A stretch of DNA of 64,000 nt, from assembly GCF_002214545.1 (NCBI RefSeq), contig NZ_CP015105.1:1736001-1800000 (forward strand). The letters run 5' to 3'. Numbering within the stretch: position 1 is the first letter of the stretch; each line of letters starts with the position of its first letter. Below are positions 1-64,000 of this stretch, in pieces. The translations under genes and the position numbers were made by a program. Source of the DNA: Thermococcus thioreducens (GTDB lineage: Archaea; Methanobacteriota_B; Thermococci; Thermococcales; Thermococcaceae). The notes under the pieces were generated by a model. That model saw nothing but the letters and a program-made list of their open reading frames with translations. It made no database searches and was not told where the DNA came from.

Positions 1-181
1 GGAGATGGTGAGGGTCTTTGAAGCGTTCGTGCGCGCTGCCGCCGAATATCGCCTCAAAAAGCTTGAGCTGGAAAAGATCGAGATAGAGGCCGAGCTCAGG
101 GAGGAGCTCACAAAGGGACAAGGTGGGAGCCATCACAGCTCGGAAACGAACGGTAGCCCTCCCGACACGAACCAAACGTGA
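1..181 (+). CDS. C-terminal end of an unidentified protein (5' end outside the window)
   Basis: Frame 2 is open from the left edge to a TGA at 179-181, giving 59 residues. The visible part has a Lys/Glu/Leu-rich stretch, probably helical or coiled coil, followed by a polar Ser/Asn/Pro/Thr tail. The last 74 bp overlap the 3' end of the convergent radical SAM gene on the other strand, a compact arrangement common in this genome. I do not recognise the family, and the absence of the N-terminus prevents a better call. That it is coding rests on the open frame and the charged, repeat-free composition. Confidence 0.6.
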   Translation, partial: EMVRVFEAFVRAAAEYRLKKLELEKIEIEAELREELTKGQGGSHHSSETNGSPPDTNQT

Positions 182-950
182 TCCCCCTTTCCAGAATCTT
201 CCTCTCTGCTTCTCTCAATATCTCAAACCTCAGCTCTCGCGGCAGGTAGTAATAGCCTCCTATCCTCTCACCCCTCTCGTATAGCGGCCACAGCTTTTCC
301 ATCAGCTCCGGGAACTTGGCGGACATGCGCCTCTTCGAATCCGGCCGGAGCTTGAGGGTTGAAACGGTTATGTGGTCGACAAAATCCAGCGCGTCGAGCG
401 TCTCATCGAAGTCCTCCCAGGTGTAGAAAGGAATTATTGGGTCTATCCTCGCGTAAACTGGGATGCCAGCCTCTTTCGCTTCCCGGAGCGCCCGGATTCT
501 GGCCATCGGCGATGGAGCGTTCGGCTCAAGGAGCTTTGCCTTCCTCTCGTTGACTGTAGTCACAGTTACACCAACGGCGCACTTCAGCTCGGCCAGGATG
601 TCGAGATCGCGCTCAAATACGTCCGACTTCGTGAGGATCATGCACCTGACACCATAGCGCCTGAAGAGCTCCAGAACCTTCCTCGTTATGCCCAGCTCAC
701 GCTCCACCGCTGGATATGGGTCCGATGAATAGGAGAGCGCTATTATGTAGCGCCTGTCGAGCCTTCTGAGCTCCCGCTCCAGCTTCGGCAAGAGCCCTTC
801 CTTGATCCTCACCCGAAAGGCATTGGGGATGTAGCCCGTTATGTAGCAGTAAACGCACGCGTGGTCGCAACCTGTGTAGACGTTCAGCGTGTACTTAAAG
901 GGGCAGGTGCAGAGCCTCGCCTTCCAGGGGTCAAAGGGCCGGATGTACAT
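108..950 (-). CDS. Radical SAM protein of the SPL-like (COG1533) type
   Basis: A 280-residue protein with the radical SAM cluster motif CDHACVYC near residue 28, where three Cys bind a [4Fe-4S] cluster that cleaves S-adenosylmethionine. The short N-terminal lead-in, the following YITGYIPNAF segment and the size match the spore-photoproduct-lyase-like archaeal proteins of COG1533. In archaea these are not shown to repair spore photoproduct, so the substrate is unknown. A second Cys pair near the C-terminus (FGSCREGYRSFPSC) could bind an extra ligand. The ATG at 950 lies just after a TATA-like TTTTAAGG on the minus strand, so the leader is very short. The divergent OsmC gene shares this roughly 30-bp promoter gap. 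Confidence 0.85.
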   Translation of the reverse strand: MYIRPFDPWKARLCTCPFKYTLNVYTGCDHACVYCYITGYIPNAFRVRIKEGLLPKLERELRRLDRRYIIALSYSSDPYPAVERELGITRKVLELFRRYGVRCMILTKSDVFERDLDILAELKCAVGVTVTTVNERKAKLLEPNAPSPMARIRALREAKEAGIPVYARIDPIIPFYTWEDFDETLDALDFVDHITVSTLKLRPDSKRRMSAKFPELMEKLWPLYERGERIGGYYYLPRELRFEILREAERKILERGITFGSCREGYRSFPSCDGSHLVPL

Positions 951-981
951 GTTTTATCCTACGAAAACCCCTTAAAAGGAA

Positions 982-1422
982 TTGCGTCTTATCGAACGGG
1001 TGGAGCAAGTGGGTGACGAAATAAAGGGAAAGCTTAGGTGGACGGAAGGAACCCAGTTCATTGGAAGGATAGAGGGTGAAAGTTGCGCGGTGGTTCTCGG
1101 GGAAGGGGGAATAAGCCCAATGAAGCTCCTCCTTCTCAGCGTCGCCGGGTGCACGGCCTATGATGTCGTCATGATACTCCAGAAGATGCGAGAGCCGATT
1201 AGAGGCCTGGAGGTCGAGATAATCGGCGAGAGGCGCGAGGAGCACCCCCGCATATACCGAAAGGTTCACATCCACTACAGGATTTACGGCGACGTGAGCA
1301 AGGAGAAGGCGAAGCGCGCCATAGAGCTGAGCCAGGACAAGTACTGCTCCGCCTCGGCCCATATAAAGCTCAGTGGGGCAGAAGTTACATACTCCTTCGA
1401 GATAATTCCCGGCAAAGCTTAG
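982..1422 (+). CDS. OsmC/YhfA-family protein
   Basis: A 146-residue protein of the OsmC superfamily, whose characterised members are thiol peroxidases acting on organic hydroperoxides. The central helix carries the first expected Cys in VAGCTAYDVV, and a second Cys lies about 60 residues later in DKYCSAS, as in the two-Cys active site of the family. GEGGISPMKLLL is the typical segment before the first Cys. The start used is TTG at 982; in-frame GTG codons at 1000 and 1009 are alternatives. The enzyme would be cytoplasmic. The peroxidase role is a family inference; the YhfA subgroup is not well characterised. Confidence 0.85.
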   Translation: MRLIERVEQVGDEIKGKLRWTEGTQFIGRIEGESCAVVLGEGGISPMKLLLLSVAGCTAYDVVMILQKMREPIRGLEVEIIGERREEHPRIYRKVHIHYRIYGDVSKEKAKRAIELSQDKYCSASAHIKLSGAEVTYSFEIIPGKA

Positions 1423-1469
1423 GGATTAACTTTTTAACCTCATCTTTTCCTGCCGGTGCGGGTGGTAGC

Positions 1470-2111
1470 TTGCTTGAGTACCTGAAATACTTCGTGCTGC
1501 TCTACGGTGGGCTGTTTGCAATAACGAACCCGGTCGGAGCCGTCCCCGTCTTTCTGAGCGTTACCCATGACCTGAGCTGGGAAGAGAGGCGCGAAATAGC
1601 GACAAAGACCGCACTGACGGTGGTGGTGACCCTCGTGGTCTTCGCCCTCATTGGGGAGTGGATATTCAGGTTCTTTGGTTCGAGTGTTGACGCCTTCGCG
1701 ATAGCCGGAGGTATTTTGCTCTTCAAGATGGCAATGGATATGCTCTCCGGAAGGCTCTCGACGGTCAAGATAAGCAGGGAAGAAACTGAGGAGTTCAGCG
1801 AGGACGTCGTCACCCTGGAGGAGGTCGCCATAATACCCCTCGCTATACCCCTTATCTCTGGCCCGGGAGCGATAACGACGGTCATGCTCTACATGGCCAA
1901 GAGCCGCGAGGTTCCCGAGAAGGCGGTAGTTATAGCCAGCATTCTTGCAATAGGAATAACCGTCTGGCTCACCCTCTGCTCCTCGAACAGGATACAAAAA
2001 CGGCTGGGAAGGGTGGGCATCAAAGTGCTGACGAGGATGATGGGTCTGATACTGACCTCCATGGCTGTGCAGATGATAATCAACGGCATTAAGGGGGCGT
2101 TTGGGCTCTGA
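1470..2111 (+). CDS. MarC-family integral membrane protein (SnatA-like)
   Basis: A 213-residue hydrophobic protein with about six membrane segments and the MarC (UPF0056) signatures NPVGAVPVFLSVT near the N-terminus and PLAIPLISGPGAITTVM in the middle. A Thermococcus member of this family, SnatA, was reported to transport small neutral amino acids such as glycine, so transport is plausible, but the substrate here is unproven. The start is TTG at 1470, 5-8 bases after a GGTGG ribosome-binding site. Transcription is co-directional with the OsmC gene upstream, though a 47-bp gap may hold a separate promoter. Confidence 0.88.
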   Translation: MLEYLKYFVLLYGGLFAITNPVGAVPVFLSVTHDLSWEERREIATKTALTVVVTLVVFALIGEWIFRFFGSSVDAFAIAGGILLFKMAMDMLSGRLSTVKISREETEEFSEDVVTLEEVAIIPLAIPLISGPGAITTVMLYMAKSREVPEKAVVIASILAIGITVWLTLCSSNRIQKRLGRVGIKVLTRMMGLILTSMAVQMIINGIKGAFGL

Positions 2112-2217
2112 CCTTCCCTTCTTTAAGTCCCCATTTAGAGCAGGGGTGGGTCAGAGCCTGTTTGGAACCACAAACACCCTTTTAAACTCCCCCTCCGATA
2201 TTCCCACGGTGTCCAAA

Positions 2218-2499
2218 ATGCGCGGGGACCTGATCCGTGTTCTAAGCACGATAGAGGAGAAGGCTAACGAGCTGAAGCTCGACGGCTACGAGCCGGACGT
2301 GGTTCTGCTCGGAAAGAAGGCCTACGAGTTCATAAGGGAGCAGCTCAACGAGGAGTTTGGCGACGAGGAGGAGGTTTTCGAGCTCTCCGGGCTCAAGATA
2401 CGTGTGGTCGAGGAGCTGGAAGGCGATGCAGTTGTCGCAGACAGCAAAAACCTCGGGCTCGGCCCCGGTGGTGCAAAGAGGTTTAAGGTCGTCCTATAA
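2218..2499 (+). CDS. DUF1884-like small protein with HK97 A-domain features (family 4 encapsulin-like)
   Basis: A 93-residue protein beginning MRGDLIRVLS. After an N-terminal helix it shows the pattern of a HK97 capsid A-domain: YEPDVVLLGKKAYEFI (a 'where the subunit is known to sit' strand-helix), then LSGLKIRVVEEL and a closing strand DAVVADSKNLGLG. Pyrococcus DUF1884 proteins of this size, from memory including the P. furiosus PF0899 structure, were reclassified as truncated 'A-domain' family 4 encapsulins. The assignment here is by pattern, not by search. A TATA-like TTTTAAAC at 2180-2187 sits about 30 bp before the ATG, so the gene probably has its own promoter. A longer in-frame reading from 2101 crosses that promoter and was not used. 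No obvious cargo enzyme is adjacent. Confidence 0.6.
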   Translation: MRGDLIRVLSTIEEKANELKLDGYEPDVVLLGKKAYEFIREQLNEEFGDEEEVFELSGLKIRVVEELEGDAVVADSKNLGLGPGGAKRFKVVL

Positions 2500-3409
2500 C
2501 CCCCCACACCTTTCCGTTTCTGATTTCCATCCTGAGTCCCCGCAGGACGAGCAGGCTCAGCGAGACTGCCATTATATCGGCGAGACTGCCGGGATTCCTT
2601 AAATCGCCCTCCTCTCGCATGAAGGCGTCAAACTCCTGCAGGGAAAGATTTCCGTTGAGAACTTCCCTGGCTTTTCTCCTCACGAGATCGGCCTCCCTCC
2701 TTCCAGCCTTCCTCATTATGAGCGTGTCCTCCTTCTCAGCCAGGAGCTCAAGGAATGCCTCCACAACCGCATCCTCAAGCGGGAGCTCCTTTATCAGCCC
2801 GTAGAGCCGCCCAAAGGTTGAATAGCTCAGGTCGTAGCCGTTGATCCACTCACAGAAGATGAGCTCCCTTTCACAGCTCATCTCCGCCAGCCGGGCAAGG
2901 TTTATACCGTCCCGGAAGAGCTCCCTGAATGACTCGTCACTGTAAACGTCGTACTTAACTCCGCTGGGGATTCCTTTGGGGTTTGCTATCCTTATCGCCC
3001 GGTAAAGCTCCATCGTATCCCGAACCGTCGATTCTTCTATCAGGAGCCTCGCCTTCTCCCGAGCATCGAGAATGTTGCGGCCCACTGTCAGCCCCATTAT
3101 GAGGGGCACCGAAAGGGCTATGACGCCAAAATTCGGGTTAGCGTCCTGGGCCTCACGCGAGGCCTGAACCGCGCGTTTTATCAGCTCCCCTATGCCAGCC
3201 TCACTGAAGGATATGATGCCCTTTCGCAGGAGTTCGGCCGTCTTCACGGCCTCGTAGTAGACCCCGATGACCGCTGTATCAGCGAACAGGAAGTTGTAGA
3301 TGGTCAGATCCCCGAAGTCCCGGTAGCGGTTCACGTTGCCGGGCTTCGGAACCGTCGCCTCAAGGAGGGGGCCGAGGATGAAGGCACGGACTATCTTAAA
3401 GCGCTCCAT
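2483..3409 (-). CDS. CitG-like triphosphoribosyl-dephospho-CoA synthase family protein
   Basis: A 308-residue all-alpha protein of the CitG family. In bacteria CitG makes the prosthetic-group precursor of citrate lyase from ATP and dephospho-CoA. Seen here are the N-terminal LLEATVPKPGNVNRYRDF motif, typical of CitG/MdcB, and the helical core. No citrate lyase or malonate decarboxylase gene is visible nearby, so the physiological product is uncertain; archaeal members form a separate branch. It ends 17 bp inside the convergent DUF1884-like gene. Its ATG at 3409 directly follows the stop of the small membrane gene upstream, so it is the last gene of the PspC operon. Confidence 0.75.
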   Translation of the reverse strand: MERFKIVRAFILGPLLEATVPKPGNVNRYRDFGDLTIYNFLFADTAVIGVYYEAVKTAELLRKGIISFSEAGIGELIKRAVQASREAQDANPNFGVIALSVPLIMGLTVGRNILDAREKARLLIEESTVRDTMELYRAIRIANPKGIPSGVKYDVYSDESFRELFRDGINLARLAEMSCERELIFCEWINGYDLSYSTFGRLYGLIKELPLEDAVVEAFLELLAEKEDTLIMRKAGRREADLVRRKAREVLNGNLSLQEFDAFMREEGDLRNPGSLADIMAVSLSLLVLRGLRMEIRNGKVWGVIGRP

Positions 3410-3646
3410 TCACACCACCAAATAAAGCAGCAGGTACAGGAGGTAGAGAATTAAAACAACCTTCTTTGCCGCTTTTCTGAGCGTCAGGTAGAGCCCAAAG
3501 GCTATGAGCGTCACGCCCCAGAAGGCGTCCTTTATGTAGGGCGCGTAAGGCCTGAGCCAGTCGAGGAAGGCCGGTTGAAACTCCCGGAGGAGTAGAAGAA
3601 CGCCGAGGAAAACGAGTATCCAGCCGAGGGTTTTCATCTCACTCAC
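3410..3646 (-). CDS. Small two-helix membrane protein
   Basis: A 78-residue protein with one N-terminal membrane helix (about residues 8-20), an amphipathic middle, and a second and third hydrophobic stretch (about 44-57 and 64-78). It overlaps the end of the PspC gene by 8 bp and its stop abuts the ATG of the CitG-like gene, which indicates translational coupling. No known family is recognised. Its place between a PspC-domain protein and downstream genes suggests a role at the membrane, but nothing more can be inferred. Confidence 0.65.
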   Translation of the reverse strand: MSEMKTLGWILVFLGVLLLLREFQPAFLDWLRPYAPYIKDAFWGVTLIAFGLYLTLRKAAKKVVLILYLLYLLLYLVV

Positions 3647-4070
3647 CCCTCAAAAGGAGGATTATGCCGATTACCAGGAACACAACCGCGAGCAACGTCC
3701 TGAAATCAATGGCAGGAAGGAGGAACGGCATGAACGGTCCCGCCAGCAGTATTGCGCCCAGAAGTATCAGCAGGAGGGCTACCGCCTTATAGTTCTCATT
3801 GCCCGAGATCACATCCTCCAGCCGCTCTCCCGTCTCCCCTATCAGTTCCTCGATTCTCTCAGAGAGGGATTTTTCCTCCTCTCTTTCCTCCTCAGGTATC
3901 ACGAGGGCCGCGAGGAAGTAGAGCAGCGTCATGGCCGCAGGGTTGAACACCAGGAGAACGACAAAGATAAGCCTTACGAGGGTGGGGTCAACGTTGAGGG
4001 GCTCGGCTATTCCACCGAGGACGCCGAGGAACATTCGGTCTTTCTTTGACCTTACCAGTTTCTTTGCCAT
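3639..4070 (-). CDS. PspC-domain membrane protein
   Basis: A 143-residue protein whose N-terminal 60 residues are a PspC domain: short basic segment, LGGIAEPLNVDPTLVRLIF, and a membrane helix ending ALVIPEE. In bacteria PspC is a membrane sensor of envelope stress. A charged linker is followed by two more membrane helices (about 90-107 and 118-138). The ATG at 4070 is preferred because GGTGAAGAAG just upstream can bind the ribosome; an upstream GTG is possible. The neighbour on the 5' side is a membrane-anchored DUF4097 protein, a pairing also frequent in bacteria for envelope-related functions. Confidence 0.82.
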   Translation of the reverse strand: MAKKLVRSKKDRMFLGVLGGIAEPLNVDPTLVRLIFVVLLVFNPAAMTLLYFLAALVIPEEEREEEKSLSERIEELIGETGERLEDVISGNENYKAVALLLILLGAILLAGPFMPFLLPAIDFRTLLAVVFLVIGIILLLRGE

Positions 4071-4109
4071 CTTCTTCACCACACAAGAAAAAGGAAGCCG
4101 GCTTAAAAA

Positions 4110-4787
4110 TCATTGCCCTATGGACACATCGCCAACGACGTCGGAAATCCTGATGGTGATTGGCCTTCCCTCGCCGGCGTAGGCATTCTTGACCTTCCCA
4201 AGGACGTCGTGGAGGGAAAGGCTGACGGTATAGTCGGGGGGCACGTGTATTCTAACGTCGCCCACGACGTCGTTTATGATAACGTTCCCCCCGGCATGAA
4301 TCACAACGTCGCCAACCACGTCATCAATCCGGTATTTCGCCGGGGCGGCCCCCTTAAGATCCCCGACGGTGTCCCGAACCCACACATCCCTCAGTCCCGT
4401 CCCCACCTCTATGACGACCTTTCCGTTCCGATATTCAGAGCAGAGGTTGTGGGTACTGATCCCAAATCCGCTTCTCTTCTCTTCAGCGGGACAGTAAACG
4501 GTCAGAATGCCGTTTTCAAGGCTGACGTTTATCGGCAGGTTGCTCTTAACGACAACACCTTCAGTTTCCGACGAGACCACCTCAACGCTTCCTATCAGGT
4601 TTCTAACCACTATGGAGTCGGCGTGGAAGCGACCGATTTCCTTAACCGGGCCGGCGTCCTCCTTGAATGGCGTCCCCTCCATGTGAATGTAGCCCCGAAA
4701 TGCCAGAGCAGTCACGACTATGCCAACGATAAGAAGGGCCAGAAAGATACCAGCCAAGATTCCCAAGAGGCCAGCCCGTCTCCTCAT
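4110..4787 (-). CDS. Membrane-anchored DUF4097-like beta-helix protein
   Basis: A 225-residue protein with an MRRR start, a single membrane helix (about residues 6-30) and an external domain made of repeats of the DVVGDV type (at least four recurrences), typical of the DUF4097/adhesin-like beta-helix fold. The start at 4787 follows GGTGG; an upstream ATG exists but lies at the likely transcription start (TATA-like TTTATAC at 4820-4832). It is the first gene of the set DUF4097 - PspC - small membrane protein - CitG-like. In bacteria DUF4097 and PspC proteins co-occur with envelope stress regulators. The function here is unproven. Confidence 0.75.
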   Translation of the reverse strand: MRRRAGLLGILAGIFLALLIVGIVVTALAFRGYIHMEGTPFKEDAGPVKEIGRFHADSIVVRNLIGSVEVVSSETEGVVVKSNLPINVSLENGILTVYCPAEEKRSGFGISTHNLCSEYRNGKVVIEVGTGLRDVWVRDTVGDLKGAAPAKYRIDDVVGDVVIHAGGNVIINDVVGDVRIHVPPDYTVSLSLHDVLGKVKNAYAGEGRPITIRISDVVGDVSIGQ

Positions 4788-4889
4788 AAATACCACCGAT
4801 GAAGATTTCATCATACACCGTATAAAGGTTACGCTCAGTGGAGGTTAAAAAGAAAGGTGGCAAGATGGGAAGGCGCATAAAATGGGAAA

Positions 4890-5390
4890 TCATTTCAGGA
4901 GCTTCACGAACTCCCTCATCCAGGCGTAGAGGTCGCCGGGGTGCCTTGAGCTCACCCAGTTGCCGTCAACGACTACCTCCTCGTTCACCCATTCAGCGCC
5001 CGCATTTACCACGTCGTCCCTGATGGTTATCGTGCTAGTCCCCTTCCTGCCCTTCAGCACTCCCGCCGAGATGAGTATCTGCGGGCCATGGCAGATGCTG
5101 GCGACGGGCTTTCCTGCCTCAAACATTTTTCTGGTTATCTCGATGGCCTTCTCGTTGAGCCTGACTATCTCGGGCGCCCTTCCGCCGGGCAGAACGAGGG
5201 CATCGAACTCGTCCGGGCCAACCTCCTCAAAGGCAAGGTCAACGTTGACGGAATAGCCGTGCTTGCCCGTTATCTTGCCCCTCTCAAAACTCGCCACGTA
5301 GACCTCGTGGCCCTCCTCCTTTATCCTGTGGAGGGGGCATATGAGCTCCAGGTCTTCAAAACCGTCCGCGCTCAGAAACAGCACCTTCAT
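4890..5390 (-). CDS. pfpI: PfpI-family intracellular protease / deglycase
   Basis: A 166-residue DJ-1/PfpI protein, the same length as Pyrococcus protease I and very similar to it from memory. The nucleophile elbow ASICHGP places Cys100 next to His101, and Glu74 lies in RAPE, as in the oligomeric PfpI active site (Cys-His from one subunit, Glu from the neighbour). P. furiosus PfpI was described as an ATP-independent protease; members are also reported as protein or nucleotide deglycases. The start at 5390 is chosen because GGAGGTG lies 5 bases upstream; the GTG two codons earlier overlaps this site. It is transcribed alone. Confidence 0.95.
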   Translation of the reverse strand: MKVLFLSADGFEDLELICPLHRIKEEGHEVYVASFERGKITGKHGYSVNVDLAFEEVGPDEFDALVLPGGRAPEIVRLNEKAIEITRKMFEAGKPVASICHGPQILISAGVLKGRKGTSTITIRDDVVNAGAEWVNEEVVVDGNWVSSRHPGDLYAWMREFVKLLK

Positions 5391-5462
5391 AAGCACACCT
5401 CCATGCTAACGTTCAGAGAGAAATAGAAATGGACGTTTATAAGACTTTTTGGACATAAATGG

Positions 5463-5915
5463 TCAGAGGGGAAGTTCGGTGGTCTCCTTATGAACCTTGA
5501 GGACGACCATGGTGTGGGTGGCTTCAACACCCTCTATTTCACCTATCGTGTCCAGAAACTCGTTGAGCTCCTCGCTACCCCTGGTTCTTATTTTGACGAG
5601 CATGTCGTAGTCCCCGGTGGTCTCGAAAATCTCGACTATCTCCGGATACTTTTTGAGCTCACTCGCCACGTGGGAGTACTTCCCCGCTTTCGCTTTTATC
5701 AGTATGAACGCCAGAATGCCGAAGCCGAGGGCGTTGGGGTCAAGTATCACGGTGAACTTTTTTATTATGCCCTTCTCTTTCAGCTTCTTAATCCTCTCGT
5801 AGACGGTCGATTCTGCGAGATTAACTTCCTTGGATATCTCCCTGAGGGGAGTCCTGCTGTTTCTCTGGAGTATTGAGAGGATCTTCCTGTCTGTATCGTC
5901 CAAGCCGGTTCGCAT
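5463..5915 (-). CDS. Lrp/AsnC-family transcriptional regulator, FL11-like
   Basis: A 150-residue regulator with a winged helix-turn-helix (about residues 5-50, motif NLAESTVYERIKKLKEKGII) and a RAM ligand-binding/oligomerisation domain (65-150, GDYDMLVKIRT). It resembles P. horikoshii FL11, which binds lysine and controls its own gene and metabolic genes through TGAAA-W3-TTTCA sites. The true start is the ATG at 5915 after GGTG; the reading upstream of it is spurious. A perfect palindrome covers the promoter TATA (5946-5960), and an A/T-rich imperfect FL11-like site lies next to it, consistent with autoregulation. It is divergent from the DRG GTPase. Confidence 0.9.
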   Translation of the reverse strand: MRTGLDDTDRKILSILQRNSRTPLREISKEVNLAESTVYERIKKLKEKGIIKKFTVILDPNALGFGILAFILIKAKAGKYSHVASELKKYPEIVEIFETTGDYDMLVKIRTRGSEELNEFLDTIGEIEGVEATHTMVVLKVHKETTELPL

Positions 5916-5929
5916 GAGCATCACCGCAG

Positions 5930-5960
5930 GTAAAAAATTTTCGAAAGGTTTTATAAACCT
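5930..5960. promoter_or_regulatory. Lrp-gene promoter with operator-like palindrome
   Basis: On the minus strand GGTTTATAAAACC supplies the TATA element about 25 bp before the start of the Lrp gene. The TATA lies inside a perfect 15-base inverted repeat, AGGTTT-TAT-AAACCT (5946-5960). Immediately downstream an A/T-rich TCGAAAATTTTTTA resembles the FL11 consensus TGAAA-W3-TTTCA with two mismatches. This suggests an autoregulatory operator but is not proof of one. Confidence 0.45.
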
Positions 5961-6033
5961 GCCGATTTTGGAAAACCATACTTTTATAAAAAGGCCTCCG
6001 CTTCTTAATTCAGAACTTCTGGGAGGGTCAGCG

Positions 6034-7200
6034 ATGCCAACGAACGTGACAGCGGAGTACCTCGCGGCGGAGGAAGAGTACAGGAACGCCAAGACTATCC
6101 CGGAGAAAATACGGGCCCTGGAAAAGATGTACGCCACTGTGCCAAAGCACAAGGGGACGGAGAAGCTCAGGCTCCAGATAAAGAGGAAGCTCGCCGAGCT
6201 GAGGAAGGAGCTTGAGAAGCAGAGGCAGATGCGTAAAGGCGGTGGCGGGCCGTCGATGTCGGTGAGGAAGGAAGGTGCGGCACAGATAGTCCTTACCGGC
6301 CTGCCCAATGTCGGCAAAAGCTCGCTCATGAAGGCTTTAACAAACGTGGACATAGACGTTGCGGACTACGCGTTCACGACCGTCGAGCCGATTCCCGGGA
6401 TGATGCACCACAAGGACGTCCAGATACAGCTCGTCGAGGTTCCTGGCCTCGTGGAAGGTGCTGCACTTGGAAAGGGTATGGGGCCGCAGCTCCTGAGCGT
6501 CATAAGGAATGCAGATGCGATAGCTATCGTGGTTGACCTCTCCCAGGACCCGGTCAAGCAGATGGAAACCCTCCTCAAGGAGTTTGAAAGGGCCGGGATA
6601 AAGCTCAACAAGCGCCGCCCGAGGGTCGAGATAAAGAGGACGGCAATGGGCGGAATCGTCATCAACGGCCAGGAGAACATCAAGGGCGACATAAGCGAGG
6701 TCATGAAGATGCTCCGGGAGGAGAGGATTCACTCGGCCGAGATAACCGTCAAGGAGCCCGTAACTCTGGAGGAGTTCGCAGACGCTTTAGATGAGAGCCT
6801 CGTATGGAGAAGGGCGATAATCATAGCCAACAAGGGCGACGCCCCTGGAAGCAGGGAGAACTACGAGAAGCTCGTTGAGGCCTACGGGGACAGGTTCAGG
6901 ATAATCCCCGTTTCCGCCAAGAGGAAGATACAGCTAGACAAGCTCAAGGACGAGCTCTACGAGCTGGCAGGGATTATTCGCGTCTTCACCAAAAGCCCCG
7001 GAGAGGAGCCAGCTTACCCGCCGGTGCCGCTGAAGAAGGGCTCAACGGTTATGGATCTGGCAGAGAGGATACACAAGGACTTCGCCAAGAACTTCCGCTA
7101 TGCTAGAGTCTGGGGCAGGAGCGTCAAGTTCCCGGGCCAGCGCGTTGGTGCCGACCACGTGCTTGAGGACGGGGATATTGTAGAGATTCACGCGAGGTAA
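6034..7200 (+). CDS. DRG/OBG-family GTPase with TGS domain
   Basis: A 388-residue GTPase of the archaeal/eukaryotic DRG group, proteins linked to ribosome function. Layout: helical, coiled-coil N-terminus (1-70), G1 GLPNVGKS at 89-96, G3 as VEVPG, G4 NKGD, and a TGS domain at the C-terminus (about 310-388, ending DGDIVEIHAR). DRG proteins usually show the GKSSL G1 and the embedded helix-rich insert, both present. The ATG at 6034 follows GGAGGG at 8 bases; the frame is open further upstream but has no ribosome-binding site there. The promoter CTTTTATAAAAAG (5981-5993) is shared back-to-back with the Lrp gene. Confidence 0.92.
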   Translation: MPTNVTAEYLAAEEEYRNAKTIPEKIRALEKMYATVPKHKGTEKLRLQIKRKLAELRKELEKQRQMRKGGGGPSMSVRKEGAAQIVLTGLPNVGKSSLMKALTNVDIDVADYAFTTVEPIPGMMHHKDVQIQLVEVPGLVEGAALGKGMGPQLLSVIRNADAIAIVVDLSQDPVKQMETLLKEFERAGIKLNKRRPRVEIKRTAMGGIVINGQENIKGDISEVMKMLREERIHSAEITVKEPVTLEEFADALDESLVWRRAIIIANKGDAPGSRENYEKLVEAYGDRFRIIPVSAKRKIQLDKLKDELYELAGIIRVFTKSPGEEPAYPPVPLKKGSTVMDLAERIHKDFAKNFRYARVWGRSVKFPGQRVGADHVLEDGDIVEIHAR

Positions 7201-7436
7201 GGGTTTCTTTTCTCCCCAGTTCCCAGAGAAAAGCCTACAAATAACGCTAAGAATACCAACAAAAAAGCCCAAAGGAGAAGACCGAACAACAGGGCCCCCA
7301 TGTAACACAGGGGGTCCGAACAGGGTTGTTCACCGATAGTCCTTGCCTCAAATAAAGCCCAAATTCTGAAAGTGAACATTTCCGGGGAGGCAACATACCC
7401 AGAATCCGGGACAACAGGAAAGCGAAACCGTTCTGG

Positions 7437-7945
7437 TCAGCCGTAACTTGTGTAAAGTGCGTAAGCCTCGTTACGGCTGACCTTCCACCCTCCCATCTTC
7501 ATCGGCCGGCTTTCGGGGGGAACGGTGACTCCCCACATCTTCAAGGCCCTCAAACGAATATTCCAAGAGCCGACCACATCCCTGTCAGCCTCAAACCCAC
7601 ACTTGCATTTCAAAACCCTGTGCCCATTCGGGCTTAGTTTCTCCCCACATACCGGGCACAGGGAGGAAGTGTAAGCGGGATTAACGAAAACAACCCTAAC
7701 GCCCTTTAATTTCGCCTTGTATTCGATAATGCTCTGAAGCTTCCTAAAACTCCAGCGGTGAAGACGACCATTTATTTCGGCAGAATACCTAATTGAGTCC
7801 CTGATTTCCGTTAAATCCTCCAAGGCGAGGCCACCGTATTTTTCCGCCAGCTCGACGATTTTATTCGCAAGTTTATGATACAAGTCGTTAAGCGTGTTCT
7901 TCTCCCTCTCGCCGTATTTTTCGAGGAGTTCTTCCCTCTTCCTTC
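7437..7945 (-). pseudogene. C-terminal remnant of an IS605/IS607-type TnpB
   Basis: The frame covers only the end of a TnpB RNA-guided nuclease: a helical segment (LLEKYGEREKNTLNDLYHK), the canonical RuvC-II region GGLALEDL, a four-Cys zinc finger (CPVCGEK ... CKCG) and RuvC-III ADRDVVGSWNI. The N-terminal half with RuvC-I is missing. At about 7940-7950 the frame passes directly into the 5' part of an ATPase gene in another reading frame, so the two remnants are fused by deletion. No matching TnpA is seen. This copy differs in family from the intact TnpB at 13891: it keeps the usual RuvC-II glutamate and all zinc-finger Cys. Confidence 0.85.
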
Positions 7946-8200
7946 CAGCCCGAACCTCTCCACGAATTCGGTAAAGTTGTGAATGCCAGCAAAGTTTGAA
8001 TAAACCGCGGGTTTACCCGTTGTGGAAGAATAGTGGGTTGCGAACGCCCTCGCGAGGCTGGTCTTCCCAACGGCCCTTGGTCCTATGATCGCCGCCCACC
8101 GTTTCTTTCCGAGGACAAGCTGATGCAACTGGGAAACTTCCTTCTCCCTGCCATACAACTCCTCAACTTTAATTATCGGGGTTTCTGGAAAGGGTTTCAT
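7940..8200 (-). pseudogene. N-terminal remnant of an archaeal AAA ATPase
   Basis: The first about 85 codons encode the start of an archaeal-type ATPase: KVEELYGREKEVSQLHQLV, then Walker A GPRAVGKTS. The protein then runs into the TnpB remnant and loses Walker B, the sensor and the C-terminal domains. The ATG at 8200 follows GGTGGATG and a minus-strand TATA-like CTTAAATAC (around 8240), so the promoter may still work and give a short product. A complete relative lies at 20835-22181. The breakpoint at about 7945 marks a deletion or insertion by the TnpB element. Confidence 0.8.
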
Positions 8201-8375
8201 ACCATCCACCACATTTTTTAAGATTAAAAAATCTGGTATTTAAGTGTTTTGAAGCTTTGAAATGGCCTAAGAGATGATTGGAAAGCCCATTACAGAGGAC
8301 TTTTAACGTGCTCAAAAAATTGGGTAATAATGAACATTAAGATTCATACAAAATCCAAAGGAGCGAGCGAAACCC

Positions 8376-8492
8376 CTAAATACTTCCACGCCGTACTAAA
8401 CCGGGTGGGGTCCGTTTTGTAGCAACGTCAACCTCGACGCTCTTCTTGAGAGGATGGAGGTGAAGCCCCCTTATTTTCTCCAGCAAGCTCAT
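8376..8492 (-). CDS. Short ORF of 38 codons, unknown, possibly truncated
   Basis: ATG at 8490-8492 overlaps the preceding gene's stop as TAAATG, the coupling used throughout this genome. The peptide begins MSLLEKIRGLHLHPLKKS and stops after 38 residues. Its composition is protein-like at the N-terminus, but the last 15 residues (RTPPGLVRRGSI) look like out-of-frame sequence. It may therefore be the 5' stub of a longer gene lost with the rearrangement next door. No family is recognised. Confidence 0.35.
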   Translation of the reverse strand: MSLLEKIRGLHLHPLKKSVEVDVATKRTPPGLVRRGSI

Positions 8493-8978
8493 TTACCTGC
8501 ACCATGCTCCTTTACACTTCCTCCCGTCCTTCCCGACGAGCTTCTCTAGGCTGAACTCCTTGCCCTCAAGGCTGTCCATGAGGAACTTCTCCCTGTTCTT
8601 CTCAAAGATCCAGAACACCTTGTAGGCTTGAGCCTCCCTGATTATCTCTATCCTCGGGAGCCACCACGAAACGACGCGGGAGTTGCCCCAGGTTATCGCG
8701 CTCTCGAAGGCCTTCATCTTTGCCTCCTCGTAGTCCACGAGCGGTTCCATAACCTTCTTCTCCTCGACATCCCACTCATAGAGATCTATGAAACCGTCCC
8801 CCCTCTCCGCCCCGAGGCGGTACAGGTCCACGTAAGCGAAGTAGTCAAAAACCCGGTCGCTTCTTCCCAGCCGCTTGTAGAACAGCCTGAGGTGGAATAT
8901 GTGGTAAGGGTACAGCACGAAGTCTGGATTCGAGGTTTCTCCGGGTTTGAATATCGGCCGCATGACCATGACCTTCAT
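8493..8978 (-). CDS. Conserved-looking hypothetical protein, 161 residues
   Basis: A soluble protein rich in aromatic and charged residues (DFVLYPYHIFHLRLFYKRLG, SWWLPRIEI) with a Cys pair near the end (KCKGAWC). No signal peptide or membrane helix is visible. The start at 8978 lies 4 bases after GGGGTGG; an internal ATG two codons on is possible. It is followed with TAAATG overlap by the 38-codon ORF and was probably the first gene of an operon that has since been cut. No known domain is recognised. Confidence 0.6.
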   Translation of the reverse strand: MKVMVMRPIFKPGETSNPDFVLYPYHIFHLRLFYKRLGRSDRVFDYFAYVDLYRLGAERGDGFIDLYEWDVEEKKVMEPLVDYEEAKMKAFESAITWGNSRVVSWWLPRIEIIREAQAYKVFWIFEKNREKFLMDSLEGKEFSLEKLVGKDGRKCKGAWCR

Positions 8979-9053
8979 AATCCACCCCTGTCATTGTTCA
9001 TCAGATATGTTATTAACTGTTATCCTTTGTTTGTCACAATATTCCAACATTCC

Positions 9054-9069
9054 GTTCCTGACCGGGAAC
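9054..9069. promoter_or_regulatory. Inverted repeat upstream of the proline symporter genes
   Basis: GTTCC-TGACCG-GGAAC is a perfect 5-bp inverted repeat with a 6-base spacer. It lies just upstream of the TATA element TTTATATTTTTAT (9083-9095). The 8-mer AACTGTTA occurs at 9015 and again at 9067, overlapping this site. Position upstream of BRE/TATA would suit an activator. Inference only. Confidence 0.35.
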
Positions 9070-9156
9070 TGTTAAACCAATATGTTTATATTTTTATGCA
9101 CCTATATTGTGGACTGATGTCCCTTAATTCACACCGATGTATCGAGGTGAAGTAAG

Positions 9157-9336
9157 ATGGGCTTGAGTGGTTCGGCCTGGGCAACTCTGCTGGTGCCCAC
9201 TCTTTTGGGAATTTTGACAATGTTGCTCTACGGCTACTGGGACAGGATAACCGGCAAGGAGTACTACGTAGACGACGAGATCCTGGCCTACGACGAAGAC
9301 CTCATGACAACGCTTAGGGAGGAGGGTAAGCTATGA
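9157..9336 (+). CDS. Small membrane subunit of a sodium/solute symporter
   Basis: A 59-residue protein, MGLSGSAWATLLVPT..., with one membrane helix (about residues 7-27) and an acidic cytoplasmic tail. The ATG at 9157 follows GAGGTGAAG. The stop overlaps the start of the SSS transporter as ATGA, which indicates coupled translation and a stoichiometric partner. Small one-helix companions of SSS-family carriers are known in other lineages (for example the YjcH/DUF4212-type partners of acetate carriers). This one is not obviously homologous to those, so 'accessory subunit' is an inference from position. Confidence 0.7.
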   Translation: MGLSGSAWATLLVPTLLGILTMLLYGYWDRITGKEYYVDDEILAYDEDLMTTLREEGKL

Positions 9337-10952
9337 ACGCCGGAATACTCCTCGGTTTCCTCGTTTACCTGGCTCTGCTGGCCTACATCGGCTGGTGGGC
9401 CAACAGATACACCAAGACAGAGGACCAGTACTTCGTCGGCGGTAGAAGGGTTCACGTCTTAGCCGCGACGCTCTCGGACAAGGCCAGTGATTTCAGCGGC
9501 TGGCTGATGCTGGGCTATCCAGGAGCGGCTTTTAAGAGCGGCCTCGGTGCCTTCTGGGCGGCCATCGGCTGTCTCTTCGGCACCCTCGCCGATTACGTCC
9601 TCATTGGCCCGAGGCTGAGAATCTACGCGGGTAAATTCAGGGCCATAACTGTCCCTGACTACCTTGAAGCCAGGCTCAAGGACGACACCAAGCTGATAAG
9701 AATACTGAGTGCCCTGATAATCATCATCTTCATGACGGCTTATGTGGCCGCCCAGTTCACTGCAGGAGGCAAGACCTTCGCGGAGGGCTTCGGCATAAGC
9801 GACAACATGGGGATACTCATTACCGTCATCATACTGACGGCCTACGTCATCACCGGTGGATTCTTCGCGGTCGTGTGGACCGACGTCGTTCAGGCCACGT
9901 TTATGCTGCTGACGCTTATTATAGTCCCCTTCCTTGCGCTGTCAAAAATAGGAGGCTTTGAGAGGGCCACGGAGATAATAGCCTCAGCTGACCCAACGAA
10001 GCTCCACCCCTTCGGGGGCGCCACCGGACTCGCCGCCATAGTCTTCGCCATAGGCTATGCCTCGTGGATAGTCGGCTACCTCGGCCAGCCCCACATAGTC
10101 ACCCGTTACATGAGCGTTGAAGACCCGAGGAAGCTCAGGAGGCCGGGCATATTCATCAGCGGCACATGGACGATACTCGTCCTCTGGGGAGCGTTCTTTG
10201 CAGGATTCCTTGGATTTGCCATGTATCAGGCTGGAATACTGCAGGTCAGCGATCCGGAGAAGGTCATTCCCGCTATGGCGGTTGAGCTCATGCCGAGCTG
10301 GCTTGCGGGCTTCGTCATAGCCGGTATAATCTCTGCGGTCATGAGTACGGCAGATTCACAGCTCCTCGTCGCTTCCTCGGCCATAGCGAGGGACTTCTAC
10401 CACAAGGTTCTCGGCAAGGAGCTCGGGAAGAAGCAGATGGTCAACATATCAAGGCTCGTCGTTGCCGGCGTTGCCCTCGTCGGCCTCTGGTTCGCCATCA
10501 CCGGCCCGAAGGTCATCTACCAGATGGTCGCAACGGCCTGGGGAGGTTTAGCCGTCGGCTTCGGTCCGATACTCACCCTGAGCCTCTGGTGGAAGAGGGC
10601 CACCAAGGAGGGAGCAATAGTCGGAATGGCCTACGGTCTGGTCAGCGAGGTTCTCCTGGAGGCCAAGGTGTACGGCTGGGCATTCAACCCGGACGCTCCA
10701 GGCTTCTTTGGAACAATTGGTGGCTGGTTCAACGGCATACCGGTGTTCTTCATCAACTTCTTCGTGACGCTGGTGGTAATAATAATCGTCAGCCTCCTCA
10801 CCAAGCCGCCGGAGGACGCCGTCAAGCTCCACGAGGAGATATTCAGAAAGGTTCCCATCGAGGGAACCGGCAAGAAGACCATCACCGAGACCAGGGCCAA
10901 GAGCCAGGTAGAGAACGTTGCCGAGTTCGTTCTCGCCAAGGGGCTCGCCTGA
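9333..10952 (+). CDS. putP: Sodium:solute symporter (SSS family), probable Na+/proline carrier
   Basis: A 539-residue SSS-family protein with about 13 membrane helices. Family features include SDKASDFSGWLMLGYPG in helix 2 (Na+ and substrate site of PutP-type carriers), VTRYMSVEDPRKLRRPG, and the Na2-site-like ISAVMSTADSQLLVASSAIARDF. It resembles PutP more than the glucose carriers. It stands directly before the two proline dehydrogenase genes with the same orientation, supporting L-proline as substrate. The C-terminus (about 60 residues) is charged and cytoplasmic. A T-rich stretch (10963-10970) follows as a likely terminator. Confidence 0.88.
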   Translation: MNAGILLGFLVYLALLAYIGWWANRYTKTEDQYFVGGRRVHVLAATLSDKASDFSGWLMLGYPGAAFKSGLGAFWAAIGCLFGTLADYVLIGPRLRIYAGKFRAITVPDYLEARLKDDTKLIRILSALIIIIFMTAYVAAQFTAGGKTFAEGFGISDNMGILITVIILTAYVITGGFFAVVWTDVVQATFMLLTLIIVPFLALSKIGGFERATEIIASADPTKLHPFGGATGLAAIVFAIGYASWIVGYLGQPHIVTRYMSVEDPRKLRRPGIFISGTWTILVLWGAFFAGFLGFAMYQAGILQVSDPEKVIPAMAVELMPSWLAGFVIAGIISAVMSTADSQLLVASSAIARDFYHKVLGKELGKKQMVNISRLVVAGVALVGLWFAITGPKVIYQMVATAWGGLAVGFGPILTLSLWWKRATKEGAIVGMAYGLVSEVLLEAKVYGWAFNPDAPGFFGTIGGWFNGIPVFFINFFVTLVVIIIVSLLTKPPEDAVKLHEEIFRKVPIEGTGKKTITETRAKSQVENVAEFVLAKGLA

Positions 10953-10993
10953 CACCCTCTCTATTTTTCTCCGCCATTTCTTACGCTATTCCG

Positions 10994-11074
10994 AGTCTTA
11001 AAAGACTAACCTATGGTTTTAAACCATTTTTGGCCAACCTAACGTTTATAAGCATCTCCGTTCACATATGAACG
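10994..11074. promoter_or_regulatory. PDH1 promoter with three stacked palindromes
   Basis: Between the symporter and the dehydrogenase genes lie AGTCTT-AA-AAGACT (10994-11007), ATGGTT-TTA-AACCAT (11013-11027) and CGTTCA-CATA-TGAACG (11059-11074), all perfect inverted repeats. The TATA element CGTTTATAAGC (11043-11053) falls between the second and third. The third palindrome covers the expected transcription start, a repressor position; the first may partly be a terminator of the symporter gene. The second resembles the GGTTT...AAACC palindrome in the Lrp-gene promoter (5946-5960). Confidence 0.5.
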
Positions 11075-11101
11075 TACGTCAAAGTTTTTTGAGGTGGGAG
11101 C

Positions 11102-12601
11102 ATGAGACCGCTCGACCTGACAGGGAAAGACCCTTCTAGAAGGGTTACAATCTACTTTGAAGGTCAGCCCCTGGAAGCCTACGAAGGGGAAAAGCTCACC
11201 GTTGCCCTCCTGGCCAACGGGATATACTGGCTAACGACCAGCACGGAGGGCAGGAAAAGGGGAGCGTTCACCTTCGGCCCGGTTCCGGTTGTTCTCAACG
11301 GGATCAAAAACATCAACGGGAGGAAGACCAAGGTCAAGGACGGCATGAGGATAGAGCGCCAGAACTACGGAGAGTTCCAAGAAACTGTGGAGATCGACGA
11401 GGGCAAGCCCGTTGAGAGGCTGGTCGTTGACGTGGCGGTCATTGGCGGGGGGCCTGCAGGGATAGGTGCAGTACTTGAGGTTCAGGAGCACCTAACCGCG
11501 GCAATAATCGAGGAGAAGGGCTGGCTCGGAGGAGACCTGTGGCTCAAGGGCCTGCCCCAGGAAGGGTTCGGTGACCCAAAGAAGGCCGTTAAAGAGCTCA
11601 CCGGAAAATTCAATGAAAACGTCCGGGTGTTTAAAGGCACGATAGCCCTCGGCGTCTTCGACAAGGGCGAGTATTTCCTGGTGCCGATAGTTACCGGGAA
11701 AAACCAGCTCATCGAGCTGATGGCCAAGCGCGTCGTTCTTGCCGTTGGTGCGGTTGACAACATCCTCCTCTTCGAGAACAACGAGTTCCCTGGTGTTTTC
11801 AGGCGCGATTTCGCCCTTGAGGTCATGAACGTCTGGGGTGTCGCCCCGGGAAAGAAAGTAGCAGTGGTGGGCAGCAGGCCCGAGGATATAGTCCCAGAAC
11901 TTGAACGCTGGGGAATTGAGTACGTGATAGTGCCCAATCCAAAGCGCGTTGAGGGGAGCGAGAGAGTCGAGAGGCTCATCGACATGAACGGGCACGTTTA
12001 CGAGGTGGATGCTGTCATCGTCTCCGACGGGAGGAGGCCGGACATCAACCCGATAACCCAGGCCGGCGGAAAGCTGAAGTTCAAGCGCGGCTACTACATG
12101 CCCGTCCTCGACTCCCGGCACAGGATACGCGACGGCATATACGTCGCCGGGAGTGCGGTCTCCATAAAGCCGCACTACGCAAACTACCTTGAGGGAAGGC
12201 TTGTCGGGGCGTACATTCTCAGGGAGTTCGGCTTTGATTCAAACCCGTGCCTTTACGAAGAAAAGCTGAAGGAGTACGAACCGATTCCTATGGCGGTTCA
12301 CCGGATACCCTTCGAGAGCTTAAACCTTGAGGACGTCCAGATATGCGGCTGCGACGTTTCCCTGAAGAAGGTCGACGATGTTGTTAGGAGCGGGATAACA
12401 GACCTGCAGATAATCAAGCGCCTTACCCACCTCGCGATGGGCTTCTGCCAGGGACGCTTCTGCCTCTTCAACGGGGCAGTGGTGGTCTCGCAGAGAACGG
12501 GCTCAGATATGAGCCACATCGACCTTCCTGTGGCCAGGCCGCCGCTGAAGAACGTCAGGATGAAGGTCACTGCCGAGGGGGTGAAAGAATATGCCGAGTA
12601 A
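11102..12601 (+). CDS. L-proline dehydrogenase PDH1 alpha subunit (flavoprotein)
   Basis: A 499-residue NAD(FAD)-dependent dehydrogenase-like subunit of the dye-linked L-proline dehydrogenase family. The N-terminal 100 residues align with the Fer2-type domain of sarcosine oxidase alpha and PDH alpha subunits, but the Cys positions are lost (GAFTFGPVPVVLNG). An FAD Rossmann motif GGGPAGIG lies around residue 119. The C-terminal BFD-type region CGCDVSL ... CQGRFC can hold a [2Fe-2S] cluster. The partner beta subunit overlaps by 11 bp. In P. horikoshii PDH1 is an alpha4/beta4 complex in which beta oxidises proline and alpha passes electrons on; the same role is inferred. Confidence 0.85.
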   Translation: MRPLDLTGKDPSRRVTIYFEGQPLEAYEGEKLTVALLANGIYWLTTSTEGRKRGAFTFGPVPVVLNGIKNINGRKTKVKDGMRIERQNYGEFQETVEIDEGKPVERLVVDVAVIGGGPAGIGAVLEVQEHLTAAIIEEKGWLGGDLWLKGLPQEGFGDPKKAVKELTGKFNENVRVFKGTIALGVFDKGEYFLVPIVTGKNQLIELMAKRVVLAVGAVDNILLFENNEFPGVFRRDFALEVMNVWGVAPGKKVAVVGSRPEDIVPELERWGIEYVIVPNPKRVEGSERVERLIDMNGHVYEVDAVIVSDGRRPDINPITQAGGKLKFKRGYYMPVLDSRHRIRDGIYVAGSAVSIKPHYANYLEGRLVGAYILREFGFDSNPCLYEEKLKEYEPIPMAVHRIPFESLNLEDVQICGCDVSLKKVDDVVRSGITDLQIIKRLTHLAMGFCQGRFCLFNGAVVVSQRTGSDMSHIDLPVARPPLKNVRMKVTAEGVKEYAE

Positions 12602-13751
12602 AGAGCTCCCCGGGAGGAGTGAGATAGTTATCATCGGCGGGGGAATCGTCGGCGTAACCCTCGCCCACGAGCTTGCCAGGCGCGGTGAGGAGGTCACGGT
12701 AATAGAGAAGCGCTTCATCGGTTCCGGCTCGACCTTCCGCTGTGGGACGGGGATAAGGCAGCAGTTCAACGACGAAGCCAACGTCCAGGTCATGAAGCGC
12801 TCCGTCGAGCTGTGGAAGCGCTATAGCGAGGAGTACGGCTTCTCCTTCGAGCAGACCGGCTACCTCTTCCTGCTCTACGACGACGATGAGGTTGCCGAGT
12901 TCAAGGAGAACATAGCGATACAGAACCGCTTCGGCGTCCCCACGAGGCTCATAACTCCCGAGGAGGCCAAGGAGATAGTCCCGCTCCTCGACATAAGCGA
13001 GGTTATCGCCGCTTCCTGGAACCCCACCGACGGAAAGGCAGACCCCTTCTATGCCACGGCTGCCTTTGCCCTCAACGCCGAGCGCTTTGGCGCCAAGCTC
13101 GTTGAGTACACCGAGGTCAAGGACTTCATAACCGAGAACGGCGAGATTAAAGGTCTGAAGACGAGCAGGGGAGTCATAAAGACGGGCATCGTTGTGAACG
13201 CCACCAACGCGTGGGCCAAGCTCATCAACGCGATGGCCGGGATAAAGACCCACATACCGATAGAGCCCTACAAGCACCAGGCGGTGATAACCCAGCCCAT
13301 CAAGAAAGGGGCCATCAAGCCTATGGTCATCTCCTTCAAATATGGCCACGCATACCTCACCCAGACGGCCCACGGCGGCATCGTTGGAGGCGTTGGTTAC
13401 GAGCTCGGGCCAACCTACGACCTCAACCCAACCTATGAGTTTATGCGCGAGGTGAGCTACTACTTCACCAAGATAGTTCCCGCCCTGAGGGAACTCCTCA
13501 TACTGAGGACGTGGGCGGGCTACTACGCCAAGACTCCCGACAGCAACCCGGCGATAGGAAAGATCGAGGAACTGGACGACTACTATATTGCAGCAGGCTT
13601 CAGCGGTCACGGCTTCATGATGGCGCCGGCGGTGGCGGAGATGGTCGCCGACCTCATAACCAGGGGAGGAACCAGCCTACCAGTTGAATGGTACGACCCG
13701 TACCGCTTCGAAAGGGGAGAACTCCGCGGACAGGCGCTCCAGATGGGCTGA
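12591..13751 (+). CDS. L-proline dehydrogenase PDH1 beta subunit (catalytic)
   Basis: A 386-residue DAO-family flavoenzyme that oxidises L-proline to 1-pyrroline-5-carboxylate and passes electrons to the alpha subunit. N-terminal FAD motif IIGGGIVGVTLAHELARRGEE; then FIGSGSTFRCGTGIRQQF, the glycine/sarcosine-oxidase-type flavin segment; and a C-terminal AAGFSGHGFMMAPAV motif that closes the FAD site. It starts inside the alpha gene (ATGCCGAGTAA overlap). It is close in sequence to the PDH2 beta subunit at 37071-38237, which has the same motifs except for an altered FAD loop. Symporter, alpha and beta thus form a compact proline uptake and oxidation module. Confidence 0.87.
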   Translation: MPSKELPGRSEIVIIGGGIVGVTLAHELARRGEEVTVIEKRFIGSGSTFRCGTGIRQQFNDEANVQVMKRSVELWKRYSEEYGFSFEQTGYLFLLYDDDEVAEFKENIAIQNRFGVPTRLITPEEAKEIVPLLDISEVIAASWNPTDGKADPFYATAAFALNAERFGAKLVEYTEVKDFITENGEIKGLKTSRGVIKTGIVVNATNAWAKLINAMAGIKTHIPIEPYKHQAVITQPIKKGAIKPMVISFKYGHAYLTQTAHGGIVGGVGYELGPTYDLNPTYEFMREVSYYFTKIVPALRELLILRTWAGYYAKTPDSNPAIGKIEELDDYYIAAGFSGHGFMMAPAVAEMVADLITRGGTSLPVEWYDPYRFERGELRGQALQMG

Positions 13752-13890
13752 AGTTTTTCTTTTCTCCCTCGTTGTATCTCTCTTTTGAAAATCTTGCCGT
13801 CCGCTGCTAGGATGCAGTAAACCACTCAACCAGCCTTTGAGCAGGAAAGTGATACTTTTTTAAGGCTTAAAATCCATACTATATACTAGA

Positions 13891-15198
13891 ATGAAACGGA
13901 CGGTAACAGTCAAACTCCAGCCCTCAAAAACCCAAGAGAAAGCCCTTTTCGAGTTATCAGATATTAGCGCTAAGGCTTGGAACAGAGCAAACCACCTGAG
14001 GAGACAGGAATACTTTCAGGGAACCCCCATTGACTTCCTGAAAACTCAGAAAACCGTTTATGAGGAGTTTAAACGGGAAATCGGTTCAGTCACAGTCCAA
14101 CAAATCTGTCGCAAAAACGCCGAGGCATGGCGTTCGTTTTTCTCCCTCCTGCGGAAGAAGCGGAATGGAGAACTCCCCAACTGGTTCAAACCAAAACCAC
14201 CAAACTATCTCAAAGAAGATGGGAGGAGAAAAGCCTTAATCGTTCTCAGAAACGACCAGTACAGGATTGAGGGGAACAAGCTGGTTCTCAAAGGCCTTGG
14301 CAAATTCAAACGCCTTGAAATCCAGTTCAAGGGCAGAATTCATTTGAAAGGCAAGCGAGGGCGTTTAGAAATAACTTATGACGAGGTTAAACGCAAATGG
14401 TACGCTCACATCAGCGTTACGGTGAAGGAAAAACTCGAAGGCGGGGAGTGGATTGAATTCCCGAGAATTCCAAAGGGAAACCTCTCCGCTGGGATAGACT
14501 TGGGAGTGAACAACTTAATGGCCGTTTACGTGGAGAGTGGAGAAAGCTTTCTTGTGAATGGGAGACCTCTCAAAAGCATTGACTTCTACTGGCGGAGGAG
14601 AATAGCGGACTACCAGTCCAAACTCAATAAGAATGGAGCTAAAACAAGTAGGAAACTCAAAAGAATGCACGAGAGGGCCAAACTTCAGGCAAAGCACTAC
14701 ATTAACACTGCTGTGAGGCAAACTGTCAGGAGGCTTTACGAATTGGGAGTTTCTAAGATTGTGATCGGCTATCCTAAGGGAATAGCTCGGAACTCTGATA
14801 AGGGTAAGAAGCAGAATTTTATCCTCTCTCACGTCTGGCGGTTCAATTACATGATTAAACGCCTTACTGAAGTTGCTGAGGAGTATGGTATTCGGGTTTT
14901 GGTTGTTAATGAGGCTTTCACTTCGAAGACATGCCCCGTTTGTGGGAAGCCTCACAAAGGGGCTCGCTTTGTTAGAGGATTGTTTAAGTGTCCCGCAACG
15001 GGGCTTATCTTTAACGCGGATTTAGTTGGTGCTTTTAACATTTTGAGGAAGGTTGTGGAAACCATAACCCCGAACTTGGGTGGCCTATACGCCCAAGGGA
15101 GGGGTAACCGGCCTAAGACCGGGCCAGAGGGGCTCGAAGAACCCGTTTTAATGGGTTCCCTGATGAGAACCCCTCGAACCTCTCCGCATGGGGTTTAA
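13891..15198 (+). CDS. tnpB: TnpB RNA-guided nuclease with displaced RuvC glutamate
   Basis: A 435-residue full-length TnpB (OrfB). N-terminal helix-turn-helix and WED-like region (1-195), RuvC-I AGIDLGVNN with Asp203, RuvC-III NADLVGAFNIL with Asp377. The usual RuvC-II glutamate is absent: the strand reads IVIGYPKGI (290-298). A conserved-looking Glu341 lies before the zinc finger, in VVNEAFTSKTCPVCG. A rearranged active site of this kind has been described for some TnpB and Fanzor proteins, so this may be active. The zinc finger has three clear Cys (CPVC ... KCPATG). The 3' end overlaps the omega-RNA-like region. The TATA is CTATATAC at 13880-13887, giving a very short leader. Confidence 0.9.
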   Translation: MKRTVTVKLQPSKTQEKALFELSDISAKAWNRANHLRRQEYFQGTPIDFLKTQKTVYEEFKREIGSVTVQQICRKNAEAWRSFFSLLRKKRNGELPNWFKPKPPNYLKEDGRRKALIVLRNDQYRIEGNKLVLKGLGKFKRLEIQFKGRIHLKGKRGRLEITYDEVKRKWYAHISVTVKEKLEGGEWIEFPRIPKGNLSAGIDLGVNNLMAVYVESGESFLVNGRPLKSIDFYWRRRIADYQSKLNKNGAKTSRKLKRMHERAKLQAKHYINTAVRQTVRRLYELGVSKIVIGYPKGIARNSDKGKKQNFILSHVWRFNYMIKRLTEVAEEYGIRVLVVNEAFTSKTCPVCGKPHKGARFVRGLFKCPATGLIFNADLVGAFNILRKVVETITPNLGGLYAQGRGNRPKTGPEGLEEPVLMGSLMRTPRTSPHGV

Positions 15199-15227
15199 CC
15201 CCTCGCCATTGGCGGGGAGGGGGTCAG
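15060..15227 (+). ncRNA. Probable omega-RNA scaffold at the right end of the TnpB element
   Basis: The last about 140 bases of tnpB and 29 bases beyond form a GC-rich foldable block: GGGGTAACCGGCCTAAGACCGGGCC, CGTTTTAATGGG-type and ACCCCTCGCC...GGCGGGGAGGGGGT stems. The same landmarks recur without any tnpB frame at 36790-36949 (GGGGTAA, GGCC, AAGACC, GGGGTT-AACCCC, GGCGGGGAGG). Conservation outside a shared coding frame points to RNA function. In characterised elements the omega-RNA lies exactly here, its guide being the flanking host sequence; here that flank would be the galactokinase promoter. Confidence 0.6.
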
Positions 15228-15233
15228 CCTTAA

Positions 15234-16328
<1,095 letters not shown>

Positions 16329-16329
16329 G

Positions 16330-17424
16330 TTGATCGCTCTCCTCCTCCACGGCAACCTGCAGTACGCTGAGATACCAAAGGGGGAAATAGGGAGGGTCAT
16401 CGAGAAGGCCTACTTGCCGGTTCTCTCGGCGCTCCTCAAAAGGGAGACCTCCTTCGCCCTCAACGTCACAGGCTTCACACTCGAACTCCTTCCGGGGGAT
16501 GTGCTGGGGCTTCTACGCGATGGCATCGAATCGGGGCTGATAGAGGTAACCGGGACCGCCTACAGCCACGCGATACTGCCCTTCCTGAGCCTCGACAGGG
16601 TTGAAGCCCAGGTGAGGAGGGACAGGGAGGTAAAGGAGAACCTGCTCGAAGTCTCTCCAAAGCTCTTCTTCCCGCCGGAGCTGGCCTACGACCCGGTCCT
16701 GCCTGCCATACTTAGGGACAACGGCTATAGCGAAGTCTTCGTTGACGGAGAAGCCCTCATCCTCTCCAGCCACCTCAACAGGGCGATAAAGCCCGTGAAG
16801 CCCCTCTATCCCCACCTCATTAAAGCCCAGCGGGGCGAGGGCAACAGGTACGTCAACTACCTCCTCGGCCTGAGGGAGCTGAAAAAGTCGCTGGAACTAG
16901 TCTTTCCGGGCAAGGTGACCCTCAAAGCGGTTAAGGAGATCGAGGCGATACCGGTATGGGTGAACGTGAACACCGTTGTCATGCTCGGTGCCGGAAAGTT
17001 TCCCCTGATGAACCCGAGAAAGGCCGCGAAGTGGCTGGAAAACCTCGATGACATCATCCTCTACGGCACCGACATAGAGTTCCTCGGCTACCGTCCATTG
17101 GCGGACTACCTGATAACCGTCGATTCTTTCCTCGAAGTCTTTGATACCCTGGGAAGGGAGGTAAAGCTTCCGAGCGAGCTCCCCCACTCCGGAAGGAGGC
17201 TCTACCTGAGGACTTCGAGCTGGACTCCCGACAAAAGCCTCGCAATATGGAGCCTCGACGACGGTAACGCCAGGTTAAACTTCCTTTCGCGGAATCTGAG
17301 GGGAGAGAAGGCCTTCCTCGCAGAGAACAGCGATGCGAGGGGATGGGAGCCCCTGCCTGAGAGGAGGCTCGACGCGTTTAGGGCCATCTACGAAGCCTGG
17401 AGGGGTGGTGAATGGGAAACCTGA
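16330..17424 (+). CDS. galA: GH57 alpha-galactosidase
   Basis: A 364-residue GH57 enzyme, exactly the length of P. furiosus GalA, the founding GH57 alpha-galactosidase, which also neighbours a galactokinase gene. The nucleophile is expected at Glu117 in KLFFPPELAYDP, and the N-terminus (LLLHGNLQYAEIP) is a GH57 first motif. It releases galactose from alpha-galactosides in the cytoplasm; no signal peptide is present. It starts with TTG one base after the galK stop, after a GAGGAGGG, and its end overlaps the MFS gene by 13 bp. Confidence 0.9.
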   Translation: MIALLLHGNLQYAEIPKGEIGRVIEKAYLPVLSALLKRETSFALNVTGFTLELLPGDVLGLLRDGIESGLIEVTGTAYSHAILPFLSLDRVEAQVRRDREVKENLLEVSPKLFFPPELAYDPVLPAILRDNGYSEVFVDGEALILSSHLNRAIKPVKPLYPHLIKAQRGEGNRYVNYLLGLRELKKSLELVFPGKVTLKAVKEIEAIPVWVNVNTVVMLGAGKFPLMNPRKAAKWLENLDDIILYGTDIEFLGYRPLADYLITVDSFLEVFDTLGREVKLPSELPHSGRRLYLRTSSWTPDKSLAIWSLDDGNARLNFLSRNLRGEKAFLAENSDARGWEPLPERRLDAFRAIYEAWRGGEWET

Positions 17425-18746
17425 GAAACAGGCTCTCCATACTCCTTCTCGTCCTGATGGCGGCCTTCCTGATGGCCGACCAGAACCTGCTTCCCCCCAA
17501 CTACCAGCAGATAATGGCCGAGTTCGGGATAAGCGAGACCCAGATGGGGCTCGTCTCGACGATATTCGTTGCAACGAGCGCCCTGATAACGATAGTCTGG
17601 GGTTTTCTCTCCGACATCAAGGGGAGGAAGAAGCTCCTCGTTGTGGGCGTTCTCCTCGGTGAGATACCCTGCTTCCTGACGGCCTTCGTCAGCAGCTACT
17701 ACGAGCTCCTCCTCATGAGGCTCTTCACTGGGATTGGGGTCGGCTCCATAATCCCGATAGGATACTCCCTCATAGCAGACATGTTCCCGAGCGAGGAGCG
17801 CGGAAAGGGCTACGCCTTCATACAGACCGCCTTCGGCTTCGGAACCCTATTTGGCATGATAATGGCCGGCCTTATCGGGAGCTGGAGGCTCCCCTTCATC
17901 CTCGCCTCGGTTCCAAACTTCATTCTCGCGCCCCTCTTCTACGTTATAGCAGAGGAGCCCAAGAGGGGCGCCGGGGAGGAGGAGGTCAGGAAGCTCATCG
18001 AGATGGGAGTGGAGTACACCTACCGGCTGAGCTGGGAGGCCGTTAGAAAGTCCTTCAGGACGAAGACAAACCTCCTCATATTCCTCCAGGGCCTGGCCGG
18101 GACTGTCCCCTGGGGCGTCCTGATGTACTGGCTCGTCTCGTTCCTCATAGTGACGAGGGGGATGGCAAAGGAAACCGCGACCTTCGTTCTGCTGATCCTC
18201 GGAATAGCAACCGTGATAGGAACCCTCGTCGGAGGCTACGTCGGGGACTACTTCGAGAGGAGAAGCCCCGGGGGCAGGGCGCTGGTGACGGGGGCGGCAG
18301 TCTTCCTCGGGATGATAGCGGCGATTGGGGTCATAGTCTATCCGCTCCCACCGGAACTCTCCCTCAAGGGCTGGCTCGCACTAACGGTCTACTCGGTACT
18401 CTTCCTCCAGCTCGTCAGCTTCGCGGGACCGAACGTTACGGCGATAATCTCCCAGGTGAACCTCCCCGAGGACAGGGGGACGGTCTTTGGAGTGTTCAAC
18501 ATCATAGACAACGTCGGAAAGGCCCTCGGCCCGCTCTTCGGCGGGTTCCTAATCGAGGCGCTCAGAAAAGCGGGCTACACCAACGCCCAGGCCTACGAGT
18601 ACACACTCATAATAGGCTCGCTCTTCTGGACGCTCTGCGCCCTCGTGTGGTTCTGGATAAGGCATCAGTATCCAAAGGACAGGGAGGAGGTCAGGGGGAT
18701 ACTCAGGAAGCGTACCTGGGAACTTTTGGGGGGTGATGTAGCTTGA
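17412..18746 (+). CDS. MFS transporter, probable sugar/glycoside importer
   Basis: A 444-residue major facilitator with about 12 membrane helices. The loop 2-3 signature is GFLSDIKGRKKLL and there is an equivalent in the second half (GGYVGDYFERRSPGGR). An acidic, soluble loop of about 50 residues (EEPKRGAGEEEVRK...) lies between helices 6 and 7. It overlaps the GH57 gene before it (13 bp) and the LmbE-type gene after it (4 bp), so it surely works with them. Substrate is inferred as a galactose-containing, possibly N-acetylated, disaccharide; the sequence does not show which. Confidence 0.85.
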   Translation: MGNLRNRLSILLLVLMAAFLMADQNLLPPNYQQIMAEFGISETQMGLVSTIFVATSALITIVWGFLSDIKGRKKLLVVGVLLGEIPCFLTAFVSSYYELLLMRLFTGIGVGSIIPIGYSLIADMFPSEERGKGYAFIQTAFGFGTLFGMIMAGLIGSWRLPFILASVPNFILAPLFYVIAEEPKRGAGEEEVRKLIEMGVEYTYRLSWEAVRKSFRTKTNLLIFLQGLAGTVPWGVLMYWLVSFLIVTRGMAKETATFVLLILGIATVIGTLVGGYVGDYFERRSPGGRALVTGAAVFLGMIAAIGVIVYPLPPELSLKGWLALTVYSVLFLQLVSFAGPNVTAIISQVNLPEDRGTVFGVFNIIDNVGKALGPLFGGFLIEALRKAGYTNAQAYEYTLIIGSLFWTLCALVWFWIRHQYPKDREEVRGILRKRTWELLGGDVA

Positions 18747-19540
18747 AGCCTTTTCTCCTCGCCAGGGCTAAGCTCAGGGGGGTTTCGCCCGGCGAGTTCA
18801 GGGCGCTTTTGAAGGAAGCCCTGGGCTTCGACGTGGAAAGGCCCTTCGATGGCGTCAGAAGGATCCTCTGCGTCCAGCCGCATCCAGACGACTGCGAGCT
18901 CGCCGTTGGGGGAACGCTGGCGAAGCTCTCGCGGGAGGGAAGGGAGATAACCTACCTCACCCTCACGGACGGATCGGCCGGGAGCAGGGAGGTTCCGCCA
19001 GAGAAGCTGAAGGAAGTCCGGAGGGAGGAGCAGGAGAGGGCGGCGGAGATAATAGGCGTCAAGAAACTCCTCTGGCTCAACTACCATGATACGAGGCTCC
19101 CCCACAGCGGGGAGGTCAGGAATGAAATACTGCGGATAATCCGTTCGGAAAAGCCCCACCTCGTACTCGCTCCAGATCCATGGCTCCCATACGATGTCCA
19201 TCCAGACCACAGGAACGCGGGGCTCTTAACCGGGGAGGCGGCCTTCTTCTCCGCCCTTCCAAGCGTCGGGGAGGGGGAGCCTTGGGAGGTGAGGCTCCTC
19301 GGCTTCTACTACACGGACAATCCAAACTACATTGAGGACATAGGAGATTTCCTCAAGCTCAAGCTGAAGGCCTTGAAAGCCCACAAGAGCCAGTTCGGGA
19401 GCGAGTGGAGTTCGTGGGAGGTCTTCGTGAAGAGCATAGCCAGGTTCTACGGGGAGATAGCGGGCTTCAAATACGGCGAGGGGCTGAAGATTCTCCCCAC
19501 GGTTCTCTTCCACGCAAACCCGCTTGCGGGGGTGCTGTGA
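18743..19540 (+). CDS. LmbE/PIG-L-family deacetylase (Dac-like)
   Basis: A 265-residue zinc deacetylase. The signature PHPDDCE (His47, Asp49, Asp50) and the second site DVHPDHRNAG (His153, Asp155, His156) match the metal ligands of the PIG-L family. In Thermococcus and Pyrococcus the best-known member, diacetylchitobiose deacetylase (Dac), has about the same length (267 residues in T. kodakarensis) and removes the acetyl group of the non-reducing GlcNAc. Here the neighbours are galactose enzymes rather than chitin enzymes, so an N-acetylated galactoside is a reasonable alternative substrate. Start ATGA-type overlap with the MFS gene. Confidence 0.85.
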   Translation: MKPFLLARAKLRGVSPGEFRALLKEALGFDVERPFDGVRRILCVQPHPDDCELAVGGTLAKLSREGREITYLTLTDGSAGSREVPPEKLKEVRREEQERAAEIIGVKKLLWLNYHDTRLPHSGEVRNEILRIIRSEKPHLVLAPDPWLPYDVHPDHRNAGLLTGEAAFFSALPSVGEGEPWEVRLLGFYYTDNPNYIEDIGDFLKLKLKALKAHKSQFGSEWSSWEVFVKSIARFYGEIAGFKYGEGLKILPTVLFHANPLAGVL

Positions 19541-20848
19541 ATGAGGGTAGCCTTCATCGGAGCCGGAAGCATATTCACCCCTCTGGGCCTCTACACGATA
19601 GCCACGAGCGAGGTTTTGAGGAACGCTGAGGTTTACCTCGTGGAGATAGAGGGCGAGCGGAGAAAGTTCATAACGGCCTTAGCGGAGAAGATAAAGAGGA
19701 CCTTCAAGGCAGGCTTCAGAGTAACTCCTCTGCGTGACGTTTCGGAGCTTGAAAACTACGGCGTCGACTACGCGGTCATCTCCGTCGAGAAGGAGCGGTA
19801 CGAACGCTGGAGGCTGGACTTCGAGATTCCCCATAGGTACGGCATCAGGCAGGTTCTCGGGGAGAACGGTGGTTTAGGTGGACTCTCCCACACGCTCCGC
19901 GTCGTCCCCTTGGTTTTAAGCATCGCCGGGGTCATTGAGGACATAAACCGGGATGCGCACACGTTTATCTACTCCAACCCCGAGCCGAGGGTGACCTACG
20001 CGGTTCTGAACTATACAAGCTTAAAAAACGTCTACGGCCTCTGCACGGGCTACCTTGAGAGGAAGGAAATGCTGGCCCCCTTGCTGAAGGCCGACGAGAG
20101 GGAGATAAGCCTCATCGCCGGCGGCCTGAACCACTTCACCTGGATAAGGGAGCTCCGCATTAACGGCGAGGATGCATATCCACAGCTTGACGAGGCCTTA
20201 AAGAAAAGGCCGGACTTCGAGCCTTTGAGCCAGCTTCTCTACCGGACGTACGGCCTATTCCCCTCGCCGGACGACAACCACATAGGGGAGTACCTGAGCT
20301 TCGCCTGGCCGCTGATTCCGGAGGAGAAAAAGGGGCTTAAATGGATAGAGAGAACCAGGAAGGAGGGGGATGAGGTAAGAAGGCTTTTGAGGCTGTTCCT
20401 CCGCGGTCTCGTCCCCAAGTTCGCCTTCAACCGCTTCGTTAAGTTCCCCGACGTTGCCATGAACGTCGTTGAGGGGCTTGAGGGCAGGGAAAAGCTCCAG
20501 GAGGCCATAAACGTCCCCAACAGGGACTACATCGACCTGCCTGGAGGCACGATAGTAGAGGTTCCGGCCGAGGTCTCGCCGAAGGGAGTGAAGCCGCTCC
20601 GCGTCGAGCTCCCGCGGGAGGCTTTAGCCCCTCTCAGAGTTCAGGCGGAGATACAGCGGTTATCTGCGGAGGCAGCGGTAGAAGGAAACGTTGAGAAGGT
20701 GATAAAAGCCGTGCTCCTCGACCCGGTCGTCCACAACGCCAAGGCTGGGCTGAGGGCCATGGCCGAGCTGATGAGGGCTCACCTCGACATGATGCCACAG
20801 TTCACTGAGGGTGATGTGGAAGAGATAAAGGGATTTATTCACCGGTGA
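19541..20848 (+). CDS. GH4-family NAD+/metal-dependent glycosidase
   Basis: A 435-residue GH4 enzyme, a family that cleaves glycosides by transient oxidation at C3 using bound NAD+ and Mn2+. The Rossmann motif FIGAGSIFTP is at the N-terminus. Metal ligands Cys168 (in VYGLCTG) and His198 (in GGLNHFTW) match the C...NH arrangement. SNPEPRVTY is the substrate loop. GH4 members cut alpha-galactosides, alpha-glucosides, 6-phospho-sugars or galacturonides; which one cannot be read from sequence. It follows the deacetylase gene without gap and ends 14 bp into the convergent ATPase gene. Confidence 0.85.
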   Translation: MRVAFIGAGSIFTPLGLYTIATSEVLRNAEVYLVEIEGERRKFITALAEKIKRTFKAGFRVTPLRDVSELENYGVDYAVISVEKERYERWRLDFEIPHRYGIRQVLGENGGLGGLSHTLRVVPLVLSIAGVIEDINRDAHTFIYSNPEPRVTYAVLNYTSLKNVYGLCTGYLERKEMLAPLLKADEREISLIAGGLNHFTWIRELRINGEDAYPQLDEALKKRPDFEPLSQLLYRTYGLFPSPDDNHIGEYLSFAWPLIPEEKKGLKWIERTRKEGDEVRRLLRLFLRGLVPKFAFNRFVKFPDVAMNVVEGLEGREKLQEAINVPNRDYIDLPGGTIVEVPAEVSPKGVKPLRVELPREALAPLRVQAEIQRLSAEAAVEGNVEKVIKAVLLDPVVHNAKAGLRAMAELMRAHLDMMPQFTEGDVEEIKGFIHR

Positions 20849-22181
20849 TATCATGAATGTCCCAGAGCAGGGGAGCCGGCCGTTCCACGAACTCCCTGGC
20901 AACTATGCCAGTATGAACCTCCCATCCGTCAAGTCCCATCAGGGCGGCTTTCCTCTCCAGGTCTTTTCTTATTCCCCAGACCTCTCTGGGGCCCAGTTTC
21001 CTCCACTTGACCTCAACAAGGAGGGCCTTTTTCTCTTTCTCGTCCAGGGCCACCAGGTCAACTTCTTCCCCCTTCCACCACCATCTCCCTATACGGGTGA
21101 ACCTGAAGGGAAGCTTTCCATTTCTGTTGAGGAGCATGAGGTGCTGAAGGGCCACCTTCTCGTAAACCCTCCCCAGGTATAGGTTAAACTTTCTCCTGAA
21201 GTTCTCAAGAGGGACATCTGAGAGGCCGAGCTCTATCTCCTCCTTGAAGGGATAGACGAAGGAGTAGTAGAAGGCAAAGTAGTTGTCCGATAGACTGTAC
21301 CTCGCCCCCTTCCTCCTCCTGGAAACCCCAGGAAGCACCGGGTATTCTTTCCTGACTATCTCCAGCTCCCCAAGGACAGAGAGATAACGGGAAAGTTTCG
21401 AGCCGTCTATTCCAGTTTTGGTTCTGATCTCGTTGAAGGACGTGTACCCAGAGGCTATCGCCTCAAGGATTGTGTTGTAAGTGCTCAGGTCCCTGAGCTC
21501 ATAGCGCAGGAGAAGTTCAGCTTCTTCGTAGAGGTATCCCTTCCCGAAGAATTCCCGAATCACGTTCTCCTCCACCGATAAGGAGGGGTCAAAGCGAAGC
21601 AGGTACTCAGGAATACCGTCAAGAACGCCATATGCCCTAACCAGTTCCTCAGGAGAATAGCCCGGAAAGAACTCTCCAATGTGCCTGAACTCCAGGGGTT
21701 TAACCTTAATTGTCATGGTTCTTCTGCCATGGAGTGGACTTCCGTAGTCCGTGAGTCTCTTCATCATTGACACACTAGAACCGCACAGAATGATGCTCCC
21801 TCCCTCACCGAAGTCCCAGTACTCCTGAAGAAGACCCAGTATCCGGGGATAGTTCTTTACGAGTACCGGGAACTCGTCGAGAACCAGTACTGTTCCGCTA
21901 GCGCTCAGGAGATTAAAGAGTTCATCGAAGGAAGAAGGTGGGTACTCTAAGAATTTAATATCCCCCGTAACGCGGTAGAGCTTTTTAGAGAGGCTGACGA
22001 GCGTTTCTCTGGGCTCTTCCTCTTTGCATAAGTGGTACACGTGGGGAATGCCTTTCAGGGCCTCGATTATCAGTCTCGTCTTGCCTACCCTTCTCCGACC
22101 GTAAACTATGATGAGCGAGCGTTTTTTCAGGTACTCCCCCAGCTTCCGCAGCTCCTCAGAGCGGTTTACGAACTCTTGCAT
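20835..22181 (-). CDS. Archaeal ATPase with DUF234-type C-terminus
   Basis: A 448-residue protein of the archaeal ATPase family common in Thermococcales. Walker A YGRRRVGKTRL near the N-terminus, Walker B VLVLDEFP, a sensor motif ILCGSS, then a winged helix domain (about 240-290) and a PD-(D/E)XK-like DUF234 domain (about 320-440, with EVDLVALDEKEKKALLVEVKWR). Function is unproven; members are often near mobile DNA. The ATG at 22181 is preferred because a TATA-like CTTTAAAT (about 22209-22216) lies 25-30 bp upstream, consistent with a leaderless start. It is convergent with the sugar operon. Confidence 0.85.
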   Translation of the reverse strand: MQEFVNRSEELRKLGEYLKKRSLIIVYGRRRVGKTRLIIEALKGIPHVYHLCKEEEPRETLVSLSKKLYRVTGDIKFLEYPPSSFDELFNLLSASGTVLVLDEFPVLVKNYPRILGLLQEYWDFGEGGSIILCGSSVSMMKRLTDYGSPLHGRRTMTIKVKPLEFRHIGEFFPGYSPEELVRAYGVLDGIPEYLLRFDPSLSVEENVIREFFGKGYLYEEAELLLRYELRDLSTYNTILEAIASGYTSFNEIRTKTGIDGSKLSRYLSVLGELEIVRKEYPVLPGVSRRRKGARYSLSDNYFAFYYSFVYPFKEEIELGLSDVPLENFRRKFNLYLGRVYEKVALQHLMLLNRNGKLPFRFTRIGRWWWKGEEVDLVALDEKEKKALLVEVKWRKLGPREVWGIRKDLERKAALMGLDGWEVHTGIVAREFVERPAPLLWDIHDITGE

Positions 22182-22211
22182 AATCATGGTTATATATTTG
22201 CGATTAGGCAT

Positions 22212-23468
22212 TTAAAGTTTTTCCCAAAGGCCGTACTTCTCAAGCAGCCCGTCGCTTACTCCTCCGTTCTTTGCGATTTCGCCGTAGATGCGGGCGCTTT
22301 TTCTCGGCCTCCTCCCAAAGGTATCGTAGTCCACCTCGATCAGCCCGAACCTCGGCCTGAAGCCTTCAGCCCACTCGTAGTTGTCTATCAGCGACCAGTA
22401 GAAGTAGCCCCTCACGTCGATACCCTCTCTCAAAGCTTTGTGGACGTACTGGAGGTGCTGGACTATGAACTCGACGCGCCATTCGTCATCGAGCGTCGCT
22501 ATTCCGTTCTCGGTGACGTAGAGCGGAAGGCCGTACTCTGAAAAGGCCTTTAATCCTTCGTAGATGCCCTTCGGATAGACGCTCCAGCCCATGTCAGTCT
22601 TTCTGCTCACGTTGGCGTCTTCAACGACGAAGCGTTTGAGCGGGTTTCTCGAAGCCCTGACCTTCATGATGTTGTAGTAGTTCATCCCGAGCCAGTCGAG
22701 GCTGCTTGCCGGAACGTCGAAGGTTCTCATGAAACCCCTGAATCCCCCGGTTAGGATTCCGTCAAGGAGCGAGCGGTTGAAGGTGTAGTCTATCTCGTCC
22801 CTCGCCTTTTTATCCCTCTCAGAATCTCTCGCCGGCACGAAGTGCGGGCGGTTCTTCACTATCCCGACCCTGAACTTGCCGTGAAGAATCTCGTAGGCGA
22901 TGGCGTGGGCCCTGATCAGGTTTGCAGCGACCTTCTCGGCCTTCAGCGGGTTCCTCCTGAAGGGAGGCCACATCCCCTCGACGTATGAGGCCACGACGTA
23001 GACCATCGGCTCGTTGAAGGTCGCCACCAGCTCAACGCCCTCTATGTTGTCGGCTATCAGCTCAACGTAGCTCCTCCAGTGCTCAAGGTTGTCTTCCCTC
23101 TCAAAGCCTCCCCTGAGGGCGAACCAAGTTGGAAGTGTGAAGTGGTGGAGCGTGAGCATCGGGGTAATCCCGTTCTCTCTGAGCAGGTCGATTATCCCCT
23201 GGTAGCGCATTAACGCCTCCTCGTTTGGCCTTCCCTCCTCTGGAAAAATGCGACCCCATTCGATAGAAAAGCGATAGGCTTTATAGCCCAGCTCCGCCAT
23301 CAGCTCGATGTCCTTCTCGTACAGCTCCCAGGAGTTGCAGGCCTTCCCTGCTGGCGGGAGCTTTCCCCTTTCAGCCCAGTACCACCAGTCGCTCCAGACG
23401 TTGTCACCCTCAATCTGGTAGGAAGACGTTGCCGTCCCGAAGAGAAATCCATCCGGAAACCTGAGCAT
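22212..23468 (-). CDS. GH1 beta-glycosidase
   Basis: A 418-residue retaining beta-glycosidase of family 1. Acid/base Glu153 is in TFNEP and nucleophile Glu320 in VTENG. N-terminus PDGFLFGTATSSYQIEG is the family signature. The size and lack of a signal peptide resemble the 423-residue P. horikoshii BGPh, a beta-glycosidase active on hydrophobic beta-glycosides. Substrate preference (gluco, galacto or manno) cannot be decided. The start follows GGGGAGTG with ATTAATAT as TATA about 30 bp further upstream. It is divergent from the big secreted protein and lies 3' to the sugar operon, which it may complement. Confidence 0.9.
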   Translation of the reverse strand: MLRFPDGFLFGTATSSYQIEGDNVWSDWWYWAERGKLPPAGKACNSWELYEKDIELMAELGYKAYRFSIEWGRIFPEEGRPNEEALMRYQGIIDLLRENGITPMLTLHHFTLPTWFALRGGFEREDNLEHWRSYVELIADNIEGVELVATFNEPMVYVVASYVEGMWPPFRRNPLKAEKVAANLIRAHAIAYEILHGKFRVGIVKNRPHFVPARDSERDKKARDEIDYTFNRSLLDGILTGGFRGFMRTFDVPASSLDWLGMNYYNIMKVRASRNPLKRFVVEDANVSRKTDMGWSVYPKGIYEGLKAFSEYGLPLYVTENGIATLDDEWRVEFIVQHLQYVHKALREGIDVRGYFYWSLIDNYEWAEGFRPRFGLIEVDYDTFGRRPRKSARIYGEIAKNGGVSDGLLEKYGLWEKL

Positions 23469-23586
23469 TTCACTCCCCTACCCAGATCTGTCCAGGCATA
23501 TTAATAAGTTTCTGACGCATATATTGAACAAAGTTGATATGAGGCGTGGCAAAGGCGATTGAAAGGTTTCGTTTTTCTGTGGAGAA

Positions 23587-24420
23587 ATGCTGGAAGTGGC
23601 AAATGTGAGAAAAGATTTGTTACCGGTGGCTGTTCTTGCCACCCTGGTGATTGTAGCCCCTTTCGTGGAGGCCGATTTTGACCCGCCCGGTCAGCCTGCG
23701 GTTCAGGTAAACGTGTACTTTATAGGCATGTCCCTGAGCGAGGATATGGACGACGGTGCGAACGGATACGCGGACATAATCGGCACGTATAAGGTCACGC
23801 ACAGCGGGCACGGCACCAAAGACGGAAAGATCGATATGTTCTACTACGACTGGGACACGCTGAAGGGCAAAAACGGCTACATAAAAAAGCGCCTGCTCTA
23901 CAGCCACAAGGAGTGCTCCCCGATAAAGCCGATAACTGTTGAGGTGGGCATGGAGGAGCACAACACCATTTTTTCAAACACACAGCTCGGCTCGGGCTCC
24001 ATAACGGTCACGAAGCCCGGGATATACGAGATAAAGCTGGACAAGGGGAAGGCTCTCATAGAGGTCAGGGTGACCCCGGCGGTTCTGTATTCCGAAAAAT
24101 GCTCCTACTTCTACGACCAGCCCCCGGACTATGCGAGCAGCATTGTGACGAGCTCCGGCGGCTACATCTACGACTGGCAGCTTGCAAACATGATAAATAT
24201 GTGGATAGCCAACAGGACGGGCTATGCGAACATGGTCTTCATATTCAGCCAGTGTTTCGGCGGAGGAATGATTGACGACCTTAAAGAAAAGCTGAAGGGG
24301 ACTGGAGATGCGGCATTCTTGAGCGCTTCCAGACATAACGAAGCATCTTGGGGTCTCGCCGATGGATACACCCCTTCAAGCTGGCCGGAGATGGCAAAAA
24401 GAGGGTTTAAAAAAACCTGA
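23587..24420 (+). CDS. Secreted caspase/legumain-like protein, first part (Cys half), frame ends at an A7 run
   Basis: 277 codons. A signal-peptide-like N-terminus (hydrophobic residues 11-29) is followed by an apparent beta-sandwich domain (40-165) and then half of a clan CD (caspase/legumain) fold: a helix, the strand MVFIFSQCFGGG with Cys223, and DAAFLSASRHNEASWG. The frame ends at TGA after the run AAAAAAA (24410-24416); dropping one A continues it into the frame that starts at 24362, in the order FKK-PEGYYPKE. No other frame fits as well. It is either a sequencing or natural frameshift or a programmed slip. A separate truncated protein is possible. Confidence 0.75.
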   Translation: MLEVANVRKDLLPVAVLATLVIVAPFVEADFDPPGQPAVQVNVYFIGMSLSEDMDDGANGYADIIGTYKVTHSGHGTKDGKIDMFYYDWDTLKGKNGYIKKRLLYSHKECSPIKPITVEVGMEEHNTIFSNTQLGSGSITVTKPGIYEIKLDKGKALIEVRVTPAVLYSEKCSYFYDQPPDYASSIVTSSGGYIYDWQLANMINMWIANRTGYANMVFIFSQCFGGGMIDDLKEKLKGTGDAAFLSASRHNEASWGLADGYTPSSWPEMAKRGFKKT

Positions 24421-25795
24421 AGGTTACTACCCGAAGGAAGTTGGAGAAGAGCTGGCGAGGACGGGTAAGGATGCCCCAACGATGAGAGAGATTGCCAGAA
24501 GAGCAGAGCAGCAGGATCCACGCGGCCCTTACGGGTTGGACTCTAAGGAAACCCCCCAGTACACCTCAATTGGAAAGGGCGACAGCATAAAGATAGGCAA
24601 AAAGGCCGACGGTTCAGATGTGGCGAGCAGGCATGCGATCCTCTTCGCCGGAAATGCAAACAGAAGAAGGCACTGGAACAATCTCCAGAGGATGTACGAT
24701 GCCCTCAAGAAGCAGGGCTTCACCGACGGGGACATAATAGCCCTGGCTGGAAATGGAAAAACGATGCCCAACGGTACGAATGTGCCGAGTTATGTGGACG
24801 GACCCGGAACCAAAAAGGCCCTCTACGAGGCGATTGTGAACGTCAGCAAAAAGATGAACAAAAACGAGCAGCTGGTGTTCTGGGTTTCCGACCACGGGAA
24901 CAGGGAGAGAATAGAGAATTCGCTGATAAAGTCCATACTCGACCCCGTGAGACAGCCCGTCCCCCCAAAGCGAACGGCTAAAAGGCCGGGACAGATTTCG
25001 TGGGACCTGGATGAGGAGTTTTTGAAGGTCGTAAAGCTTGACCCGAACAACCAGCCCTACGTGAGCATACTCGTGGAGGCGACGCCGGAGGTTGCGGAGT
25101 ACGGGGAAAAGATGTTCAGGAACATAGTGCTCTATATGAACGGGCAAATGCTGGAGCTAACAATGGTGGAGCCCATTATTGCCTATGACGATGAGCCGGA
25201 CCTGGATGCCTTTGAGCTCGTCTACTACGTGGACGAGGGGCTTCTCACTCAGGAGAACCTCATCGAGGTCGCGTGGCTGGGAGAACCAGAGGAGTTCATC
25301 AAGTACTCCATAACCGGGCTCATGATAAGCACGGGGGGCGTGAACGAGTTTGAGTACCCCGGAGACGAGGACGCTCCACGCTACGAGCCGACACTCTTTG
25401 ACCGCCTAAGGGATTACGTGGACGTTTACAACGAAAACCTGGGAGAAATGCCTGGATTCATCGGAATGCTGGCCGGCAACGAGAGGATTGCGCTGGAGAT
25501 TGCCCTGGATAACAGCAGCGTTCTGAACATCGGCGTCGTAACGTCCGAGGGCAGAATAACCGAGTTTTCGGAGGGCAAACTCGAAGACCCGACCCTGAGG
25601 GTGTGGACCGACGAGAGCACAGTCAACGCCATTCTTGACTCAGATGACCCGGCGGGAAGTGCGTTCTATGCCCTCAAGCGCGGATACATCAGGTACTCTG
25701 GTGTTGGGACAATAAAGAAGCTCAGGGTTGCAGGGGTAAAGGTCATCATAAGGATTTACCGCATCGCCGAAGTTATGGGGGATATCGTGGGGTGA
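24362..25795 (+). CDS. Secreted caspase/legumain-like protein, second part (His half and SCP2-like tail)
   Basis: About 460 codons continue the frame above. First comes the end of the Cys half (ARRAEQQDP ... KETPQYTSIGKG). Then comes the other half of a caspase-like fold: ASRHAILFAGNA strand, helix LQRMYDALKKQGF, GTNVPSYVDGPGTKKALYEAI and LVFWVSDHGN with the expected His at residue 178. Then follow a beta-rich domain (200-330) and an SCP2-like domain at the end (360-475; SEGKLEDPTLRVWTDE). In a joined protein the order is Cys before His, the reverse of the usual order, suggesting circular permutation. The ATG at 24362 is probably not a real start. Confidence 0.75.
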   Translation: MDTPLQAGRRWQKEGLKKPEGYYPKEVGEELARTGKDAPTMREIARRAEQQDPRGPYGLDSKETPQYTSIGKGDSIKIGKKADGSDVASRHAILFAGNANRRRHWNNLQRMYDALKKQGFTDGDIIALAGNGKTMPNGTNVPSYVDGPGTKKALYEAIVNVSKKMNKNEQLVFWVSDHGNRERIENSLIKSILDPVRQPVPPKRTAKRPGQISWDLDEEFLKVVKLDPNNQPYVSILVEATPEVAEYGEKMFRNIVLYMNGQMLELTMVEPIIAYDDEPDLDAFELVYYVDEGLLTQENLIEVAWLGEPEEFIKYSITGLMISTGGVNEFEYPGDEDAPRYEPTLFDRLRDYVDVYNENLGEMPGFIGMLAGNERIALEIALDNSSVLNIGVVTSEGRITEFSEGKLEDPTLRVWTDESTVNAILDSDDPAGSAFYALKRGYIRYSGVGTIKKLRVAGVKVIIRIYRIAEVMGDIVG

Positions 25796-25797
25796 GG

Positions 25798-27066
25798 CTA
25801 CAGCTCCAGCCCCGCCCCCTCGTTGACCTTCCTCCAGCTCCGCCCAAAGAAGAAGGGAAGCTTTCCGGGCTTTACGATCTTCTCCCACCTTTCGAGGAGC
25901 TTAGCCTCCTCCCTGAAGGCCCACTCCGTCAGAGCTCTCATATCCTCGGGAGTTTTCTCAATCTCCCGCGCCCTTTCTATTATCTCGGCCTGCAGTCTGT
26001 CCCTCTCGCGGGCGAAGTCCTCGATGTGGCTCCGGTAGTTCGTCAGGAACCTCCTGTGGAAGGCCTCGAAGCGCCACCAGTAGGTCTCGGGGTCGTATTT
26101 GTCCATTGGGGTTTTTCCGAGGTCCGGAAGACCGCCCTCTAAGCTCACCGGCTTGAAGATGCTCAGGCAGGGGTTTGAGGTGCCAGTGAACCAGTGGATG
26201 CCCTTCCCAAGCTCGGAAACCTGGGAAGAAGCAGTCTGAGACGGCCTCGTTAAGCCCCCGTAGTGCATGCAGATGTCCCTCATCGAGCCCTTCTCCGGGC
26301 GGTAGGGCTCAGAGGAGTGGGAGCGCAGAAGGGACATCATGTATTCGAGCGTTATCTTGCCCGCCCTCTCCTTTAGTTTCGCCAGCGTGAAGGCCCTCCT
26401 CTCCCTGCCCCGGGCGAAGTGGGTGTAAAACCTGTCCGAGAAGTGTTTCGCGAAGCTGAAGGATCCATTTCTCGCGAGGGCCTCTATTCCTTCCGACGCC
26501 ATGTCCCAGTCATTCCCAATCGTGAGGGCGTTGGATATAGAATAGACTCCCTCGATTTTCTTTGCCGCCCATTCCTTTCCGACCGTCTCAAGAACCCACG
26601 CCTCCTTTGGGTCGGCTATTACGAAGGAGCTGAAGTAGTAGAGCCCGTGGCTTTTGCTCCCGTTTCCACCCTGTAAGCCATCCTCAACGATACCGGTTAT
26701 GAACTCCAAAGCCTCTTTCGCGCTCTTCGTCCGTTCAAGGGCGAGGCGTATCATGTCCATTCCGGTTATCCCCTTCTCAGGCACCCTGACCTTCGTGAAG
26801 ACCGCTGTGTTGCCTATCGCCAGCTCGAACTCGTTCACGCCCATCTCTGCCCCCCACATCCACCAGGGGCGGGAGAGTATCACCGCGTAGGTCTCCTTCA
26901 CCTGCGGAAAGTCCACGTAGGTTAACCTGACCATCTCCTCCCTGTGCCTGATCCTCGGTATAAGCTCAAGTATCTGAGCCTCGTTCGGCTCGCGGTCGCT
27001 GTTCTTGGCGAAGAGAGTTATTCCCTCCTCGGTGGCCTCGGGAGTGGCCACGAGAATATCGCACAT
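25798..27066 (-). CDS. C69/secernin-family N-terminal-nucleophile hydrolase
   Basis: A 422-residue protein whose sequence begins MCDILVATPEATEEG; Cys2 becomes the N-terminal nucleophile after Met removal in the C69 peptidase/secernin family. The family core NSDREPNEAQ and WWMWGAEMGVNEFELAIGNTAVFT are typical. Family members are dipeptidases or of unknown activity, so 'peptidase C69-like' is as far as one can go. The gene ends 2 bp from the end of the caspase-like gene on the other strand. A TATA-like ATTATATG (about 27092-27100) and GGTGGAAGT before the ATG support the start. Confidence 0.82.
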   Translation of the reverse strand: MCDILVATPEATEEGITLFAKNSDREPNEAQILELIPRIRHREEMVRLTYVDFPQVKETYAVILSRPWWMWGAEMGVNEFELAIGNTAVFTKVRVPEKGITGMDMIRLALERTKSAKEALEFITGIVEDGLQGGNGSKSHGLYYFSSFVIADPKEAWVLETVGKEWAAKKIEGVYSISNALTIGNDWDMASEGIEALARNGSFSFAKHFSDRFYTHFARGRERRAFTLAKLKERAGKITLEYMMSLLRSHSSEPYRPEKGSMRDICMHYGGLTRPSQTASSQVSELGKGIHWFTGTSNPCLSIFKPVSLEGGLPDLGKTPMDKYDPETYWWRFEAFHRRFLTNYRSHIEDFARERDRLQAEIIERAREIEKTPEDMRALTEWAFREEAKLLERWEKIVKPGKLPFFFGRSWRKVNEGAGLEL

Positions 27067-27168
27067 ACTTCCACCCGTGAACTTTTTGGAGAGAACATAT
27101 AATAGGCTTTCCCCGTGGGAAATACCAACAATATATTCCCAACGCTCCTACAAAACAGATTACGGGAT

Positions 27169-27777
27169 TCAGAGTGCATTCGGCGGGCCGTTTATGGATA
27201 CCCTCCCCCCTTCTATCTCAAATTCACAGAAGCCTGTGCTTCCTTTTGGAGATTTCTTTACACGCATTACAAGGGTCACTTTAAAGCCCTTTACTATTTC
27301 AGTGATATCGAGGATGTGTGTGGCGAGGTTCTCAAACACGGCCATGTCCCTTTCGTCCACATTGCGCTTGTCCACAGTCATGATCAGGATAATCTTTTTC
27401 TTCTGGACGGTGCTGACGGGGTCCTCCATGAACATGAAAACCGCCTCTCTGGGACGGAGAAGGAAGAGGACATCGAGGCGGATGGCGACCAAAACCGAGC
27501 CTTCCGGAAGCTCTCTGATGTGGTGAAGTATTTCATAAAGGCGCTCTGCGTGGACATCCTCTCCCAGAACCATCACTTCGGTACCCTCGGCGGGAAGGAC
27601 TCTTTTTTCTGATGCCCCCTTTGGGAGAATTATGGAGACGTTCCTTTTTTCCCTGTTATTCAAAATGACCTCTGAAAGCAACTCGACCCCGAGGCTTCCC
27701 ACGGTCTCTATAAGGAAAACATCACCTTCCCTGACCTCACCCATAACCCTGTCGAGTTTAGGGACACCCAGGAGCAT
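27169..27777 (-). CDS. RecA-fold KaiC-like protein lacking Walker A
   Basis: A 202-residue RecA/KaiC-like protein: MLLGVPKLDRVMGEVREGDVFLIETVG, then helix and LPEGSVLVAIRLDVLFLLRPREAVFMFMEDP. A Walker A lysine motif is not visible at the expected position (IETVGSLGVELL), so ATP binding is unlikely. It follows a canonical KaiC-like ATPase with a 4-bp gap, suggesting an active/inactive pair. A second degenerate relative is at 54615. Role unknown. Confidence 0.7.
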   Translation of the reverse strand: MLLGVPKLDRVMGEVREGDVFLIETVGSLGVELLSEVILNNREKRNVSIILPKGASEKRVLPAEGTEVMVLGEDVHAERLYEILHHIRELPEGSVLVAIRLDVLFLLRPREAVFMFMEDPVSTVQKKKIILIMTVDKRNVDERDMAVFENLATHILDITEIVKGFKVTLVMRVKKSPKGSTGFCEFEIEGGRVSINGPPNAL

Positions 27778-27781
27778 GAAA

Positions 27782-28498
27782 TCACCTTGCGTAAAGGCTC
27801 TCAGAAGAATACACCTCTATCCCCCTGCTGGTAAAGCCGTATGGCCTTATGTCTTCATCAAATGCACTGCCCCTGAACTTGAGGATCTGTATTCCCCTTA
27901 CGGCCCGCCCCTTGACGCCGTACCTTCTAAGTTCGATCACACCGCTGGTAAGGTAGTCCTCCACGTCGGGAGTCCCGCCCAAAATGCTTGAGGTTATTAT
28001 GACCGTCACATCGTGGTGCATAAATACCTTCAGGAACTCCAGGAACGCCTTCCGGTACTCAAGCTCATTCTTTGCGGTAAGTCTCAGCATTGTTATGGGA
28101 TCCACAGCGACCCTGCGGATGTTGTTCTCGCGTATTTTTTCCTCCACTGCGGCGGACAGTCTTTCAAAGCCCTGGGCAAATTTTTCATAGTATACATCCT
28201 CGAATATATGCGTCTTTTTGCCCACAGGGGTCGCGTCAATCCCGTGGAAAAGGGGATCGTCCAGGCGAAAACCAAACGCCCGCATGTCCCTCTCAATAAG
28301 GGCAAGGGGCTCCTCAAAGGTTATGTAGAGCACGTTTTCTCCGTTTCTCACCCCTTCCATAAGGAACTGAATGGAAAGGGTCGTCTTTCCGAGCCCGGGT
28401 TCTCCCCTAACGAGGTACGCCCTTCCAGAGATTACCCCGCCGTTCAACATCTTGTCAAGCCCGGGTATCCCCGTGGATACCCTCTCAACATCCACCAC
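27782..28498 (-). CDS. KaiC-domain ATPase
   Basis: A 238-residue single KaiC domain: GIPGLDKMLNGGV, Walker A GEPGLGKTT (32-40), a Walker B-like RRVAVDPIT, and TSSILGGTPDVEDYLTSGVIEL, all typical of archaeal KaiC-like proteins, whose tasks in archaea include signalling (not the circadian clock). The start is GTG (28498, or 28495) after GGTGG. A TATA-like TTTATATATG (28528-28537) is upstream. Transcribed with the degenerate partner at 27169-27777. Confidence 0.88.
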   Translation of the reverse strand: MVDVERVSTGIPGLDKMLNGGVISGRAYLVRGEPGLGKTTLSIQFLMEGVRNGENVLYITFEEPLALIERDMRAFGFRLDDPLFHGIDATPVGKKTHIFEDVYYEKFAQGFERLSAAVEEKIRENNIRRVAVDPITMLRLTAKNELEYRKAFLEFLKVFMHHDVTVIITSSILGGTPDVEDYLTSGVIELRRYGVKGRAVRGIQILKFRGSAFDEDIRPYGFTSRGIEVYSSESLYAR

Positions 28499-28595
28499 TA
28501 ACCACCGGAGGGGTTTTCTATATTGTCATATATAAAGATTTTCCAGCCCATATAAAAATTTCAACGTCTCTCTATCGAATTCTGTTCAAAAGCAT

Positions 28596-29129
28596 TCACA
28601 AAACTATGCACTCCAGTGGAACTTTTTTCACAATGCGCACATTCCTCCCGGCTTTGTAGACCATCAGGCCCCTTTTTCTCAGACACTCGGCATCTATAAT
28701 TAAAATAACAACGTCCATCCCGTGCCTCCTGCCGGTTTCGAGGGCATCTTCCCTGCTCGTGCTCAGGTGAACGAACTGCCTCTCCATCGGCTTCAAGCCC
28801 TCCCTCAGAATCCGCTCAAGGTTCCTCCTCGGCGTGCCGTGGTAGAGGACTCTTGACTCCCTGTCATCCTCGTGGTTGAGCTTGACTTCAAAGCTGTGGC
28901 CGTAGCGGGCACGGATTTTGTTTCCTCTAATCTCGTAGAGCCCCTTCGGATCATTCTCAACAATCTCCCTTACGAACTCCTCCGTAACGCCTGGATAGAC
29001 CGTCCGGAGCACCCTGATTAACTCGTCAATAGGGACGAAGCCCTCTACGTCCGGCTTGAGCCCGAACTCCTCTGGAGAATGCCGCAGAATGTATGCCATC
29101 AGCCTGCTGACCTTAACCCTCGACGGCAT
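28596..29129 (-). CDS. kptA: RNA 2'-phosphotransferase (Tpt1/KptA)
   Basis: A 177-residue Tpt1/KptA protein, which removes 2'-phosphates from RNA using NAD+. The N-terminal [17 protein letters not shown] winged-helix segment (Arg/His active-site residues) and the C-terminal ADP-ribosyltransferase-like domain with [18 protein letters not shown] and [10 protein letters not shown] are diagnostic. Located downstream of the large membrane gene. In archaea its natural RNA substrate is not established because they ligate tRNA by another route. Confidence 0.93.
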
Positions 29130-29162
29130 GGAGAAAAGTTGGGAATGAAAAATAAAAAAACC

Positions 29163-30908
29163 TCACGGCAGTTCTATTACCGCCCACACCGGCCTGTGGT
29201 CTGACACTAGGACGTCGCAGAGGCAGCCGTAGTCCTTCACCTCAGCCGGCCAGTCCTTTTTGAGCAGGATGTAGTCGATGTCCTCCCTGTCAACCACCCC
29301 GTTGCGCTCCCAGAGGAAGGTGTAGGGCGGCCTCTCGGAGAAAGCGTCGCGGTAGTCGCGGGTGAGTATCTCTATGGCCCTCTCGTCCGGCTCGGCGTTG
29401 GTGTCGCCGGCTATTATCTGAGCCACCGGTGAGCCCTCGGCGAACTTAAGTAACTCCTCCGCCTGCATCGCCCTTTCCTCCTCGCTGAGCCCCATGTGGA
29501 CGTTCACTATGGTAAGCCCAAGCTCATCTATGGAGACCTTCTGGGCCGGCCTCGCCTGGCCGACACTCTCAAGGTTGAGCTCGCCAACGGTATTCATGTG
29601 CCAGTGTGAGAAGACCGCTATACCGTAGGTTCCCTCAACGGCCGGCTTGTACTCGTAGGCGTAGCCGAGGTGGGCCGAGACGAAGAGGGGCACGTCCTGG
29701 TAGGCGTTTGCGATCATCCCGCCGACAACTTCCTGGCCAAGCCAGATGTCAGGCCTCTGCTCTGACAGGAGATTAACCAGTTCGTAGCCGTTGAAGGTTC
29801 CGTCGTAGGGGCCGAAACCCTGGTGGACGTTGTAGGTCCAGATCAGGACGTCTTTCTTAGCGTTCGCATAAACAGGCCCCGCATTGAAGAGCGCCAGAAC
29901 GATGACAGAGGCAATGGTGAGGCCGGCGAGGGGGCCGGCTATCTCCCTTGCGCTTGGAAGGCTCACCCCGACGTTCTTCCCATAGGCACTGAGGGCGTAA
30001 ATTACCGAGGTAGCCAGGATAAGGGCCTCAAGCCTGTCCTCCATAAAAGGTAGACCGATGTCCCTGCCCACGTAGGCGCCTATCGCGAGCGTAGCAACGA
30101 GGAACAGATAGAATGCCCCGATGACTCCCCCTCTGCTCCCCTTCGCGCTCTCAACGAGGGCGATGGCTGAGGCCAAGGCTATGGGCAGGCCGACCAGAGA
30201 GAAGGGCTTGAGGAATAGCGTCGCCGAGCCGATTATCAGGAGCGCCATCGCGACCGTCGGCTTCCTCGCCAGGTGCGGGCCGAGCAGAATCGCCAAGGCC
30301 ACGAGGAGGGAGAAGCCGATGAACTCCGGGAGGTAATAGACGGTCATTCCCGAGTAGCGCATCACCGCGTTGGGGTAGATGAGCCCGAGCTCGATGAGAG
30401 CGGCGAAAGCGTAGAGGCCGAAGCCCGGCTTCTTGAGCGTTCCAGGCTCGTTCCAGAGGGCGTAGGCCCCCAGGAACAGGAAGAGCGCCAGGATAACCCT
30501 CGTGTACGGAAAGTCAGCCGGCTCGGCACCGACAGCCAGGACGCGGAGGCTCAGGTCAGCGACGAGCCCCATGGTCAGATACTTCACGTCCAGCTCCTTG
30601 ACGAGCGCAAGGGCCACCGGCAAGGCAAAAGCCGCTACGAGGTGCGTGTATTCGGTCGCATCGGTTATCAGGACGGCTGTTGCGTAGGCCGCTGTTAGGG
30701 CTGCGCCGGCTTTTCTGCTCATCCTTCCGACGAGGAACGCAGCGATAAGGAGCATGAGGATTCCAAGCCCGGATGGAAAGCTCATCCCGTAGAAGAAAGT
30801 CTTTTCAAGGCTTGAGTATGCCCCCGCCACAAAGATTCGGAGGGATGAAGCCAGCAGGACGCCGGTTCCGAGGCCAAGCAGTATCCTATTCCGCTCATCG
30901 ATCTTCAT
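29163..30908 (-). CDS. Polytopic membrane protein with C-terminal endonuclease/exonuclease/phosphatase domain
   Basis: A 581-residue protein. Residues 1-340 hold about ten membrane helices; residues 345-581 form an EEP-fold domain (TYNVHQGFG, WLGQEVV, GIAVFSHWHMN, IVNVHMGLS, IIAGDTNAEPDE, DYILLKK, VLVSDHRPVW), with the Asp/His metal and catalytic residues of the family. The EEP domain would face out or into the cell, which is not determined. The eukaryotic PGAP2IP/CWH43 proteins have a similar layout and act on GPI lipid, so a phosphodiesterase or lipid role is an inference. It precedes kptA by 33 bp. Confidence 0.8.
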   Translation of the reverse strand: MKIDERNRILLGLGTGVLLASSLRIFVAGAYSSLEKTFFYGMSFPSGLGILMLLIAAFLVGRMSRKAGAALTAAYATAVLITDATEYTHLVAAFALPVALALVKELDVKYLTMGLVADLSLRVLAVGAEPADFPYTRVILALFLFLGAYALWNEPGTLKKPGFGLYAFAALIELGLIYPNAVMRYSGMTVYYLPEFIGFSLLVALAILLGPHLARKPTVAMALLIIGSATLFLKPFSLVGLPIALASAIALVESAKGSRGGVIGAFYLFLVATLAIGAYVGRDIGLPFMEDRLEALILATSVIYALSAYGKNVGVSLPSAREIAGPLAGLTIASVIVLALFNAGPVYANAKKDVLIWTYNVHQGFGPYDGTFNGYELVNLLSEQRPDIWLGQEVVGGMIANAYQDVPLFVSAHLGYAYEYKPAVEGTYGIAVFSHWHMNTVGELNLESVGQARPAQKVSIDELGLTIVNVHMGLSEEERAMQAEELLKFAEGSPVAQIIAGDTNAEPDERAIEILTRDYRDAFSERPPYTFLWERNGVVDREDIDYILLKKDWPAEVKDYGCLCDVLVSDHRPVWAVIELP

Positions 30909-30976
30909 ACCATCACCTAACCCCCAAGTTCACGGGGGTGAACTTAAAGTTTGCTGAAAATTGGAGAGAAAAGCCA

Positions 30977-32296
30977 TCAGCGGAGCCTTCTAAGGGCCAT
31001 CTCGGCGGCGATGCTTATCGGGTCGATGGTCGGGCTCACCGGTGGGGCGTAGGCTGTTTCGAGGTAAACGACGTCCTCCACCGTTGCATCCTCCTGGGCT
31101 AAAGCAGAGAGGGTCATTATCCTGCCCCACACCCTTTCCCCACCGACTATCTGGGCGCCGATGAGCTTTCTATCTGACTTCCTGAAGATGACCTTGACCG
31201 TTATGGGCTTTCCGCCGGGGTAGTACTCGGGCTTCGTTGAGCCCTTGAACCTGCCGACGGCTATCTCGATGCCCGCTTTCTTGGCCCTCTCCTCTGTTAT
31301 TCCGAAGGTGCCTATTTCGAGGCCGAAGAGCTCTGTAATGGCTGTGTTGAAGACCGGCTTAAATGAGACGTCTTTTCCGGCTATGTGCTCCGCTGCAACC
31401 TTTGCCATCCTCACAGCTGAAGTTCCGAGCTGGCTGAGCGTCCTTTCTCCGGTTACAGCATCTATCACCTCGGCGCAGTCGCCTATCGCGTAGATGTCAG
31501 GGTCGCTGGTCTGGAGGTGCTCGTTGACGACTATGCCCCAGTGCACGTCGAGGCCGGCCGCCTTTGCGAGGTCGACGTTTGCCCTGACGCCAGTGGCGAC
31601 GAGGACGAGGTCAGCCGGAACCTCCTCGTCGCCTATTCTAACAGCCCTGACCGGACTGCCAATTATCTCGCTGACCCCAACGCCGAAGCGGAAGGAAACT
31701 CCGTTGGCTTCCATCTCCCTCTGGACGAGCTTGGCGGTATCTTTGTCAAGCATCGCCGGCATTAGGCGATCCATAAGCTCAACGACCAGAACCCCCATGC
31801 CGAGCTTCGCGAAGGCCTCGGCCCCTTCGAGGCCGATTAGGCCGGCCCCGATTACAACGGCTTTCTTCGGCTTCCTCTCGGCGATGTATGCCTTTATCTC
31901 CCTCACGTCGTCGAGGCTCTTGAGCGTGAAAACCCCCTCGTTCTCGACGCCCTTTATCGGGGGGACGAATGCCTTCGAACCAACTGCCAAAACAAGCTTG
32001 TCGTAAGGGACTTCGCCCTTGTCGGTTATGACGACCTTCCTCCCGCGGTCTATGGATTTGACCTCCGTTCCGAGCATGAGCTGGATTTTCTGCCTCTCGT
32101 AGAACTCGTTCGGGAAGACGATGACATCTTCGGGCTTCTCGATGGTTCCGCTTATCACGTGCGGCAAAGCGCATGGTGAATACTGCATCGTTGGTTCCTT
32201 TCCGATGACGATGATTTCGGCCTTCCTGTCGAGCTTGCGCATGAACAGCGCGAAGTTGCTTCCGGCTGTTCCAGAACCCACAACGACGATTTTCAT
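30977..32296 (-). CDS. CoA-disulfide reductase / NAD(P)H oxidoreductase
   Basis: A 439-residue flavoenzyme of the NADH oxidase/CoA disulfide reductase family. FAD motif VVVGSGTAGSNFALFMRKL, active-site Cys in MQYSPCALPHVISG, NAD(P)H Rossmann VVIGAGLIGLEGAEAF and the C-terminal dimerisation domain. The Pyrococcus enzyme of this type reduces CoA disulfide and elemental sulfur (Nsr-type). The start at 32296 follows GGTGGTG; an upstream start is possible. Just 5' lies AACCGAAGGTT, which contains half of the SurR consensus, but the spacing is not right. Confidence 0.88.
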   Translation of the reverse strand: MKIVVVGSGTAGSNFALFMRKLDRKAEIIVIGKEPTMQYSPCALPHVISGTIEKPEDVIVFPNEFYERQKIQLMLGTEVKSIDRGRKVVITDKGEVPYDKLVLAVGSKAFVPPIKGVENEGVFTLKSLDDVREIKAYIAERKPKKAVVIGAGLIGLEGAEAFAKLGMGVLVVELMDRLMPAMLDKDTAKLVQREMEANGVSFRFGVGVSEIIGSPVRAVRIGDEEVPADLVLVATGVRANVDLAKAAGLDVHWGIVVNEHLQTSDPDIYAIGDCAEVIDAVTGERTLSQLGTSAVRMAKVAAEHIAGKDVSFKPVFNTAITELFGLEIGTFGITEERAKKAGIEIAVGRFKGSTKPEYYPGGKPITVKVIFRKSDRKLIGAQIVGGERVWGRIMTLSALAQEDATVEDVVYLETAYAPPVSPTIDPISIAAEMALRRLR

Positions 32297-32356
32297 GAGC
32301 ACCACCGGAGGGAGAAGGGCGAGGAGGTATAAAAAGTTGGCTTTAACCGAAGGTTG

Positions 32357-32623
32357 TCAGCGGTACGCCCTTTCGCGGGGTTCAACCTTCAAGATAACAA
32401 CGGTATCCTCGTCCCAGTGAACGGTGTAGAGAACCCGATAGCTGCCAAGCCTAACGCGATACGCTCTGTCCGAACCGCGCATCTTCTTAACGTCGAAGCT
32501 TTCCACCGGAACCGGGTTGATTTTTAGTGCCTCCACGAGCTCGGCAAAACGATTTAGGTGGGCTGGAGGAAGGTTTCTTATTCCTTTCTCGGCATTTTTG
32601 CCGATGATTACTCTAAAGCTCAT
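32357..32623 (-). CDS. RelE/ParE-family toxin
   Basis: An 88-residue RelE-superfamily toxin: KNAEKGIRNLPPAHLNRFAELVEAL, KKMRGSDRAYRVRLGSYRVLYTV and ILKVEPRERAYR. RelE toxins cut mRNA at the ribosome. The start overlaps the end of the antitoxin gene by 4 bp, the usual module layout. The putative catalytic Arg/Tyr residues (R in GSYRV, R and Y at the end) are retained, so an active toxin is likely. Confidence 0.85.
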   Translation of the reverse strand: MSFRVIIGKNAEKGIRNLPPAHLNRFAELVEALKINPVPVESFDVKKMRGSDRAYRVRLGSYRVLYTVHWDEDTVVILKVEPRERAYR

Positions 32624-32829
32624 AGGCCGAGCTCCTTCTTTAGCTCTTCCCAGTCTTTTCCGCTCTCAAGTGCTTCCCTTTCGAGTGCCTCGATTTCCTC
32701 AGGGCTCTCACCCTCTTCCTCCTCAACGAGCCTCGCCTTGAGCATGAGGAGGGCCTTTTCCATCTCGTCGAGCCTCTTCTTCATCTCGCGGATATCGTAG
32801 AGGAGAACGTTTATCGGGTCGGATTCCAT
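32620..32829 (-). CDS. Antitoxin of the RelE module
   Basis: A 69-residue acidic, helical protein (MESDPINVLLYDIREMKKRLDEMEKALLML; Glu-rich tail) with the composition of Thermococcales RelB-like antitoxins. It precedes and overlaps the RelE gene. No DNA-binding domain is evident, so autoregulation may be indirect. First gene of the pair. Confidence 0.75.
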   Translation of the reverse strand: MESDPINVLLYDIREMKKRLDEMEKALLMLKARLVEEEEGESPEEIEALEREALESGKDWEELKKELGL

Positions 32830-32875
32830 GCTCCCACCGTTTCCAACTATGTGCCGGAAATATAAAAGGATTGAG

Positions 32876-34501
32876 TCAGCGCATCCACTTACGAGCTATG
32901 ACTGCGACGATGAGCGCCATGAAGACGGCTCCGGTGAGGGCCTCGATTGCGCTCAAGGCTTTGAGCCAGCCAGTGGGGTGCATGTCACCGTAGCCGAGGG
33001 TGGTGAATGTGACGAGGGAGTAGTAGAGGGCGTTGAGGAGACCCGGGATTCCTTCTGAGGCGCCATTGGTGTAAATAGTTCCAATAGGAATTCCAAGTAT
33101 CACTACATGAGAAAAATGGGATAATGCCTGATAAAGGATTGCATTTACAGTAATTACCCAGAAAGAGCTCAGGATAATCCGCCCCCAGCTAGTCCCATAG
33201 AGTGATATCCAGTCTGCTAATATTGCCTCTATTGCTGTTGAAATGTATACATAAATCAAAAACAGAATAGCTTCAAATTTTTGATAAGGCGTTTTTGAAT
33301 TAGAATATTTTTCTTTTGCGCGATTTTTCAGGACTTTACGATAAGCACGACGTTCAAGAACGAACATTCTATCGGCTTCGTCGCGCTTGCCTTCTTTTTC
33401 GTAGCTGAGACGTTGAACGCGACGGGCTTCTATTTCTGCTTCGGGAAGTTTGAACCATTCACTTGGAAGGTCTATTTCTATCCCCATCCGAATATCTACA
33501 TTGGAGAACTTCAGTCCTCCATAGAATTCAGTTTTTAATTCTTTTTGGTCACCTTTTGATATAACAAAATCAGGTCGAACTTTAAATGAACACCCTCTAT
33601 TAAATGCAACAAAATCAAAACGGACGTCTCCCATAAACTTAGTCCCCCAAAAGAATGTCTCGCTACTGTTAAAAGTTGAAGAATCAAAAATAAGAGAGTT
33701 CTCAAAAATAGCTGAATGAAACGTAACAGAATTATGGAATTCAACCTCCCTAAATGTTGCTTCAGAGTAGAAAGTAGCCTCAGCAAACGACACAACTCCT
33801 TTGAATTTCACGGACCAAAAGTCTAATTTTGAATGAAACTTTGCATTCCAAAAAATTGCAGGGCTCTCGAAAATACTTTTCCAAAAATTCGTGTGACTAT
33901 CCCTAGACTTTCCGAAAGAAGTATCTCTAAAATTGGCCTCTTTCATAAAACTCACGTTTACAAAACTAACTGAACTATGAAAAATTGCTTCCCGGAAATC
34001 AACATTTTCCTCAAAGGTAGTCCCCCAAAATACACTTTCTTCCTTAAATTCAGTGTATCTAAAATCAACCTCACCTCTAAATTGTGAACCGCTAAAGTCA
34101 ACTCTCTTACAGAATACACACTCAGAAAATGACGATGATCCAAGCCCATTAAATATACAGTCAATAAACTCTGCATCTTTCTCAAATATAGTGCCAGAAA
34201 AAGAGACACTCCCCTCAAATTTAGCCTTTTCAAAACTAACTGATTTTTTGAAGATGACGTCTTCAAAAGATATCAACGGTGGGAACACAAAACCTTTCGC
34301 GTCTACTGGATCTTCAAAAACAAGCCTCTTTATCTTCTCTCCATCAACCTCGACCTCCTCAACCCTCGGTTTGAACCTCTCCAGAAACTTCCTGTAGAAC
34401 TCTACAGCCTCTTCTTCACTCTTGTTCGGCTTGTGGAAGACGCAGTACTCCTGATCAGCTGTTTCGGGGTCGCAGTTCCCGAAGTGCGCCATCCTGCACA
34501 T
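32876..34501 (-). CDS. Pentapeptide-repeat beta-helix fused to a K+-channel pore module
   Basis: A 541-residue fusion. Residues 1-60 include CRMAHFGNCD and CVFH, a possible metal site; 65-330 are Phe-rich pentapeptide-like repeats (SVSFEKAKF, AEFIDCIF, VDFSGSQF, ATFREVEF) predicting a right-handed beta-helix; a basic linker (about 340-410) leads to four to five hydrophobic helices with the selectivity filter TTLGYGD at 500-506 and an inner helix ending IARKWMR. It is AT-rich (33.1-34.2 kb) relative to its neighbours, suggesting transfer. Function as gated K+ channel or nuclease-free defence effector is speculative. No partner gene is obvious. Confidence 0.8.
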   Translation of the reverse strand: MCRMAHFGNCDPETADQEYCVFHKPNKSEEEAVEFYRKFLERFKPRVEEVEVDGEKIKRLVFEDPVDAKGFVFPPLISFEDVIFKKSVSFEKAKFEGSVSFSGTIFEKDAEFIDCIFNGLGSSSFSECVFCKRVDFSGSQFRGEVDFRYTEFKEESVFWGTTFEENVDFREAIFHSSVSFVNVSFMKEANFRDTSFGKSRDSHTNFWKSIFESPAIFWNAKFHSKLDFWSVKFKGVVSFAEATFYSEATFREVEFHNSVTFHSAIFENSLIFDSSTFNSSETFFWGTKFMGDVRFDFVAFNRGCSFKVRPDFVISKGDQKELKTEFYGGLKFSNVDIRMGIEIDLPSEWFKLPEAEIEARRVQRLSYEKEGKRDEADRMFVLERRAYRKVLKNRAKEKYSNSKTPYQKFEAILFLIYVYISTAIEAILADWISLYGTSWGRIILSSFWVITVNAILYQALSHFSHVVILGIPIGTIYTNGASEGIPGLLNALYYSLVTFTTLGYGDMHPTGWLKALSAIEALTGAVFMALIVAVIARKWMR

Positions 34502-34519
34502 GGGTGCTCACTAATTGAG

Positions 34520-34987
34520 CTACGCTTTGAAGTTTTTATCCCTTTCGACGAACTCAAGGAACTCCGCTGGTGTTGAAATCAGAAACTCGTGCCCGTTCAG
34601 AACGAATTTTCTGCCCTCGTCCCTCAGCTTCAGCACGTGCTTCTTGTCGAGACTTATGAGAAAGTCAACCTTGGCTGAATATGCAACGTCAAAGAACTTG
34701 TTGTCGTCAGGATCAGGCGAAATATCAAAATGCTCGCTCGGCTCAACAAGAATTGATGAAGCCCTGAAAATCCTGTAAATCCAGAGGGCATATACCCTGC
34801 TCTCAAGGTATCTGAGAACCTTCTCGCTCGTCAGCTTGAAGCGGAGCTCTTCAAGTATCGGTTCGGAGGTGTAGGAGAGAACCTTCTTCCCGACAACTAA
34901 ATCCATGACCTTCCCTGAGCTCCCGAAGGGGTTTATCGCGGCCGTTATGACGACGTTGGTGTCTAGGACGACCTTGAGCGCTTCCAT
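34520..34987 (-). CDS. PIN-domain toxin (COG1569-type)
   Basis: A 155-residue PIN-domain ribonuclease, the toxin of a toxin-antitoxin pair. KVVLDTNVVITAAINPFGSSG supplies the first acidic residue, and SPDPDDNKFFDVAYSAKVDFLISLDKKHVL the rest of the acidic site. Starts 25 bp inside the antitoxin gene upstream (34963-35229), with translational coupling. Confidence 0.85.
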   Translation of the reverse strand: MEALKVVLDTNVVITAAINPFGSSGKVMDLVVGKKVLSYTSEPILEELRFKLTSEKVLRYLESRVYALWIYRIFRASSILVEPSEHFDISPDPDDNKFFDVAYSAKVDFLISLDKKHVLKLRDEGRKFVLNGHEFLISTPAEFLEFVERDKNFKA

Positions 34988-35229
34988 TCCTCGTCCACTT
35001 CCTCAAGGAGCTTTTCGATTTCCTTCTCTGATGGAACCTTCCTCTCCCTCGCGAGGAGCTTGTAGGTCTCCCAGAGCTCTTCTGGAGACTCGTAGTGGAG
35101 CAGGAAAAACCTCACGGCTTCCTTGATGAGCTCGCTCCGGCTTGAGAACTCGCCGCTCTCCACGAGCTCATCAATTTCCTTCATTAGGCCCTGAGGAAAT
35201 CGGATCGAAACTTTCTCGGTTGTGGACAT
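34963..35229 (-). CDS. Ribbon-helix-helix antitoxin
   Basis: An 88-residue protein with a CopG-type ribbon-helix-helix at the N-terminus (KVSIRFPQGLMKEIDELVESGEFSSRSELIKEAVRFFL) and an acidic C-terminal tail. It is the first gene of the pair with the PIN toxin and probably represses their promoter. A TATA-like TATATATTC is on the minus strand at about 35257-35265. Confidence 0.88.
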   Translation of the reverse strand: MSTTEKVSIRFPQGLMKEIDELVESGEFSSRSELIKEAVRFFLLHYESPEELWETYKLLARERKVPSEKEIEKLLEEVDEEWKRSRSS

Positions 35230-35295
35230 TCAACCACCGTAGGACAATAGTCGGACAGAATATATAAACGTTATGAAGCAAAATTGAAAATAACC

Positions 35296-36003
<708 letters not shown>

Positions 36004-36085
36004 TTATAACCTTTTTCTTGCCGGTGGGGTGTTAAACTCCGAAAACATTATCAACATTGGGAGCGAACCTATACCGGTGTGAAAG

Positions 36086-36280
36086 ATGGAGATTACCGTG
36101 CGGGTGCGCATTCCTGAAGGAACCAACAGGAAGATAATCAGTGAACTTGCTGAAATCTTCACAAGGGCACAGGCTCTAAAATCTCTGGCGGGAGGAAGGA
36201 GGGAGATGAGGCGGGAAACGGCCTCATGGAGGGAGCTCCGTGAGTACCTTGAGGAGTACCGCGACCTTGGTGGACAGTAG
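36086..36280 (+). CDS. VapB-like antitoxin of a broken module
   Basis: A 64-residue protein (MEITVRVRIPEGTNRKIISELAEIF, then a basic helix and an acidic C-terminus LREYLEEYRDLGG). It lies directly before and overlaps an inactivated PIN gene. The N-terminal strand is typical of DNA-contacting antitoxins. With its toxin broken by the mobile element it is now an orphan. Confidence 0.65.
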   Translation: MEITVRVRIPEGTNRKIISELAEIFTRAQALKSLAGGRREMRRETASWRELREYLEEYRDLGGQ

Positions 36281-36577
36281 CCTATTGCTGAACCTGATTT
36301 TTGAAACTGAGCTAACGGAGAGGGCCTTAAAGCTTATCTCACTCTTGGAGTATCCCGCTGTTTCTGAGACCGTCATTGATGAATGCGTTTATGTAACCCT
36401 GAGGAGAAACGCTTCGAAGCTCGGGGTTAAAAATATCCACGAGCTCAAACGGTTCCTAAAGACGGAGCAAGGAAGAGCCCTCCTTCAGAAATCAACGGAG
36501 AAAGTGCTGTCCTTCATCGCCAGCTATCAGATGGAGGTTGTTAAAGACCCGGATATATTCCTTACCCTTCCAAAAGC

Positions 36578-36949
36578 CTTGCCCTTTAGGGCGGGGATGC
36601 AGTGTTCTTGAGCCTGCCATTCAAATCACCGAAAGTCTTTTAAGTTGTGGAGTAGTAATGGACTCTGAAAGAGTCCTTTCAGGGATGGCTCCCTTAGAGG
36701 GCTTTCACTGTGTCCCCTGCAAAAGCAGGGGAAAACGCCGACAGGCGTCCTTTGAAAACCTGCCCTTTTGGGCAGTTGGAGTTTGGTTGTCTGAGACGAT
36801 AACCCCAATCCGCTTTGCGGTAGGGGTAATGGGCCGAAGACCCGGCCTGCGGGCTGAGCTGAAAGGGGTGACCCGAGTAAGTGATGGGCCCGCAAACCGA
36901 ACCGCCAACGGCGAGGGGTTGAACCCCTTCACGGCGGGGAGGAGGTCAG
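36578..36949 (+). mobile_element. Small non-autonomous TnpB-derived element (MITE/PATE-like)
   Basis: The ends match the intact TnpB element at 13793-15227: CTTGCC, eleven bases and GGATGCAGT on the left; GGCGGGGAGG-N-GGTCAG on the right. The left part holds many perfect hairpins (for example GGACTCT-GAA-AGAGTCC at 36661, CCCCTGC-AAAA-GCAGGGG at 36715, CTGCCC-TTTT-GGGCAG at 36760). The right half keeps the conserved RNA-like block. No protein-coding frame is present. It has interrupted a PIN toxin gene. Copies of this kind depend on a transposase elsewhere. Confidence 0.8.
36790..36949 (+). ncRNA. Solo omega-RNA-like block
   Basis: Aligns by eye with the 3' end of the intact TnpB element: ATAACCCC, GGGGTAA, GGGCCGAAGACCCGGCC (in the IS ACCGGCCTAAGACCGGGCC), GGGGTT-GAACCCC (in the IS GGGGTTTAACCCC) and GGCGGGGAGG. 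The mismatches fall in pairs that keep the stems. It stands without tnpB, so if transcribed it could guide a TnpB made elsewhere, with the following VapC sequence (from 36950) as guide. Expression is unproven. Confidence 0.5.
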
Positions 36950-37070
36950 TCCATGACGCAAAGATAATCGGCTCCATGATTGAAAACGGAATAACAAAGC
37001 TCGCAACTCTTGATAAAGACTTCCAGGGAATCCCAATAATTGAGCTCCTCAAAACGGAAAAATAAAAAGC

Positions 37071-38237
37071 TCAACCTATCTGGAACGCCGAACTCCTCAG
37101 CTCGCCGCGCTCAAAGCGGTACGGGTCGTACCACTCCCAGTCGAGCGGAACCTTGGAACGGCCTTTCGATATCAGCCCGGCCATCGCCTCCCCAACCGCC
37201 GGCGCCATCATGAAGCCGTGCCCGCTGAAGCCTGCGGCAATGTAAAAGTTGTCGAGGAGCCTTCCGATGGCGGGATTGCTGTCCGGCGTCTTTGCGTAGA
37301 AGCCCGCCCACTGGCGGACAACGTGAGCGTAGCGGAGCGGCGGGGCGATTCTGACGGCATACTCCAGAACGCCGCGCAGGAAGTCGTAGGTCGGCTCGTA
37401 GTCGTCTAAGCCTTTAGCCTTGTGCTCTATCCCGGCACCGCAGATTATTCCGCCGTCCTCACCGTCCTGAATTATGTAGGCGTCGTTCCAGCTCGGCGGG
37501 CACACCAACGGTTCGGCCTGGCCGGGTTCGAGCGGCTCGGTCTTGACGAGCTGGTGCTTGTAGGCGGTGATGGGTATGATGTCTCTGCTGAGGCCGGCCA
37601 TCTCGTTGATGAGGGGCGCCCATGCGTTGGCCGCGTTGAGGACGGCATCTACCCTAACGCTCTCGACCTTCCCGTTGCTCCTGAACCTCACGGCGGTTAT
37701 GGCATCTCCCTCCTGCTCGAAGCCTATAACTTCCGTGTGCTCGCGCGCATCAACGCCGAGCTCCTTGGCCCGGAAGAGGTACGCAAAGAGCGTCTTGAAG
37801 GGGTTCGCCTTGCCGTCCTTTGGGTTCCATGCGCCTGCAAGGAAAGGCTCGGTGTTGAGGATGGGCACTATCTCCCTGGCCTCATCCATGCCGATGAGCC
37901 TGGTCGGAACGCCGAATCTGTTCTGGAGCCTTATGTTGGCCTTAAACGCTTCAACCTCCTCCTCGCTCGTGGCAAGGAACAGATAGCCGGTCTGCTTGAA
38001 GTTTATATCGAAGCCGAGCTCTTCCTCAAGCTTTTCCCAGCGCTCAACGGAGTACTTCATGAGCCTGATGTTGGCCTCATCGGTGAACTGGGCGCGGATT
38101 CCTGTGGCACAGCGGAAGGTCGAGCCGGAGCCGAAATAGTTCTTCTCGAAGAGGATTACCTCTTCCCCGAGCTTCGCCAGCTCGTGGGGGGGGGCGCCTC
38201 CTATTACCCCCCCGCCGATTACGGCGATTTTACTCAT
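37071..38237 (-). CDS. pdhB: L-proline dehydrogenase PDH2 beta subunit, altered FAD loop
   Basis: A 388-residue DAO-family flavoenzyme, the substrate-oxidising subunit of the alpha-beta-gamma-delta proline dehydrogenase complex. It matches the PDH1 beta subunit along its length (FGSGSTFRCATGIRAQF; FSGHGFMMAPAV). In the N-terminal Rossmann loop, however, it reads GGGVIGGAPPHELAKLGEE where PDH1 has GGGIVGVTLAHELARRGEE. Two prolines stand in the helix that follows the phosphate loop, encoded over a nine-C run (38186-38194). The ATG at 38237 after GGGTGG overlaps the pdhX stop by 8 bp. If the reading is correct, FAD binding would be impaired; otherwise a base-calling error is likely. Confidence 0.85.
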   Translation of the reverse strand: MSKIAVIGGGVIGGAPPHELAKLGEEVILFEKNYFGSGSTFRCATGIRAQFTDEANIRLMKYSVERWEKLEEELGFDINFKQTGYLFLATSEEEVEAFKANIRLQNRFGVPTRLIGMDEAREIVPILNTEPFLAGAWNPKDGKANPFKTLFAYLFRAKELGVDAREHTEVIGFEQEGDAITAVRFRSNGKVESVRVDAVLNAANAWAPLINEMAGLSRDIIPITAYKHQLVKTEPLEPGQAEPLVCPPSWNDAYIIQDGEDGGIICGAGIEHKAKGLDDYEPTYDFLRGVLEYAVRIAPPLRYAHVVRQWAGFYAKTPDSNPAIGRLLDNFYIAAGFSGHGFMMAPAVGEAMAGLISKGRSKVPLDWEWYDPYRFERGELRSSAFQIG

Positions 38238-38502
38238 CGGCACCACCCACTATAACCTCTACGCGAACGGGCCGAATCGGAACCCTCGCCTTCGGAAGCG
38301 GTATCTCCTCCTGACTCCTTCCGGTCTTTCTGGCCAGTATGCCGAGGACTATGGGGACGCACGTCCTCCCCTGGCAGGGGCCCATCCCTATGCGGAGGAG
38401 CCGTTTCAGCTCCTCGATATCGGTGACGCCGGAATCTATGAGCGCCTCGACTTCCTCGACGGTGACGTCGTTACACCGGCAGACGATTTTCTTTCCCCCC
38501 AT
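38230..38502 (-). CDS. pdhX: L-proline dehydrogenase PDH2 small iron-sulfur subunit (PdhX-type)
   Basis: A 90-residue BFD-type [2Fe-2S] protein: CRCNDVTVEEVEALIDSGVTDIEELKRLL and CQGRTC give the four Cys. In T. profundus the operon pdhA-F-X-B has such a small subunit (delta, about 10 kDa). The order here is the same: A (39006), F (38504), X (38230), B (37071). The one-base gap to pdhF and overlap with pdhB make coupling clear. The same motif forms the C-terminus of the PDH1 alpha subunit. Confidence 0.85.
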   Translation of the reverse strand: MGGKKIVCRCNDVTVEEVEALIDSGVTDIEELKRLLRIGMGPCQGRTCVPIVLGILARKTGRSQEEIPLPKARVPIRPVRVEVIVGGADE

Positions 38503-38503
38503 G

Positions 38504-39028
38504 CTACTCCCTCCTTTCCACCTTAACCGCCCTGACGTCCCAGGCCAGCTCTATCGGAACTTCCACGATGAGTATCGGCGTGTCTCCTTTGCTTTTCTCC
38601 CTCGGCACGACTGTGAGAACCTTTCCCCTTCCAACCGGCTCTCCAACGCGGTTGAGGAGAATGACCTCCTCGCCCTTCTCGGGAACCGGAAGGAGCTCGT
38701 GGGGCATAGTTATCCTCGCCCTGTCGCCGACGTAGTGCACCATGAAGAAAGCGAGACCTGGGCAGATCTGAACGCAGAGGGAGCAGCCAATGCACTTATC
38801 GTAATCGACTATCGGCAGGTCGTTCGGGGTGGGCATGCTTATCGCCCCGGTGGGGCATATCTCCCTGCACGGGGCGCAGGGTATCTCCTGCGGGCAATCC
38901 GGAATCGCAACCGGCCGTTTCCTCAGCCTCTCCTCGCTCGGCAGGGGGATGAACTTTTCAAGCTCCTCCGGCGTTATGTAGCCGTTTCTGAGGTAGGAGG
39001 GAATTTCACTCACTGGCGACACCTCCAA
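38504..39028 (-). CDS. pdhF: L-proline dehydrogenase PDH2 ferredoxin-like subunit (PdhF-type)
   Basis: A 174-residue protein with ferredoxin-type clusters: CPQEIPCAPCREICPTG around residue 50 and CIGCSLCVQICPG around residue 79, followed by a beta domain ending in VPIELAWDVRAVKVE. It is the gamma subunit equivalent (about 19 kDa) of the T. profundus proline dehydrogenase and carries electrons between the flavin subunits and acceptor. Start ATG (39028) overlaps the end of pdhA by 23 bp. Confidence 0.85.
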   Translation of the reverse strand: MEVSPVSEIPSYLRNGYITPEELEKFIPLPSEERLRKRPVAIPDCPQEIPCAPCREICPTGAISMPTPNDLPIVDYDKCIGCSLCVQICPGLAFFMVHYVGDRARITMPHELLPVPEKGEEVILLNRVGEPVGRGKVLTVVPREKSKGDTPILIVEVPIELAWDVRAVKVERRE

Positions 39029-40451
39029 TAAGGGCCTTCTTTATGCCCTCAAGCACGTGCCTGCCGAAGGGCCCGGAGCGGAACTCCAGGAGGTCTTTCT
39101 GGGCCTTTTCCATCTCTTTCAGCCAGCTTTCGTCTGCTATGCCCAGCCTCAGGGCGGCGGCGATTCCGGCTATCTTCCCTTCGAGCATCGCTGTGGTTGC
39201 TTCCTCTATCCCCGCAGAGTCCCCGGCGACGAATATTCCCCTGACGGTGGTCTCCATCCACTCGTCGCGAACTGCCACGTGGCCGCTGAGCTCTCTAACA
39301 TACTTTATCTGACAGCCGGCCTGGTGGAGGAGCTCGATGCTGGGCCTCAGGCCTACGGCAAGGGCTATCACATCGACCTCGAAGGTCTTTTCAGTCCCCG
39401 GAATTGGCCTCCAGTTCTCGTCCAGCCGGGCAACGACTGCCCTCTCGACCTTATCCCTACCCTCGGCGCGCAGAATGGTGTGTCTCGTGAGTATCGGGAC
39501 TCCAAGCCTTCTGACCTTGGCGGCATGGACGAAGTAGCCGCCTACCTTCGGCATGGCCTCGACTATCGCCTTCACCTCAACGCCGGCCTGGATGAGCTGG
39601 TACGCCAGTATAAGCCCCACGTTTCCGGCCCCAACGATTAGAACCTTGTCGCCAGGCTTCACACCGTAGGTGTTCATGAGGGTCTGAATGGCTCCGGCGC
39701 CGTAGATTCCCGGTAAATCGTTGTTCTCAAAGGGAATCATCTTCTCCATCGCGCCGGTTGCTACGATAACCGCCTTTCCGCGGAATTCAATCAGCTCGCG
39801 GTTGTTCCTGACAGCTAAAACGAGCTTTTCCCCACCTTCTTGGAAGATGCCTACGGCGGAGGTTTCAAGGAAGACCTCAACGTTCTCCCTCTTCCTGACC
39901 TCCTCCTCAAGGATTTTCGCTATCTCCACTCCCCTGACTCCCGCGAACTGCTCGCGCTTGCCGAAGAACTTGTGGGTCTGCTTGACGAGCTGGCCGCCGA
40001 GCATCGGGTTCTCGTCCAAAAGGACGACGCTCGCCCCGGCATCGGCCGCGTGGATTGCCGCCATTAACCCCGCCGGCCCACCGCCGATTATCACGATGTC
40101 CGCCCTTACGACTTTTGCCTCCTTGAACTCCGGGGGCTTTGCTTCCCCCGGCAGTCTGGCCTTTCCGTGCTGGGGCTCGATCCTCATTCCGTCCTCGACG
40201 AGGGTTATGCACGTTCTGACGTTGGGGATTCCGTTCACGACCATCAGACAGGAGGAGCACTTGCCTATCGCACAGAAGAGGCCCCGGGGGCGCTTTTCGT
40301 TGGCTGAATAGTTGAGAACCCTGATTCCAGCGGCGTGCAAGGCCGTTGCAATTGTTTCCCCCTCGTACGCCCTGATTGGCTGGCCTTTGAAATATATGGT
40401 AACCTCCCTGCCGCGCTCAAAACGCAGAACAGGATGCTCAGTTAAGCGCAC
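39006..40451 (-). CDS. pdhA: L-proline dehydrogenase PDH2 alpha subunit
   Basis: A 481-residue flavoprotein of the sarcosine-oxidase-alpha type. The N-terminal Fer2-like domain has the Cys set GLFCAIGKCSSCLMVVNG ... RTC; FAD motif VIIGGGPAGLMAA follows, then a second Rossmann GDKVLIVGAGNVGL. This is the intact counterpart of the PDH1 alpha subunit, which has lost these Cys. The start is GTG (40451) after GGGTG. First gene of the four-gene operon, transcribed away from the SRP RNA gene. NADH dehydrogenase activity is known for alpha subunits of this type. Confidence 0.88.
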   Translation of the reverse strand: MRLTEHPVLRFERGREVTIYFKGQPIRAYEGETIATALHAAGIRVLNYSANEKRPRGLFCAIGKCSSCLMVVNGIPNVRTCITLVEDGMRIEPQHGKARLPGEAKPPEFKEAKVVRADIVIIGGGPAGLMAAIHAADAGASVVLLDENPMLGGQLVKQTHKFFGKREQFAGVRGVEIAKILEEEVRKRENVEVFLETSAVGIFQEGGEKLVLAVRNNRELIEFRGKAVIVATGAMEKMIPFENNDLPGIYGAGAIQTLMNTYGVKPGDKVLIVGAGNVGLILAYQLIQAGVEVKAIVEAMPKVGGYFVHAAKVRRLGVPILTRHTILRAEGRDKVERAVVARLDENWRPIPGTEKTFEVDVIALAVGLRPSIELLHQAGCQIKYVRELSGHVAVRDEWMETTVRGIFVAGDSAGIEEATTAMLEGKIAGIAAALRLGIADESWLKEMEKAQKDLLEFRSGPFGRHVLEGIKKALIGGVASE

Positions 40452-40547
40452 GATGTATCACCCATGCACCTATTCGTTCATGAATTTATGAAAATTTTTC
40501 AATCCAATGGTGGGAAACCTTTGGTTATTGGAGGCCCTGCAACTTAC

Positions 40548-40565
40548 CAAAGCTTTATATATCTG
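40548..40565 (+). promoter_or_regulatory. Promoter of the SRP RNA gene
   Basis: AAAGCTTTATATATC contains a strong TATA element (40554-40561) with A-rich BRE just before. It lies about 25 bp upstream of the first base pair of the SRP RNA. The other side of the gap carries TTCATGAA (40477-40484) near the divergent pdhA promoter. Confidence 0.7.
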
Positions 40566-40581
40566 CCCAAGGATAAGTTAG

Positions 40582-40902
40582 CTGGCGGCGGGCTAGGCCG
40601 GGGGGTTCGGCGTCCCCTGCAACCGGAAACCGTCGATATGCCGGGGCCGAAGCCCGGGGGGCGGTTCCCAAAGCCGTCCCCGGAAGCCGGGGCACAACGG
40701 TGATCCCTCGTCCCACGGGGCCGGCGGTGGGAGGGGCGGAGCTGGAGGGCTCCGCTAACTCCCTTTGCCCGCCGAACCCCGTCAGGCCCGGAAGGGAGCA
40801 GCGGTAGGCGGGACGTTCGGCGCTCGTGGGGTAGCGGGGGTGAGCGAGCCCCGGTGGAAGGGGACGGTGGAGGGTTCCCACCCTCGGGCGCGCCCGCCGC
40901 CA
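40582..40902 (+). ncRNA. Signal recognition particle RNA (7S)
   Basis: A GC-rich RNA of about 320 bases, archaeal SRP size. The 5' end CTGGCGGCGGGC pairs with the 3' end GCCCGCCGCCA, closing helix 1/5. The conserved helix 8 apical motif GTCAGGCCCGGAAGGGAGCA (40779-40798) binds SRP54 and includes the GGAA tetraloop. It targets membrane and secreted proteins with SRP19 and SRP54. Limits are taken from the closing helix and may be off by a few bases. Confidence 0.93.
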
Positions 40903-40995
40903 CTAACAGCGCTTCTATATTAGTGGTGTTCTGTATGCGTGGAAAATGCAAAACCTTAATAGTCCAGCGACATCTTTTGCCTTTGAGGTGTCAAG

Positions 40996-41901
40996 ATGGC
41001 GAGCCTCGAAGTGGAGCTTTTCGGGATAAGGTTCGAGAACCCACTCATTCTTGCGTCCGGAATAAACGACAAGGTTCCCGAGCAGTGGATAAGGGCGCAC
41101 GAGGAGGGCGCCGGGGGAGTTGTTACCAAATCAATAGGAATCGGGCCGAGGACAGGTTACGATAACCCAACCATTGTCGAACTCCCCTACGGGCTGATAA
41201 ACGCGATGGGCCTGCCGAACCCCGGCTGGAAGGGCTTCCTTGAGATGGTCGAGGGCTACACCTTCGACTTCCCGCTGATCGTCTCGATTTTCGGAGGAAC
41301 GCCGGATGAGTTCGCCTTTCTCGCCGAAAAACTGAGCGATGTGGCGGATGCCTTCGAGCTCAACCTCAGCTGTCCCCATGCGAAGGGCTACGGCATGGAG
41401 ATAGGCCAGAGGCCGGAGAACGTCTATGAAGTCGTTAAGGCCGTTAAGGAGGCTACCGACAGGCCGGTAATCGCGAAGCTGACGCCGAACATAGGCGACA
41501 TAACGAAACTCGGCTTGGCCGCTGAAAAGGCTGGCGCTGACGCCGTCTCGGCAATAAATACGCTGAAAGCCATCGCCATAGACGTCTACGCGAAAAGGCC
41601 AATCCTCAGCAACAGGGTCGGCGGCTACTCTGGTCCGGGGGTCAAGCCCGTTGCCTTGAGGGCGGTCTACGACCTCGCAAGGACACTTGAGATCCCCGTT
41701 ATCGGAATAGGGGGCATAACCACGTGGCAGGATGCGGTCGAGTTTCTCCTCGCCGGAGCCTCCGCCCTGCAAATTGGAACGGCAGTCTCGCTCCGCGGGT
41801 GGAAGGTTTTCAGGGAGATAAATGAGGGAATAGCTAGATACCTCGAAAGCGAAGGCTTTTCGAGCGTGAGGGAGATAGTGGGGCTGGCGCTGGAGGAGTA
41901 A
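40996..41901 (+). CDS. pyrD: Dihydroorotate dehydrogenase, catalytic subunit (class 1)
   Basis: A 301-residue FMN enzyme of de novo pyrimidine synthesis, oxidising dihydroorotate to orotate. N-terminal NPLILASGI, substrate loop [11 protein letters not shown] with catalytic Cys of class 1[16 protein letters not shown]-type segment here [11 protein letters not shown] and the C-terminal [26 protein letters not shown]. Class 1B enzymes use PyrK with FAD/2Fe-2S; a pyrK gene is not in this window. A GAGGTGTCAAG precedes the start. Followed after 2 bases by queC. Confidence 0.92.
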
Positions 41902-41903
41902 AC

Positions 41904-42776
41904 ATGAAGGAGTGGAAAACATTCTCGTTGGGCAGAGATTTGAGTCCTGAAGAAATAGAAAAAGCCGTAGAAGAGGCTCTTAATGAGGCCACGAGTGATA
42001 TCGAACTTCCGGAAAACTTTAAGCCTTCAAAATTGGATTTGAGTTGGGGGAGAAAAATGAAGCGCGCTGTTGTATTGTTCTCGGGTGGATTGGACAGCAC
42101 GGCCTGCCTCTACTGGGCGAAGAGGAACTACGACGAGGTCATCATGCTGGTGATAAACTACGGAAGCAACGAGGAGCGCGTTACGAACAAAGTTGCCGAG
42201 TTCTTCTCGAAGGAGCTGGACGTTCCGCTGAAGATAATCCGTCTCGACTTCCTTGAGGAGTTCTCCAAGCTCCGCGGGACGACCCTCGTTGGAGGCGAGA
42301 CGCCAAGGGTCACAGCACAGGAGCTTGAGGACATGAACGTTGCACAGGAAACGGCAAAAAGCGTCTGGGTTCCAGCAAGGAACGTCGTGCTGATAAGCGT
42401 CGCCGCTTCGCTCCTCGATGCGCTCGGAGGCGGGGACATAATAGTCGGCTTCAACGCTGAAGAGGGAGCAACGTTCCCGGACAACACGCCCGAGTTCGTG
42501 GAGAGGATGAACGAGATGCTGAGATACGGAACGATGGCAGAGGTCAACGTGGTCGCTCCACTCATAGACCTCGACAAGAAGGGGATAGCGAGGCTTTTGA
42601 AGGAGCTTGGCGCCAAATACGAGTACTCAAACTCCTGCTACATGCCAAAGGGCTTTACGGAGGATGGCAAGCCAATACACTGCGGCGAGTGTGAGAGCTG
42701 CGTCAGGAGACACCGCGGGCTTATGGAGGCCCTCGGCGAGGACAGGACGGTCTACGCGGTCGAACCGAAGATATAG
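41904..42776 (+). CDS. queC: 7-cyano-7-deazaguanine synthase, possible N-terminal extension
   Basis: The core (from ATG at 42057, 239 residues) is QueC: PP-loop [12 protein letters not shown], and the zinc motif CGECESC near the C-terminus. It converts 7-carboxy- to 7-cyano-7-deazaguanine, needed for archaeosine in tRNA. In-frame codons from 41904 add 51 residues ([24 protein letters not shown]...) with their own GGAGGAG site, unlike the core's GGGGGAG. The extension looks like genuine protein (acidic helix), so it is either a real N-terminal domain or remnants of a second start. No known homologue for it is recognised. Confidence 0.85.
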
Positions 42777-42867
42777 CACCTCCTCACAGATTCCCTTCCC
42801 CGGGTGGGTCTGCTTTCGGCCCACCGCAAGATTTATAAATTCGCCCTCTACCCTATCCATTGGGCGT

Positions 42868-42944
42868 GGGGCGGTAGCTCAGCCTGGGAGAGCGCCGGAC
42901 TGAAGATCCGGGTGTCGGGGGTTCAAATCCCCCTCGCCCCACCA
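42868..42944 (+). tRNA. tRNA-Phe (GAA)
   Basis: Acceptor GGGGCGG/TCGCCCC, D-loop with GGGAG, anticodon stem CCGGA-CTGAAGA-TCCGG giving anticodon GAA, T-arm GGGGG-TTCAAAT-CCCCC and encoded CCA end. TATA-like TTTATAAATTC lies about 35 bp upstream (42830-42840). Confidence 0.95.
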
Positions 42945-42954
42945 CTTCTCGCGT

Positions 42955-43032
42955 GCGGTGGTAGTCTAGCCTGGTCTAGGACACCGGCCTTCCAAGCCGG
43001 TGACCCGGGTTCAAATCCCGGCCACCGCACCA
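42955..43032 (+). tRNA. tRNA-Gly (TCC)
   Basis: Starts 10 bp after tRNA-Phe and is probably co-transcribed. Acceptor GCGGTGG/CCACCGC, anticodon arm CCGGC-CTTCCAA-GCCGG giving TCC, T-arm CGGG-TTCAAAT-CCCG and encoded CCA. Confidence 0.95.
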
Positions 43033-43135
43033 CTTTCTGCTTCTCGAACTCCTGCCAGATGCCCTACTCCAGCTGCCCATATCTGTCCACTAAACGTTAT
43101 AAAGACCCACGTTTTACTTCGTCTTTAGGTGGTTT

Positions 43136-44266
43136 ATGTTGGAGAAAGACGCTCACAAGTTCGAGCTTAACGGCGCTTTCGTTCTGATTCCCAAAAAGCC
43201 TGATCTGAGGTATCTCTACATCGAAATAACCAACCGATGCAATCTCCGCTGTGAGATGTGCTTCAAGCAGTACTGGGAAGACCCAGAGGGTGATATGGAC
43301 TGGGAGCTCTTCCTGAAAATCCTCGACGATGCGGAGGAGCTTCTGAACCTGGAGATGATATACTTCGGGGGAATCGGAGAGCCGACGGTTCACCCGAGGT
43401 TCATGGAAATGGTAAGGGAAGTCAAGAGGCGTGGTTTTGCTCTCGGAATAAGCACCAACGGGTTCCTTCTGACGGATGAGAGAATAAGGGAGCTTGTGGA
43501 GCTCGGCGTCGACCTCATGTACTTCTCGGTCGATTCGGTTCCAACCCAGCCGGTCGATATCGGCCACATAAAGCCGGACTATACGGGGTCAAGGATACGG
43601 AAGATACAGGAGGTAAAAAAGGAACTCGGCAGGGACGTGCCTCACATAGGTGTGGAAGTCGTTGTCACGAAGGAAAACTACAGCGAGCTGGTTGATGTCG
43701 CACACTACGTAGGCTCTCTCGGTGCCGACACGCTTCTTATCTCAAACCTCCTGCCAATAACCAAAGAGCACGCCAAAATGATAGTCTACGACGGTTCCGT
43801 GGATATGACGCCGATCGTGAACAAACTCCAGTCGATATACCACGGCTACCTCCACAGGATAGCGGAGTTCTCCCTGAGAACAGAGAGGCACTGCAAGTTC
43901 ATAGAGAAGAAAGTTGCGGTGATCAGGTGGGACGGGGAAGTTGCACCCTGCTACCGCTTCCTCCACACGTACCCCGAGATAGTCTTCGGCAGGGAAAAGA
44001 AGGTTCACGCTTACTCCTTCGGCAACGTTAGAGAGAAAAGCCTGGCGCAGATATGGACGAGCAGAGATTATTCATGGTTCCGCTTTACTGTTCAGAACGC
44101 CCTGTACCCAAGCTGCACCGACTGTCCGCTGAACGAATCGTGTTCCTTCGTACAGGACACTGAATCGGACTGCTGGGGGAACACTCCAAGCTGTGCGGAC
44201 TGCCTCTGGGCGAGGCGCATAGTGCTCTGCCCGATACCGGAGAAGGGCATGAAAGGATTTTGGTGA
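43136..44266 (+). CDS. cmo: Radical SAM/SPASM protein, tungsten cofactor-modifying (Cmo-type)
   Basis: A 376-residue radical SAM protein, CNLRCEMC at about residue 36, with a Cys-rich SPASM-type C-terminus (CTDCPLNESC, CADCLWARRIVLC). It precedes the aldehyde ferredoxin oxidoreductase gene exactly as the 'cmo' gene does in P. furiosus, where a role in making the tungstopterin cofactor was proposed. The reaction is unknown. TATA-like GTTATAAAG (43097-43105) gives a leader of about 10 bases before the ATG at 43136. The gap to aor is 195 bp with its own promoter. Confidence 0.85.
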   Translation: MLEKDAHKFELNGAFVLIPKKPDLRYLYIEITNRCNLRCEMCFKQYWEDPEGDMDWELFLKILDDAEELLNLEMIYFGGIGEPTVHPRFMEMVREVKRRGFALGISTNGFLLTDERIRELVELGVDLMYFSVDSVPTQPVDIGHIKPDYTGSRIRKIQEVKKELGRDVPHIGVEVVVTKENYSELVDVAHYVGSLGADTLLISNLLPITKEHAKMIVYDGSVDMTPIVNKLQSIYHGYLHRIAEFSLRTERHCKFIEKKVAVIRWDGEVAPCYRFLHTYPEIVFGREKKVHAYSFGNVREKSLAQIWTSRDYSWFRFTVQNALYPSCTDCPLNESCSFVQDTESDCWGNTPSCADCLWARRIVLCPIPEKGMKGFW

Positions 44267-44279
44267 ATTTAAATTCATA

Positions 44280-44430
44280 TCTTTTGTTAAGGTTAATGTG
44301 TTTATATCGACCGCGAATTTTTAAGTTCGAAAATGACCGCATCTACGTTTGTTAAACTAATGTGCTTATCATAACATCAATGTTTCGTTTTTTTGCTTTC
44401 GTCAAATTTATTAGCATCAATGTACAAAAA
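44280..44430. promoter_or_regulatory. aor upstream region with repeated motifs
   Basis: AT-rich DNA. TTAATGTGTTTAT (44293) and CTAATGTGCTTAT (44356) are near copies, each preceded by GTTAA. The string CATCAATGT occurs at 44377 and 44415, and CATCAATG again upstream of the subtilisin gene (46456). AAATTTATTAG (44405-44415) is the probable TATA of aor. These may be operators. No known consensus (SurR, TGR) fits. Confidence 0.4.
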
Positions 44431-44461
44431 TGATTCCGAAAACTACTGGAGGCATCGAAAC

Positions 44462-46279
44462 ATGTTCGCGTATTGGGGGAGGATTTTAAGGGTTAACCTT
44501 AGCACAGGCAAGATAAGCGAAGAGAAGTTCGATGAGGACTTCGCCAAGAAGTGGCTGGGAACCAGGGGATTTGGTATCTATTATCTCCTGAAGGAGATGG
44601 ACGCAACCGTTGACCCCTTCAGCCCGGAGAACAAGCTGATATTCGCCCCCGGCCCACTGACCGGAACAACCGCCCCTACCGGCGGCAGATACATGGTGAT
44701 CACCAAGAGCCCGCTGACGGGCTATATCGCGATGGCCAACTCGGGCGGTTTCTTCGGTGCAGAGCTGAAGTTCGCAGGCTGGGACGCCATAGTGGTTGAG
44801 GGCAAAGCGGATCATCCAGTTTACCTCTACATCAACGACGACCAGGTCGAGATAAGGGACGCGGGCCACATATGGGGTAAGGTCGTCAGTGAGACGGAGG
44901 AGACCCTCAAGGAAGAAGTCGGAGACAGCAAGGTTCACATAGCCTCCATCGGTCCGGCGGGAGAGAACCTTTCGAGAATAGCCGCGGTCATGAACGACGA
45001 GCACCGCGCCGCTGGAAGGGGCGGCGTTGGAGCGGTCATGGGGAGCAAGAAGCTCAAAGCCATAGTTGTTAGGGGCCACAAGCGCGTTGAAGTCGCTGAC
45101 AGGGCAAAGTTCACCTCCGTTGTTAAGGAGAAGATTGAAAAGCTCAAGAACGATCCCGTCGCGGGAGGCGGACTTCCCAAGTTCGGTACGGCCGTTCTCG
45201 TCAACATAATCAACCAGAACGGCCTGTATCCAACCAGGAACTTCCAGGACAGCCAGTTTGAGTACGCGGAGGAGCAGAGCGGTGAGGCAATGGCCGCGAA
45301 GTACCTGATAAGGAACAAGCCGTGCTATGCCTGTCCGATTGGCTGTGGAAGGGTAAACAAGCTCCCGACCCTTGGAGTCACTGAAGGACCGGAGTACGAG
45401 AGCACGTGGGCTTTAGGTGCCCACCTCGGTATAAACGACCTGGCCAGCATCATAGAGGCCAATCACCTCGCGGACGAGTACGGATTCGACACCATAAGCC
45501 TCGGTGGAACTTTGGCTACTGCCATGGAGCTCTACGAGAAGGGCCTGCTGAAGCAGGAAGACCTCGGCGAAGATGCTCCTCCGTTCAGATGGGGCAACAC
45601 TGAGGTTCTCCACTACTACATCGAGAAGATGGCCTACAGGAAGGGCTTTGGAGACGTTCTCGCCGAAGGTGGCTACCGCCTGGCCGAGAGGTACAACGGC
45701 GTCGAATACTTTATGGGCGTCAAGAAACAGGAGCTCCCGGCATATGACCCGAGGGGAGCTGAGGGCCACGGCCTCGGTTACGCCACCAACAACCGTGGCG
45801 GCTGTCACATCAAGCAGTACATGATAAGTCCGGAGATACTCGGTTATCCGTACAAGATGGATCCGCACGATATCAGCGACGAGAAGGTCAAGATGGTCAT
45901 ACTCTTCCAGGATCTTACGGCTCTAATTGACGCCGCTGGACTCTGTGTCTTCACGACCTTCGGTCTTGGAGCCGATGACTACCGCGACATGCTCAACGCG
46001 GCCATTGGATGGGATTTAACCACCGAAGAGTACCTCAAGATAGGAGAAAGGATATGGAACGCTGAGAGGCTCTTCAGCCTCCGCGCCGGACTCGACCCAC
46101 TCAAAGAAGACACACTTCCTAAGAGACTCCTGGAAGAGCCTGTCAGGCAGGGCCCCAACAAGGGACACGTTGTCCGGCTGAAGGAGATGCTCCCGCGCTA
46201 CTACTCTCTCAGAGGCTGGACTGAGGACGGGAGGATCCCAGAGGAGAAGCTGGGGGAGCTTGACTTAAGGGAGTTCTAA
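44462..46279 (+). CDS. aor: Tungsten-containing aldehyde:ferredoxin oxidoreductase
   Basis: A 605-residue enzyme, the same length as P. furiosus AOR and highly similar from memory. It oxidises aldehydes from amino-acid fermentation to acids, reducing ferredoxin. Cluster Cys288, Cys291, Cys295 (CYACPIGC) and Cys495 (AAGLCVF); tungstopterin-binding DPRGAEGHGL and NRGGCHIK. The ATG at 44462 follows GGAGG; longer in-frame reading (from 44393) crosses the promoter TTTATTAG and is rejected. Linked with the ferredoxin, Nfn and proline dehydrogenase genes of the window, which feed or use the same electron carriers. Confidence 0.96.
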   Translation: MFAYWGRILRVNLSTGKISEEKFDEDFAKKWLGTRGFGIYYLLKEMDATVDPFSPENKLIFAPGPLTGTTAPTGGRYMVITKSPLTGYIAMANSGGFFGAELKFAGWDAIVVEGKADHPVYLYINDDQVEIRDAGHIWGKVVSETEETLKEEVGDSKVHIASIGPAGENLSRIAAVMNDEHRAAGRGGVGAVMGSKKLKAIVVRGHKRVEVADRAKFTSVVKEKIEKLKNDPVAGGGLPKFGTAVLVNIINQNGLYPTRNFQDSQFEYAEEQSGEAMAAKYLIRNKPCYACPIGCGRVNKLPTLGVTEGPEYESTWALGAHLGINDLASIIEANHLADEYGFDTISLGGTLATAMELYEKGLLKQEDLGEDAPPFRWGNTEVLHYYIEKMAYRKGFGDVLAEGGYRLAERYNGVEYFMGVKKQELPAYDPRGAEGHGLGYATNNRGGCHIKQYMISPEILGYPYKMDPHDISDEKVKMVILFQDLTALIDAAGLCVFTTFGLGADDYRDMLNAAIGWDLTTEEYLKIGERIWNAERLFSLRAGLDPLKEDTLPKRLLEEPVRQGPNKGHVVRLKEMLPRYYSLRGWTEDGRIPEEKLGELDLREF

Positions 46280-46434
46280 CTCCTTTACCCTTCGTTACAT
46301 TTTTTCCATTATACTTGACGACCGGAGCGTACACTTATTGTTCCCCCTGGCATTTCTCAGATAACCGCATCACCAGGAACTACACCACTTGTCATGATTT
46401 TTGGTGCAAAAAACTATTATTATTGTCTCATAAA

Positions 46435-46459
46435 GATGTACATTGTTACAGTGTACATC
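46435..46459. promoter_or_regulatory. Perfect 8-bp inverted repeat upstream of the subtilisin gene
   Basis: GATGTACA-N9-TGTACATC. It sits about 20 bp before the TATA-like GTTTTTAAC (46478-46486) and about 100 bp before the subtilisin ATG. The dyad symmetry would suit a dimeric regulator binding beside BRE/TATA. The gap 46280-46434 shows nothing else beyond AT-rich DNA with an aor terminator-like TTTTTTCC. Confidence 0.5.
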
Positions 46460-46554
46460 AATGAAAGAAATACCGTTGCGTAAAGTTTTTAACGTATCGA
46501 ACATCAATACCCCGATGTCCCGATATGGGACGTGCTGCACAGGAGGGTACTACA

Positions 46555-48528
46555 ATGAAGAGATTGGGTGTAGTAGTGTTGGTACTGGTGCTCGTGGGCC
46601 TTTTAGCTGGGACAGCCACTGCGGCACCTGTAAAATCCGCCCCCAGGAACACAAGCATCCAGCAGAAGAACTACGGATTGCTGACGCCGGGGCTGTTTAA
46701 GAAAGTCCAGGGCATGAACTGGAACCAGGAAATCAGCACGGTTATAATGTTCGGAAGCTACCAGGACAGGGACAAGGCCCTGAGGATACTGAAGACCATG
46801 GGCGCTCAGGTCAAATACTCTTACAAGATAATCCCCGCAGTTGCCGTTAAAATAAAAGTTAGGGACCTTCTGCTGATTGCAGGTATGATCGACACCGGCT
46901 TCTTCGGCAACACCAGGGTCTCCGGAATCAAGTTCATCCAGGAGGACTACAAGGTTCAGGTTTCCGATGCTACTTCTGTCTCCCAGATAGGGGCTGACAC
47001 CGTCTGGAACTCCCTCGGCTATGACGGAACGGGAATAGTTGTTGCGGTGGTTGATACCGGTATAGACGCGAACCACCCCGACCTCCAGGGTAAGGTCATT
47101 GGATGGTACGACGCCGTTAACGGCAAGACAACACCCTACGATGACCAGGGACACGGAACCCACGTTGCAGGCATAGTTGCCGGGACCGGTGCTGTCAACT
47201 CGCAGTACATCGGTGTCGCTCCCGGGGCTAAGCTCGTCGGTGTTAAAGTTCTCGACTCCACTGGTTCCGGAAGCATCTCCACAATTATCGCAGGCGTTGA
47301 CTGGGTCGTCCAGAACAAGGACAAGTACGGAATAAAGGTCATCAACCTCTCCCTCGGCTCAAGCCAGAGCTCCGACGGAACCGACTCCCTCAGCCAGGCG
47401 GTGAACAACGCCTGGGCGGCTGGATTGGTCGTCTGTGTTGCAGCAGGAAACAGCGGGCCGAACACCTACACCGTCGGCTCCCCCGCTGCCGCAAGCAAGG
47501 TCATAACCGTTGGAGCCGTCGACAGCACCGACACCATAGCCAGCTTCTCCAGCAGGGGGCCGACCGCCGACGGAAGGCTCAAGCCGGAAGTCGTTGCCCC
47601 GGGTGTTGACATCATCGCCCCGAGGGCCAGCGGAACCAGCATGGGCACCCCGATAGACAACTACTACACCAAGGCCTCAGGAACCAGCATGGCCACCCCG
47701 CACGTTGCCGGTGTTGCCGCACTCATCCTCCAGGCCCACCCGACCTGGACTCCGGACAAGATAAAGACCGCCCTCATCGAGACGGCCGACATAGTCGCCC
47801 CGACCGAGATAGCGGACATCGCCTACGGTGCCGGTAGGGTCAACGTCTACAAGGCCATAAACTACGACAACTACGCCAAGCTCGTCTTCACAGGCTCAGT
47901 TGCGGACAAGGGTAGCGCCACCCACTCCTTCGACATCAGCGGTGCCACCTTTGTCACGGCTACCCTCTACTGGGACAACAGCGCCAGCGACATAGACCTC
48001 TACCTCTACGACCCGAACGGAAACCAGGTCGACTACTCCTACACCCAGTACTACGGCTTCGAAAAGGTCGGCTACTACAACCCGGCTGCGGGAACCTGGA
48101 CGGTCAAGGTCGTCAGCTACAGCGGCGCTGCCAACTACCAGGTTGACGTCGTCAGCGATGGAACCCTCAGCCAGTCCACCGGAACCACGCCAGCTCCGAG
48201 CCCGACCCCAACGCCGACCACCGACAGCCAGACCTTCACCGGTTCCGTCCACGACTTCTGGGACACACGCGACAGCTTCACCATGACCGTCAACAGCGGC
48301 GCCACCAAGATAACCGGTGACCTGACCTTTGACACCAGCCTCCACGATCTCGACCTCTACCTCTACGATCCCAACGGAAACCTCGTGGACCGGTCCACAA
48401 CAAGCACCAGCGTTGAGCACGTTGAGGCTCTTAATCCAGTTGCAGGCGCATGGAAGTTCACTGTCTACGCATACAACACATTTGGCTGGGCCAGCTACCA
48501 GCTTAAGGTAGTCGTCTACTACGGCTGA
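46555..48528 (+). CDS. Secreted subtilisin-like serine protease (Tk-SP-like)
   Basis: A 657-residue preproprotease with signal peptide (1-24), propeptide (about 25-136), catalytic domain with Asp167 (VVDTGI), His200 (GHGTHVAG) and Ser378 (GTSMATPH), oxyanion Asn299, then two beta-jelly-roll/PPC-like domains (about 425-550, and 565-657 after a Pro/Thr linker [10 protein letters not shown]). Its architecture and near-equal length match T. kodakarensis Tk-SP (TK1689). It would degrade extracellular protein, feeding the amino-acid catabolism seen elsewhere here. The ATG follows AGGAGGG and the frame starts earlier without it. Confidence 0.95.
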
Positions 48529-48571
48529 AGGTTTTTAACACCCCTTTTCTTTTCCCTTTGAGGTGGTCGGA

Positions 48572-50341
48572 ATGAAGCGGATTCTTGGGGTAGCCCTTGT
48601 CCTCATGATCATCGGATTATCCCTTCCGCAGGGGAGCGCTAAAATCGAGCCTTACGTTTACAAACCAACCGTTCCCGAAACCGCCTTTGCGGTTCTTGCC
48701 CTTTACCAAACCGGGGACTATGGTAGGGTTCTCGAAGGATGCGAATGGCTCCTCACCATGAGGACGCCCTTTGATTCATGGGGGATTGCCTACGGGGAAG
48801 AGCACATGGCAAAGTACACGGCAATGGCGATGCTCGCCCTTATGCGCGGTGAAAACATCGCCCGCGGGCGTTACCACGATGTCCTGAACAGCGCCGCCTA
48901 CTGGCTGATATACAAGCAGAACCCCGACGGATCATGGGAGGACTACACCGGGACAGCGCTCGCTTTAATCGCCCTCAGGGAATTTCTGAACGGATACATC
49001 AACGAAAACCTCACCGGCTTCGAAAAGCAGGTGAAAGAGGCCATAAACCGGGCCGAAGGCTGGCTGATGGGGGCCGAACCGAAGACCGATACAGAGCGGA
49101 TATTTGGCTACCTGGCCCTCGGGAGGAAGGAGGAGCTCGAAAAGATGGACTTCAGAGGCGACCTGAAAGCCTACCGCGCCTTTGCCCTCGCGTATCTCGG
49201 AGAAAAGGTTGATCTCCATGATGATTTTGAGTCCACCGTGGCCATAGCCATGGCACTCTATGCGACGGGAGATGAGAAATACAGGCAAGAACTGCTCGAA
49301 AAGGAACACTTCGGGTTCTGGGGCGTTCTCCACTACCGAGTCCTCGACCTGCTGAGCGCTTCCAAGGTGGGGGGCTTTGAAGACCTCAGAAGCATCGCGT
49401 GTCCGTATCTCGGGAAGATAACCCCCGGTGACGACTGGGAGAGGGTAATCCTGGCCGACTACTATCTGCTCTGCAACCTGACCCCCGAACTCCCCTCAAA
49501 CTATTCGGGGCTGTTCCCGTGGCAAATTGCCGAAATTGCCCGGATAAAAGCCACCCTCGGCCAAAACTACTCGAACGAGGTGGAGTATCTTCTAAGCACT
49601 GCCAAAAACGGTGTCTGGAGGGACTTCTACAACACCGAGTACGTGGTATGGGTGCTCAGGGGGCTGAACGTCAGCCACGACTACGATGCCTCCCTCGGCT
49701 ATCTCTCCAGCAACTTCACATGGATGCTCAAAACGAAGGACCCAAAAACCGGAAACCCCGTTTACTACAACGTCCCCACCTACTACTTCGCCTACGCCCT
49801 TATAGTCTTCAGGGAGTTCGGCATGGAGAAGGAGCTCAACGAAACCCTGAACCTGCTCGCTGAGAGGCAGTATCCCAACGGCGCCTTCCCGTACACCCAG
49901 GGTTCAGTGGCCGGACTGACATCGACGGCAAAGGTTCTCTGGGCGCTCCAGGAGGCAGGACTCACGAACACCGGCACCTACACCCGGGGCGTTTCGTTCC
50001 TCAGGGAGATACTCTACGCGGATATACCCGCGCCTGGGACGGAAGACGGAACCGTTAGGCTGACCAACGCCACGTTCCTGCTCGTGAGGGATGGTTCCTA
50101 CATCGGCAACTCAACAGACACCGCTGAAACCACCGGATTGGACGGCTACGTGGTGGTATACCCGTCGCAAAACCCACTGGTGATAGAGGCCCACGCCGTG
50201 AAGGGATTCAGGGCAATGGAAGAGGCAGAGGGGAACGGGAGAACCGCATACTTGTACATCGGCGCTGGTGCCGCCCTGATAGTCATGGCGGTGCTCATCG
50301 CGAGAAGAAAGAAACGCAAGGAAAAGGGGAAGAGGAGATAG
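48572..50341 (+). CDS. Secreted, membrane-anchored alpha/alpha-toroid repeat protein
   Basis: A 589-residue protein with signal peptide (MKRILGVALVLMIIGLSLPQGSA), then helical repeats typical of prenyltransferase/squalene-cyclase-like toroids (ETAFAVLALYQTG, KYTAMAMLALM, GTALALIALREF, YALIVFREFG, STAKVLWALQEAG), Asn-X-Ser/Thr sites, and a C-terminal membrane helix followed by KKRKEKGKRR. It faces outward. The catalytic Asp motifs of squalene cyclases are not seen. It follows the subtilisin by 43 bp and may share its mRNA; T. kodakarensis has a gene in the same place next to TK1689. Confidence 0.75.
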   Translation: MKRILGVALVLMIIGLSLPQGSAKIEPYVYKPTVPETAFAVLALYQTGDYGRVLEGCEWLLTMRTPFDSWGIAYGEEHMAKYTAMAMLALMRGENIARGRYHDVLNSAAYWLIYKQNPDGSWEDYTGTALALIALREFLNGYINENLTGFEKQVKEAINRAEGWLMGAEPKTDTERIFGYLALGRKEELEKMDFRGDLKAYRAFALAYLGEKVDLHDDFESTVAIAMALYATGDEKYRQELLEKEHFGFWGVLHYRVLDLLSASKVGGFEDLRSIACPYLGKITPGDDWERVILADYYLLCNLTPELPSNYSGLFPWQIAEIARIKATLGQNYSNEVEYLLSTAKNGVWRDFYNTEYVVWVLRGLNVSHDYDASLGYLSSNFTWMLKTKDPKTGNPVYYNVPTYYFAYALIVFREFGMEKELNETLNLLAERQYPNGAFPYTQGSVAGLTSTAKVLWALQEAGLTNTGTYTRGVSFLREILYADIPAPGTEDGTVRLTNATFLLVRDGSYIGNSTDTAETTGLDGYVVVYPSQNPLVIEAHAVKGFRAMEEAEGNGRTAYLYIGAGAALIVMAVLIARRKKRKEKGKRR

Positions 50342-50359
50342 GCATAGCCTTTTAATTTT

Positions 50360-51415
50360 TCATGTCGTTGAAGCCTCTTCGTCGTTGTAGAGCTCGTCTC
50401 CAAGCTCTATCTTTTCCTCGAAGCCCTTCGAGCCTTCGAGCGTCTGAATCCTGAACATGTAGCTCTTGTACCAGTTGTAGGTCGGCTTGACCTTGACCGG
50501 CAGGAGCTTCCAGGCCCTTGTTTCTTCTTCGTAGCCCCAGTTCACATACTCGTTGAAGTTCCTGATGATGTCAGTGATTACAACGTTGAACTCGTTGATG
50601 AGAACCTTCTGGATCTCCTTCCACTTGTCGAGCGAGCTCTCGCGCCTCGTTATTCCGAAGTAGCCGGCACAGCCAGGGCCCTTCAGGGTCGCTATACCCC
50701 TTCCGACGAAGGCCCTTATCGCATCAACGGTCTCGGGCGGGTCGGTGATGAAGGTGTCGAACTTGTGGAGCGCGTAGTCGGGGAGCGGCTCGCGGAGGTC
50801 GAAGGTGAACATCTCGATGTCCGAGTAGCCGAGCTCGTCGGCGGTCTTCTCGATGAACTTGACGAGCCTCTCGTCAATGTCGAGGACGGCTATCCTCTTG
50901 GGAAGGCCGCTGAGCATGAGGGCTATGCTCGTGAGGTCGTCGTCTCCGAGGACGAAGACTTCCTTGTTCTCAAGGTCTCCGCGGGTGTGCATCAGGGCTA
51001 TCCTGGCGACGGTTGTCTCGGGGGTAACGTAGGCCTGGTCGAAGTCGTGCTTGGGCTGGGGCCTGTCCTTGACTATCTCCCTGAACTGCTCAAGGAGGTC
51101 GCTGAAAGCTGAAAGCTCCACTGTCTTGCCCTCGCAGTGGGAGCAGGTGTAGTCCTTTCTGGCGCCTATTCCATACTTCTCCACCAGCTTCCTGCCGCTC
51201 TGGGTGAGGACAACGCTCGGGCCGTCGAAGGCCACATAGCCGAGCTCGTGGAGGGTGGTAATAACTGCAACGACGAGCGGAAGCGGCTCCTCGCTGAGGT
51301 CGACGATGCGCCAGACGTCACCACTCGCCTGGATGGCGCTCAGAACGTTCTCGACGGTTCTCTCGTAAACGGGGATGCTCGTCTTCTCCATGACCCTCTC
51401 CACTATCTCCCTCAT
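50360..51415 (-). CDS. bpsA: N4-bis(aminopropyl)spermidine synthase
   Basis: A 351-residue enzyme, the same length as T. kodakarensis BpsA (TK1691), which makes branched polyamines needed at the highest growth temperatures by adding aminopropyl groups from decarboxylated SAM to spermidine. N-terminal winged helix, a CSHC metal-type motif (YTCSHC), GDDDLTSIALML and FDTFITDPPETVDAI are typical. The start at 51415 follows GGAGGTGC. Gene order subtilisin - toroid protein - bpsA corresponds to the TK1689-TK1691 region. Confidence 0.95.
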   Translation of the reverse strand: MREIVERVMEKTSIPVYERTVENVLSAIQASGDVWRIVDLSEEPLPLVVAVITTLHELGYVAFDGPSVVLTQSGRKLVEKYGIGARKDYTCSHCEGKTVELSAFSDLLEQFREIVKDRPQPKHDFDQAYVTPETTVARIALMHTRGDLENKEVFVLGDDDLTSIALMLSGLPKRIAVLDIDERLVKFIEKTADELGYSDIEMFTFDLREPLPDYALHKFDTFITDPPETVDAIRAFVGRGIATLKGPGCAGYFGITRRESSLDKWKEIQKVLINEFNVVITDIIRNFNEYVNWGYEEETRAWKLLPVKVKPTYNWYKSYMFRIQTLEGSKGFEEKIELGDELYNDEEASTT

Positions 51416-51524
51416 CACAAGCACCTCCAGAAGCATTTTTTGTTCGCGGACGGGGTTAAGGTGGGACTCTTTTAAGGTTTTCCCAGCGGCAAGTTTAATA
51501 AACCGTTCCCCGATTGGGTCTCCG

Positions 51525-52265
51525 ATGATAAGGCCAGTCGAGAACGACTTCGTAAAACGCTACCGCCTGGAGTACAACCTGGACGCCCTTGAGGGGGTTA
51601 GGGGAGAAATCGGCGAAGAGGCCTATTCCCGTCTGAAAGCCCTTGTAGAGTACCGCTTAACTGGAAAGGAGTTTGGCCGCTCACCTATCGACGTCAAGAT
51701 AGCCCTTGCCTTTTCCGCCGGCTCGGACAGCACGGCGTCCCTCAAAATACTCCGCTGGGCAGGCTTCGACGTTGTGCCAGTTATGGCAAAGCTCCCGCAG
51801 ATGAGGGAGCCGGTTCTCCTCAACGCCATGACACAGGGTGCAGTCTTCGTTGAGGTTCCGGGATACATGGACGAGATGAAGGAGCAGATAAGGAAGAGGG
51901 CACCCGTCTGCGGCCGCTGTCACGCGATGGTCATGAATGCAATCGAAGACTACGCCAGGGAGAACGGTATAAAGATAGTGGCGAGCGGAGACCTGCTGAG
52001 CTCGGGCCTGATATCCATATACAGAAAAGGGGACGTAGTGGTTCTGAACCTTCCGGCTTTTCTGGCCCTCGACAAGGGCGAGGCGATAGCGACCCTCGGC
52101 CGGAAATACGCCCTCGGCTTCGGGTGCACCCTCTGGAGGTCGGCCGCGAAGAACTCCCCCGTGCTTAAGAGGTTCGGCATCCAGAGGGTCCTGAGGGAGC
52201 TCCGGGCCAGGGCACTTACACCTGAGATGGCGGAGAGGCTGATATTCGACATCCTATCCTTTTGA
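51525..52265 (+). CDS. PP-loop ATP pyrophosphatase-like enzyme
   Basis: A 246-residue adenylating enzyme with the PP-loop LAFSAGSDSTASLK and a Cys pair CGRC near residue 125, as in sulfur-transfer enzymes. Residues 150-190 (KIVASGDLLSSGLIS) fit the family. It may modify tRNA or make sulfur-containing cofactors; the substrate is unknown. The ATG at 51525 has no ribosome-binding site but lies about 25 bp after TTTAATAAA (51494-51502), so it is probably leaderless. Frame upstream of that is open but not used. Divergent from bpsA. Confidence 0.75.
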   Translation: MIRPVENDFVKRYRLEYNLDALEGVRGEIGEEAYSRLKALVEYRLTGKEFGRSPIDVKIALAFSAGSDSTASLKILRWAGFDVVPVMAKLPQMREPVLLNAMTQGAVFVEVPGYMDEMKEQIRKRAPVCGRCHAMVMNAIEDYARENGIKIVASGDLLSSGLISIYRKGDVVVLNLPAFLALDKGEAIATLGRKYALGFGCTLWRSAAKNSPVLKRFGIQRVLRELRARALTPEMAERLIFDILSF

Positions 52266-52266
52266 T

Positions 52267-52298
52267 ACACATTTCTGACCCAAAAGGTTTAAATGTGT
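52267..52298. promoter_or_regulatory. Inverted repeat over the promoter of the DUF59 gene
   Basis: ACACATTT (52267-52274) and AAATGTGT (52291-52298) are perfect complements with a 16-base spacer, and TTTAAATG in between is the likely TATA (52288-52295). The ATG is 29 bp downstream. Possible operator. Confidence 0.4.
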
Positions 52299-52326
52299 CT
52301 CTCTGAACTTCACCCAGGTGGTGAAT

Positions 52327-52857
52327 ATGGTCACAAAAGAGGAAGTTGAAAATATCATCAGGGGAATAGTTGATGAGGATTTCGTAAAATCCATAGAGGT
52401 TGATGAAAAGGGCAACGTGACTGTCACCCTCGCGAAGGACACCCCGAACATTGACGACGTGCTTATAAAGCTCAACACGGAGCTCGGAAAGATTGAGGGG
52501 GTTGGCACCATAACGATAAACCGCGAGAGGGAGAAAAAGACGGAAGAAAACGTCGAGCTGAACAAGGATGTGATACTGGAAAAGCTCAAGGAGGTCATAG
52601 ACCCCGAGATAGGCGTGGACATCGTCAACCTCGGGCTGATCTATGAACTCGATATAAGGCCGGACAACACGGTCTACGTCAAGATGACGATGACGACCCC
52701 GGGCTGTCCGCTCACCATGTGGATCCTCAGGGCTGTAGAGGATAAGATACTGGAGATACCAGGCGTCAAGGACGCCGAAATTGAGCTCACCTTCGACCCG
52801 CCCTGGAGCCCGGAGATGATAAGCGAGGAGTACAAAAAGAGGTTGGGGCTTTTCTGA
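52327..52857 (+). CDS. DUF59 (MIP18/PaaD-type) iron-sulfur assembly protein
   Basis: A 176-residue protein. The second half (about 80-176) is a DUF59 domain (VIDPEIGVDIVNLGLIYEL and TTPGCPLTMWILRAVEDKI, the hallmark Cys included). The first half resembles a small alpha-beta domain with a duplicated-looking topology (EEVENIIRGIVDEDFVKSIEVD). DUF59 proteins help assemble or target Fe-S clusters, here plausible next to the ferredoxin gene. The start at 52327 follows AGGTGG. Not obviously co-transcribed with the ferredoxin. Confidence 0.85.
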   Translation: MVTKEEVENIIRGIVDEDFVKSIEVDEKGNVTVTLAKDTPNIDDVLIKLNTELGKIEGVGTITINREREKKTEENVELNKDVILEKLKEVIDPEIGVDIVNLGLIYELDIRPDNTVYVKMTMTTPGCPLTMWILRAVEDKILEIPGVKDAEIELTFDPPWSPEMISEEYKKRLGLF

Positions 52858-52981
52858 CCCACCCTGCCAATTTTTGTTCATCGAAGAGCCGTTTTCTCCC
52901 TCTTTCTACGGATCTTCGCCCTCAGCAGCCCATTTTTCGACGAAAAGTTTATATTCCCCGGAGTTCATCTAAATCCGGTGA

Positions 52982-53191
<210 letters not shown>

Positions 53192-53307
53192 AGCCTCTTC
53201 TTTTTCCTTACTCCTTAAGTTGGAACTTCCGGCTGGTTCCTGTTCTATAGTGGGTGACATCAACAGGGCTTTCTCCTGGCAGAAAAGGGAAATGATAATA
53301 GAGCCGC

Positions 53308-54480
53308 TCACTCAAGCGTCAGGTTGAACTTCCTCGCCTGCTCAAGGACGTACTCCCTTATCTCCCGCGCCTTCGGCAGCTCTGCCACTATCTCCCCGTT
53401 CTCGATGAGCGGTTTGAGAAGCGGCTCGACCTTGGTTCCACAGACCGGACATTTCTCAAGCTTTTTATCCGCCGGAACGCGGTGGTAGTGGCCGTTTTCA
53501 CAGCGGTATATCTGCTTCCTCCCGCTGAGCTTGCCGCGCTTGGTGAGCGGCTTCCCCTCAATCTCAACTATGTCGAGGGAGAAGTCAACCGGCTTTGCGC
53601 TCGCTATTGAGCCCCCGACGCCAAAGGCGTCCGCTATATCGACTATCTCCCTTATGCTCTCCTCGTTTAGGCCCCCGCTGACGAAGATTTTAACATGATC
53701 GTAGCCCCTCAGGTCGAGCTCCCAGCGAACCTCCTCTATGATTTTCCTGAAGTTACCGCGCCTTGAGCTTGGCGTGTCGAGCCTTACCGCTGTGAGCCTC
53801 TCGCCGAGGGCTTCAGCAGCCATTAAGGCCTCGAACTTCTCGTCGCAGAGCGTATCAACCAGAGCCGTCCTTGGAACCTCAGGCTCAACGACCTCGTCGA
53901 AGTACCTCCAGGCCTTCACCTGGTCGCCGACAACGAGGATGAGCGCGTGGGGCATGGTTCCAACGGGCTTCTCCCCCATCATCTCCGCCCCCAAGACACC
54001 GGAAACCCCGTCGCAGCCGCCTATGAATGCAGAGCGGTCTATCATCGGCGCTATGGCCGGATGCATGTGCCTTATCCCGAAGGAGTAGACCGGTTTGAAG
54101 TTCGCCGCTATCTTTACCCTCAATGCCGCGGTGGCTATACCGCTCGCCTGGCTGAGCATTCCGAGTAAAGCAGTTTCATAGACGCCGAACTCCTCGTAAA
54201 AGCCCTCGATCTGCATAACCGGCTCGTAGGGGTGGAATATCGTGCCTTCAGGCATCGCGTAGACGTTTACCGGCAGGCCTTCGAGGAGCTTGGCGACCTC
54301 TTCGATTCCAGCTAAAACCCCCCACTTCCAGCCCTTTGGGAGAGAAGTCGTCGTTACATCTGCGAAAACCTTCCTGTGGATGCCCTTCTCGACGAGTATC
54401 TTCCTCGTCCTGATGAAGTAAACGTCAGTAGTCTTTCCGGCTTTGATATCGTCCTCGTGGGCGATGTAGAAGTCCCTCAT
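53308..54480 (-). CDS. Nicotinate phosphoribosyltransferase
   Basis: A 390-residue NAD-salvage enzyme making nicotinate mononucleotide from nicotinate and PRPP. ADVTTTSLPKGWKWGVLAGIEE, SFGIRHMHPAIAPMIDRSAF, RLDTPSSRRGNF and the end zinc ribbon (CENGHYHRVP... CPVCG) match the archaeal type. The stop is 116 bp from the ferredoxin gene, convergent. Start ATG 54480 with weak TGAGG(A) upstream. Confidence 0.92.
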   Translation of the reverse strand: MRDFYIAHEDDIKAGKTTDVYFIRTRKILVEKGIHRKVFADVTTTSLPKGWKWGVLAGIEEVAKLLEGLPVNVYAMPEGTIFHPYEPVMQIEGFYEEFGVYETALLGMLSQASGIATAALRVKIAANFKPVYSFGIRHMHPAIAPMIDRSAFIGGCDGVSGVLGAEMMGEKPVGTMPHALILVVGDQVKAWRYFDEVVEPEVPRTALVDTLCDEKFEALMAAEALGERLTAVRLDTPSSRRGNFRKIIEEVRWELDLRGYDHVKIFVSGGLNEESIREIVDIADAFGVGGSIASAKPVDFSLDIVEIEGKPLTKRGKLSGRKQIYRCENGHYHRVPADKKLEKCPVCGTKVEPLLKPLIENGEIVAELPKAREIREYVLEQARKFNLTLE

Positions 54481-54614
54481 TTCTCCTCACCTGATAGGGA
54501 GTTCTCGCCATCCGATTTAAGGCTTTCCCGTACGGGGCCACACGGGGATTAAATCGAGCGTTGTACCACATACGTTATTAGCTGTGTCCGTTGAGATATG
54601 GCCGGTGGGGAGAA

Positions 54615-55310
54615 ATGGAACCACATATTAGCCTTGGAGAAGTAATACCTGGGGGGATCGTGCTGGTCTCCTACGGCCAGTACAGCCTTGGATGGAGACT
54701 CGGCATGGAATACCTCAGGGATGAAATTGAAAGGGGGACATTTGGAATCATCATGAACACGACTGTTCCCGTCAGAAAGCTGATAGAGCGGGCCCGCTCT
54801 GTAGGTTTTGATCTTGTGGGAGCGGGTACCAGCGGGCACATGGCAGTCATTAACCTGTTCGATGAAGAAAGTGAGCTGGACTTTGTATACAGACTTGGTA
54901 CTGCGGACAGAACACTGCTGATACCCCGGATCGAGGTGATAATGAAGGAAATAGCGTCAAGGTACGACCTCCGCAAGCGCAGGGTCGTCGGTATGATAGC
55001 GACTATAGACGGCCTCTACGAGCTGTTTGGAGGGGAGTTCCTTAAGAAAGTGTTGAGGACATACCTTGTAAAATCTGAGGAGCTCGTGGGGCTGGGGTAC
55101 GAACACTGGAGCATCCTGATAGTCAACCGGGACACCGTGCCAAGGGATCTCCACTCCTGGATAGTCAGCGTCAGCGACTACGTGATCCTGACGGAGGGCA
55201 TAATGGACAGAACGAGCCTGATGGAGAACACGGTTCTTTTAAAGAGCTTAGCCCCTGGATTCTCCCAGAGGATGTTCCAGGCGATTGTGCCGGCTGAGAG
55301 GCTGGAGTAG
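54615..55310 (+). CDS. RecA-fold protein lacking Walker A, unknown
   Basis: A 231-residue protein with the KaiC/RecA-like layout (LGEVIPGGIVLVSYGQYSLGWRLGMEYLRDEI) but no GKT/S, like the KaiC partner at 27169. Later segments RRVVGMIATIDGLYELFGGE and DYVILTEGIMDRTSL match beta-strands of the fold. The start at 54615 follows GGTGGGGAG; a longer frame exists. Ends one base from the convergent MBL gene. Unknown role. Confidence 0.65.
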   Translation: MEPHISLGEVIPGGIVLVSYGQYSLGWRLGMEYLRDEIERGTFGIIMNTTVPVRKLIERARSVGFDLVGAGTSGHMAVINLFDEESELDFVYRLGTADRTLLIPRIEVIMKEIASRYDLRKRRVVGMIATIDGLYELFGGEFLKKVLRTYLVKSEELVGLGYEHWSILIVNRDTVPRDLHSWIVSVSDYVILTEGIMDRTSLMENTVLLKSLAPGFSQRMFQAIVPAERLE

Positions 55311-55311
55311 T

Positions 55312-56208
55312 TTAGAGTTCAAAGGGAAGCTCTACCTCCTCACCCCTTTCTCTTCCGTGAAGCTCCCGCCTGTATGCTTCGAGCGGTCTGTCCTCCACCC
55401 GTAGATAGCCCGCGAACGTTTTGGGGCTTTTCTCCAGCTCGTCAAAGAACTTCGGATAGCGTTTATCCCTGACGATGTGGTGGTCGAGTATTATATCTGC
55501 TCCAGTCTCGCGGATTATCTCGTTGAGGTTTTTAATACCTGCCTCCCAGCTTCCCTCCGCTCTTTTGCCGAGATACGTTGGGGGACCACCTGTTATGAGC
55601 AAATCTGGAACCTTCTCAATTATCCACTCCACAGCCTTTCTGTTGAGGAGCTGGATGTCGCTCGCGTGTATTAAGCGGAAGCCGTCGTCGATCATGACCA
55701 TCACAACGAAGCCGAGCTTTGAGCCTTCGCTTCCGTGTGGGACCGCCGGCGAGAACTCCAATGCAACACCTCCGAGGTCGAAACTCCTGCCGTCTGCAAA
55801 CTCCACCCTTTCCGCTATCGGCTCGGCGTTCTTCATAAACGCCCAGGCGCGCTTCCTCTGGCTGAAGTTGATGTTTTCTCGCGGATGCTTTATGAGGAGG
55901 AGCTTTCCCTCGTATATCTCCCTCGCATACTCCTCGCTGGAGCTCTCGTAGAGGCCCTCGAAGAATGGCGTGTGGTGGTCGTAGTGGTAGTGGGAGATTG
56001 TCACCACGTCCGCTCTCTTAGCGTAACCCTGGAGCTTGCGGCGCATCCTGTGAAGCGTTTCTATCTCAATCTTCGCCGGCGAGAGGCCGTAGCGCTTCGG
56101 CCCAAGAGCGACACCGGGGTCTATGAGGATTTTTATTCCTCCGGCTTCCACGAACGTTGCCAGGCTTCTCACGCCGAGGCTCTCGGAGGCTAACGGAATG
56201 ATTCTCAT
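55312..56208 (-). CDS. UPF0282 metallo-beta-lactamase-fold protein
   Basis: A 298-residue MBL-fold protein of the UPF0282 group. Metal motif SHYHYDHHTP, downstream His in PHGSEGSK, Asp in HASDIQL and His in LDHHIV. The cap region is typical of UPF0282. A hydrolase function is inferred, with unknown substrate. Start at 56208 after GGTGGGGG. Confidence 0.85.
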   Translation of the reverse strand: MRIIPLASESLGVRSLATFVEAGGIKILIDPGVALGPKRYGLSPAKIEIETLHRMRRKLQGYAKRADVVTISHYHYDHHTPFFEGLYESSSEEYAREIYEGKLLLIKHPRENINFSQRKRAWAFMKNAEPIAERVEFADGRSFDLGGVALEFSPAVPHGSEGSKLGFVVMVMIDDGFRLIHASDIQLLNRKAVEWIIEKVPDLLITGGPPTYLGKRAEGSWEAGIKNLNEIIRETGADIILDHHIVRDKRYPKFFDELEKSPKTFAGYLRVEDRPLEAYRRELHGRERGEEVELPFEL

Positions 56209-56269
56209 ATCCCCCACCACATAGAATTTTCAGGCCAAACCTTAATAAGCCCTGCCCGTTAGTGGAAGT

Positions 56270-56332
56270 TGACCGATGAGGAGTGTCATCCCTCCTGATG
56301 CCAAGATGATGACATTATCCCCACCTGAGGTG
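56270..56332 (+). ncRNA. Candidate C/D box sRNA
   Basis: In order: CGATGA (C-like, 56274-56279), 15 bases, CTGA (D', 56295-56298), 7 bases, ATGATGA (C', perfect; 56306-56312), exactly 12 bases, CTGA (D, 56325-56328). The 12-base C'-D spacing is standard for archaeal guides. A TATA-like TTAATAAG (56242-56249) is about 25 bp upstream of the first box. It could instead be the leader of the gene at 56338, with which its 3' end overlaps (GAGGTGG). Confidence 0.4.
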
Positions 56333-56337
56333 GTTCC

Positions 56338-56802
56338 ATGCTTGGATTCTTCAGGAGAAAGAAGAAGGAAACTCACGGCCCGCTCGTGTACCTGAGCGAG
56401 CCCACGATACTCTACCACACCCACACGGAGAAGGCCATCCTCCAGCTCCTGGAGGAAAAGCTCGGCTCGAACAACTTTGTAATCCCCTCTGACTACGGCC
56501 TCAGAAACACCGACCACCTGATTCCCGAGGCGGAGATATTCGTGGCGATAGCCATAGTCGGCAAGTTCACCTCCCTCGTCGTCAGGGAGATTGAACTGGC
56601 CAGGAAGCACGGAAAGAAGATCTACACCCTCGACGTGGCCAGAAAGGACGACGAGATTCTTTACATATTCGAGGAGGGAGTCCCGGAGCACATCGAGTGG
56701 CTCACTCCAGAGGAGACTCAGGAGCTCTACGCGGCCTTCCGCGGCGAGGACTTCTCGGGCTTCATGAAGTTTTTCTTCGGCGACAGAAAGAGGCAGTGGT
56801 AG
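56338..56802 (+). CDS. Hypothetical protein, 154 residues
   Basis: Basic start (MLGFFRRKKKE), then a Rossmann-like alternation: PLVYLSEPTILYH, HTEKAILQLLEEKLG, NFVIPSD, AEIFVAIAIVGKFTSLVVREIELARKHGKKIYTLD. It is reminiscent of nucleotide-processing (TIR/nucleoside deoxyribosyltransferase-like) folds, with a Glu in REIELA that could be catalytic, but the match is only topological. The start follows GAGGTGG within the sRNA-like region. Confidence 0.55.
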   Translation: MLGFFRRKKKETHGPLVYLSEPTILYHTHTEKAILQLLEEKLGSNNFVIPSDYGLRNTDHLIPEAEIFVAIAIVGKFTSLVVREIELARKHGKKIYTLDVARKDDEILYIFEEGVPEHIEWLTPEETQELYAAFRGEDFSGFMKFFFGDRKRQW

Positions 56803-56843
56803 GCATTAGAAATGGAAGGGCAGAAAACAGGAAAAGCCAGGCA

Positions 56844-58289
<1,446 letters not shown>

Positions 58290-59138
58290 TCAGATCACCC
58301 CTTTGGCCTTAAGCTGAGCTATGTATCTCTCCCTTGCAATCTTCTCCTGCTCTGCAAAGCGTGCGTTCCTCTTTATCGCGTCGTCCCAGTCTATTTTGTG
58401 CGCGTCCATCATCGGCCCGTCCCTGCAGGCGAACTTTATCTCCCCACCGTAGAGAACCCTGCACGAGCCGCACATCCCGGTTCCGTCCACCATTATCTGC
58501 CTGACCGTTACGATGGTCGGGATTCCGTAGGGCCTTGTGAGCTCGGCCAGCTTCTTAAGGGAGCCCAGCTTTCCGCCGCCGAAGACTATATCCACCTTGT
58601 CTCTCTCTATAAGCTCCTTCAGAACGTCCAGGTAGTGTCCCTTTATCCCAACGCTCCCGTCCTCGGTGGTGAGGTAGTGCTCATCCGCCACGGGCTTCGC
58701 CAGGTACCTCTCGGGGTAAACGTTGGCCTCGTTCTCAAAGGTCTGAATTGCTATGGTGTAGTTGCCGGCCTCCTTCATCGCCTTGAGTGTGGCGTAGCTC
58801 TCAGCCTGGGCGCAGACAGCGTCCGACACGAAAACAACGTTTCCGTAGTGCTTCACCTCTATGGGCTTTCCAAGGGGGCCCGTAACGCTGAGGAGCTCGT
58901 CCCCAACGTCAAACTCGTACCAGAGCTTGAGTGTCGTCTTCCCGTGCCGTCTTATGAACATGCCTATTCTCCCGTCTTTGGCATAGTAAACGGACATAGG
59001 GACCCTCTCACCTTTTTCATCGGGAATCAGAACCACGAACTGCCCCACCTTCCACGAGCGGGCGATATGGGGCGCCTCGACCTCCATGAAAAAGTCGATG
59101 GCGCTCAGGTTTTCCTTTTCCGTTATGACATACCCCAT
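58290..59138 (-). CDS. sudB: NADH-dependent ferredoxin:NADP oxidoreductase, small subunit (NfnS/SudB)
   Basis: A 282-residue FAD/[2Fe-2S] protein. FAD domain (1-95, ending FIRRHGKTT), NAD domain (100-210, DIVFGGGKLG), and the four-Cys site DGTGMCGSCRVLYGGEIKFACRDGP. Operon with sudA. The minus-strand promoter GCATATAAAATCC (59194-59206) and a GTTCTAAAC site (59181-59189) lie upstream. GGTGG before the start supports it. Confidence 0.93.
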   Translation of the reverse strand: MGYVITEKENLSAIDFFMEVEAPHIARSWKVGQFVVLIPDEKGERVPMSVYYAKDGRIGMFIRRHGKTTLKLWYEFDVGDELLSVTGPLGKPIEVKHYGNVVFVSDAVCAQAESYATLKAMKEAGNYTIAIQTFENEANVYPERYLAKPVADEHYLTTEDGSVGIKGHYLDVLKELIERDKVDIVFGGGKLGSLKKLAELTRPYGIPTIVTVRQIMVDGTGMCGSCRVLYGGEIKFACRDGPMMDAHKIDWDDAIKRNARFAEQEKIARERYIAQLKAKGVI

Positions 59139-59172
59139 GATGCACCACCTTGATCACGTGCTCAAAGTTGTC

Positions 59173-59206
59173 CACGCTTAGTTTAGAACGTTTGGATTTT
59201 ATATGC
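59173..59206 (-). promoter_or_regulatory. Nfn promoter with SurR-like site
   Basis: On the minus strand GTTCTAAAC-N5-GTG (59189 down to 59173) nearly equals the SurR consensus GTT-N3-AAC-N5-GTT (first nine bases match, last triplet two of three). It lies between the TATA (59194-59206) and the expected transcription start, a repressor position. SurR is the redox switch controlling sulfur versus hydrogen metabolism in Thermococcales. Confidence 0.5.
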
Positions 59207-59288
59207 GTTTTTAAAACCAAAGGTTCAGAACTCCCAGACCATAGGAAAGGCTTTTACCCCGGGGCGCCAACTACCGGTGGTGGCCAAG

Positions 59289-60077
59289 ATGGTGGAGATC
59301 CCAAAGAGTCATCCCAGGTACTGGAGCCTGTACTACCGGGAAAAGATCATTGAAGGGATGGAAAAGGGCATGACGGCTAAAGCGGGCCTCATAGCGCACG
59401 GCAGGGGTGAGGCCTTCGACTACCTTATCGGCGAAAGAACCATAGAACCAGCCGAGAATGCAATGAAGGCCGCAGTGGCCAAACTGCTCCTCGCGGAGCA
59501 CCCAGTCATCTCGGTCAACGGGAACGTTGCAGCACTAGTCCCAAAGGAGACCATAGAGCTCGCCAAGGCCCTTGGCGCAAAGCTTGAAATAAACCTCTTC
59601 TACCGCACCGAGGAGCGCGTTAAGGCGATAGCGGAGGAGCTGAGAAAGTACGACCCAGATGTTGAGCTCCTCGGGATAAACCCCACGAAGCGCATTCCTG
59701 GTCTTGAACATGAGAGGGGAAAGGTTGACGAGGAGGGAATATGGAAAGCAGATGTGGTCGTTGTCCCTCTGGAAGACGGCGACAGGACGGAAGCCCTCGT
59801 CAGGATGGGCAAGTTCGTGATCACAGTTGACCTCAACCCGCTCTCAAGGAGTGCCAGAATGGCCGACATAACCATCGTTGACAATATAGTCCGCGCGTAT
59901 CCCAGAATGACGGAGCTGGCGAGGGAGATGAAGGACTACAGCAGGGAGGAGCTACTGGAGATACTCGAAGAATACGACAACGAGAAAACACTAAGCGACG
60001 TTCTGATCCATATAAGGGACAGACTAACAAAGCTCGCTGAGGGTGGTGTCTGGAGAAAGAAGGAGCTGGAGGCTTAG
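59289..60077 (+). CDS. 4-phosphopantoate:beta-alanine ligase (phosphopantothenate synthetase)
   Basis: A 262-residue archaeal coenzyme A enzyme making 4'-phosphopantothenate from 4-phosphopantoate and beta-alanine, close to T. kodakarensis TK1686. IPKSHPRYWSLYYREKIIEG, GLIAHGRGEAFDYLIGERT and DLNPLSRSARMADITIVDN are the family. The ATG at 59289 follows GGTGGTGG. The 3' end overlaps the Xre gene by 4 bp. Confidence 0.93.
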   Translation: MVEIPKSHPRYWSLYYREKIIEGMEKGMTAKAGLIAHGRGEAFDYLIGERTIEPAENAMKAAVAKLLLAEHPVISVNGNVAALVPKETIELAKALGAKLEINLFYRTEERVKAIAEELRKYDPDVELLGINPTKRIPGLEHERGKVDEEGIWKADVVVVPLEDGDRTEALVRMGKFVITVDLNPLSRSARMADITIVDNIVRAYPRMTELAREMKDYSREELLEILEEYDNEKTLSDVLIHIRDRLTKLAEGGVWRKKELEA

Positions 60078-60805
60078 AGCTCTCTCTCCGTTTTTTCGAC
60101 GAGCCTTCTGAGGCTCGTTATAAGCTCGGCCTCGCTGGAGGCATGGGAGACCACCAGGGGCACCCTCTCGCGCTCGGCCAGCTTGACCGCGAGCTCGTCG
60201 AGTTTTTTAACGCCGTGAAGGACGACAACTGCCGGCTTGAGTCCCTGGACGCGGACGGCTATCATCGGGCTTCTTCCTGTCGTTACCTTGGTGAATATCA
60301 GCGCTCTCTCAGTCGTCCAGCCGTAGAGCTTGAGAAACTCCTCGCTGCTCATCTCAAGGATCGCCTTTATGCTGTCAACGACGGTGTATCCATAAATCTG
60401 CCTGTCGAGGAGGTGCATGTTGGCCACGACATCCCCCTTTACGGCGCCCACCAGGTCTTTAATCGTGAGGGGCAGGGCAAATTCCCTTATGTCAAGGATG
60501 GCGCTCGTCGGAAGCTCGCTCCCGATGGTCTTGCTGAAGGCCTTTATGACGTTTCCACCGCGACGCTCGTCGATCTCCAGGAGAGCCTCGACGAACTTCC
60601 TTATGGTTGAGGCACCAGGGCTCTTCCTCCTGCCCCCCTCGTAGTCGCTTATGACGGAGGAAGAGACGCCGAGGTATTCCGCCAGCTCAGTCTGGCTGAT
60701 TCCGAATATCTCGCGCCACTTGCGCATGGTCTTACCAGGGTCGGAGGAGAGGGTTATTTCCCCCGCTATCCTCTTAGCCAAGGCTTCTTTCTCCTTTTCA
60801 AGCAT
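60074..60805 (-). CDS. Xre-family transcriptional regulator
   Basis: A 243-residue protein with helix-turn-helix (about 27-80, ISQTELAEYLGVSSSVISDYEGGRR) and an effector domain (about 90-243) shared with archaeal 'putative HTH transcriptional regulators'. TATA-like GCTTATAAC (60829-60837) lies about 25 bp before the ATG, suggesting a leaderless mRNA. It is convergent with the phosphopantothenate gene and divergent from dphB. Targets unknown. Confidence 0.88.
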   Translation of the reverse strand: MLEKEKEALAKRIAGEITLSSDPGKTMRKWREIFGISQTELAEYLGVSSSVISDYEGGRRKSPGASTIRKFVEALLEIDERRGGNVIKAFSKTIGSELPTSAILDIREFALPLTIKDLVGAVKGDVVANMHLLDRQIYGYTVVDSIKAILEMSSEEFLKLYGWTTERALIFTKVTTGRSPMIAVRVQGLKPAVVVLHGVKKLDELAVKLAERERVPLVVSHASSEAELITSLRRLVEKTEREL

Positions 60806-60906
60806 GATGAGGAATATTCGTCAATCGTTATAAGCTTTTCGGCAATTGCCTAACACCCTGCCCTCAAGCTTAAAAACTCCCCGCCCTACGCTCCCCGGTG
60901 ATGGTC

Positions 60907-61701
60907 ATGGCGATATACTTCATAGGCCTCGGTCTTTACGACGAAAAGGACATCACACTCAAAGGACTTGAGGTGGCCAGAAAGTGCGATCTTGTCTTTG
61001 CCGAGTTCTATACGTCATTGCTGGCCGGAACAACGCTGGACAGAGTTGAGGAGCTCATTGGAAAGCCTATCAGAAGGCTCAGCAGGGAGGAGGTCGAACT
61101 TTACTTCGAGCGCATCGTCCTGAACAAAGCCAGAGAGAAGGATGTGGCCTTTCTGACCGCCGGCGACCCGATGGTGGCGACGACGCACTCCGACCTCAGG
61201 ATACGGGCCAAGGAGCTAGGAATCGAGAGCTACGTCATCCACGCCCCTAGCATCTACTCGGCGATAGCGATAACCGGACTGCAGATATATAAGTTTGGCA
61301 AGAGCGCAACCGTTGCCTACCCCGAGAAGAACTGGTTCCCCACGAGTCACTACGACGTAATCAGGGAGAACCAGGAGAGAGGCCTTCACACGATGCTCTT
61401 CCTCGACATAAAGGCCGACCAGAACCGCTACATGACGGCAAACGAGGCGATGGAAATACTCCTCCAGGTGGAAGATATGAAGAAGGAAAACGTCTTCACC
61501 CCGGACACGCTGGTAGTGGTTCTTGCGAGGGCTGGCTCGCTGAACCCGACGCTTAAAGCCGGCTACGTTCGGGACATGATCAAGGAAGACTTCGGGAGAC
61601 AGCCCCACGTTATGGTCGTTCCGGGCAGGCTCCACGTAGTCGAGGCAGAGTACCTGGTGGCCTTCGCGGGGGCTCCTAAAGAGATACTCGACGAAACTTA
61701 G
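60907..61701 (+). CDS. dphB: Diphthine synthase
   Basis: A 264-residue SAM-dependent methyltransferase of diphthamide synthesis, modifying the His of elongation factor 2. MAIYFIGLGLYDEKDIT, FAEFYTSLL, GDPMVATTHSDL and APSIYSAIAITGLQIYKFGK are the family. The start at 60907 follows GGTGATGG; the GTG at 60898 is possible. Followed by tRNA-Val. Confidence 0.95.
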   Translation: MAIYFIGLGLYDEKDITLKGLEVARKCDLVFAEFYTSLLAGTTLDRVEELIGKPIRRLSREEVELYFERIVLNKAREKDVAFLTAGDPMVATTHSDLRIRAKELGIESYVIHAPSIYSAIAITGLQIYKFGKSATVAYPEKNWFPTSHYDVIRENQERGLHTMLFLDIKADQNRYMTANEAMEILLQVEDMKKENVFTPDTLVVVLARAGSLNPTLKAGYVRDMIKEDFGRQPHVMVVPGRLHVVEAEYLVAFAGAPKEILDET

Positions 61702-61743
61702 CGAAAGCTTTATATTTTCCCCTCCGCCCACTAATTCCGGGAA

Positions 61744-61821
61744 GGGCCCGTGGTCTAGCCTGGTTATGACGCCGCCCTCACACGGCGGAGGTCCGGGGTT
61801 CGAACCCCCGCGGGCCCACCA
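61744..61821 (+). tRNA. tRNA-Val (CAC)
   Basis: Acceptor GGGCCCG/CGGGCCC, anticodon stem CCGCC-CTCACAC-GGCGG giving CAC, T-arm CGGGG-TTCGAAC-CCCCG and encoded CCA. Promoter TTTATATTTTC (61709-61719) is 25-35 bp upstream. Confidence 0.95.
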
Positions 61822-62664
61822 GTTACAAACTTTTCTGGCGAAAAGTTTGATCAAAAGGTCGTGATTCCTTTTGAGTGGCTAAATTTTTAGTGGGTTTTTC
61901 AGTGGTCGGATTGTACTTTGGATTCATTGTCAAAAGAGCGTTCTTTAACGGGTTCGACTTCAACTCGCGCTCCGAAGGAGCGCTAAAAAGCCCGAACCCA
62001 TTTTAGACGCGTAGGCCAAAAGAATCCCAAACAGAACTGCCAATTCAAGTGAAAACCTCCTAAACAGCAATCCACGAAAGAATCACAAACTTTGATGAAA
62101 CTTTGCGCAGGCAAAGTTTCAGCGCTGGCGGAAAAATGACATGCAATTCTAAAAACGCTTGTTGATCTGATAGCGTTTCACTCCCAACAATGTCAAATGA
62201 CAAGGCTTGATATTAAACCCTCATTCACCTGCGGATTTCAGAATTCATGCTTGATTTTCCCAAAGCTGGCTTGGTTGGCAAAGTTCTAGGGGTGTGGGGG
62301 CGTTAGCCCCCCAGCAAGCTTTGCGCAAGCAAAGCTTGACCAAAAAGTTCCGACTGCCCAAGAGGGGCTTGAAGATGTTGCATGCATTGTTAAGCGGGAG
62401 GTTTGTTTGGGGTTTACTTTCATGAGAGCCCATTGGAATGAGGTTTGCTCAAAAACAGCGCCCGAAGGGCGCTAAGGAGAAGAAACCCTTATCACGAGGA
62501 TGGAGTTTAAAGCAAACCCTTAAATTAGGTTAGCACCTCTAAAAGGCATGCCATTTTTGATGAAACTTTTCTCCAGAAAAGTTTCTTAACGTGGGGTGAA
62601 ACCCCACCTCGGGGGTTTGAGAGTACAGAGAGATAAGGGGGCGGAGCCCCCTTGTCTTTCGTTG
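61822..62664. repeat. Hairpin-rich non-coding region between two tRNA genes
   Basis: No convincing gene is found in these 843 bp. Perfect hairpins recur: AAACTTTTC-TGGC-GAAAAGTTT (61827-61848), GCGCTCC-GAA-GGAGCGC (61967-61983), GAAACTTTGC-GCAG-GCAAAGTTTC (62097-62120), GGGGGC-GTTA-GCCCCC (62297-62312), CAAGCTTTGC-GCAA-GCAAAGCTTG (62316-62339), GCGCCC-GAA-GGGCGC (62458-62472), GAAACTTTTCT-CC-AGAAAAGTTTC (62562-62585), GTGGGGT-GAA-ACCCCAC (62591-62607) and GGGGGC-GGA-GCCCCC (62637-62651). Four are variants of the (A)AACTTT stem and four have GAA or GGA loops, like hairpins in the TnpB-derived element at 36578. It may be decayed mobile DNA; the first hairpin can also terminate tRNA-Val. Confidence 0.7.
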
Positions 62665-62742
62665 TGGCGGGCCGGGCGGGATTTGAACCCGCGACCTTCG
62701 GCTCCGGAGGCCGACGCCCTGTCCCGACTAGGCCACCGGCCC
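62665..62742 (-). tRNA. tRNA-Arg (CCG)
   Basis: On the minus strand: acceptor GGGCCGG/CCGGCCC, D-arm GCCTAGTCGGGACAGGGC, anticodon stem TCGGC-CTCCGGA-GCCGA giving CCG, T-arm GCGGG-TTCAAAT-CCCGC, discriminator G and encoded CCA. Its promoter (TTTTTAAATTC on the minus strand, about 62767-62777) is upstream. Convergent with tRNA-Val across the hairpin region. Confidence 0.94.
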
Positions 62743-62885
62743 ACGCCCATAGGTATTCCCCGGGTGAATTTAAAAACCTAATCACTGCTTTTGATGTACC
62801 GAACTATACATTAAAGCATCAAAAAGCACAAAAACTTTTTAGCTTAGGCGCCCTACATAGAACAAGGAAGAGGAGGAGTGATACC

Positions 62886-63251
62886 ATGCGGCCCCACGAA
62901 TTCAAGCTCACCGAGGAGGGTATAAAGGCTGTTCTTCCGCCCCTTGAGGCTGAGATAATGGAACACATGTGGAGGGTCAAGGTGGCAACGGCGGGACAGG
63001 TCTATGAGTACATGAAGGTGAAACATCCGGACATAAGGCGCTCCACCATAAGCATCCTCATGAACCGTCTGTGCGAGCGCGGACTTCTCAAGAGGAGCGT
63101 TGAGAAGGGAAGGGGTGGAATGAGATACGTGTACTCCATAACCACCACGAGAGAAGAGTTCGAAGAGAGGGTCGTCCAGAGCATCTTGGACGCTCTCATG
63201 ACGAACTTCAAGGAGGCGACCTACGCCTACCTCTCCAGAATTAAGAAGTGA
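62886..63251 (+). CDS. BlaI/MecI-like winged-helix repressor
   Basis: A 121-residue protein of the penicillinase-repressor family: LPPLEAEIMEHMWRV, ATAGQVYEYMKV, RRSTISILMNRLCERGLLKRSVEKGRGGMRYVYSI and a helical C-terminus for dimerisation. In bacteria BlaI is cut by the membrane metalloprotease BlaR1. Here the next gene, 6 bp downstream, is a membrane M48 protease, so a parallel signal circuit is suggested. The start follows AGGAGGAGTG; a longer in-frame reading crosses the tRNA gene and is rejected. Confidence 0.85.
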   Translation: MRPHEFKLTEEGIKAVLPPLEAEIMEHMWRVKVATAGQVYEYMKVKHPDIRRSTISILMNRLCERGLLKRSVEKGRGGMRYVYSITTTREEFEERVVQSILDALMTNFKEATYAYLSRIKK

Positions 63252-63257
63252 TGGGAA

Positions 63258-64000
63258 ATGCTGTTCATTATCATGGCCCTCGAAGTCATACTGGCCGTGA
63301 TAGCCCTTAAAGAGCTGGGTCTCAGGATAGCTTTGGCTGCCTTCGGCTCCATACTTCTCCTGTACTTCTGGGTCTCAACCAAGGACGTTAAGGGCAGCTA
63401 CCTGACGCTTCAGAGGAGCGAAATTCCATGGCTCTACGACGGCATAGCGGAGATGGCCAAAAAGGCAGGGCTCCCAATGCCCAGGGTGTACATCCTGGAC
63501 GACTACATACCCAACGCATACTCCTTCAAGAACACGATAGTCCTTTCCCTGGGGCTTTTTGAGGTTCTCGACAGCGACGAGATACTCGCCGTTGCCGCCC
63601 ACGAGCTCGGCCACATAAAGAACGGAGACACAAAGATATTCCCCGTGCTCGCCTACGGCAGATTCCTTATGATGGTGTTCACTGGAGTGCTCATACTTCT
63701 CGCCCATACATCGGCCGTTACAGTAGCGGCCCTCTTCCTCTACGCCCTCTATGAGGTCGCCAGGGCCAATTTCCTTAAGAGCAGAGAGTTCCAGGCGGAT
63801 GAAACAGCGCTCAGACTGCTGGACGTGCCGATGAGCCTCAAACACGCCCTCGAAGAGCTCAAGTACTACGAAGACCTGAGGGTTGGCGTCAGACTGAGTG
63901 CCCTGCCTAGCATAGAGCCAGCGATAGAGAGAAAGCAGAAGCCTGCGATAATAGAGACCCACCCAAGCTATGACGAGAGGATATTTAGGATACTCGTGGA
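63258..64000 (+). CDS. M48-family membrane metalloprotease, 5' part
   Basis: 247 codons to the right edge, 3' end outside. Two N-terminal membrane helices (about residues 2-16 and 24-39), then NAYSFKNTIVLSLGLFEVL, the zinc motif AAHELGHIKNGD with the metal ligands HExxH, two more hydrophobic segments, and EFQADETA, where the third ligand is expected. It resembles HtpX but is preceded by a BlaI-type repressor rather than standing alone. The start follows GTGATGGGAA weakly and is coupled to the repressor gene. Confidence 0.85.
   Translation, partial: MLFIIMALEVILAVIALKELGLRIALAAFGSILLLYFWVSTKDVKGSYLTLQRSEIPWLYDGIAEMAKKAGLPMPRVYILDDYIPNAYSFKNTIVLSLGLFEVLDSDEILAVAAHELGHIKNGDTKIFPVLAYGRFLMMVFTGVLILLAHTSAVTVAALFLYALYEVARANFLKSREFQADETALRLLDVPMSLKHALEELKYYEDLRVGVRLSALPSIEPAIERKQKPAIIETHPSYDERIFRILV

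Follow-up and report, generated by a model that had tools for sequence, protein, structure and literature searches.

A free-standing HK97 A-domain gene (Family 4A) of Thermococcus thioreducens lies in a published OsmC-type locus and is preceded by a conserved promoter-like sequence

What does a capsid A-domain do when it is encoded alone, and do the genes around it name its partner? The question is posed by a short gene (4A hereafter) in a 64,000-nucleotide stretch (the window) of the 2.066 Mb genome of T. thioreducens. Of the encapsulin families, Family 4 is understood least, and most of the case for its proposed cargo enzymes comes from gene order.

The open reading frame is real, and ends with a stop codon at 2497–2499 (Table 1). 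Its ATG is the correct start because homologues begin at the same MRGDL; a 132-residue frame opening with TTG at position 2101 was rejected on this ground as a mere mechanical extension. The protein scored 158.9 bits (3.1e-47, cut-off 90) with the NCBIfam model NF041190, 'family 4A encapsulin nanocompartment shell protein', and 106.9 bits (6e-31, cut-off 31.4) with PF08967 (DUF1884, now ENCP4), and fell under the respective cut-offs of the 4B and 4C NCBIfam models. At 93 residues (about 100 expected) it consists of the A-domain only, with the inter-helix loop and, in an alignment with 4B, without the 4B-type C-terminal extension. The gene is an already known member of the catalogued Family 4A A-domain encapsulins. 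A first-pass annotation had named a 93-residue protein of the DUF1884 type related to 2PK8, and the profile match bears this out, as does 2PK8 itself, the sole significant solved relative by sequence (6.8e-28, residues 2–92). Purifying selection on 4A is strong (dN/dS median 0.10, maximum 0.23, 101 pairs), and 22 columns are invariant in an alignment of 44 4A sequences.

Table 1. Features of the 4A locus (window coordinates).
Feature	Position	Strand	Basis
OsmC-family protein (PF02566, 5.6e-16), published candidate enzyme partner	982–1422	+	profile search; exact start codon uncertain
MarC-family membrane protein (PF01914, 1.8e-62; NAAT family by NCBIfam)	1470–2111	+	profile search
Putative archaeal promoter: A-rich BRE-like CAAACACCC (2171–2179) and TATA-like TTTTAAA (2180–2186)	2171–2186	+	sequence, conservation, published geometry
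Shine-Dalgarno-like GGTG ahead of the 4A start, kept in most relatives	2208–2211	+	sequence, conservation; Thermococcus GGDGRD motif
4A A-domain encapsulin-like gene (ENCP4/PF08967, NF041190), 93 aa	2218–2499	+	ORF, profile matches, predicted fold
CitG-family protein, convergent with 4A	2483–3409	-	profile search

An AlphaFold2 model of 4A built with 44 relatives (mean pLDDT 88.4) has a helix at residues 2–21, a strand at 28–31, a helix at 33–47 and strands at 59–63, 70–74 and 86–90. Its top Foldseek match in the PDB was 2PK8, which is the Family 4A protein PF0899 of Pyrococcus furiosus (E 8.4e-12, TM 0.96, rmsd 0.8 angstrom, 54% of structurally aligned residues identical). The leading matches after 2PK8 were nearly all HK97-fold capsid proteins, the best being HK97 Prohead II (probability 0.99, TM 0.58, E 0.03). 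Each capsid E-value is weak when taken alone; the support lies in capsids making up nearly all of the top matches. HK97 gp5 was not detectable from the 4A profile at the sequence level (hhalign probability 0.2), so the link to HK97 is one of fold. This miss would also fit another small alpha/beta fold that resembles the HK97 A-domain no more than superficially, as would a weak profile match to KtrA (E 0.0035). However, KtrA was absent from the top 50 Foldseek matches, which past 2PK8 are led by capsids, and PF08967 was placed in the phage-coat clan CL0373 in 2021 (PMC8346489); we regard a different fold as very improbable. The weak profile matches to KtrA, cloacin-immunity and PSF1 proteins were all without support from the fold search. 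As modeled, 4A has the HK97 A-domain fold, like 2PK8. The strand-helix and closing-strand layout given in the first-pass annotation thus stood, as did its expectation of an HK97-like structural match: 2PK8 came first, and capsid A-domains were the runners-up.

The A-domain fold is common to 4A, HK97-fold phage capsids and Family 1–3 encapsulins, but 4A lacks all other HK97 domains as well as any sequence-level match to these proteins. Measured against the full HK97 fold of a strict encapsulin, it has neither E-loop, P-domain nor N-arm. The genome encodes no Family 1 encapsulin (PF04454). In the literature we found, no icosahedral shell with cargo loaded via a targeting peptide has been published for Family 4, and 'encapsulin' in the strict sense of shell plus cargo is not established there for any Family 4 protein. 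Viral contigs, phage records and plasmid records contained no relatives of 4A, and viral contigs scanned with gp5 yielded close relatives of gp5 only. Among viral proteins, the one that matched the 4A model best by fold was A0A127AW84, an uncharacterised 128-residue protein of Bacillus phage SP-15 (E 5.4e-4, TM 0.68), which outscored whole capsid proteins. SP15_096 of the same phage (L142:44161-44547) has this length and a similar stretch (GYRPDTVILGEVEYKKL versus GYEPDVVLLGKKAYEFI; hhalign probability 83), and from length and shared stretch only we take the two to be one protein. Several further BFVD fold matches were phage proteins of 76–130 residues; phages, too, may encode A-domain-like proteins that stand alone.

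Next to 4A, the gene order turned out to be a familiar one. MarC lies directly upstream, as first noted, with its stop 106 bases before the 4A start. The first-pass annotation saw no enzyme partner on either side and called the context unusual; neither statement survived, as OsmC shares the strand of 4A and lies upstream with MarC between the two, a CitG-family enzyme occupies the other flank, and OsmC, MarC and 4A in one direction are what a 2021 paper describes as the OsmC type of locus (PMC8346489). A reading of 4A as an orphan A-domain encapsulin was rejected for the same reason. Among 55 4A loci surveyed for neighbors, of which those on short contigs may miss some, OsmC was near 4A in 33, MarC, a common neighbor, in 27 and HydA in 8 (one genus only); five had none of the three nearby. 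The window shares with the Family 4A OsmC type (Andreas and Giessen, 2021; PMC8346489; NF041190; PF08967) its sequence family, length, inter-helix loop, HK97 A-domain fold, OsmC-then-MarC order upstream on one strand and, in the genome as a whole, a second copy of the 4B kind, and is a standard example of it. Nothing essential differs; here there is spacing between the three genes and a promoter belonging to 4A itself, a feature on which the published operon description is silent (PMC8346489). Cysteines 57 and 122 of the OsmC protein appear to be at the places expected for the OsmC catalytic cysteines. The tails of 4A and the CitG-family gene overlap by 17 bases (2483–2499), and, once the hydrogenase-linked genus and its sister are set aside, this convergent gene is the most constant neighbor that 4A has, overlapping it tail to tail by 8–26 bases at 46 of 46 loci. 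Elsewhere in the window, a minus-strand ORF at 7437–8212 looks, as read by eye, like a TnpB-type transposon protein in its C-terminal portion (CPVCG...CKCGFEADRDVVGSWNI); it overlaps a short archaeal-ATPase-like ORF, and both seem truncated by eye.

We then turn to the sequence directly ahead of 4A. TTTTAAA sits 38 bases before the ATG. In published Thermococcus maps, TATA is about 20–30 bases ahead of the start site with BRE just upstream, 5' leaders have a median length of 12 bases, and the ribosome site reads GGDGRD (PMC4247193, PMC5316973); the sequence in the window is in keeping with each of these. A TATA-like box starting 35–43 bases before the start codon was present in 50 of the 55 4A loci, against a mean of 5.8 and a maximum of 10 in dinucleotide shuffles and 2–10 when 20-base segments elsewhere in these upstream regions were counted; the pattern was picked after inspecting upstream sequences, a bias that these two controls reduce and do not remove. 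The remaining five loci, strict misses, have CCTTAAA at the same place. The box is kept with OsmC 33–71 bases off, with MarC in between, with the hydrogenase about 40 bases upstream and with no known partner. A control set of 24 DeoC-linked 4B loci with DeoC called had no such box. The claim of an own promoter made at first pass therefore held, with both TTTTAAA and GGTG kept across the family. From this conserved promoter sequence we infer that 4A probably has a transcript of its own. Thermococcus genomes often carry internal promoters (PMC4247193), and the 4A promoter is compatible with read-through from MarC or OsmC.

Does OsmC nevertheless reveal the function of 4A? According to the published hypothesis, OsmC-MarC-4A is a true operon in which 4A is a dedicated scaffold or compartment of OsmC, shielding a peroxide-reducing enzyme (PMC8346489). 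Strand and order in the window are those of the published type, OsmC lies directly upstream of 4A at 33–71 bases in 15 loci from three further genera, and of the 74 good-quality genomes 73 have an OsmC gene, many of them at a site apart from 4A. However, the 4A promoter is conserved even where OsmC is this close. Of the 41 larger loci that do not belong to the hydrogenase genus, 32 had OsmC linked to 4A, and precisely these 32 also had the opposite-strand radical-SAM gene that lies beyond OsmC; CitG was linked in all 41. OsmC is therefore near 4A no more than a gene unable to share its transcript, and its linkage looks like background gene order. In addition, four loci in the window's own genus keep 4A near neither OsmC nor MarC, and the hydrogenase-linked genus keeps it though its OsmC lies elsewhere. 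On the point of an operon with an upstream hydrogenase or OsmC, the window has evidence on both sides: OsmC and MarC precede 4A as in the published type, with OsmC the second gene upstream, but there is also a conserved own promoter and background-level linkage. As a whole, we consider the hypothesis of 4A as dedicated partner of OsmC in a true operon unlikely. By position OsmC is a candidate partner of 4A, at a position that background gene order predicts as well. A C-terminal loop (GLGLGGAKR or GYAPA) considered as covarying with loss of OsmC linkage was discarded as not clean, GYAPA being found in two OsmC-linked loci too. In a Thermococcus subset, a secreted or membrane-like protein of about 285 residues (cluster c17), sometimes in tandem, sits between MarC and 4A (loci L040, L034, L066, L051, L071, L064, L044 and L069).

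The context of PF0899 differs from that of the window, with a hydrogenase nearby and not OsmC-MarC. In another reading, 4A might serve the cytosolic [NiFe] sulfhydrogenase I wherever it is encoded, with the adjacency in one genus revealing the true relation. HydA ends 38–42 bases ahead of the 4A start in seven of the eight hydrogenase-linked loci, and the window's genome has a HydA orthologue (80% identical), about 810 kb from 4A. The linkage is nonetheless limited to that genus and absent in its sister (L088), and all eight of these 4A genes have a TATA-like box of their own. At the locus whose 4A is nearly identical to 2PK8 (L082), HydA is 2.6 kb off with four opposite-strand genes in between, so this locus cannot be one operon. 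We judge a general hydrogenase partnership improbable, even more so than the OsmC operon.

The distribution of the family is broad within Thermococcaceae. ENCP4 proteins were found in 92 of 94 genomes, including all 74 of good quality, mostly in two copies, whereas the phylum set had none in genomes outside this family. The copies fall into two clades, 4A with the inter-helix loop and 4B without it and with a C-terminal extension; 4B belongs to the same fold family (DeoC and GAPDH types), and NF041191 gives a weak match. One 4A plus one 4B, of the OsmC and DeoC types, was reported by Andreas and Giessen, 2021 (PMC8346489). The second copy in the window's genome is a 4B (G000:C1:2048274-2048501) of the published DeoC-4B pair type, overlapped by 17 bases by the gene for DeoC (deoxyribose-phosphate aldolase), which was identified from sequence and the published pairing. 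The DeoC-4B overlap is 4–32 bases in the 24 DeoC-linked loci, where, in contrast to 4A, no promoter was seen. A proteomics study, as cited in PMC8346489, describes a stable complex of GAPDH with its A-domain protein; this complex concerns 4B and is the sole biochemical partner in the literature we found. The T. kodakarensis interactome paper did not mention Family 4 proteins under the terms searched.

Taken together, we put the probability at roughly 0.7 that 4A is a free-standing HK97 A-domain with a family-wide housekeeping role, transcribed from its own promoter and working as a small homo-oligomer that scaffolds, caps or protects a partner. Thermococcaceae would keep this standalone copy of a capsid A-domain as a housekeeping protein; the BRE/TATA promoter just upstream would allow it to be transcribed alone, with a short 5' leader carrying the GGTG ribosome site. 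The product would probably form a small homo-oligomer: 2PK8 crystallised as a dimer, and a published hypothesis has these proteins self-assemble into pentameric facets or larger (PMC8346489), with a five-fold ring as the guess. Such an oligomer would scaffold, cap or protect some other protein and would not be a closed shell. Both oligomerisation and the scaffold role are suggested by the fold and by 2PK8. More tentatively, and at somewhat less than even odds, 4A may be independently expressed and not bound to any operon, with OsmC and hydrogenase as incidental neighbors and its partner encoded elsewhere or 4A acting alone; the published classification by operon type would then have to be dropped.

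As a gene, 4A is ordinary: its family is known and its context is published. The overlapping DeoC-4B pair is the better-supported operon and a better first target than 4A. The promoter and synteny results are a modest addition and correction, which weakens the inference of partners for Family 4A: with a conserved promoter in every context and OsmC linkage at the background level, the partners of 4A must be found biochemically.
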